From the IMG/VR virus record IMGVR_UViG_3300031669_000180, positions 1 to 28,933 of that record: DNA of 28,933 nt. The stretch is one strand, 5' to 3'. Origin of the DNA: a virus. Under the pieces are notes generated by a model. The model was not told the DNA's origin. It worked only from the letters and a program-made list of their open reading frames with translations, and searched no databases. Position numbers and translations under genes: made by a program. This document shows positions 1 to 28,933 of the stretch, piece after piece. The number at the start of each line of letters is the position of its first letter. Position 1 is the first letter of the stretch.

Positions 1-119
1 CCTGTGATGGGGATGAGTGCGAGGGATGCGGATACATCTTCCGGGGTTAAGCTTGGTATGCCGCCCGTGCCGTTGTAGTTGGCGACTTTGGGATTGAGTA
101 GGGAGTAAATCTCAAGCAT
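1..119 (-). CDS. Hypothetical phage protein, 3' end beyond window edge
   Basis: The frame opens at an ATG (119-117) and stays open for 39 codons to the edge, so only the N-terminus is visible (begins MLEIYSLLNPKV, then a Gly-rich NGTGGIP stretch). The start overlaps the end of the upstream gene by 8 bases (ATGCTTGA), the same coupling seen along this operon, which is the main support for it being real. It is the last visible gene of the leftward replication operon. I do not recognise the family; a regulator of late transcription would fit the position but nothing in the residues shows it. Confidence 0.55.
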   Translation of the reverse strand, partial: MLEIYSLLNPKVANYNGTGGIPSLTPEDVSASLALIPIT

Positions 120-300
120 CCATCGCCTCCTGAGCGGCAATTTCCGCTTGTCGCCGCGTATCGTGATATGTCGGGTGATCCGGGTCCAACTTATCCCAGA
201 GCTCCCACAGTCGCGCCAGTCTATTGATGGTCCAGCGGCCATCGGTGGTGTGATAGCATCGCCCGGTGGGCCCCAGGGGTTTCCATGTCAGTGCGGTCAC
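112..300 (-). CDS. Small hypothetical protein (62 aa)
   Basis: GTG start at 300-298 overlaps the stop of the upstream gene (GTGA), so I take this start. The product is small, basic in the middle and rich in Trp (four in 62 residues), ending in an Ala/Glu helix-like tail. No catalytic motif or membrane segment is visible. It lies in a run of four small overlapping genes after the VRR-NUC nuclease and is surely co-translated with them. Function unknown. Confidence 0.6.
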   Translation of the reverse strand: MTALTWKPLGPTGRCYHTTDGRWTINRLARLWELWDKLDPDHPTYHDTRRQAEIAAQEAMDA

Positions 301-482
301 CGCAAAGCCCTCCCCACGCGCTTAATAATCATCGCCAGGGCATCGCGCTCAAGACTGCTCAGCCTTTCATCCTCGATGCTGATAAATCCCATGCGCAATG
401 CCTCCTGTCGTAATTCCTGCCGTTCTTGTGCGCTCAGCGGCGCCCGGTACTCACGCTGCCATCGGGGTACCGTAAACCTCAT
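297..482 (-). CDS. Small basic hypothetical protein (61 aa)
   Basis: ATG at 482-480 overlaps the previous stop (ATGA). The 61 residues are highly charged and Arg-rich, with a helical pattern (AQERQELRQEALRMGF and SSLERDALAMIIKRVGRAL). The basic amphipathic helices would suit nucleic-acid or protein binding, but this is only inference. It sits directly after a predicted small winged-helix-like protein in the replication operon. I do not recognise the family. Confidence 0.6.
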   Translation of the reverse strand: MRFTVPRWQREYRAPLSAQERQELRQEALRMGFISIEDERLSSLERDALAMIIKRVGRALR

Positions 483-694
483 GCGTCCACCAGCGTGTAG
501 AGGTCAAGCGCGGATAGATAGCGCACCGCTCCATTGCGCTCCATCCTCAGCAACATATCGCGCACATCCTCGGACGGTGCGGGGCGACAGTAGTTGGCGA
601 TCTCCATGCGCATGTAGGGGCCGCGCTTGAGGAGGGTGAGGATTTTGTGGGATAGGTCGGTGTCGGTGGTGTAGGTTGCGACTGTCTCGGTCAT
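479..694 (-). CDS. Small protein, winged-helix-like pattern (71 aa)
   Basis: ATG at 694-692 overlaps the stop of the VRR-NUC gene (ATGA). The sequence shows a pattern typical of small winged-helix proteins: helix (LSHKILTLLKRGP), helix (MRMEIANYC), a recognition-like helix (SEDVRDMLLRMERNGAV) and a short hydrophobic strand (YLSALDLYTLV). That suggests a DNA-binding accessory or regulator, but the fold assignment is by eye only. There are no cysteine clusters or signal peptide. Confidence 0.6.
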   Translation of the reverse strand: MTETVATYTTDTDLSHKILTLLKRGPYMRMEIANYCRPAPSEDVRDMLLRMERNGAVRYLSALDLYTLVDA

Positions 695-1035
695 ATTTTT
701 GACTCCAAGTAATCACGGATAATTTTCAATGCACAATCATATCCTTTCGCCACCTCACACCGATAACCCTCGGCCTGCAATTTCGCAATAACGGCTTTCT
801 GTTCCTTGCTCGCCGACCCTGCAAGCGTCTTCATCTCGACAAACAGGCCGTGGAAGCCTTGTGCTGCACGCGCAATCATCAAGTCAGGGATACCTGCCAG
901 TAACCCCTCTTCTTTCAGCCGTGCGCCTCTTTGGGGGCTTGCTGTGCCTGCGTTCGGGATGGCGAATATCAGGACGCCTGGAAAATCCCGCCTGATGGTG
1001 GAGATAACGATCTTCTGGTGGTCGTGCTCGGTCAT
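691..1035 (-). CDS. VRR-NUC domain nuclease (114 aa)
   Basis: A stand-alone VRR-NUC (virus-type replication-repair nuclease), a PD-(D/E)xK fold nuclease common in phages and also found in FAN1. The core motifs are present: the IPNAG segment (about residues 26-30), GIPDL with Asp51, and the E-x-K pair Glu67/Lys69 in FVEMK, followed by a SKEQ segment at 76-79. Length matches single-domain phage members. It probably cleaves structured DNA during replication or recombination. The ATG at 1035 has no clear ribosome-binding site; a 12-codon TTG-started frame (1067-1032) overlaps it by ATGA and may couple its translation. It is the first gene after the non-coding origin-like region. Confidence 0.88.
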   Translation of the reverse strand: MTEHDHQKIVISTIRRDFPGVLIFAIPNAGTASPQRGARLKEEGLLAGIPDLMIARAAQGFHGLFVEMKTLAGSASKEQKAVIAKLQAEGYRCEVAKGYDCALKIIRDYLESKI

Positions 1036-1182
1036 GTCAGCGCCAGCGCCGATTCTAGAATGTTCAATTGATTGTTTCCTCAGTCAAAGGGTAGTCATCG
1101 AAATCAATACGGGATAACAGCATTATCGGGCTACTCTCCAAGCCTAAAATATAATCGCCATTTTAACCCCCTAAATACTTTA

Positions 1183-1210
1183 GCCCCTTAATTGGGGCGT
1201 TTCTTTTTAT
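1183..1210 (+). terminator. Rho-independent terminator-like hairpin, plus strand
   Basis: GCCCC, a six-base loop TTAATT, GGGGC, then GTTTCTTTTTAT. A five-pair all-GC stem followed by a T-rich tail is a classical intrinsic terminator when read on the plus strand. Read on the minus strand the tail is poor. There is no plus-strand gene upstream, so it would end a transcript antisense to the VRR-NUC end of the operon. Confidence 0.5.
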
Positions 1211-1254
1211 GTATTGCCGTTTCTTATAGTCACCACACCGCAAAGAGTGGCGCG

Positions 1255-1349
1255 TCCCCAGTGACTAGCTGGGATTCGGGCTATAGACCCTAGACGCCAG
1301 GAAATAATAGCTTTTACCTGGCGATAAGGCAATTTGGGAAATCCCAGTC
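1255..1349. other. Nested inverted repeats, possible structured RNA or replication element
   Basis: Three pairings are visible. CGCCAGG (1295-1301) pairs perfectly with CCTGGCG (1317-1323). CTGGGATT (1269-1276) pairs with AATCCCAG (1340-1347), enclosing the first hairpin. CCCAG (1257-1261) can instead pair with CTGGG (1269-1273), so two folds are mutually exclusive. GGG...CCC (1278-1290) adds a small arm. The arrangement could be an RNA switch or attenuator ahead of the VRR-NUC genes, or a cruciform near the origin. It is not a tRNA. Confidence 0.4.
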
Positions 1350-1383
1350 GTCGCCGTGCTCAGGAAGTGGTTGATCTTGTTGG

Positions 1384-1645
1384 TGTTCCAGCCTTGTTCC
1401 AGCATTGTTCCAGCCTTTCGAGAGGTTGGAACATTTCTAAATGTCTGAATATATTACTCTATTTCTCTTTGTTCCAACTGTTCCAACTTAAAAATAAATA
1501 AAAGTATTTTGGAGAAAGTGGAGGGTAGGGATGGCGGTGCGCGCTGGAGAGTTTTTGCGAATGTTCCAGCCTAGGTTGGTACAGGCATGTTTATATTGCC
1601 TATTTTAAAAACTAGGTTGGAACAAGGTTGGAACAGGTTGGAACA
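1384..1645. other. Iteron-like repeat cluster, candidate replication origin
   Basis: The core TGTTCCA appears at 1384, 1395, 1406, 1470, 1479 and 1562. Its inverse GGTTGGAACA starts at about 1425 and at 1615, 1626 and 1636, with one degenerate copy at 1574. Three direct copies at the left end face three inverted copies at the right end, around a very AT-rich middle (about 1431-1510). The right copies end two bases from the stop codon of the primase-helicase gene. Repeats flanking an AT-rich stretch beside a replication primase are the usual make-up of an iteron origin. Function is inferred. Confidence 0.6.
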
Positions 1646-1647
1646 TT

Positions 1648-3714
1648 TCAGGAAGGAGGACGAACATACGACCAGTAAGTTATTGATCCTTTTCTCACTT
1701 TTTTGTGTTCCCACCTCAAGCGATTCATGACTTTCCCCAGTTTTGTTTCGTCAGCTTTGGTGATTTGGCCCAGATCCTTGCGCATCAGTTTAGTCAGGAT
1801 TTCGTATCCCTGTATAGTGTTTCCGGTCCACTCCTCCAAAAATTCCGAGACAGGCCCATCCCAGAGGTCGTGCTGCATTCGTAACTCTTGCTGTTCCTGA
1901 GCGCCGGGGACCAGCCACCAGTCCAACCATTCGTTTTTGCGCACCCGGTAAACGGCTTCGGCAAAGAGTTGATCCCGTGCTAATTGCAGTCGTGGAATAT
2001 CAATCTTGTCTGGGCCTACGCAGACGGGCAGGAAACGCCGTCCGCCGGTTTGATCCGCTATCCAGTCCGCCCCATTGGTGCCGCCTACAAAAATGCTTTG
2101 CCGGGGCTTGCGCTCGTTGTCCCTGGCGTACTTTGCCCGGTAATCGTCATTTCTGAGCGTGATGACCTGCTTTATCCGGGTCACTTCCGCGCGCTGGAAC
2201 TGGTCCAGCTCTCCGAGATCGACAAACCATTTGCCGCGCATGGCGATAAAAAAGTCAACACTTTCGATGGATGCTGTCTGGTCCAGATACCAATCTCCGC
2301 CCAGCACCTCCCAGAGTGATGACTTGCCGGAACCTTGGGGAGATTCGAGCACCGTCATCGTATCCATTTTGCAGCCTGGGTAAATGATTCTGCGCACTGC
2401 TCCAATAAAAAGCGACCTCGAAACCCCTCTCAAATATTCGGACTGCTCAGTCCCAAGGTGGTCAGGGAAAAATTGGTCAATCCGTTCTACGCCATCCCAT
2501 TGAGTCGAATTCAGATAATCAAGAACAGGGTGGAATGAGATCTTTTTTGCAGCGGCGCGAGCTGCGCGCTCCACATCTCCGGGCGCCACCTTATCAGATA
2601 TCCATTTGCTTTCCATGGTGGCGACCAAGTTGGTGACTCCATCATCATCCAGCGGCTTTCCGTCCATGGATGGGATTTCGGCAAAAATATCAAAGGCCAG
2701 ACGACCTGCAAATTCTTCGCCGTGCGTAAGAATTTCGCGATAGTTGAAGACGCGGGGAAGAATCTTGCCCGTCTGCCCGTCATCCAAGGTTTTTGTGATG
2801 AGTGTGGCGATAAGCTCTTGTCGAGATAAATTCGGCTCCAAATCCGGGAAGGGCGCATCCCAAAAATCTTTCCCTTCCGGCGCCTCGATAATCCGCGATT
2901 TGCCACTCAGCCCCGCGACGGCCTTGGCGCTGTAGGTGCGCCCCGCCGGATCCCCGTCGACGGCAATGATGATCTCCGCCGTGGGGTATTTCGTGCGCAT
3001 GATGCGTGCGATAGACGGGAGATTGCTGGCGGAAAAGGTGACGGCGACGGGGCATTTGGAGTGCGGCAGGATGGCCTGCGCCGTAGCGATACCCTCGGCA
3101 ATAACCACCCGGTCTTTGATCTCTCCGCCCAGAACGTGAAACGCTCCCTGCGTCGTGGATTCTTTCATGAACAACTTCTTGTCCAGACCGTTGGCGATGA
3201 TTTGCAGATTAACGATCTTACCTTCCGCATTTTGCATGGGGACGATCAAACCGGTGATATGCCAAGGCTTTTCTGTCTTGAATCCAAATGCAGATGCGTC
3301 CATCAGAGAGATAAATTTACATCCGTCTGGAGTCGCCATCTTTTTGCGGGTGAGATAGTCCGAATGGCCTTCAGTGTTCGCCTGGGCATATATACGTTGA
3401 GCCCGCAGAGCTGTGGCGGAGCGGAGAGCGATAGCTTCCTTTTTTGCTGCATCCCGTTGGGCATCCATGGCGGCAAGGTCAGCGGGGGTGAATGTGCGCC
3501 CTGCTTTCTCGGCCCATGTGTGCTTGGTCTGGTCGCGCATGGACCCAAATCCCGCCGCTTTGCCGTTGGCGTCGTCGTGTGCCACATACCACCCGTCTTT
3601 CGAGTGCGGCTTGTCTGGCGATGTGGGCCAGCGGTGAATCTTGCCGTCCCAGATTATGGTGCGAGGTGGCGTGAAACCGAGTGATGCGATGGCGTCAATG
3701 AGTAAGGCCATCAT
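1648..3714 (-). CDS. TOPRIM primase fused to VapE-type helicase (688 aa)
   Basis: A replication primase-helicase. The N-terminal half carries a TOPRIM domain: VVIAEGIA with Glu207, and IIIAVDGDPAG with Asp253 and Asp255, the metal-binding acids. The C-terminal half is the virulence-associated E (VapE/D5-like) P-loop ATPase: Walker A in ESPQGSGKSS (Lys464), then VDLGELDQF as a Walker B-like segment and a TNGADWIADQTGGRRF sensor region, typical of the family. There is no N-terminal zinc ribbon, which many phage primases have. I use the ATG at 3714, which overlaps the helicase stop (ATGA) and has AAGGG upstream; a TTG six codons earlier is also open. It lies directly beside the iteron-like cluster and probably acts there. 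Confidence 0.9.
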   Translation of the reverse strand: MMALLIDAIASLGFTPPRTIIWDGKIHRWPTSPDKPHSKDGWYVAHDDANGKAAGFGSMRDQTKHTWAEKAGRTFTPADLAAMDAQRDAAKKEAIALRSATALRAQRIYAQANTEGHSDYLTRKKMATPDGCKFISLMDASAFGFKTEKPWHITGLIVPMQNAEGKIVNLQIIANGLDKKLFMKESTTQGAFHVLGGEIKDRVVIAEGIATAQAILPHSKCPVAVTFSASNLPSIARIMRTKYPTAEIIIAVDGDPAGRTYSAKAVAGLSGKSRIIEAPEGKDFWDAPFPDLEPNLSRQELIATLITKTLDDGQTGKILPRVFNYREILTHGEEFAGRLAFDIFAEIPSMDGKPLDDDGVTNLVATMESKWISDKVAPGDVERAARAAAKKISFHPVLDYLNSTQWDGVERIDQFFPDHLGTEQSEYLRGVSRSLFIGAVRRIIYPGCKMDTMTVLESPQGSGKSSLWEVLGGDWYLDQTASIESVDFFIAMRGKWFVDLGELDQFQRAEVTRIKQVITLRNDDYRAKYARDNERKPRQSIFVGGTNGADWIADQTGGRRFLPVCVGPDKIDIPRLQLARDQLFAEAVYRVRKNEWLDWWLVPGAQEQQELRMQHDLWDGPVSEFLEEWTGNTIQGYEILTKLMRKDLGQITKADETKLGKVMNRLRWEHKKVRKGSITYWSYVRPPS

Positions 3715-5291
3715 GCCATCCCTTTCCACCAAGCCCCGGTATGGCGTGGAAGTGCTGCATTAAGCTCATCTTTTTCGTATTTTGCGCTCAAGTCATGCCA
3801 TACCTTGCCGCGCTTCCATCCCTTTTCCTGCGCAGTTCTCATAAGTCGCTTGTAATCATTTTTGATCTGCACGGTGAGGGGGACGGTAGAAGGATCATAT
3901 TCTACCATTGAGCCATCAGCGGCAAGAGGAAGGCTTGCGTCGGTAGCGGAGGGTAACGCGTGCGCGCGGTTATCGCTGTAGAGCGACCCGCATTCCGGAC
4001 AGACGATGGTGCGCACTTCAAAAAGCCCCTCGATTTGCTGTCGTTCCAGGGTCGGCCTGAACAGCGCCGCGCAATGTGGGCAGTCAGCAGTGCCGCAGCC
4101 TGGGCACACCAGAAGCCGTTTAGACGGGTCCGCATCCATGAAAAAAGGCGCGTCGACTGTAAATATCATTTGGCATTCATGGCAGTGAGCGAGTTCCGGC
4201 ACAAGATTCATCTTTTTCCGCTCCCGCTCGCCCTGCAAGCTCCATTCCCGGTGAATAGATGGCGCGCCATGCAGCTCTACACACCCGGCGTGATCCAGCA
4301 CCAGCGCCCGACTTTTGGATGCCGCCGTGCGCATCACACGCCCCACAATTTGCAGGTACAGTCCGATGGACTTGGTGGGCCTCGCCAATATGCACACCTC
4401 AAGCTCAGGGAAATCAAACCCCTCAGTAAATACCATGCAATTCGACACCACTTTGATGGCCCCGCGTCGCCAGTCCGCAATAATGGCCTCGCGCTCGGCT
4501 ATGGGCGTTGACCCGTCTACGCTGGCAGCCGGAATACCCGCTTGCCAGAACGCCTGCGCGATATGTTTCGAGTGCTCGACGCCCGAAGCAAAAATAGCCG
4601 TGGGTGCGCCGTTCGCGTGGCGCTTCCACTCGGTGAGGATGTCGCCGATGAGCGTGGGCTTATCCATCGCCTTTTCGAGTGCGCCTTCTGCGTAGTCACC
4701 CCCCCGCGTGGGAACGGCGCTCAGGTCCGCAGTTGCGCGCCCTACATAGCAGGTGGGCGCCATCAGGAATCCCTGCTCTATCAGTTCCGGGATGGTGGAA
4801 ACTGTCACCATCATTTCAAAGAGGTCATCCAGTCCTTTGCCGTCCTGCCGCTCCGGGGTGGCACTCAGGCCCAGAATCACGGCGCCCGGGTAGTTGGCGA
4901 CAATATCCCGGTAGGTTTTCGCCGCAGCCCGGTGGGCCTCATCAATGATAACGATCTTTGCGGGGGGAGGCTCGCGCCGGATGAGCGTCTGAACGCTGGC
5001 GACCTGGACCAGAGCCGAGGCGTTATTCCGTTTCGCGCCGGCCATGATAATCCCGTATTCCGAGATCCCCGCTTCCCGGATTTTCGCCGCGCTTTGTTCA
5101 ATGAGCTCTCGGCGATGCGCAAGAAAGAGGGTGGGAGAACCCTTTTCATAGGCTCCCTGTAGGATTCGCGCGGCCAGCACAGTTTTGCCTGCGCCGGTGG
5201 GTGCGTTAATCAGTATGCTGCGTTTGCTGTCTCTAATAAGTGCGCGGGTTCGCGCGATGGCGTCGTCTTGATACGGCCTGAGAATAAGCAT
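3711..5291 (-). CDS. SF2 DEAH-type DNA helicase with C-terminal zinc ribbons (526 aa)
   Basis: A superfamily 2 helicase of the type common in phage replication modules. Visible motifs: Q-like LRPYQ at 4-8, Walker A APTGAGKT at 30-37, DEAH at 117-120, motif III GLSATP, and motif VI QIVGRVMR with arginine fingers. After the two RecA-like domains the tail has four CxxC knuckles (CHEC, CPGC, CPHC, CPEC), suggesting two zinc ribbons for DNA contact. The ATG at 5291 is preceded by AAAGGA with a five-base gap, better than a TTG at 5345 in the same frame. It leads into the primase by ATGA overlap and probably unwinds DNA for it. It is likely co-transcribed with the upstream regulator. Confidence 0.9.
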   Translation of the reverse strand: MLILRPYQDDAIARTRALIRDSKRSILINAPTGAGKTVLAARILQGAYEKGSPTLFLAHRRELIEQSAAKIREAGISEYGIIMAGAKRNNASALVQVASVQTLIRREPPPAKIVIIDEAHRAAAKTYRDIVANYPGAVILGLSATPERQDGKGLDDLFEMMVTVSTIPELIEQGFLMAPTCYVGRATADLSAVPTRGGDYAEGALEKAMDKPTLIGDILTEWKRHANGAPTAIFASGVEHSKHIAQAFWQAGIPAASVDGSTPIAEREAIIADWRRGAIKVVSNCMVFTEGFDFPELEVCILARPTKSIGLYLQIVGRVMRTAASKSRALVLDHAGCVELHGAPSIHREWSLQGERERKKMNLVPELAHCHECQMIFTVDAPFFMDADPSKRLLVCPGCGTADCPHCAALFRPTLERQQIEGLFEVRTIVCPECGSLYSDNRAHALPSATDASLPLAADGSMVEYDPSTVPLTVQIKNDYKRLMRTAQEKGWKRGKVWHDLSAKYEKDELNAALPRHTGAWWKGMA

Positions 5292-5388
5292 GTCTGTCCT
5301 TTTGTCGAAAGGTTGTCGTTGATGGATTGCGGCGACCGATGACAAGTCGGGGTTCGGGGGCGCACCCTAGCCGCAATGGTAGTGTAAT

Positions 5389-5595
5389 CTATTGTGGAGC
5401 AGGCGGCCACAAATCCGGGTAAAGCTCAGATTTGGAAACCAGGCCACCGGATACCTCATCCAGCAGCGCGGCGTTTGCTGGCGAGGGGTAGTTGATCCCC
5501 TGTTTCCAGTTGCGAAGAGCTTGCAAAGAGACACCCAGCTTGCGTGCCAAAGGTCCAGGCTTCTGTTGGTCGAGATAGCTTTTTAATTTGTCCAT
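5389..5595 (-). CDS. YdaS-like Cro-type HTH regulator (68 aa)
   Basis: A short helix-turn-helix protein: GPLARKLGVSLQALRNWKQG (about 14-33) has the Cro/C1 HTH pattern. The tail EVSGGLVSKSELYPDLWP matches the YdaS family, Cro-like regulators of lambdoid prophages in which the end reads similarly. It is the first gene of the leftward operon, facing the rightward promoter, as Cro often is, and probably binds the inverted repeat at 5643-5660. The ATG at 5595 lies six bases after a TATGAT -10 box, so the mRNA should begin at or next to the ATG (leaderless). An in-frame ATG at 5613 lies upstream of that -10 box and is unlikely to be used from this promoter. Confidence 0.85.
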   Translation of the reverse strand: MDKLKSYLDQQKPGPLARKLGVSLQALRNWKQGINYPSPANAALLDEVSGGLVSKSELYPDLWPPAPQ

Positions 5596-5601
5596 GCCTG
5601 C

Positions 5602-5630
5602 ATCATAGCGCATATAAAATAATTTGCAAA
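5602..5630 (-). promoter_or_regulatory. Leftward promoter for the regulator-replication operon
   Basis: On the minus strand TTTGCA (5630-5625), 17 bases, then TATGAT (5607-5602). The -10 box is strong and the -35 weak. The start point would fall at the regulator ATG, predicting a leaderless mRNA. The -35 overlaps the palindrome TTTGCAAA (5623-5630), which carries the same GCAAA half-site as the rightward operator, so the same protein may control both directions. Confidence 0.6.
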
Positions 5631-5636
5631 GATGGC

Positions 5637-5665
5637 TTGACGAGCAAAGGGCGGTTTGCTATAGT
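5637..5665 (+). promoter_or_regulatory. Strong sigma70-type rightward promoter
   Basis: TTGACG (5637-5642), a 17-base spacer, TATAGT (5660-5665): one mismatch from consensus in each box and ideal spacing. The start would be near 5672, some 33 bases before the first gene of the rightward operon at 5705. It is the only strong plus-strand promoter I see and probably drives all or most of 5705-16033. Confidence 0.8.
5643..5660. promoter_or_regulatory. Operator candidate within the promoter spacer
   Basis: AGCAAA-GGGCGG-TTTGCT is a perfect six-base inverted repeat with a six-base centre. It fills the spacer between the -35 and -10 boxes, so a bound dimer would block RNA polymerase. The same half-site recurs at 5623-5630. 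The natural ligand is the YdaS-like protein encoded immediately to the left. Confidence 0.65.
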
Positions 5666-5704
5666 TCATCCATCGACAGCACGCAATTCAGCAAGGAGCA
5701 CATC

Positions 5705-5902
5705 ATGGACCTCTTCACCTTTATCCGCCAGAACATCCTCTCCAAAGTCATCACTGCCAAATATCGCGGAATCGGATCGGATAACGCCGCTCTTTGCTTC
5801 TGCGCCGATGTTCAGATGAGAAGCGCAAGGGGGAAACGGGTAACGATTCCCGCCTATGCCACCAAGAACCGCGCACCGTTCACCATCATCAACGCGGAAT
5901 AA
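5705..5902 (+). CDS. Small hypothetical early protein (65 aa)
   Basis: First gene of the rightward operon. The ATG at 5705 has an excellent ribosome-binding site, AAGGAG with a six-base gap; upstream in-frame codons precede the promoter and are not used. The product is basic (MDLFTFIRQNILSK, then Arg/Lys-rich SARGKRV and a YATKNRAPF segment). No HTH, membrane segment or known motif is evident. Being first from a strong promoter it would be made early and in quantity, as host-takeover proteins often are; that role is only inference. Confidence 0.75.
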   Translation: MDLFTFIRQNILSKVITAKYRGIGSDNAALCFCADVQMRSARGKRVTIPAYATKNRAPFTIINAE

Positions 5903-5911
5903 GGAGCCACC

Positions 5912-6280
5912 ATGTTTGACTACGCCGCCCCCACAAACATCGACCGCCTCGCCGCCGCCCACCAGCGGCACGAAGATGATCAGGCCGAAGCGCAAGACCG
6001 CGCTGAGAAGCTCCGCGCCAAAGCTGCCGTGTGGCTGAACCACGACAACAATGTATTTGAGCTTTCCGGCTGGTTTTCGGACGCGCAATACATCGAGCTT
6101 GCACGTCTGGACGCGCTTATAAATTACGAATTATCGCGGCCTTACTCTCCCGTGAATATGTCGGAGATCGAAGTCGGCGTGCGGGAGTACGCGGAAAAAC
6201 GCCGCGAAATATTCATTGATTGCGCTGTGGAATACGCGGACGCATTCAGTAATTTCGAGGTTGTGGAGCGTGCCGTATGA
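5912..6280 (+). CDS. Hypothetical early protein, helical (122 aa)
   Basis: ATG at 5912 with AAGGAG upstream, nine bases after the previous stop. The N-terminal third is Ala/Glu/Asp/Arg-rich and looks like a coiled coil (AAHQRHEDDQAEAQDRAEKL). The middle has LSGWFSDAQYIELARLD, and the C-terminus is acidic. Cytoplasmic, acidic, no metal site visible. The next gene overlaps it by ATGA. I do not recognise the family. Confidence 0.75.
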   Translation: MFDYAAPTNIDRLAAAHQRHEDDQAEAQDRAEKLRAKAAVWLNHDNNVFELSGWFSDAQYIELARLDALINYELSRPYSPVNMSEIEVGVREYAEKRREIFIDCAVEYADAFSNFEVVERAV

Positions 6281-6534
6281 ATATCTCGTACCCGGAGCGC
6301 TGGCCACTCAATACGCACACGCTCACCCACATTCTCAGCCAATGCAAATCAGCGACCGCTCGGCGCCGTGTGATTCAGCGCGAGATAGCACTCATCCGCG
6401 CGGGCCGGCAATGGGGCTTTATCTCAAAAAAGCAGTCGCTGCGTTACCTGGACCGTCTGACCTGGGCATTTAACGACCGGCGCCAGACATGGAACCGCCC
6501 GGCGTTCGGACCGCATTTTCCTGAGGAGAACTGA
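6277..6534 (+). CDS. Small basic hypothetical protein (85 aa)
   Basis: Starts by ATGA overlap with the previous gene. Very basic: TARRRVIQREIALIRAGRQWGF, then SKKQSLRYLDRLTWAFNDRRQTW, with several Trp and Arg. The charge suggests nucleic-acid or RNA-polymerase binding, without any family evidence. It ends at 6534, one base before the next ATG at 6536. Confidence 0.75.
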   Translation: MNISYPERWPLNTHTLTHILSQCKSATARRRVIQREIALIRAGRQWGFISKKQSLRYLDRLTWAFNDRRQTWNRPAFGPHFPEEN

Positions 6535-6535
6535 A

Positions 6536-6928
6536 ATGAACACACATTACGAAATTGAAAAACTGCATAAACATGGCGCAGTGGTGCGGTATTTGGCCCT
6601 CGGCATAGTCGCTCTTGGCATCACTTTCGGCGCGCTCAAGTACGGCAACGAACTGGGCTACCGGGCGGGAATGCAGGACGCGCAGGTGGCTGTGCAGAAG
6701 TACCTAGTCAGCCATCAGGAAGCCACCATCTTTGAGGACCCCGGCCATCAGGTATTGGCCATGGTGCAGAACGGCGCTTGCTTCCCTTTCCCATCCCGAA
6801 TCCCGGAGATACACAACCCCACGGTCTGGGTATCGGAGCAGTGGATGCCCTGCAGCGCCCGGACGATTGCGCCATACATCCACCCGGTGCAGGCACTGGC
6901 GGCTATTACGCGGGCGGTGCAGAAATGA
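6536..6928 (+). CDS. Single-pass membrane protein of unknown role (130 aa)
   Basis: ATG with GAGGAGAACTGAA just upstream. A short charged N-terminus (MNTHYEIEKLHKHG) is followed by one hydrophobic span, about residues 17-36 (VRYLALGIVALGITFGALKY), then about 90 residues, so the protein is anchored in the inner membrane. The soluble part has three Cys or Cys-like positions and many Pro. An early phage membrane protein could be a superinfection-exclusion factor, but this is a guess from position and topology. Its stop overlaps the next start (ATGA). Confidence 0.75.
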   Translation: MNTHYEIEKLHKHGAVVRYLALGIVALGITFGALKYGNELGYRAGMQDAQVAVQKYLVSHQEATIFEDPGHQVLAMVQNGACFPFPSRIPEIHNPTVWVSEQWMPCSARTIAPYIHPVQALAAITRAVQK

Positions 6929-7554
6929 TAACCACCACACTAAACCGAATCCGCGAACATCAGCCGTGTGTGCATGGCTGGACGAAGCTGCTCAAACACC
7001 TTGGTAAAACCCAAGCCGATGACGAGCCGCTGCCATTCTCAATAATTCTGGAGAGCAACGGGTTCGATGACGCACTGTGGTGTTGCCGCGCAGAGCCGCA
7101 GTATGCGAAGGAATGGAGACTGTACGCGGTCTGGTGCGGCCGTCAGGTGCAGCATTTGATGACAGACCAGGGCAGCCGCGCAGCACTGGATGTCGCGGAG
7201 CGGTACGCGAACGGGCAAGCCAGCGATGCGGATCGGGACGCCGCACGGGACGCATGGGACGCCGCACGGGCTGCCGCACGGGACGCCGCAGGGGACGCAT
7301 GGGCCGCCGCACGGGACGCCGCACGGGACGCATGGGCCGCCGCATGGGACGCCGCACGGGACGCCGCAGGGGACGCCGCACGGGACGCATGGGCCGCCGC
7401 ACGGGACGCCGCACGGGCCGACGCATGGGACGCTGCAGGGGACGCCGCATGGGACGCCGCAGGGGGCGCCGCACGGGACGCATGGGACGCCGCAGGGGCT
7501 GCACAAGCCGCAGAGTTTCTGCGCGTGGTCACGGAAACGGAGGTCCAGTCATGA
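6925..7554 (+). CDS. Phage protein with conserved N-domain and Ala-rich 4-residue repeat tail (209 aa)
   Basis: ATG at 6925 overlaps the previous stop (ATGA); the frame is open further upstream but inside the preceding gene. Residues 1-100 (HLGKTQADDEPLPFS, LESNGFDDALWCCRAEP, LYAVWCGRQVQHLM) resemble a domain I recall from prophage proteins of unknown function. Residues about 100-195 are a run of xDAA units, x being Arg, Trp or Gly, which should form one long alanine-rich helix with a Trp/Arg stripe. Similar repeats occur in some immunity-protein families (Imm5-like). All plus-strand and several minus-strand frames are open through the repeat because the 12-base unit has no stops. Confidence 0.8.
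   Translation: MITTTLNRIREHQPCVHGWTKLLKHLGKTQADDEPLPFSIILESNGFDDALWCCRAEPQYAKEWRLYAVWCGRQVQHLMTDQGSRAALDVAERYANGQASDADRDAARDAWDAARAAARDAAGDAWAAARDAARDAWAAAWDAARDAAGDAARDAWAAARDAARADAWDAAGDAAWDAAGGAARDAWDAAGAAQAAEFLRVVTETEVQS
7237..7500 (+). repeat. Degenerate tandem 12-base coding repeat
   Basis: Units such as GACGCCGCACGG and GACGCATGGGCC recur in tandem for about 260 bases with small changes, always in phase with the host gene so the reading frame holds. It is a coding minisatellite and a likely site of slippage, so unit number may differ between isolates. There are no spacers of constant length, so it is not a CRISPR. Confidence 0.85.
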
Positions 7555-7742
7555 TCGTGAAACTCCAACCCCAGAACGATCTGGACCGCGTAAGCCACTT
7601 GCTTGCGACCGATCCCCAAGCAGCCCTCCGCGTGCTGGATCGCCGGATTCAGGGCATGGCCGGCAACGCGCAGATCATTAAATTTCGCACGAAATCACGG
7701 TGTACGGTCCAGTCTTGGCCGACGCCTCCGCAGTCAGCGTAA
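7551..7742 (+). CDS. Small hypothetical protein (63 aa)
   Basis: ATG at 7551 overlaps the previous stop (ATGA) and has GGAGG about ten bases upstream. The product starts MIVKLQPQNDLDRVSHLLATDP, has a helix-rich middle (AALRVLDRRIQGMAGNAQI) and a short basic tail. No known motif. The in-frame upstream extension lies inside the Ala-repeat gene and is a shadow. Confidence 0.65.
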   Translation: MIVKLQPQNDLDRVSHLLATDPQAALRVLDRRIQGMAGNAQIIKFRTKSRCTVQSWPTPPQSA

Positions 7743-7752
7743 GGAGAAGTTT

Positions 7753-7956
7753 ATGAAATTTAACCCATGGCACAACGAAAAGCGCGTCACCGTAACTAAT
7801 CACGTTCAGCATTTTACCAAGACCCACATTGTCCTCAAGCGGGGTGCGGAATCGGGGCGCGCATGGTTAAAGACTGGCGATGAAGCTTGTGAATATCCGA
7901 GCGTAGAAGCAGCCCGGAATAGTCAGCAGATGATGAACTCGACCATTCCATTTTAA
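7753..7956 (+). CDS. Small hypothetical protein (67 aa)
   Basis: ATG at 7753 with AAGGAGAAGTTT upstream. The beginning (MKFNPWHNEKRVTVTNHVQH) and the VLKRGAESGRAWLKTGDE segment suggest a small beta-rich fold. Cytoplasmic, no metal site. It lies just before the coiled-coil gene of the recombination module. Function unknown. Confidence 0.7.
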   Translation: MKFNPWHNEKRVTVTNHVQHFTKTHIVLKRGAESGRAWLKTGDEACEYPSVEAARNSQQMMNSTIPF

Positions 7957-7974
7957 TAGAGGAGACATAAATTT

Positions 7975-8988
7975 ATGAACACTCAAATCGCAGAATACAG
8001 CCCCACCGCCGCAGCCCTGGCCGAGTTGCGCCAGAAGTACGAGCAAGCGGTATTCGACACCACCACGCCCAACGGCATGGCCAAGGCCATCGCCGCACGC
8101 CGGGAATTGCGCGAAGTCCGCGTGAATCTGGAGAAGCTACGGAAAGAACTCAAGGCACCTGCTTTGGAACGGTCGCGCCTCATCGATGCAGAGGCCAAAA
8201 CGCTGACTACCCAGATCGAGGAGATGGAAGGCCCCATCGACGCCCAAATCAAGGCAGAAGAGCAACGCAAGGCCGACGAGAAGGCCGAGCGGGAGCGGAT
8301 TGAGCGGGAACGGGTCGCCGAACTGCAACTAAAAGTTGGCGAAATCCGCGCTATTGCGGTGCGCTGTTCTGGTAAGCCCTCCGCGTTTATTCGTGACTAT
8401 TTGACCAAACTGGATGCGCTGGAACTCGGCGAAGAGTTCGGCGAAATGCAGGCCGAAGCCCGCGCTGCTAAGGCCGAAACACTCGGCACGCTTGCCGATA
8501 TGCACTGGTCCGCATTAGCCCAGGAAGCCGAAGCCGAACGCCTCCGCATCGAGCGCGAAGAGCTTGAGGCTCAACGCAAAGCTCAGGCAGAGCAGGCAGA
8601 ACGCGACCGGGCGGAATTGGCCAAGCTGCGGGCAGAAGCGGAAGCCCGGCAGCGGGAATCCGAAGAGAAAGCCCGCATCGAGCGCGAAGCTGCCGAGGCC
8701 GAGCGCCGTAAGGTGGCCGCTGAAGCCGCAGCCCTTCGTGCCGAAGAGAAAGCCAAAGCCAAGGCCATCCGCGATGCAGAACAAGCCGAGATCGACCGCC
8801 AACGTGCAGAGATAGAGGAGCAGCGGCGCAAGATCGAGGACGAGCGATTGGCGCAGGAAGAGGCCGCACGCAAGGTGCAGAGCGGGTATCAGATGCTTGA
8901 GGGCTTCGTGGAGAGGTTCGGGGCTGAGAAAGAGTTTTCCGCCATTGCAAAGCAGATCGGCAAGTGGCTGATCACCATCAGACTGTAA
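7975..8988 (+). CDS. Coiled-coil phage protein, DUF1351-like (337 aa)
   Basis: Most of the protein, about 60-310, is charged heptad-rich coiled coil: long runs of Glu, Ala, Arg, Lys and Gln with an interruption at about 120-160 (RCSGKPSAFIRDYLTKLDAL). The short C-terminal part (GYQMLEGFVERFGAEKEFS...) looks globular. Start ATG has GAGGAGA upstream. Comparable proteins (DUF1351 type) often sit beside phage RecT/ERF or YqaJ genes, as here, so a scaffolding or DNA-pairing accessory role is likely but unproven. The strongly biased composition makes similarity searches unreliable. Confidence 0.75.
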   Translation: MNTQIAEYSPTAAALAELRQKYEQAVFDTTTPNGMAKAIAARRELREVRVNLEKLRKELKAPALERSRLIDAEAKTLTTQIEEMEGPIDAQIKAEEQRKADEKAERERIERERVAELQLKVGEIRAIAVRCSGKPSAFIRDYLTKLDALELGEEFGEMQAEARAAKAETLGTLADMHWSALAQEAEAERLRIEREELEAQRKAQAEQAERDRAELAKLRAEAEARQRESEEKARIEREAAEAERRKVAAEAAALRAEEKAKAKAIRDAEQAEIDRQRAEIEEQRRKIEDERLAQEEAARKVQSGYQMLEGFVERFGAEKEFSAIAKQIGKWLITIRL

Positions 8989-9055
8989 ACGGCACAACGA
9001 ATTAGTTGAATACTGGCTTTGCATCGCTGAAGAAAGCGACTTTTAGGAGAACATC

Positions 9056-9286
9056 ATGCAAACTGAAATCAAAATGCGCGGCGAATCGATTGTCGTACAC
9101 ACTTTTATTGACTTGAATTACTCGGCGGCGTGTGACTCGGCAGCTATCGCGTGCGGCCCTTTCATCCTCGGCCTCGGCAACGATTCAGCATTCCGGAAAG
9201 CCCTTATCGCGGCACTTGTCGAAGCGGACAAAGAGCTTGATGCAGCTGTCGAGGCGCGGACGGCGAAAGCGGAGGTGGCCGCATGA
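9056..9286 (+). CDS. Small hypothetical protein (76 aa)
   Basis: ATG with AGGAGAACATC upstream. Begins MQTEIKMRGESIVVHTFIDL; the C-terminal half is a helix rich in Ala and Glu (ALIAALVEADKELDAAVEAR). No motif recognised. It lies 67 bases after the coiled-coil gene; that short gap shows nothing else. The next gene overlaps by ATGA. Confidence 0.65.
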   Translation: MQTEIKMRGESIVVHTFIDLNYSAACDSAAIACGPFILGLGNDSAFRKALIAALVEADKELDAAVEARTAKAEVAA

Positions 9287-9459
9287 AAATCACGGTAATG
9301 ATCCAGTATTACGGCCATGTAATCCATGCGGCCGGTAGCATAACATATCGAGCTGTATCCCTGACTCTGACAGATGAGCAAGCCGCAGCGCTTGAGCTTA
9401 ACGACGATGAAGCTTATGGGGCGACAGCCATCGGGAAAGACGATGAGGAGGCCGCATGA
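9283..9459 (+). CDS. Small hypothetical protein (58 aa), easily missed
   Basis: ATG at 9283 overlaps the previous stop (ATGA), GGAGG lies about eight bases upstream, and the stop at 9457-9459 overlaps the start of the exonuclease gene (ATGA). It fills the gap exactly with two-way coupling, so it is very probably real despite its size. The product begins MKITVMIQYYGHVIH, with a beta-like N-terminus and an acidic Ala-rich tail (KDDEEAA). Function unknown. Confidence 0.7.
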   Translation: MKITVMIQYYGHVIHAAGSITYRAVSLTLTDEQAAALELNDDEAYGATAIGKDDEEAA

Positions 9460-10145
9460 GCGCCGTTTACCACCATCACATTTGCCAAGGCACAGACGAA
9501 TGGCTTCAGCTCCGCACAGGCCTCATCACTGCCAGCGAAATGAAGCTGTTACTAACCCCAACCCTAAAGGCAGCTAACAACGACAAGAGCCGCGCGCACC
9601 TGTACGAACTGGCAGCCCAGCGCATCAGCAACTACACGGAGCCATCGTTCATCAGCGAAGACATGATGCGCGGATGGTCCGATGAGGTCCTTGCGCGGCA
9701 GGCCTATGCGGAGAATTACGCGCCCGTAGAAGAATGCGGATTCATCACGCGTCGAGTCGAAGGGTGCACGCTGGGTTATTCGCCCGACGCACTGGTCGGT
9801 GAGGACGGGTTGATCGAATGCAAATCACGCCGCCAGAAGTATCAAATCAGGACGATTTGCGACGCCATTGTCCCTGAAGAATACATGCTGCAAATCCAGA
9901 CCGGCTTACTCGTTACCGGGCGCAACTGGCTCGATTTTGTAAGCTACTGCGGGGGCCTGCCAATGGTAGTCCTGCGCGTGTACCCAGACCAAAAAATGCA
10001 GGGAGCGATTATTGAGACTATCCAGCGGGCGGAAGATGAAGTCAGCGCGTTGATCCACTCTTACGACAGCACACTGGCCAAGCATCCAACGTGGCCGACC
10101 ACAGAACGCATTATTGAAAAGGAGATGCCATCATGGGCAAATTAG
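9456..10145 (+). CDS. YqaJ/lambda-Exo-like recombination exonuclease (229 aa)
   Basis: A PD-(D/E)xK exonuclease of the YqaJ viral recombinase family, which resects double-stranded DNA ends to leave 3' single strands. Visible: the N-terminal GTDEWLQLRTGLITASE (12-28), in which such enzymes place R and S/T-A-S-x-x motifs; SPDALVGEDGLIECKSR with Asp111 and the Glu121-x-Lys123 pair; and YMLQIQTGLLVTGR (about 143-156), the helix carrying the conserved Gln. Length is normal. It starts by ATGA overlap with the 58-residue gene and ends overlapping the next gene by 13 bases, so it is translated with its probable partner. Confidence 0.9.
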   Translation: MSAVYHHHICQGTDEWLQLRTGLITASEMKLLLTPTLKAANNDKSRAHLYELAAQRISNYTEPSFISEDMMRGWSDEVLARQAYAENYAPVEECGFITRRVEGCTLGYSPDALVGEDGLIECKSRRQKYQIRTICDAIVPEEYMLQIQTGLLVTGRNWLDFVSYCGGLPMVVLRVYPDQKMQGAIIETIQRAEDEVSALIHSYDSTLAKHPTWPTTERIIEKEMPSWAN

Positions 10146-10768
10146 AGCAAGCAATAGCCGTTAAATCGGATCAGCTGAATAGCGATGACCTTATCACCGG
10201 TCCGATGACGATCAAGATAAGCGACATCGGATACTACCAAGACAACGGAAGAACAAAAATCCTCATCCATTTTGACGGGGACAATGGAAAACCGTGGAAG
10301 CCGTGCACGACCATGGCCCGCGTTATGGCGTCAGTCTGGGGAGTCAATGAGGACGGAGCGGCGCTGATTGGCCACTCTCTCACCGTGTACCGCGACCCAT
10401 CCGTCAAGTGGTCCGGGATGGCAGTCGGCGGCATCCGCATAAGCCACATGGACGCCATCGACAAGGAACGTGTGGAGATGGTCACGATTACGCGCGGCAA
10501 GAAGGAGGCGATGATTATCAAGCCCCTAAAGCTCGCCGCTACAGTGACACCTATCGCTCCAAAAGCGGACAAAGCAAAGGAAGGCGCAGACACACTCATA
10601 TCCATGATTGAGAACTGCATGACTGGCGACGAACTGGGCGAATTGCTGGATGATGCAGACGTTAAAAAGAAGATCGAATACCTGGAAAGCAAGCGCCCCG
10701 AATTGGCGAAAGAGGTCAATGACCGTCTGGATGTGGCGCGCAAGGTATTTGGGGGAACGCCAGAATGA
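10133..10768 (+). CDS. Exonuclease partner, probable DNA-binding/annealing accessory (211 aa)
   Basis: Starts inside the end of the exonuclease gene with AAGGAG upstream. The N-terminal 120 residues look beta-rich and similar to a family I recall beside YqaJ exonucleases in other phages, with a conserved-looking core: HFDGDNGKPWKPC, a WGVNEDGAALIG segment, LTVYRDPSVKW and VGGIRISHM. The C-terminus is helical and charged (LGELLDDADVKKKIEYLESK). No RecT, Erf or Sak gene is evident, so this may be the single-strand binding or annealing component. That assignment is inference from position. Confidence 0.7.
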   Translation: MGKLEQAIAVKSDQLNSDDLITGPMTIKISDIGYYQDNGRTKILIHFDGDNGKPWKPCTTMARVMASVWGVNEDGAALIGHSLTVYRDPSVKWSGMAVGGIRISHMDAIDKERVEMVTITRGKKEAMIIKPLKLAATVTPIAPKADKAKEGADTLISMIENCMTGDELGELLDDADVKKKIEYLESKRPELAKEVNDRLDVARKVFGGTPE

Positions 10769-11136
10769 CCTCCCACAAAGGCCTCCCATACCTCCAAACC
10801 AAGGCGGGTAAAGCCATCATCGACACCCTCACGCAAACGCCAATGACCGCGAAGCAGGTCTCCGAGGCGGCCGGACACCACATCAGCGTCGTAAGCGCCG
10901 CACTTACCGAAGCCTTCGCGCGCGGACTGGCGACGCGCACAAAAGGATGCGGTCCGTCTGGAGTGGGCAGGCCGGTGTTTCTCTGGGCATCGGCGCTCTC
11001 GTACAAGCTGGGCGAGTACAAGCAGCGGGGGACGTATGCGCCTTCGGAGCGGCCAGCGTATACCGGCGAACCTCAGCCGCTGCGGTATCAGCCCAGAGCG
11101 GAACCGTATATTTCGCTGGGCAAGATTGGGGATTGA
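10765..11136 (+). CDS. Winged-helix-like DNA-binding protein (123 aa)
   Basis: ATGA overlap with the previous gene. Residues about 10-60 form a winged-helix pattern: AGKAIIDTLTQTPMTAKQVSEAAG, a recognition-like helix (HISVVSAALTEAFARGLA), then a wing (TRTKGCGPSGVGRPVFLW). The C-terminal 45 residues are Pro, Tyr and Arg-rich and probably disordered. A transcription regulator of the operon or a DNA accessory protein would fit. Confidence 0.7.
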   Translation: MTSHKGLPYLQTKAGKAIIDTLTQTPMTAKQVSEAAGHHISVVSAALTEAFARGLATRTKGCGPSGVGRPVFLWASALSYKLGEYKQRGTYAPSERPAYTGEPQPLRYQPRAEPYISLGKIGD

Positions 11137-11276
11137 TGTGATGTTCATGACCGCAGCTCACCGTCGGCAACGGAAGCCGCCAGAGCCCCGCTTCTCCTTC
11201 GGTTGTGCGCTGTAACGTGGGGTGATTTGGCCGCGACCCGGCGCGTGATACCGGGCCACATTTAAGGGGATCAACG
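11137..11276 (+). other. Non-coding gap with a GC-rich hairpin
   Basis: This 140-base gap is unusual in a tightly packed operon. It holds a 24-codon frame (11141-11215) without a clear ribosome-binding site, and a hairpin of CCCGG (11237-11241) with CCGGG (11251-11255), which TGG and CCA further out may extend. No T-run follows, so it is not a standard terminator; an RNA processing or pause site is possible. Confidence 0.35.
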
Positions 11277-11438
11277 ATGGGCAAACAAGCACGCATTAAC
11301 GCAGCAAGAAAAGCAGCCGGACTGCCGGTGGACGATAATGGGTACCACCGGAAGCCGCAGTCTACGCGGGTTACTCCGGTGGTGCGGAGCAAGATGATTT
11401 TAGCGTCGTTAATGGCCGCGATAAAGGGAGGTGGATAA
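11277..11438 (+). CDS. Small basic hypothetical protein (53 aa), easily missed
   Basis: ATG at 11277 has AAGGGG upstream and the stop shares one base with the next start (TAATG). The product (MGKQARINAARKAAGLPVDD..., ending KMILASLMAAIKGGG) is short and basic with an Arg/Lys-rich N-terminus. Its good spacing and the way it fills the space before the next gene support it. Function unknown. Confidence 0.6.
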   Translation: MGKQARINAARKAAGLPVDDNGYHRKPQSTRVTPVVRSKMILASLMAAIKGGG

Positions 11439-11644
11439 TGAAGCCCATCCCTGTAAGTACGGCTAAAGAAATAGCTGATAAATACGAGTATGACCAGGTG
11501 ATAATTATCGCCAGAGAGCTGTCCACGTCCGAGAAAGGTGGTGGCGAGCATTGTACAACGTACGGGAGAAACCCAGAAAACTGTACTGTTGCCGCAAAAA
11601 TAGGCGACTTCATAAAATTCAAGATCATGAAATGGGAGGCATAA
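11438..11644 (+). CDS. Conserved-looking phage protein of unknown function (68 aa)
   Basis: AGGGAGGTGGATA precedes the ATG. The sequence has a pattern I associate with small phage proteins of unknown function: AKEIADKYEYDQVIIIARE, then GGGEHCTTYGRNPENC and VAAKIGDFIKFKIM. The core is beta-alpha in pattern with two Cys, not a clear zinc site. It is followed immediately, with TAAATG, by the next gene. Confidence 0.75.
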   Translation: MKPIPVSTAKEIADKYEYDQVIIIARELSTSEKGGGEHCTTYGRNPENCTVAAKIGDFIKFKIMKWEA

Positions 11645-12457
11645 ATGCAAGAATTTCTGGTAGGCGACAAGGTGCGGTTGGAAGGAGTCATCTCTAGGCT
11701 GTGGGGTGATGGTGGTGCGTGGGTAAATTTTACGAGGAGCAACGAAGAGACGGGAATTACTCGGGAAGAAATGGCCCACGCCACACTGATCGAGCCAGAA
11801 CGCAAACCCAGATACGACTGGAGCAATATCCCGCCGGAATATGACTGGGCGGCTACCGACAGAGGCGGAGCGGTATACGCATACAAAAACAAGCCGTTTT
11901 GCAAATACCCCGTGAACTTCTGGATTCGCAAGGATATTGGGGACATGTTTCGCCTCTGCGCGGGACAGCAGATCACAAAAGGCTGGCGCGACTCCCTTGA
12001 GCAGCGTCCAGAAGCGGTGGACACCCCCATCACCCCATGCAAAGGCACGAATTGCGGAAGCACGACCGGCGTCCATTCGCACGAGTGTGAAGCGGAGCAC
12101 ATAGCGGCGATTACGGGGGTGACTGTGGAGAATAAGGCGCTGGATTTGAGCAAGCCGATACTGATTGTTGGTCATCCGCATATAAAGGTGCTGAACGTAT
12201 CCGGCCCCACGTTGGGGGGATATTATTTGGTAGATGGCGCTGATGGGATGCTTTACTTGGTTGTTCCGAACGGCATCGAAAACATCCCGGAGCCGAAGCG
12301 CATAGTATCTCGCCAAGCCGTTCTAGTAACTTCACTTGGTGGCGCAGAGCCTTATCTAACGTGGAGTAATTGCATTCCGTGTGGTTCAACAACCCTCGCA
12401 CACATAAACGTGATTCACACCGAAGGCGAAGGCTGGAGCGTGGAGGAGGTCGAATGA
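11645..12457 (+). CDS. Hypothetical protein with Cys/His-rich middle (270 aa)
   Basis: GGGAGGC precedes the ATG. Residues 1-60 resemble a small beta barrel (VGDKVRLEGVISRLWGDGGAWVNF). The middle has a Cys/His cluster (PCKGTNCGSTTGVHSHECEAEH) that could bind a metal, and the C-terminal part is beta-rich with another CIPCGS. There is no catalytic motif I recognise. It may be two or more small phage domains joined. Function unknown. Confidence 0.7.
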   Translation: MQEFLVGDKVRLEGVISRLWGDGGAWVNFTRSNEETGITREEMAHATLIEPERKPRYDWSNIPPEYDWAATDRGGAVYAYKNKPFCKYPVNFWIRKDIGDMFRLCAGQQITKGWRDSLEQRPEAVDTPITPCKGTNCGSTTGVHSHECEAEHIAAITGVTVENKALDLSKPILIVGHPHIKVLNVSGPTLGGYYLVDGADGMLYLVVPNGIENIPEPKRIVSRQAVLVTSLGGAEPYLTWSNCIPCGSTTLAHINVIHTEGEGWSVEEVE

Positions 12458-12693
12458 ACGCCCCAGAGAAGATTTTTGTTCCGACTGCCAAGCAAATAAC
12501 CGAACAGGCCCTGCGGAAGGCTATCGAAGACCTAAGCAAGCGATGCACGGAGAAACAAGTCGCTTTCTTGCATAAAATTCACGATTCGGCGCCGTGGAAA
12601 GGGTTGGATCGTTGCCCCGAAAATAAACTGACGGAAACATATGAGCTACTCCGTAGAACCGTGATTAGTAACCAGAAGGAGAATATAGAATGA
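12454..12693 (+). CDS. Small hypothetical protein (79 aa)
   Basis: ATGA overlap with the previous gene and GGAGG upstream fix the start at 12454; the frame continues upstream only inside the preceding gene. Helical and charged (TAKQITEQALRKAIEDLSKRC, then KQVAFLHKIHDSAPWKGLDRC). No recognised domain. Confidence 0.7.
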   Translation: MNAPEKIFVPTAKQITEQALRKAIEDLSKRCTEKQVAFLHKIHDSAPWKGLDRCPENKLTETYELLRRTVISNQKENIE

Positions 12694-13304
12694 AAGCGCA
12701 AACCTTAGCATACATTTGCAACCACAAAGATGGCCATGTGAAGCTTTTTATGGAAGAGCCAGCATCTCCGATGTGGGAATCGTCGGACCTTGTTTTGCGG
12801 CATGAGGCGCAAGCCGAGATCGACGCGCTCAAAGCTGAAAACGCCGCGATCCACGCGGAATGTGATCGGCTGACGGCCTTAATGCACCAGCCTCACGATT
12901 CAACGCCAGCAGTCGATAGTGCGTGGAATAGGTTTAACGAAGCAATCAGTGATGGTCCAGATGCGCCTTACCCATGCATGGCATCAGCATTTGAATCGTA
13001 TTATGGACAAAAATGGAACGATAAAGGCTGGCGGCGCGAAACATCGGTATGGGCTGCCGCATGGAAAGAAAGCGCTAACCACCTGACCGCGATGCTTGGG
13101 CCGCAGAAGGTGCTGAGTGCGGAGGAGGTGACGGAGTCGGGGTTTTACTGGCACCGATACGGCACCGAAGAATGGTGTGTAGTAGATGTGGATTTTGGCT
13201 ATCCATACGGGCGCCTGTTCATTTGGGCAAATGGCGAGCAGGACGATGGCTTAGAAGGCCAATTCATCGGCCCCATCAAGATGCCGGAGGTATCAGATGC
13301 TTGA
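12690..13304 (+). CDS. Ead/Ea22-like hypothetical protein, probably modular (204 aa)
   Basis: ATGA overlap with the previous gene and AGGAGAATATAG upstream. After a short N-terminus there is a coiled-coil piece (EIDALKAENAAIHAECDRLTAL, about 47-68) of the kind seen in Ead/Ea22 proteins of lambdoid accessory regions, then a Trp-rich segment with AFESYY and WAAAWKESA. The C-terminal domain (ESGFYWHRYGTEEWCVVDV, then FIGPIKMPE) looks like a small beta domain that also ends other accessory phage proteins. These proteins are mosaics and their roles are unknown. Confidence 0.7.
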   Translation: MKAQTLAYICNHKDGHVKLFMEEPASPMWESSDLVLRHEAQAEIDALKAENAAIHAECDRLTALMHQPHDSTPAVDSAWNRFNEAISDGPDAPYPCMASAFESYYGQKWNDKGWRRETSVWAAAWKESANHLTAMLGPQKVLSAEEVTESGFYWHRYGTEEWCVVDVDFGYPYGRLFIWANGEQDDGLEGQFIGPIKMPEVSDA

Positions 13305-13518
13305 CCGAAAAGATGTAAAAGAAGGCTGCCTCTATCTTCTGAACGGAGAAGTGGTATCGGTATTCATGATTCATAAGCCATCCAGCGGAGAATCGGTGTC
13401 GTTATGCAACCGGATGCCGGATGGTTGGGAGAACCCATGCCCGTATCTGCGCAAAGGCACGATGCAGATGCGGAAATTTCAGAGGGCGGCCACAATAATG
13501 ACGGAGGTGCACGGATGA
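13297..13518 (+). CDS. Small hypothetical protein (73 aa)
   Basis: GGAGG with a short gap precedes the ATG, which overlaps the previous gene by eight bases. Beta-rich start (DVKEGCLYLLNGEVVSVFMI) then a middle with two Cys (SLCNRMPDGWENPC) and a basic tail. No recognised family. Ends in ATGA overlap with the Lar-like gene. Confidence 0.65.
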   Translation: MLDRKDVKEGCLYLLNGEVVSVFMIHKPSSGESVSLCNRMPDGWENPCPYLRKGTMQMRKFQRAATIMTEVHG

Positions 13519-13934
13519 GCGAAGAACTCAAGCCGTGCCCTCGGTGCAAGTCTGTGGATGTAGCCAGTGTGGGATGTCTTCTGGGTTGGTGGGTAGAATG
13601 CAACAACTGCGCCGCAGAAGGTCCCTATTCAAGCACCAAGGAAGGCGCAGAAGCCGCATGGGCCGCCGCGACAACGAAGGAGAAATCAATGATTAGCGAC
13701 GAAGACATTAAGTATTTTGCGTCCGTACACGCTGGGGGCCCAATCGGAGAAATAGCCACCGAGCTCCTCCAACTCCGCGAAGAAAAGCGCACCCCATGCC
13801 GCTGGGAACAGGACATGGACGGAAACTGGCAGACGGGGTGCGACAATATGTTTGTGCTGAATGATGGAGCGCTAGCGGAAAATCGTATGAATTTCTGCAC
13901 TTATTGCGGGCACCAGATTGAGGAAATGCCATGA
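13515..13934 (+). CDS. Lar-like zinc ribbon fused to a second Cys-rich phage module (139 aa)
   Basis: The first 52 residues match the Lar restriction-alleviation family: LKPCPRC (Cys8, Cys11), WWVECNNCAAEGP (Cys29, Cys32), then the typical EGAEAAWAAA helix. Lar of the Rac prophage reduces type I restriction of incoming DNA. Residues 59-139 are a separate module with Cys95, Cys109, Cys128 and Cys131 (CRWEQDMDGNWQTGC, then FCTYCGHQIEE), seen elsewhere in phage proteins. Met59 (13689) has its own AAGGAG with a six-base gap, so the second half may also be made alone, or the two were once separate genes. Confidence 0.8.
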   Translation: MSEELKPCPRCKSVDVASVGCLLGWWVECNNCAAEGPYSSTKEGAEAAWAAATTKEKSMISDEDIKYFASVHAGGPIGEIATELLQLREEKRTPCRWEQDMDGNWQTGCDNMFVLNDGALAENRMNFCTYCGHQIEEMP

Positions 13935-14212
13935 CCAACACCGACAAACTGCCAGAAGAACAGAAAGTATTCACCTGCGGATTTTGCGGGAAGACACATA
14001 AAGAGGTGCAGGTGATGATAGTTGGCCCGACACCCGATATAACAATATGCAACGAGTGCGTGCGCCTCTGTTTAGGCGTGCTATTTGACGAGGCTGAAGG
14101 AAAGACAACCCGAGGAGAGCGCCAAAATGACCAACACCGAAAAGCTGAAAACCCTCCGAGAGCATCAAGCATGGCGCATGCGTGGCGATGGTGCTCCTCC
14201 GCTGGTCGCTGA
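13931..14212 (+). CDS. Small protein with ClpX-type C4 zinc finger (93 aa)
   Basis: Residues about 13-54 (FTCGFCGKTHKEVQVMIVGP, then ITICNECVRLCLGVLFDE) closely follow the N-terminal zinc-binding domain of the ClpX unfoldase: Cys16, Cys19, Cys40, Cys43, the EV..LI.GP turn and the CxECVxLC signature. The AAA+ part is absent. In ClpX this domain dimerises and receives adaptors and some substrates, including phage proteins, so a stand-alone copy could be a decoy or adaptor; that is inference. Residues 66-93 run through the start of the next gene in another frame, giving an 86-base overlap and a low-quality tail. The start is coupled by ATGA. Confidence 0.8.
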   Translation: MTNTDKLPEEQKVFTCGFCGKTHKEVQVMIVGPTPDITICNECVRLCLGVLFDEAEGKTTRGERQNDQHRKAENPPRASSMAHAWRWCSSAGR

Positions 14213-14345
14213 CATTACGGCGGCGATTGACTACGCCATCCAGTGCTGCGAGTCCGTCCAAATGCTCGAAGAATGGATTGATTGCGGTGATATTGATCCT
14301 GACAAGATGATCAGTAGGGTTCGCGCTCTGATGGAGTCGAAATGA
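14127..14345 (+). CDS. Small hypothetical protein (72 aa)
   Basis: ATG at 14127 with GAGGAG upstream. It opens MTNTEKLKTLREHQAWR, almost the same first residues as the preceding gene, because the bases ATGACCAACACCGA occur at both starts. The body is helical (ADITAAIDYAIQCCESVQML...) and acidic. Cytoplasmic, no motif recognised. The stop overlaps the cytosine methyltransferase start (ATGA). Confidence 0.7.
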   Translation: MTNTEKLKTLREHQAWRMRGDGAPPLVADITAAIDYAIQCCESVQMLEEWIDCGDIDPDKMISRVRALMESK

Positions 14346-15184
14346 ACACCATGCACCTGTTCGCTGGAGCCGGTGGAGGCTTACTCGCCGACCTGATCTT
14401 GGGCCATACACCCATCGTTGCCGTGGAGTGGGACAAACATGCTTGCAGAGTGCTTAGAGATAGGGCCGCAGACGGATGGTTCCCCGGTCTGCATGTGTAC
14501 GAGGGAGACGTTCGGATGTTCGATCCATCCGACTACGCGGGACGAGTGGATTGCATCGCAGCGGGGTTCCCTTGCCAGGATATTAGCGCGGCAGGAAAAG
14601 GTGAAGGCATTACAGGCAGCCGAAGCGGCCTTGTCTCTGAAGTGTTCCGATCAGTTGACGCTGTTCAACCACGATTCGTTTTCCTCGAAAACAGCCCGCG
14701 AATCCGAACAAAAGGGCGCGACTTTGTTATCGGGGAACTGGTGGCGCGTGGATACGCCTGGCGCGATGGAATCCTTGGAGCGGCTGATGTTGGGGCGCCA
14801 CATCAACGCGACCGGTGGTTCTGTATTGCTGCCAACGCTGACAGTATGCGGCAACTACAATCGCAAGGGAGCCAGCAAAACGAGCGGGGACGGGCTTATC
14901 ACGCGACTGAAGATGATGCCCACCCTCTGCGCGAGAGACGCCCGCACCGTAGCGGGCTCGCAGCCCCCAAGGCGAGCGCCAACGTCCGGCTTACCGCTGA
15001 CGTGGTCGCTTGGCAAAGACCTGGAGCCGCTGGCGCGTCGTGGTTTGAGGCTGAACCCGATGTGGGCCGCCTGGTATATGGGATGGCCGATGACATGGTT
15101 CCGGGTGCGGTGAAAGCCCTGGGCAACGGCCAAGTTCCACTACAAGCCGCGACCGCATGGATGCTGCTGGGAGGGCCAGTATGA
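14342..15184 (+). CDS. DNA (cytosine-5) methyltransferase (280 aa)
   Basis: C5-cytosine methyltransferase using S-adenosylmethionine. Motif I LFAGAGGG (6-13), motif IV GFPCQDIS with catalytic Cys78, motif VI as FLENSP (115-119; usually ENV), motif VIII as QRDR (155-158; usually QRRR), and motif X GNGQVP (261-266). The target-recognition part is only about 90 residues, so the enzyme is short. No matching restriction enzyme is nearby, so it probably protects phage DNA from host restriction. Coupled on both sides by ATGA. A second long frame overlaps almost the whole gene, and the C-terminal third (EAEPDVGRLVYGM) is read in both frames. Confidence 0.92.
   Translation: MNTMHLFAGAGGGLLADLILGHTPIVAVEWDKHACRVLRDRAADGWFPGLHVYEGDVRMFDPSDYAGRVDCIAAGFPCQDISAAGKGEGITGSRSGLVSEVFRSVDAVQPRFVFLENSPRIRTKGRDFVIGELVARGYAWRDGILGAADVGAPHQRDRWFCIAANADSMRQLQSQGSQQNERGRAYHATEDDAHPLRERRPHRSGLAAPKASANVRLTADVVAWQRPGAAGASWFEAEPDVGRLVYGMADDMVPGAVKALGNGQVPLQAATAWMLLGGPV
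14439..15113 (+). CDS. Overprinted frame inside the cytosine methyltransferase gene (224 aa)
   Basis: This frame, +1 to the methyltransferase, runs 224 codons from an ATG with GGAG ten bases upstream. Its product does not look random: DEWIASQRGSLARIL, CSDQLTLFNHDSFSSKTA, LPTLTVCGNYNRKGASKTS, LPLTWSLGKDL and LNPMWAAWYMGWPMTW. I recall such motifs, especially the GNYNRKGAS and LNPxWxxWxMGWP blocks, from proteins or frames next to phage cytosine methyltransferases. The end lies over EPDVGRLVYGM in the other frame. It may be a true second gene, or the C-terminal part reached by frameshifting. Whether it is translated is unknown. Confidence 0.5.
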   Translation: MLAECLEIGPQTDGSPVCMCTRETFGCSIHPTTRDEWIASQRGSLARILARQEKVKALQAAEAALSLKCSDQLTLFNHDSFSSKTARESEQKGATLLSGNWWRVDTPGAMESLERLMLGRHINATGGSVLLPTLTVCGNYNRKGASKTSGDGLITRLKMMPTLCARDARTVAGSQPPRRAPTSGLPLTWSLGKDLEPLARRGLRLNPMWAAWYMGWPMTWFRVR

Positions 15185-15297
15185 CCACCCCAGACCTATT
15201 CTCCGAAACAAAACCGCCGCGCCAGGCTCCACGCAAGCTCATGCACGTATGCGATGCCGCCGACGAATATGCCCCTGAAATTCAACGCCGCTCTTGA
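15181..15297 (+). CDS. Short protein, possibly truncated (38 aa)
   Basis: Starts by ATGA overlap with the methyltransferase. The sequence DLFSETKPPRQAPRKLMHVC resembles the N-terminus of a small phage zinc-finger protein I remember, in which a CxRCG pair follows; here the frame ends before any such pair. The gene may have lost its 3' half by a frameshift. Low certainty on family. Confidence 0.45.
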   Translation: MTTPDLFSETKPPRQAPRKLMHVCDAADEYAPEIQRRS

Positions 15298-15400
15298 GAT
15301 TATGCCGGAGCGCGAGGGGAATCGGATAAATCGGATGGGAAACGGACGGAAACGGGTGGAGCGGGTACCTGAGTTTCACTTATCGCATTGCTTAGGATAG
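15254..15400 (+). CDS. Possible small basic protein (48 aa)
   Basis: An ATG-started frame that begins inside the preceding short gene and ends four bases before the next methyltransferase. The product (MPPTNMPLKFNAALEIMPE, then an Arg-rich middle) is basic. No clear ribosome-binding site. It is the only frame that fills 15298-15403, otherwise empty. It may equally be the out-of-frame remainder of the truncated neighbour. Confidence 0.25.
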   Translation: MPPTNMPLKFNAALEIMPEREGNRINRMGNGRKRVERVPEFHLSHCLG

Positions 15401-15403
15401 CGC

Positions 15404-16033
15404 ATGGAAAAAATAACGATAGGAAATTGCACCCTGTACAACGCCGACTGCCGGGATGTGCTGCCGGAACTGGGTCGGTTTGATCTGCTTTTGACTGATC
15501 CGCCGTATGGGCTCGCCGAAAAATTACAGGGCGGCACATGGGGCAAATCTTACGATGGAGATTATCAAGACTGGGATTACCAACCCCCAGACTTTTTGCC
15601 GACCATTACTGCCATTTGTAACAGATCAATCATTTGGGGCGGAAACTATTTTACGCTGCCCTCGTCAAGGGCGTGGCTAGTATGGAGCAAGCCGGAGCGC
15701 GGCTTAACAATGGCAGACGGTGAGCTTGCTTGGTGCAGTTGGGACGGGAACCTGCGCATAAAGGAGCTTTCTCGCAATCCAAACAATGAAAAACGGGATC
15801 ACCCTACACAAAAGCCATCGCGGTTAATGCAGTGGTGCATCCACCAAGCCGACAAGCAATCCCATAACGCCGCCATCTTCGACCCATTCATGGGATCGGG
15901 TAGCACGGCTATGGCTTGCATCCTAGAGGGCCGAACATTTACCGGCATCGAGCGCGAACCCAGATACTTCGACGCGGCCTGCGAACGCATAGAGCGAGCC
16001 ACGGCACAGGGGAGGCTCTTTACCGACGCATAG
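15404..16033 (+). CDS. Beta-class DNA N4/N6 amino-methyltransferase (209 aa)
   Basis: S-adenosylmethionine-dependent methyltransferase acting on adenine N6 or cytosine N4. Motif order is beta class: catalytic DPPY (32-35) first, then HPTQKP (133-138) and the cofactor loop FDPFMGSGSTA (159-169) at the C-terminus. Length is at the short end, with a brief recognition region. Start ATG has AGGAT upstream. It is the last gene of the rightward operon and the second orphan methyltransferase after the cytosine enzyme. Its 3' end overlaps the convergent zinc-finger gene by 14 bases. Confidence 0.92.
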   Translation: MEKITIGNCTLYNADCRDVLPELGRFDLLLTDPPYGLAEKLQGGTWGKSYDGDYQDWDYQPPDFLPTITAICNRSIIWGGNYFTLPSSRAWLVWSKPERGLTMADGELAWCSWDGNLRIKELSRNPNNEKRDHPTQKPSRLMQWCIHQADKQSHNAAIFDPFMGSGSTAMACILEGRTFTGIEREPRYFDAACERIERATAQGRLFTDA

Positions 16034-16208
16034 CCTCCCACCTATCCCGGCACTCCACGCCGGGACACCATCTGCGCCCATCATCCACTGGCTCTTCGCA
16101 CCACAGGCACTCGCCAGTAGCGCGGGGGCCTTCCGGTTTTCGCACCGCCAGCGCGGCCTCACGGTACTTTTCTTCGAGTTCGCAACCTCGGTCTATGTCG
16201 TCAGCCAT
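16020..16208 (-). CDS. TraR/DksA-like zinc-finger protein (62 aa)
   Basis: ATG at 16208 overlaps the end of the endolysin gene by eight bases. The pattern is like short phage TraR/DksA proteins: an acidic helix (MADDIDRGCELEEKYREAAL), then CLWC (34-37) and CPGVEC (48-53), a probable zinc site with an altered second knuckle. TraR-like proteins bind RNA polymerase through its secondary channel; here only the small C-terminal type is present, so the role is uncertain. It is the last gene of the leftward late operon and ends inside the convergent methyltransferase. An inverted repeat (16045-16065) lies in its coding part. Confidence 0.75.
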   Translation of the reverse strand: MADDIDRGCELEEKYREAALAVRKPEGPRATGECLWCEEPVDDGRRWCPGVECRDRWEAMRR

Positions 16209-16695
16209 GTAATGCCTGCGCCAGTAACGCCATCTGGTCGGCGTTCGGGTAATCCTCAAGCCACTCGCTGAACACCACCATATAGCTGATGGCGTCCACC
16301 CGATGCGGCACCTGCCGATACCAGAGCGAGTTTTCAAATCCCTGCACAGTTCCGACCCAGTCTTCTTTCTGCATGGCGTCCAGAGCCTCGTGGAAGCCCA
16401 GCAAATCGGCAAGCCCCAGATTGTAAGCGGCATCCACGAGAGCACCGAAGCGCGGGGCAGAGAGCCATGTACTCCACGGCAGCGCGGCCTCCAAGCTGGT
16501 GATAAGCTTATCCTCAGCGGCAATGAGCCACGTCACCGCCTCTTGCCGGGTGACGATGGTCGAGGCTATCACCGTGACGCCGGTCTGGCCGTAGCCCACG
16601 GTCCAGACGGAGCCGATGGGGTCCCAATAGGCATGACTGCGGAAGCCCTCCGCGTTCTCGATGGCTTCCGTGAGTTGGGGTGCGGGCTGGTTCAC
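16201..16695 (-). CDS. GH24 endolysin, T4-lysozyme-like (164 aa)
   Basis: A muramidase cleaving the glycan strands of peptidoglycan at lysis. The catalytic signature is clear: AEGFR with Glu16, then Asp25 (YWDPIGS) and Thr32 (WTVGYGQ), the E-9-D-T spacing of T4 lysozyme with one extra residue. There is no N-terminal signal or SAR-like hydrophobic helix, so it needs a holin to reach the wall. The GTG at 16695 overlaps the upstream stop (GTGA); an upstream extension of the frame lies inside the neighbouring gene and is not used. Confidence 0.9.
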   Translation of the reverse strand: MNQPAPQLTEAIENAEGFRSHAYWDPIGSVWTVGYGQTGVTVIASTIVTRQEAVTWLIAAEDKLITSLEAALPWSTWLSAPRFGALVDAAYNLGLADLLGFHEALDAMQKEDWVGTVQGFENSLWYRQVPHRVDAISYMVVFSEWLEDYPNADQMALLAQALHG

Positions 16696-16925
16696 GGCAC
16701 CGCCACGGGCGCAATAGGTTGCCCATCCGCCGCGATAGCCGCCTTGGTGGTCCCCGCCGCGTTCCAAGCCGCTACAGTCTGCGGAATCTCTCCGGCAAGC
16801 GTGGCGATTAGGGTGTCCAGAGCTGTCTGGCTAATCGCGCCCTGGCTGTAAAGTTGCTGCATTTGCATACCGCCCTGCATGATGGCGATAGCGGCTTCTG
16901 TTGCGGGCAATATCATGGCTGCCAT
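16692..16925 (-). CDS. Small Ala/Gln-rich hypothetical protein (77 aa)
   Basis: ATG at 16925 with AAGGAG upstream fixes the start; the frame is open further but has no support. The sequence is Ala, Ile, Met and Gln-rich (MAAMILPATEAAIAIMQGGM, LYSQGAISQTALDTLIATL), helical and moderately hydrophobic but without a clear transmembrane span. It lies between the lipoprotein and the endolysin in the lysis region. Role unknown. Confidence 0.7.
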   Translation of the reverse strand: MAAMILPATEAAIAIMQGGMQMQQLYSQGAISQTALDTLIATLAGEIPQTVAAWNAAGTTKAAIAADGQPIAPVAVP

Positions 16926-16936
16926 GTCTGTGCTCC

Positions 16937-17332
16937 TTATTTGAGTGCCGGGGTAGATGGGCTGACTACATGCTGAATCGCGTTCACGTTCGCCACGGCC
17001 TGCGCGATACTGGCCATTGCCGCCGTGGGATTGGCTGGCAGACTGTTCGGCGGGCAGTACGTATCGAAAACGGTCGCCGCGTCGTTGATCGTCTGGACCT
17101 GCGAGGGCGTCAGTTTGCCATTCGCCCGTGCGATGCTCAGCACTGCAAGGCTCGTGTTGTATCCGATGCACGTCCCAGCATAGGTGATCTGGCCGACCGG
17201 GGCCGCGTTGATGCTGTTGGCCGCCGTGGATGTGGTGGATGCCATCGGGCAGCCTGCCAGTGCGATGACAGATCCAGCGATTGCCAGCTTCGGCAGGTGC
17301 TTGCGAATCCAGGGTAATAGTCGTTTGTTCAT
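16937..17332 (-). CDS. Predicted phage lipoprotein (131 aa)
   Basis: A type II signal sequence: basic start (MNKRLLPWIRKHLPK), hydrophobic core (LAIAGSVIALAG) and a lipobox ending at about Cys28 (LAGC), so it should be lipidated. Next to it is Pro, so the usual +2 rule gives no retention signal. The mature part has two Cys (GTCIGYNTS, DTYCPPNS) that might form a disulfide, and a helical C-terminus. Position among lysis genes suggests an outer-membrane role, possibly an o-spanin-like part, but it is longer and lacks the Pro-rich make-up of Rz1. Start with AAGGAGGGC upstream. Confidence 0.75.
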   Translation of the reverse strand: MNKRLLPWIRKHLPKLAIAGSVIALAGCPMASTTSTAANSINAAPVGQITYAGTCIGYNTSLAVLSIARANGKLTPSQVQTINDAATVFDTYCPPNSLPANPTAAMASIAQAVANVNAIQHVVSPSTPALK

Positions 17333-17335
17333 CGT

Positions 17336-17608
17336 TTAGCCCTCCTTTTCTGCTTTTGTGAAGTCCACATAGAACTCGTCCCCAACCGCAAAGGACGCGA
17401 ACAGGGCTGGATTGGAGATAGTCATGGAAAGGTCAGCGCTCGGAGTCCACCGGGCGAAAGTATTGTTTTCGTCCGATCCATCTTCCGGGTAGGCACTGTT
17501 TGGAGCAACCGCCCGTAAATCCAAAGAGATGTCCTGAAGGACGCCTCCATATGCGTTCTTCTTGATATCATGAATACGCATCTTTGCTCTCATCGTTGCA
17601 TTGCTCAT
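17336..17608 (-). CDS. Conserved-looking phage protein of unknown function (90 aa)
   Basis: AAGGAGG precedes the ATG at 17608. The core DENNTFARWTPSADLSMTISNPALF, followed by GDEFYVDFT, is a pattern I recall from small phage proteins of unknown function, with a beta-rich profile. No signal peptide. Its last codons (Lys-Glu-Gly-stop) and the bases after them are the same as at the end of the neighbouring gene. It lies between the holin candidate and the lipoprotein. Confidence 0.75.
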   Translation of the reverse strand: MSNATMRAKMRIHDIKKNAYGGVLQDISLDLRAVAPNSAYPEDGSDENNTFARWTPSADLSMTISNPALFASFAVGDEFYVDFTKAEKEG

Positions 17609-17611
17609 TGT

Positions 17612-17842
17612 TTAGCCCTCCTTGGGCGGTAGTTGAGTAGGGTTTTCAGGTGCGATCATTTTCCCGGCGTCAGGAATATGGTCTGGTTTTCCACCGGATC
17701 GAGCGTGCCAGCCGCCGACCGCCCCAAGAGCGCCGACAGCCAAGGTTTGATAATCGCTAGCCTGAATCTTGCCGGTTAGCACGAGATAGAAGAGGCTGCC
17801 AAAGAGTCCGGCTGATGCTGCGAGTTTGAGATAAGGGTTCAC
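17612..17842 (-). CDS. Small two-span membrane protein, holin candidate (76 aa)
   Basis: I use a GTG at 17842 preceded by AGGAGG with a four-base gap; an ATG ten codons earlier is open but overlaps the upstream gene. Two hydrophobic spans are visible: about residues 5-25 (LKLAASAGLFGSLFYLVLTG) and 33-50 (TLAVGALGAVGGW), with a hydrophilic, Pro-rich C-terminus (PENPTQLPPKEG). Small size, two spans and place in the lysis region fit a class II holin that would release the endolysin. No family signature is visible, so this is inference. Confidence 0.65.
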   Translation of the reverse strand: MNPYLKLAASAGLFGSLFYLVLTGKIQASDYQTLAVGALGAVGGWHARSGGKPDHIPDAGKMIAPENPTQLPPKEG

Positions 17843-17850
17843 TTTTCCTC

Positions 17851-18039
17851 CTATTTCCAATTCCAAATCCACCGCACAAGACCACCATCAGGCACCTGCG
17901 CCTGCCGATCCTGCACGACACTCTGCCACTGAACCGACTGTACAATCGTTTGCTGGCCATCTTCGCCGATGCCTACCTGGGGCGTGAACAAGGGCACGAT
18001 GGAGATGTGCATGGCGAGGATCAGGGCAACCGAAGCCAT
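17851..18039 (-). CDS. Small membrane or exported protein (62 aa)
   Basis: ATG at 18039 with GGAGGGG upstream, inside the end of the phospholipase gene (19-base overlap). The N-terminus is hydrophobic (MASVALILAMHISIVPLF), either an anchor or a signal peptide, followed by a polar, Gln-rich part (TIVQSVQWQSVVQDRQAQ). Topology suggests one span with the C-terminus outside, as in an i-spanin, but it is short for that. Role unknown. Confidence 0.65.
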   Translation of the reverse strand: MASVALILAMHISIVPLFTPQVGIGEDGQQTIVQSVQWQSVVQDRQAQVPDGGLVRWIWNWK

Positions 18040-18842
18040 TTCTGCCCCTCCTCTCCCTTAACCCATGCCATCATCGTGTCATACCCCTTTTGAAACAGGG
18101 TCTCACGCTCATCCACTGGCATCCCGGCATCCAGATATGATAGCGCCCCGGCTGGCAATCCGACAATCGGTATCCCGTTGCTCTTGGCCCATGCTTCCCG
18201 CGTCCCTTCGTTGGCCGAGAGCATCATACCGATCAGCCGGGCAGCCTCATCCAGCTTGCTCGTGATTGGCCCGGTCTTTACGGACTCCTCGACCATGATC
18301 CCGATGCGCTTGTACTTCTGGACCAACTTCGACACGGGGATGTTATTCAGGACGCCGCCATCAACCAGGAACTTGTCTTGCCACTTGATCGACGGATAAA
18401 TAAACGGGATCGCCGCGGACGCCAGCACAGCAAGAGCGATGGGCACATCCGGCGTTGACCGGCTGGAGAATGCCCACCCGCGTTGAGAAACCACGTCAGA
18501 AGTCATGCAGGTGAGGTGTAGCGTGGTGTCTACCATCAACTGCCCCATTGTCACATCTTCCAGCCACGCATAGAGCGCGTCGTTACTCGCCAGACCATCC
18601 CAGCAGCCCCACACGCGCCAATGCAGGAACGCGGCAAAATCAGCGCCCATGACGAGCTTGTGGATAGAGTTGCCCGTATGCCCAAGCGCCACCAGCGCGG
18701 AGCAGATAGAGCCAGCGGACGCCCCTGCCGCTTGCCGGATGTCGAACAGTTCCAGCATGGCCGCCCATGCACCGGCTTCTATGGGGATAAGGTAGCCTGC
18801 TCCAGAGGATGCGGCGGCGATTAGGGGCCTACGGGAAATCAT
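18021..18842 (-). CDS. Patatin-like phospholipase (273 aa)
   Basis: A patatin-family lipid acyl hydrolase with a Ser-Asp dyad. The nucleophile elbow is GASAG (40-44, Ser42), the partner is Asp161 in VDGGVLNNIP, and an oxyanion-like loop ASSGAGY lies at 11-17 in place of the usual GGGxRG. The AAIPFIYPS segment before DGG is also typical. Start at 18842 overlaps the HNH gene stop (ATGA). There is no signal peptide, so it should act on the inner face of the inner membrane. Such an enzyme is rare among lysis genes; it could help lysis, alter membrane lipids during infection, or be a killing effector. Both catalytic residues are intact. Confidence 0.88.
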   Translation of the reverse strand: MISRRPLIAAASSGAGYLIPIEAGAWAAMLELFDIRQAAGASAGSICSALVALGHTGNSIHKLVMGADFAAFLHWRVWGCWDGLASNDALYAWLEDVTMGQLMVDTTLHLTCMTSDVVSQRGWAFSSRSTPDVPIALAVLASAAIPFIYPSIKWQDKFLVDGGVLNNIPVSKLVQKYKRIGIMVEESVKTGPITSKLDEAARLIGMMLSANEGTREAWAKSNGIPIVGLPAGALSYLDAGMPVDERETLFQKGYDTMMAWVKGEEGQKWLRLP

Positions 18843-19183
18843 GGCCGCCCCTTGATCTTTGCAGCCCACTTCGCCGTATCCTGCACCACGTCCACATTAA
18901 AACTGTGGAAGTCCCCAAGGTGGCCCTCTGCCAGGTGGCAATTCATGCCCCCTTTGCCGGACTCGCACAACGTAATCAGGTTCGACGGATCAAGCTCTAG
19001 CTCAGGGTGCAAGTGGAATGGATGGATATGGTGAACCTCAATCTTCTTGTCGCCACCGCAAACGGCACACGTCGGATTACCCAACAGGTGCGCCGCACGT
19101 ACCCTTGGCCATTCACCAGAGCGGTGGGCACTCAGCGGGTGCTTCCCCTGGATGCTCTCTATTACATGCTTTACGGCGCTCAC
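18839..19183 (-). CDS. HNH endonuclease (114 aa)
   Basis: The HNH core runs CAVCGGDKKIEVHHIHPFHL, then DPSNLITLC and NCHLAEGHLGDF: paired Cys for structural zinc, His-His at the catalytic bend, Asn in the middle and His in the third element. Length suits a single-domain enzyme. GTG start at 19183 overlaps the upstream stop (GTGA). HNH proteins often work with terminase during packaging, but here it sits in the lysis region between a membrane protein and a phospholipase, away from any visible terminase. It could be a free-standing mobile-type nuclease or a DNA-degrading effector. Confidence 0.88.
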   Translation of the reverse strand: MSAVKHVIESIQGKHPLSAHRSGEWPRVRAAHLLGNPTCAVCGGDKKIEVHHIHPFHLHPELELDPSNLITLCESGKGGMNCHLAEGHLGDFHSFNVDVVQDTAKWAAKIKGRP

Positions 19184-19677
19184 GGCTTCACCCTCTTCGT
19201 AATCACCACGGTATCATCACTCTTCTTGATCGGGATAAACCGATAAAGCAGCATCTTTTTGTGCCCGGTCAGCGTCAACGATATCGCGTCTGCATTCCAA
19301 ATCTTGCGAATCCACCCCACCTTTGCCGGGTAGTCCGTCTCGATAAATTGCAGGTTGGCGTCCCCGAAGTCCTCAAGCACCACTTTAATCAAGAGAGGCT
19401 TGCCACCTGGCAGCGTGAGGGTGCTGTGCGCCTTGCCAAAGTCCAACCGCACCATCCCCGCCGAAGAAGTCCAGTACCCGCTGAGATAGTGTGTAAAGCT
19501 GGGCTCTTCTGTGCGTTTGATTGTGCTGATGATCGTCCTGGTGTTGGCTTTCTGTGCGGCGATGATCTGATGAGTGCCCTGATTCGCCGCAGAACTTATC
19601 AGTTCGGCGACCATGAATATCAGGGACAGAAGGACGCCGAGTATGATGATGCCATTCCACATGCTCTCACGTTTCAT
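19180..19677 (-). CDS. Membrane-anchored protein of unknown function (165 aa)
   Basis: ATG overlapping the previous stop (ATGA). One N-terminal span (about 8-27, NGIIILGVLLSLIFMVAELI) followed by a linker and a beta-rich domain (GYWTSSAGMVRLDFGK, PLLIKVVLEDF, SLTLTGHKKMLLYRFIPI). Topology suggests an inner-membrane anchor with the domain in the periplasm. I do not recognise the family. It is coupled to the HNH gene downstream and the DUF1003-like gene upstream. Confidence 0.75.
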   Translation of the reverse strand: MKRESMWNGIIILGVLLSLIFMVAELISSAANQGTHQIIAAQKANTRTIISTIKRTEEPSFTHYLSGYWTSSAGMVRLDFGKAHSTLTLPGGKPLLIKVVLEDFGDANLQFIETDYPAKVGWIRKIWNADAISLTLTGHKKMLLYRFIPIKKSDDTVVITKRVKP

Positions 19678-20147
19678 GGTTGCCGATCCTCTATCAATTC
19701 ACGTATCAGACGTTCCAGCAGCACGAGTCGCCCTTGGCCTTCCTTGATGAGCGCATGGAGGTCGGCATCGCGCTCGCTTTCACGCTTGCCCATGTCCTCA
19801 AGGGCGCGCATGGTTACGAGGCTGCCTTCCATGGTCTCCACCAGTAGCGCGGTTTGAAGGTCAGTTTTGACGACGAGTTCGGCGGTTTTTTGTTCCCGTC
19901 CTTCCGCCTTGTTGCTGGCCACAATCTGGGCTATCACAATGATTACGTCCATCTCGGCCACAAAAACAGCAAGAATAAGGTTCAACATCGGAAATGGGTA
20001 CAGGTCGAATCGGTCAAATCCCCATTCCTGCCATCCTATATATAAACCCATGAATACGTTTATAAAAGCGAAAAATAGCCACATTGAAGGAGTGGTAAAA
20101 ACAGACAAAGCGATGCTATCAAGAAAGCTTATCCGGGTGGCTTCCAT
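19674..20147 (-). CDS. DUF1003-like membrane protein (157 aa)
   Basis: Two membrane spans (about residues 22-38 and 53-75) flank the segment GFDRFDLYPFPMLNLIL, matching the FDPYPFxLLNL core of DUF1003, a family of unknown function. The first span contains FFAFINVF, equal to the W..LN pattern. The C-terminal half is soluble, charged and helical (LVETMEGSLVTMRALEDMGKRE). The ATG at 20147 is my choice; a GTG at 20180 would overlap the upstream gene. Function unknown in the family, so the role here is open. Confidence 0.75.
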   Translation of the reverse strand: MEATRISFLDSIALSVFTTPSMWLFFAFINVFMGLYIGWQEWGFDRFDLYPFPMLNLILAVFVAEMDVIIVIAQIVASNKAEGREQKTAELVVKTDLQTALLVETMEGSLVTMRALEDMGKRESERDADLHALIKEGQGRLVLLERLIRELIEDRQP

Positions 20148-20151
20148 ACCA

Positions 20152-20562
20152 TCAAGCCATATGCACAAACATGACACCACCCAGCGTAACCACCAGCGCC
20201 AGCAGCGACACGATAACGCCGATCAATACCCCCTTCATTGTGCTGTCCGATTCCGCCCTCTTCGCCGCCAATGCCCGCTCATCCGCCGCCCATTTCGGTA
20301 GGCTCTGGAAAGCGTCCGTCTGCACGGTCTGCAAGGTATCTTGAATCTGCCCCAGGCTTTGCGCCGTATCCCGCCGCCCATCTGCCTGCTCTGTGCGGAT
20401 GGCTTGCAAGGCCGCTGCCTGCTCTGCCCGGTAGACGCGCAACGATTCCTCGGTGAGCGCGATCCTGTTCTGGAGGGCCAGATTCGTGGCTGCCACTTCT
20501 TCCTTTAAGTCGTGGTGGTCATCTTCAAGCACTGTGAGGCGCGTATTGAGGTCAGGGGCCAT
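20152..20562 (-). CDS. Coiled-coil protein with C-terminal membrane anchor (136 aa)
   Basis: ATG at 20562 with an AGGAC upstream. Residues 1-100 are helical coiled coil (LNTRLTVLEDDHHDLKEEV, LQAIRTEQADGRRDTAQSL); residues about 110-130 form one hydrophobic span (GVLIGVIVSLLALVVTLGGV) at the very end, so it is tail-anchored. Phage genomes often hold such proteins near lysis genes; a role as holin or spanin accessory is possible but not shown. Confidence 0.7.
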   Translation of the reverse strand: MAPDLNTRLTVLEDDHHDLKEEVAATNLALQNRIALTEESLRVYRAEQAAALQAIRTEQADGRRDTAQSLGQIQDTLQTVQTDAFQSLPKWAADERALAAKRAESDSTMKGVLIGVIVSLLALVVTLGGVMFVHMA

Positions 20563-20592
20563 TCTTAAGTCCTGTGAGTGGGGGTGGATGAA

Positions 20593-21195
20593 TTACCAAA
20601 CTATCGAAGAAACCGTGCTCAAATCCGCCGCTGCAACCTGCGCCTTGAGGCTTTGACGTTTCGCAAACGCGGCAGCCCCCGGCAACGCCATTGCCTGCGC
20701 GAGTCCCAGTAAATCCGCGTACTCAAAGGGCACTTGAGTATTGTCCAGCGCCACCCAATAGAAGGCCGCCGGTGTCGCCTGTGCCAGTTGGAATCCTAAT
20801 AGGGTGCTCTGGAGGTTGGCTACTGAACCCTGATCGGCTTGATACTGCGTTGTGATGCCACCTTTGCTCGTGTAGCTGACGAGGCCTTGGATCGCCGCGA
20901 GATAGCTGGCGTAGTTCAGGGTGTTTTGCTTTCTTTGAGCAGTAATAAGTAACGCCGCCGATGGAATAGCCTGAATTCCCCCGCCGACCACTTCCAGCGT
21001 TTGCCAAGTCTCGGCCTGCGTTTGAGTGCAAGCGATGCAGTTCGCGGGCAATGGAAGCGGCACATCCACCGTAGTCGTGGTCACTTCTCCGGTAGTCGGG
21101 TCAGTCGTACGCTGAGGCTGCTGCGTAGTTGCAGGCTGAGAGCCGGGGCCGATAATGGAGTCTCCGTTCACAAGCAGAAAGTAATTTATAGTCAT
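20593..21195 (-). CDS. DUF4376-like fibre-associated protein (200 aa)
   Basis: Starts MTINYFLLVNGDSIIGPGSQ, an opening like tail-fibre assembly proteins. The C-terminal half (QNTLNYASYLAAIQGLVSY, then FEYADLLGLAQAMALPGAAA and FAKRQSLKAQVAAA) has the pattern of the DUF4376 domain, which many tail-fibre chaperones carry at their end. It follows the short fibre gene, as such helpers do. A Thr/Pro-rich linker (TTTTVDVPLPLP) joins the parts. A role in folding or attaching the neighbouring fibres is likely. Confidence 0.7.
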   Translation of the reverse strand: MTINYFLLVNGDSIIGPGSQPATTQQPQRTTDPTTGEVTTTTVDVPLPLPANCIACTQTQAETWQTLEVVGGGIQAIPSAALLITAQRKQNTLNYASYLAAIQGLVSYTSKGGITTQYQADQGSVANLQSTLLGFQLAQATPAAFYWVALDNTQVPFEYADLLGLAQAMALPGAAAFAKRQSLKAQVAAADLSTVSSIVW

Positions 21196-21213
21196 CAGAG
21201 TGTCCCTTTTAAT

Positions 21214-22380
21214 TTATAGCAATCCACCGGAAGCCCCACCAACTTCATAGGCAGTAACAGCCGCGCTTCCAGGTGTTACATTGGTGAAAGTGAATATAAA
21301 ATCATTCCACTGCGCCTTACCAATTGTAGGATTGGGCAATATTGGACTAATCGTAACGCCAGTTCCTGCGACCATTGTAGCCAGATATCCGGCTCCTGCT
21401 GATTGGTCATTATTGATGAACCGAAACTTGAAACTTGTGCCAACAGCCGCGTTTGGTAATGCTGTCAACATATTCGCTGCTGTATCAGTCGTAAACGTAA
21501 ACGCCGCCGTCTGCGTTGCGCTATCCACAAAATACCCGCCTGCCAGTTGCGCGGCTGTGAGAGTGATGTTTCCGGCTGTTGTGGTAGATGCTACAGAAAG
21601 GCGCGACAGGACCGTTCCGGCGACGGTCATATTCCCTGCGCCATCGTCTAGGGTAGAATTAAATGTTTGTATCTTGTTGTTATCATAGACAGTAAGCGCT
21701 ACTGCTCCTATACCATTACCGGACTGCGTAGAATTGAGCACCCCGAATACGGGACTGCCAACACCAGACACTGCGCCTTGAATGCCCATCCCCTCATAAT
21801 ATCCGCCTATAGTTGTCCAGTTGGGGGGGGCAGGTAATGTGGTAGAAATTCCTAAAGTAGTACCAGTAGCAGCGTAATATATCCCCAGTGCGTGTAGGTG
21901 CGCCCCTCCCGTCGTATACGATATATACTGTAAATATCCTTCTGTTCCTGGTGTACCGTAGGTAAAGCCGTCGCTCGTTGTGGATAGTCCGTTGGGGGCA
22001 ATCTGCGTAACCGCTGTAATAGCCGTAGCGCTCGAAGTCACCGACCATAGGCGCAGGCTGTTGGCCGTCACGGTACCTGAAGTCGTAACGGTCAGCGCTC
22101 CCGTATTGCTCAAATCCAGATATGAAGTGGACGACGCGGCTACACTGAACGGAGTGGCTGGAAACGGCACGCGCTGGCCCAGAACAGCAGCTACACCGAG
22201 AGGCAGCGTAGCACTCAGTGACGCGGGTGAAGGTACAGCGAGGACGCCACCGGATAGCAGTGCGTCTGAAAACAGGTCGCCGTACTGCGCGAAGGGAGAT
22301 GAGTTGTTCGCGCCCTGTCCGGGGGTCTGAGAGATAAGACCCTGAAACTCAACATCTGCTGATATTTGATTTTTAGCCAT
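21214..22380 (-). CDS. Short tail-fibre protein (388 aa)
   Basis: Low-complexity, Thr/Ser/Ala/Gly-rich with beta repeats, typical of fibres. It shares its N-terminal region with the big tailspike (SPASLSATLPLGVAAVLGQR against SPASLTMTIPAGTAYVLGQR) and its last 115 residues with the tailspike end (QLAGGYFVDSATQTAAFTF, FKFRFINNDQS, NPTIGKAQWNDFIFTFTNV). So it looks like the tailspike without its beta-helix centre, an alternative fibre or a decayed duplicate. The start is two bases past the tailspike stop. Confidence 0.8.
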   Translation of the reverse strand: MAKNQISADVEFQGLISQTPGQGANNSSPFAQYGDLFSDALLSGGVLAVPSPASLSATLPLGVAAVLGQRVPFPATPFSVAASSTSYLDLSNTGALTVTTSGTVTANSLRLWSVTSSATAITAVTQIAPNGLSTTSDGFTYGTPGTEGYLQYISYTTGGAHLHALGIYYAATGTTLGISTTLPAPPNWTTIGGYYEGMGIQGAVSGVGSPVFGVLNSTQSGNGIGAVALTVYDNNKIQTFNSTLDDGAGNMTVAGTVLSRLSVASTTTAGNITLTAAQLAGGYFVDSATQTAAFTFTTDTAANMLTALPNAAVGTSFKFRFINNDQSAGAGYLATMVAGTGVTISPILPNPTIGKAQWNDFIFTFTNVTPGSAAVTAYEVGGASGGLL

Positions 22381-22381
22381 A

Positions 22382-25300
22382 TTATAAGAGTCCTAGTGAG
22401 CTACCGCCAACTGCTTCAACGGTCAGCGTGGGAGTAGTACCGATGTCTGTGAAGGTGAAAATGTAGTCCTCCCAGTTGCCTTGACCAACAGCCGGATTGG
22501 GCAGAATCGTCCCAACGGTAACACCTGTGCCTCCTGCCAGCGTTCCAGCATACCCTGTGGTGCTCTGGTCGTTGTTGATGAAGCGCCACTTGAAAGCCGT
22601 ACCCACCACGGCGTTAGGCATTGCAGCAAGAATATTCGCAGCCGTATCGGTCGTGACGGTGAACGCTGCCGTTTGGGTGGCTCCATCCGCAAAGTACTGA
22701 CCTGCGAGTTGGGATGCCGTTGCGGTGATGGTGCCAGCAGTCGTTGTTGAGGAAACCGTGAGCGCGTTGGTTGGCTCGATGATCCCAAAGGCGTTCCAAG
22801 TTGGTGTAGCACCACCAGAAGTGCAAACATAACCAATTGGGCCACCTGGAACGGGGTTCAGTTCGTAAACTTTAGCGCCTAAGGACCAATTTGCCGTTGT
22901 CGGGTGGCCGGATGAATACTCCTTAACTGGCATCTCCCCGCACGATGTAAATTCCAACTTGACGGCGACCGCACTATCTGTAGGGCCAAATGCAGTCGCC
23001 CCGTTTATAAACCTGTTGGATTCGATCATCAGTCCATAATTTGTGGACAGTGAAATTATACCTCTCTTCATTGGCGTTATGGTGGTGTAAATAGGTCTTG
23101 AGGTGACAAGTGTGCCTATTGGAGCTCCCCCCGATGGCAAGCCCCCTATGGGTGTCTTCAAGGGGATTGTAACAGGAGCCGCCCCTCCAAATGTCCCAGA
23201 AGCTAGCACCCCAACGCCACCGATAAGGAGTAGAAGATCTCCTACGAGGTACGCATACGGAACAGCGCCGCCTCCAGATAAGCTAACCTCAATAGAGGTA
23301 TCCCCATTATTTGCCGCTGTGGTTAGTTCGAGAGTATGCAGTCCATATGGAGTATTTATAAAAAACTCTCCATAATCAGTCTCCCCACTTGCTATGTCAA
23401 GAACAGAGATTCTTAGTGTGCCAGTCAATGCGACGGGCTGATTGATATTGTCAATCGTTAAGGCGCTACAGTAAGCAAAGTTAACGGCATCATAGGTTGG
23501 CAAGATAATATCTTTAGTTGTTGATAAAATCTTATTCAGATCATCCTGAACTAGACATGCACCAGCCCTAAAATCAGTAGAAGCCGCAAACGAATACTCA
23601 CTTGTACCGAATCCCGAAGTTGCAGTCAGGAGTGGCTCGCTCTCTAAATCCACGCCCTTCAGCTTATACACCCCAGACATGAGCCCAACATTGTACGGTA
23701 GAGGGACGCCGTTTAACGTATTGGCTATATTTCCATTCCCAATATAGGTATTTATATATGAGCTATTCCCGTCATCTGCTACTGAGGTTGTTCCATTGGA
23801 TCTGCTCCCGGAGTCTTTTCCTGTATAGTTTATAAGAGGAGTATATGGAAACCCTTCGGTCGTCGTGTAATTTACTGAAAGACCGTTAACAGAGCCTATA
23901 ATAAAATGCGACACTAAAGTTGACTTTACTGGTTCATTCTCAATGCCATAGTAATCAATAACTATATTTACATTGGTATTAAACATCCCACAGCCAGTGT
24001 CCCCACCGTAACTAAGATATAGGTTTTTTGCCATTAAATCGACGCCTGGGGTCGTTCTGCCAGCAACGAAAAACATGAACCCACTAGGACGACATTCCAA
24101 TGAGGAGCTTGGATAAGTATAATCTATTATGGTCGTCCCGGTTCCCGGATTTCCTGGGGCGTTGCTCACTGTTGGTCTAAGGATGCTATTTTGAAACCAT
24201 GTATCAAAAGCAGCATTAGTATGGCCCGCGCCAAATGAGGTACTATTGCCTTCATAAATTATACTCTGAATAAAAAATGTATAGGCCCCATGTCCAGCAT
24301 AAGGGCTGCCAACTGGAGCTGCGGTTGATCCCGCTATTAATAGTGGCCCTGTAAGTGAACCGGCACCTATTACTGACCTAAATACTGGAATTTGACAGTT
24401 TAGATACCAGAATGTAAAACAATTACAGTTGATGTAATAGCAGCCCTCAAATGTTGGGGTGCTAGGAGTATTTATAATACCAAATACAAACGAGAAGTTT
24501 TCGAAAGAGATGCCCTTTATCTTTGGAGAATACACCGCAGACACCCAGTAAAAAGCTGATCCTGACATTGGTCCGGGATAGTTGGCTGTAGGATAACTAA
24601 GATCGTCCGGGATTGTCGTATTAAAGTACGTACTGCCGACAATTGCTGTAGTATTATAATCTCCGTCCCAGTCCACTACCACTCCTCTTACAAAAACCGG
24701 ACCTGACGCCGGATTCAGGAGATAGTGTCCAGGGGAAAACCAGAGAGGCAACGCGGAATCGGCAGCCCTCTGGAGTGGTCTTACGTTATCCGATGTACCA
24801 TTCCCGATGCACCCAAACCACTTAATATCTGCTCTACCTGAATATTGGCGTACCCATGCTACGGAACCGTTACCCCCATTCGGGACAATAATGGTTCCCC
24901 CATTATCCACATAGCCGCCAGATGCCTCCGCGAGAAAGGTTCCTTCCCCGCCATCCAAAAAGGTATTGTAACCCGTCATGAACACACTATTCCCCGCTAC
25001 AGCCTCAAGGTTGCGAAGATCATTCATGAAAAAATCTACATCATCCGAGATTGGTGGCAACAAGCCTAATACATATTGGATAGCAGAGCTTGTCGCTGCG
25101 GTCGGTGGCAATACCCCTGGTAAGGTTTCACCCGTATAAGTATAAGTGCCCCCCGTGATCCCGCTTGCCACAAGTCCGAGTGGCGAATAAGCAGATGTCG
25201 GAGCGGCGGCCCCTGGAGCGACGGCACCTGTGTAGGTGTAGGTTGTGCCGGTTACGCCACTGGCTACCAGTCCAAGCGTCGTGCTTCCGGCTGTCGTAGC

Positions 25301-26173
25301 GTAAATATCCATTGCCGTTTCATTGGCAGGATTCGCCCATGTGAATACCATTGTCCCATCAAGGGCGACAACCACGGAAACTGAAGGGCTCACGGCCCCG
25401 TAGCTTGTTGCATTATGGGCAACCAAAGCCCCTAAGTAGGTTCCGGCAGCCAGAGTGCCACCGCTGGCCCCCGCCGTAATTGCAGGGGTCGGAGAAGTGA
25501 TGGGAGCTGTGGCATAGACATCAACGGACTCAAGCGGTGCTTCCACATCCCAGTACAGAGTCGCCGCCCCGGATGCCGGAAGTGCAAGGCTTAGGGCAGT
25601 CCCTGGTAGCCCATGCCCGCTTGCATCATTTGGCACGATGGCAAATTCGTAGGTGTTAACTCCGAGCGTGCCCGTATTGGTGGCCTTGTATCGCAATGCC
25701 GGCGCGGTGATAGCATTAGTTATCACCTTCAACAGGTTGATGGCATTCGCCGGAGCAGCGGGAGCGGCAGCACCATTGGCTACGGAGGTGTATGCAACTT
25801 GCCCCGTGTTGGTCATCGAGAAATATGTATCCGATGAAGCCGGATAAGTGTCAGCAACCGCCGCCTGCAATAGCGTCCTCTGCCCCAGCACGTAAGCCGT
25901 GCCCGCCGGGATCGTCATGGTCAGGGAGGCGGGGGATGGCACCGTAGGATTTATCCCAGAGACGATACAATCCTGCACGGCATCGGCAGCTTGCAGGAAC
26001 GGGCCTTGGTTGGATTCGCCCGCACCTGGAGATTGATTGATCGTGCCGTCAAACGTCTGCGGGAACGGCCATGTATTCGGCTGCTGCGCGAGCAAATTCG
26101 CCGAGGCGGATAATGCCGTGTTCAGCTCGGCTGCGGTTAATACAGTTCCAGCGGTAAATACAGGTATAGTCAT
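22382..26173 (-). CDS. Tailspike/tail fibre with beta-helix centre (1263 aa)
   Basis: The receptor-binding candidate. Residues 1-130 are an attachment-type domain (MTIPVFTAGTVLTAAELN..., AYVLGQR). About 200-370 hold an Ala/Thr-rich beta section with a repeated segment (LGLVASGVTGTTYTYTG and LGLVASGITGGTYTYTG). At about 447 comes RADIKWFGCIGNGTSDN, the usual entry to a pectate-lyase-like beta-helix (compare DxxxFGAxGDGxxDDT), which runs to about 1090. A C-terminal domain from about 1150 is shared with the short fibre. The central helix bases (about 22900-24960) are richer in A and T than the flanks, suggesting exchange. It probably binds or cuts surface polysaccharide; no catalytic residues can be named. 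Confidence 0.85.
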   Translation of the reverse strand: MTIPVFTAGTVLTAAELNTALSASANLLAQQPNTWPFPQTFDGTINQSPGAGESNQGPFLQAADAVQDCIVSGINPTVPSPASLTMTIPAGTAYVLGQRTLLQAAVADTYPASSDTYFSMTNTGQVAYTSVANGAAAPAAPANAINLLKVITNAITAPALRYKATNTGTLGVNTYEFAIVPNDASGHGLPGTALSLALPASGAATLYWDVEAPLESVDVYATAPITSPTPAITAGASGGTLAAGTYLGALVAHNATSYGAVSPSVSVVVALDGTMVFTWANPANETAMDIYATTAGSTTLGLVASGVTGTTYTYTGAVAPGAAAPTSAYSPLGLVASGITGGTYTYTGETLPGVLPPTAATSSAIQYVLGLLPPISDDVDFFMNDLRNLEAVAGNSVFMTGYNTFLDGGEGTFLAEASGGYVDNGGTIIVPNGGNGSVAWVRQYSGRADIKWFGCIGNGTSDNVRPLQRAADSALPLWFSPGHYLLNPASGPVFVRGVVVDWDGDYNTTAIVGSTYFNTTIPDDLSYPTANYPGPMSGSAFYWVSAVYSPKIKGISFENFSFVFGIINTPSTPTFEGCYYINCNCFTFWYLNCQIPVFRSVIGAGSLTGPLLIAGSTAAPVGSPYAGHGAYTFFIQSIIYEGNSTSFGAGHTNAAFDTWFQNSILRPTVSNAPGNPGTGTTIIDYTYPSSSLECRPSGFMFFVAGRTTPGVDLMAKNLYLSYGGDTGCGMFNTNVNIVIDYYGIENEPVKSTLVSHFIIGSVNGLSVNYTTTEGFPYTPLINYTGKDSGSRSNGTTSVADDGNSSYINTYIGNGNIANTLNGVPLPYNVGLMSGVYKLKGVDLESEPLLTATSGFGTSEYSFAASTDFRAGACLVQDDLNKILSTTKDIILPTYDAVNFAYCSALTIDNINQPVALTGTLRISVLDIASGETDYGEFFINTPYGLHTLELTTAANNGDTSIEVSLSGGGAVPYAYLVGDLLLLIGGVGVLASGTFGGAAPVTIPLKTPIGGLPSGGAPIGTLVTSRPIYTTITPMKRGIISLSTNYGLMIESNRFINGATAFGPTDSAVAVKLEFTSCGEMPVKEYSSGHPTTANWSLGAKVYELNPVPGGPIGYVCTSGGATPTWNAFGIIEPTNALTVSSTTTAGTITATASQLAGQYFADGATQTAAFTVTTDTAANILAAMPNAVVGTAFKWRFINNDQSTTGYAGTLAGGTGVTVGTILPNPAVGQGNWEDYIFTFTDIGTTPTLTVEAVGGSSLGLL

Positions 26174-26724
26174 GCCCAGATCACTCCTTGTACGGCGCTA
26201 ACGGTGGTCGCTGCCATTACTTCACCAATGATCTTCAGATAATCCTGATATTCCGGCGTCTCGACCGCTTCAATAGCCGCCGCCAGGCCCTGCACGTCGG
26301 CAAAGGTAAATGGCGTGATGGGCGTTCCGGCATTACTCAACCAGAGGTTCGCGCCCCATGCGGCACTCCCCGCGTCTATGACGCCTTGCAGATACCCGAT
26401 GGCCTCTGCGGTAGTGGAGAACATTGCAGTAGTCCCCGCCGCCGTTTTGAAGCTGACCGGCGCCAGCATGGCGGCGTTACGGGCTGCGGTGAGGATGGCG
26501 ACCTGGGCGGTTTGTGCCTGGGCCAGAAGCTGTGCGGCAGTGGGGGCAGCGGGCGCAATGAGGGTGCCCTTAACTACGGTGTATCCTGGCGTAGACAGAC
26601 ACGCTTGCCATTCCGCATCGGTGATTTCAATGGCCGCTATGCCAGATGGGACCGGGCTGTCCGTGGAGTCGTAAAATCCCGTTATGTTTCCTGCGTTATC
26701 ATACGCTGCATATTTCTGGCCCAT
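26170..26724 (-). CDS. Tail-fibre assembly-like protein (184 aa)
   Basis: Starts at an ATG (26724) with GGGGAT upstream; an ATG five codons earlier is also open. The N-terminus YAAYDNAGNITGFYD followed by ITDAEWQACLSTPGYTV is the classic opening of phage tail-fibre assembly proteins, and the C-terminal part (TFADVQGLAAAIEAVE, YLKIIGEVMAATTVS) resembles the DUF4376-type tail. Such chaperones fold or trimerise the distal fibre. It ends in ATGA overlap with the tailspike gene, so it is probably its dedicated helper. Confidence 0.85.
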   Translation of the reverse strand: MGQKYAAYDNAGNITGFYDSTDSPVPSGIAAIEITDAEWQACLSTPGYTVVKGTLIAPAAPTAAQLLAQAQTAQVAILTAARNAAMLAPVSFKTAAGTTAMFSTTAEAIGYLQGVIDAGSAAWGANLWLSNAGTPITPFTFADVQGLAAAIEAVETPEYQDYLKIIGEVMAATTVSAVQGVIWA

Positions 26725-26726
26725 TT

Positions 26727-27383
26727 TTAATATCCCCATACAATGGCTGAAAACGGAACCGACGTGGTCAATGCGCCGCCGGTGGCGGGATTATATATGG
26801 CATAGGTTCTGGTCGTTTTTGACGCCGCGCTGCCAGCAACGAGGGCGTAGCCGCCCGCAAGCGCGGTGTCACCGAGAAATCCATTGGGAAACGCAATTGG
26901 AAAGGCGACGGTAGTATTTGCGCTGTTTGCCACTGAATTGGCTGATACTAGCTGCATAATCAGGCCGCTCGGGAGTTTCTGATATCCGTTGATCCCGAGA
27001 GATGCGGCGAACTGGCCGAGGTTGACAACCTCCGTCGGATCAACCGCAGGCGCCGCCTCAAATGTCTGCAACGCACTTCCATTTATTGACGCCGTGGTCT
27101 GCGCCGTGTGCATGCAGGCCGCGTAATCACCCACACTCCAGTTCTGCGCCGTTGTGCCTTCCTGGCCACGTAACACGGTCAGTGTGGCCCCACTGATGGC
27201 GGTCACATAGACGATCTCGTACACAAGCCCCGTCGCCGCGTCGTTGAGCGTCAGCGGCATCTGCTGCCCTGTGCCCAGCGTGGGCAGATTGGCGGATGAT
27301 GCCAGGGTCAGCGTAGTGGCTGAGGATGATGCCGCCGCGCCCAGTGTGGTGTTGACGTTATTTGCAAAAATAAAGGCGGTCAT
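26727..27383 (-). CDS. Tail-fibre protein with gp53-like C-terminus (218 aa)
   Basis: The N-terminal half is a beta-rich domain (ATTLTLASSANLPTL, VYEIVYVTAISGATLTVLRG, EGTTAQNWSVGDYAACM) of the type starting many phage fibres. The C-terminal 95 residues (GYQKLPSGLIMQ, VAFPIAFPNGFLGDTALA, FSAIVWGY) match the gp53-like C-terminal domain of tail fibres. It stands between the gpI-like protein and the tailspike, in the order baseplate then fibres. It could be the proximal adaptor to which the tailspike attaches. Confidence 0.8.
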   Translation of the reverse strand: MTAFIFANNVNTTLGAAASSSATTLTLASSANLPTLGTGQQMPLTLNDAATGLVYEIVYVTAISGATLTVLRGQEGTTAQNWSVGDYAACMHTAQTTASINGSALQTFEAAPAVDPTEVVNLGQFAASLGINGYQKLPSGLIMQLVSANSVANSANTTVAFPIAFPNGFLGDTALAGGYALVAGSAASKTTRTYAIYNPATGGALTTSVPFSAIVWGY

Positions 27384-27388
27384 GATTT

Positions 27389-28159
27389 TTACCCCAGCGT
27401 GGAAGAATTAAGGACGAAAGCGCCACCGGACGTATCCAGTAGCGGTCCGAGTGCATTGTTTTCAGTGATCGTGAACGTGATCTGCGTAGGCATCGGCAAG
27501 AGGCCCTGCTGCAACAACGCGATGAATGCAGCGGTCACGGTGGTCTGCGGAACCTGTATGATGAGATTCACCGACTTGGCCTGCGACTGCGAGAAGCTGT
27601 TCACCGCGAATGTATTCACCGCCCGGCTGTTCACACCAGCCACGGTGCGCATCATGACGGGCTGGATGCTGATGTAGTTCAGATAATCGACTGAGACATC
27701 AGAACCATTCGGGCCATACAGAAACCGTGCAATCCGATGCTTGATCCAGTGCATCGACATCTGCTTGCTATCGCCGAGGAACAGATACCACGTCAGCACC
27801 CGCTTATACAGATCATCGGTTGCCACATAAGCGGTCCCGGATTCTGTTTTTTTGAACCCGTTCACCGGCATCGTGTTGACGGCAAACGTATTGACTGCGC
27901 CTTGCGTCGTGGTACTGCTGGTCGATATTACGGGGCGCCGGATGCCCCACAGACCCTGAACTGTCCAATCCAGCAGTGGGCCGCTTATCGCATCGCTGGT
28001 GTAGACGCCCAGGGGGGTTTCGTTGAACCAGTCCAGATAACCCTGGGCAATGCCGTTGTACGAATCGACGAAGGCTTGCAGGTCGGCGTCATCGTTAAAC
28101 TGGTCATACAGATAGCTGGGAATGACCCCTGCAAGCGGTGCGGTATCGAAGGATTCCAT
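27389..28159 (-). CDS. gpI-like baseplate/tail protein (256 aa)
   Basis: Directly follows baseplate J with a 3-base gap, the position of gpI in P2-like tails. It starts with LPSYLYDQFNDDADLQAFV-type helical sequence (residues 13-31) and has a long beta-rich C-terminal half with repeated AVNTFAVN segments (one near residue 88, one near 180). The IRRP segment near residue 74 lies in a Gly/Trp-rich loop (LWGIRRP). Family assignment rests mainly on place, with low sequence certainty. Confidence 0.65.
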   Translation of the reverse strand: MESFDTAPLAGVIPSYLYDQFNDDADLQAFVDSYNGIAQGYLDWFNETPLGVYTSDAISGPLLDWTVQGLWGIRRPVISTSSTTTQGAVNTFAVNTMPVNGFKKTESGTAYVATDDLYKRVLTWYLFLGDSKQMSMHWIKHRIARFLYGPNGSDVSVDYLNYISIQPVMMRTVAGVNSRAVNTFAVNSFSQSQAKSVNLIIQVPQTTVTAAFIALLQQGLLPMPTQITFTITENNALGPLLDTSGGAFVLNSSTLG

Positions 28160-28162
28160 GCG

Positions 28163-28933
28163 CTAACCCTGCGCCACGATGACACCTGTTGCAGCCACGT
28201 AAAAGTATTCTTCCGGCATGCTGGCGATTAACTGAGTACCAGCACCAGGCGTGACGACGCTGCCATTCACGGTCACGGTAAAAGTCAGTGCTGACAGATG
28301 GCGCTGAGGCAGGACAGAAATAATGGCTTCCTGGAAGGCGTCTTGCATCTGCATCAAGTTGAGCGGCTCGCCGACATAAATGCCGTTGATGTAGCCCTGA
28401 ATAGCCAGAGACCCCAGTTGATTCACTTGCGATACCGCTGTGAAATTCGTGATGTCCGTATTCCACAGCGCGGATATAGTCACCGTGGCCATCATTGGAT
28501 TCACGAATAGGATCTGATAGGTGTTCGGAGAATTGATAATGCTGACAGTGACATTCAGGGAGGCGTTCATGCTGCCCATCAACATCGGGAAATGCAGCGT
28601 GCTCTGATAGATAGCATATGCTATGGCGTAAGGATCACCGCCCCCACAGATAATCTCCCATGATCCACCCGTCTGCCGCACGGATACCAGGCGTGGAATG
28701 ACGCCGGGTATGGCTTGCAGCGCCGTCTTTATCAGATCCACGGAGCCCTGCGTAAACGCCTTCCCGGCTTGCAGCGTGCGCCCCCGGTAGCTCTGCACAG
28801 ATTCCGCAGCGCCGCCTGGCACGCCCGCCAGTGGATTTGTTACAGTCAGCGTGTAACCACTTGGCACGGACGTGACGATGGTCGTTACCGTGCCTGCAAG
28901 GATGGCCCATGATCCGCTGCTGACAGCCACCGC
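28163..28933 (-). CDS. Baseplate J-like protein, 5' end beyond window edge
   Basis: Open to the right edge, so the true start is outside. Visible residues include NPLAGVPGGAAESVQSYRGR, close to the baseplate J signature (Gly-rich loop, Glu-Ser, then Arg-Arg-rich helix), followed by AFTQGSVDLIKTALQAIPGV and a beta-rich wedge part. J forms the wedge of contractile-tail baseplates. This supports a myovirus-type tail and sets the reading direction of the late operon, leftward from outside the window. Confidence 0.85.
   Translation of the reverse strand, partial: AVAVSSGSWAILAGTVTTIVTSVPSGYTLTVTNPLAGVPGGAAESVQSYRGRTLQAGKAFTQGSVDLIKTALQAIPGVIPRLVSVRQTGGSWEIICGGGDPYAIAYAIYQSTLHFPMLMGSMNASLNVTVSIINSPNTYQILFVNPMMATVTISALWNTDITNFTAVSQVNQLGSLAIQGYINGIYVGEPLNLMQMQDAFQEAIISVLPQRHLSALTFTVTVNGSVVTPGAGTQLIASMPEEYFYVAATGVIVAQG

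Follow-up and report, generated by a model that had tools for sequence, protein, structure and literature searches.

A conserved +1 reading frame nested in a phage C5-cytosine methyltransferase gene is predicted to encode its recognition subunit

Introduction

The window analyzed here is a stretch of 28,933 nucleotides from a viral record (IMGVR_UViG_3300031669_000180), in which a cytosine methyltransferase gene is covered by a long second open frame in the +1 phase. The locus raises the question of whether this second frame is a gene in its own right, and what its product would contribute. The initial annotation had suggested old overprinting kept by selection in both frames, or a programmed frameshift giving a hybrid product, and had regarded a second role such as a modification accessory, decoy, or recognition subunit as new. 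In DNA phages, long genes nested on the same strand and backed by strong evolutionary evidence are uncommon.

Results

The methyltransferase frame lacks motif IX

The methyltransferase frame, termed alpha, contained the following features:

14342–15184, + strand: alpha, catalytic polypeptide of a C5-cytosine DNA methyltransferase, 280 aa (PF00145, phrog_363)
14564–14587, + strand: alpha motif IV, GFPCQDIS, with the catalytic Cys
14846–15124, + strand: alpha aa 169–261, predicted to be disordered, at the position of the small domain (AlphaFold, pLDDT about 32)
15119–15139, + strand: alpha motif X, LGNGQVP (G261, G263, and V265 invariant in the alignment)

Alpha aa 1–181 matched the Pfam profile PF00145 (E 4e-33), and alpha also matched the PHROG profiles phrog_363 (3e-51) and phrog_116. 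The motifs reported in the initial annotation were confirmed, namely I (HLFAGAGGG), IV, VI (ENS), VIII (HQRDRW), and X, including the PC of motif IV, the EN of motif VI, and a QxRxR-like motif VIII that characterize C5-cytosine DNA methyltransferases. Motif IX was looked for in the alpha sequence and none was found. In the AlphaFold prediction (44 relatives), aa 1–160 reached a pLDDT of about 95, and folding was also good for the motif X helix. The model resembled M.HaeIII and M.HhaI in a Foldseek search over about 171 columns, and the sequence alignment of alpha with M.HhaI ended at motif VIII. Monomeric C5 enzymes carry a small DNA-binding domain (TRD and motif IX) between motifs VIII and X. 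A monomeric C5 methyltransferase was therefore rejected as a description of alpha, given the low pLDDT of aa 169–261 and the absence of motif IX.

Alpha is directly followed by a gene for an N4/N6-type DNA methyltransferase (15404–16033, + strand; PF01555 1.5e-19, phrog_67), and thus the phage has two different DNA methylases in succession. The gene just 5' of alpha (13931–14212, + strand) encodes a small protein that carries a C4 zinc finger of the ClpX type (PF06689 1.6e-12). A Toprim/VapE-like primase-helicase, a DEAD/ResIII helicase, and a YqaJ recombinase (1651–5345, − strand; 9456–10145, + strand) form a replication-recombination region, and an ORF of 1263 aa (22385–26173, − strand) had no match in a Pfam search.

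The nested +1 frame

The second frame, termed beta, and the signals around its start are as follows:

14343–14345, + strand: TGA stop of the +1 frame beside the start of alpha, at alpha codon 1 (sequence)
14425–14428, + strand: GGAG, possible Shine-Dalgarno sequence, 10 nt ahead of the beta ATG at 14439 (sequence)
14439–15113, + strand: beta, +1-frame ORF of 224 aa nested in alpha; predicted subunit with TRD and motif IX
14829–14897, + strand: conserved beta module LPTLTVCGNYNRKGASKTSGDGL, above the alpha linker (conserved alignment columns, reduced synonymous change)
15051–15098, + strand: beta motif IX-like element LNPMWAAWYMGWPMTW, overlapping alpha EPDVGRLVYGM (synonymous ratio, PSSM)

The +1 frame is open from a TTG at 14418 to the stop at 15111–15113, and the 224 codons from the ATG behind GGAG had been described exactly. 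The same bases do give EPDVGRLVYGM (15053–15085) in one frame and LNPMWAAWYMGWP (15051–15089) in the other. Both strings had seemed familiar from phage proteins and both recur, the +1 string in PHROGs 1008, 26627, and 27243 and the methyltransferase string in PHROGs 363 and 116. Beta of the window matched PHROG 1008 at 4e-6, as did 51 of 53 relatives (best 9e-37). Searches of Pfam, NCBIfam, PADLOC, and PDB sequences with beta yielded zero matches. The +1 protein of the window likewise retrieved nothing from phage records by tblastn; a better-conserved relative recovered 243 records. AlphaFold modeled beta alone poorly (pLDDT 50, pTM 0.21), and a fold search with this low-quality model gave no match.

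The best-conserved elements of beta were a GNYNRKG module, PTPTA-type modules, and the terminal LNPxWVEWLMGWPxGW. Four relatives (L060, L063, L064, and L065) contained additional tandem WPTPT-type modules in beta, and their varying number suggests gain and loss of modules that were kept in both frames.

Both frames are under selection

Synonymous codons were permuted within the alpha gene, with 500 shuffles for each gene. A +1 ORF as long as the observed one arose in 4 of 500 shuffles of the window gene alone, and in 0–2 of 500 for most of the 43 other relatives (range 0 to 61). The mean number of +1 stops was 1.2 in the observed genes vs. 5.1 in the shuffled ones. A search with the +1 protein retrieved 80 viral loci, every one of which overlapped a methyltransferase homologue in the other frame. 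The first locus set had been chosen through +1 peptides (mostly VCGNYNRK), which biases conservation at that peptide; therefore, a second set was chosen by methyltransferase alignment alone. In this alpha-picked set, all 75 full-length genes (window included) had a beta HMM match in the +1 frame, and a median of 285 of 287 codons was open in +1 vs. 50 in +2.

Among the most divergent pairs (alpha identity below 42%), synonymous codon identity was about as expected at alpha aa 46–90 and 151–165, near 1.0–1.3 times the expectation over most of alpha outside the segments that face conserved beta, and elevated 1.7-fold at aa 121–135, 1.9-fold at aa 181–195, and 2.2-fold at aa 241–255. In the next identity class, ratios of 2.0 and 2.8 were obtained in the two bins approaching and covering the WxxWxMGWP motif. 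The ratio at alpha aa 241–255, opposite the motif IX-like element, was 2.2–2.8. Furthermore, beta-frame similarity between the window and its four nearest relatives (L001–L004) lay 7–9 z units above the codon-randomized expectation, and the controls in the same pairwise test (the +2 frame and monomeric methyltransferases) gave z-scores of 0.6–4.1. Only the near-relative scores were counted because the control baseline reaches about 4. Distant relatives had pairwise z-scores of about 4–5, barely above a control of 3.9, so that the case for them depends on stop codons and on local constraint at synonymous sites.

L021, L043, and L076 show frame swaps that look like single-base indels and were left out of the analysis. 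They lie in the variable region, where they join the N-terminal part of alpha to the C-terminal part of beta or vice versa, and may be assembly errors or true frame exchange.

Both frames are conserved protein-coding sequence, and their overlap is genuine, of long standing, and maintained by selection. The proposal of overprinting selected in both frames is thus strongly supported by the codon shuffles, the alpha-picked set, the synonymous constraint, and the z-scores. Synonymous change was reduced where beta is conserved, the beta core had no stops in close relatives, and +1 homologues beyond a nested overlap were found as partial-overlap cases in the phages Catdawg, Samora, and Pharaoh.

Start of beta in the window and its relatives

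The beta start codon was located exactly 4 nt past the alpha start in 60 of 74 alpha-picked relatives, typically as NTGAATG, and 46 of these 60 paired starts were preceded by a Shine-Dalgarno-like run. Both chains could therefore initiate at neighboring codons. In the window, beta cannot begin beside the alpha start because the TGA at alpha codon 1 and a second +1 TGA at 14394–14396 (alpha codon 18) close the frame; the relative L083 has both TGAs. The GGAG/ATG arrangement at alpha codon 33 is common to the window and L083 and absent from most relatives. Judged from these signals, the ATG at 14439 behind GGAG, within the gene, is the most likely start of beta in the window.

Motif IX and the split relatives

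A PSSM of the terminal beta motif picked motif IX of M.HhaI, LHPRECARVMGYPDSY, with p < 0.001. The PSSM placed motif IX first in the Weissella and Hujiaoplasma methyltransferases, without significance against shuffles, placed it second in Dcm, and missed it in the Lenus enzyme. The mycobacteriophages Catdawg and Pharaoh and the Streptomyces phage Samora provide the context. Their frame-0 ORF stops just past motif VIII, and their +1 ORFs (Catdawg gp5, Samora gp35, and Pharaoh gp78; phrog_1008 at 1e-33 to 1e-80) contain a motif IX-like element directly followed by motif X. These +1 ORFs aligned with positions 414–498 of the methyltransferase profile phrog_116 (2e-8 to 2e-5), and alpha matched positions 208–378 of the same profile. 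A Pfam search of these three AquI-type beta chains gave no score, whereas PHROG 116 did score. The terminal element of beta resembles motif IX, with stronger support from this context than from the PSSM, whose support is modest.

Distribution and prior annotation

PHROG 1008 records are nested in or overlap a C5 methyltransferase, and are labeled as methyltransferase or hypothetical; no mention of a motif IX subunit role was found in these annotations. In Escherichia phage K1ind2, ORF28 ("putative Mte8-like protein"; PHROG 1008 1e-64) lies inside ORF29. In Paenibacillus phage, DevRi_57 (PHROG 1008 6e-72) lies inside DevRi_56 and is recorded as "not called by any program." For Pseudomonas phage PP083311, beta alone was annotated (CDS0044). 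Overlapping relatives also occurred on plasmids of Leptospira, Bacteroides, Enterobacter, and Paenibacillus. The beta sequence of a metagenome-assembled genome named "Candidatus Nanosynbacter" (L108) was identical to that of the viral contig L001, and this copy is probably a binned phage contig.

A literature search with sparse coverage of subscription papers and with preprints excluded found no earlier description of overprinting in phage methyltransferases. The two-chain kind is already known from bacterial precedents, and its distribution in phages, which is unexpectedly wide, appears to be little recognized.

Discussion

The locus most likely encodes a two-polypeptide C5-cytosine methyltransferase with its recognition part overprinted in the +1 frame. 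Alpha supplies the SAM-binding and catalytic domain (motifs I–VIII) and the motif X helix, linked by a segment without a predicted fold, and beta, which ends in a motif IX-like element, would act in trans by contributing the region for target recognition together with motif IX. Beta is expected to bind alpha, and the pair would then methylate phage DNA, probably for evasion of host restriction. Such a pair may have originated from a monomeric enzyme through opposite frameshifts, one after motif VIII and one before motif X, which would have put the TRD/IX segment into the +1 frame while motif X remained in frame 0. The N-terminus of beta would have been overprinted onto motifs IV–VIII in a later step. 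Among the roles initially suggested for the second product, a recognition subunit or modification accessory is probably right but not new, as M.AquI, M.EcoHK31I, and annotated phage ORFs precede it.

A programmed +1 frameshift after motif VIII would instead yield a fusion of the N-terminal part of alpha with the C-terminal part of beta (I–VIII, TRD, and IX) beside full-length alpha. Catdawg, Samora, and Pharaoh, in which alpha ends past motif VIII and the remainder lies in +1, could be connected by such a shift. However, the beta start of its own in 60 of 74 relatives argues against this, as does the openness of beta across the whole of alpha, which a late shift would not need; we consider the fusion unlikely. 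The frameshift idea failed for a −1 shift, which is excluded because it enters the +2 frame with about 14 stops; a +1 shift is possible, and neither a shift site nor any other sign of one emerged from the comparisons made here. A role for beta as an independent accessory, such as a decoy or an anti-restriction or regulatory protein, in place of a methyltransferase subunit is also quite improbable. In L083 (3001–4056) and L045 (2952–3818), the alpha frame has an internal stop and beta is fully open, as such a role would allow; these loci may be in a beta-only state, but decay or errors in sequencing may equally account for the stops. Moreover, beta was always accompanied by alpha in the loci examined, alpha is predicted to have no folded small domain, and motifs IX and X adjoin in some members of the beta family.

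We find an untranslated +1 frame, as a by-product of codon bias in a GC-rich gene, scarcely credible. A GC content of about 0.6 does reduce the number of stops, and for a few relatives an ORF of the observed length recurs in as many as 61 of 500 shuffles. Nevertheless, the beta HMM match and open +1 frame occurred in 75 of 75 genes, synonymous constraint was localized to the beta motifs, the +1 frame was also open in relatives with a GC content of 0.50–0.53, and beta belongs to an established PHROG and extends beyond alpha in some phages.

A further, tentative suggestion is that an entire clade of phage methyltransferases moved its DNA-recognition domain to an overlapping frame, with the variable WPTPT-type modules as a swappable specificity determinant that is exchanged while open in both frames; we hold this to be possible rather than probable. 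Gene callers overlook one of the two frames, and most records list alpha alone. Should beta prove to be the recognition half, many of the phage C5 methyltransferases that have been annotated and cloned as single genes would have no activity in the absence of the hidden ORF, and it is the +1 frame from which their specificity would need to be read. The locus also represents a clean, testable system for two frames evolving under joint constraint.

Comparison with known systems

In M.EcoHK31I, the small-chain gene lies inside the large-chain gene in another frame. Both M.AquI and M.EcoHK31I are two-polypeptide C5 methyltransferases (PMC3404938). M.EcoHK31I (YGGCCR) has motifs I–VIII and X on the large chain and only motif IX on the small chain (PMC3404938), and the window, likened to it by this described layout, shows the same distribution, with I–VIII and X in alpha and IX in beta. 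The two differ in the TRD, which is reported in the large chain of M.EcoHK31I, whereas the TRD region of alpha is predicted to be disordered and is covered by beta. Motif IX and a portion of the TRD reside on the small chain of M.AquI (CYCGRG), as predicted for beta, and the M.AquI split (I–VIII/TRD-IX-X) is that of the Catdawg, Samora, and Pharaoh relatives. The window departs from the M.AquI type, in which the small chain holds part of the TRD, IX, and X, in that alpha holds motif X and the whole of beta is nested. In phage methylases, HNH genes lying out of frame have been described with the ShiLan domain (PMC11855218). These are likewise second genes in another frame of a methylase, but they are inserted homing endonucleases; unlike that insertion, the overlap in the window spans the enzyme's own motifs.
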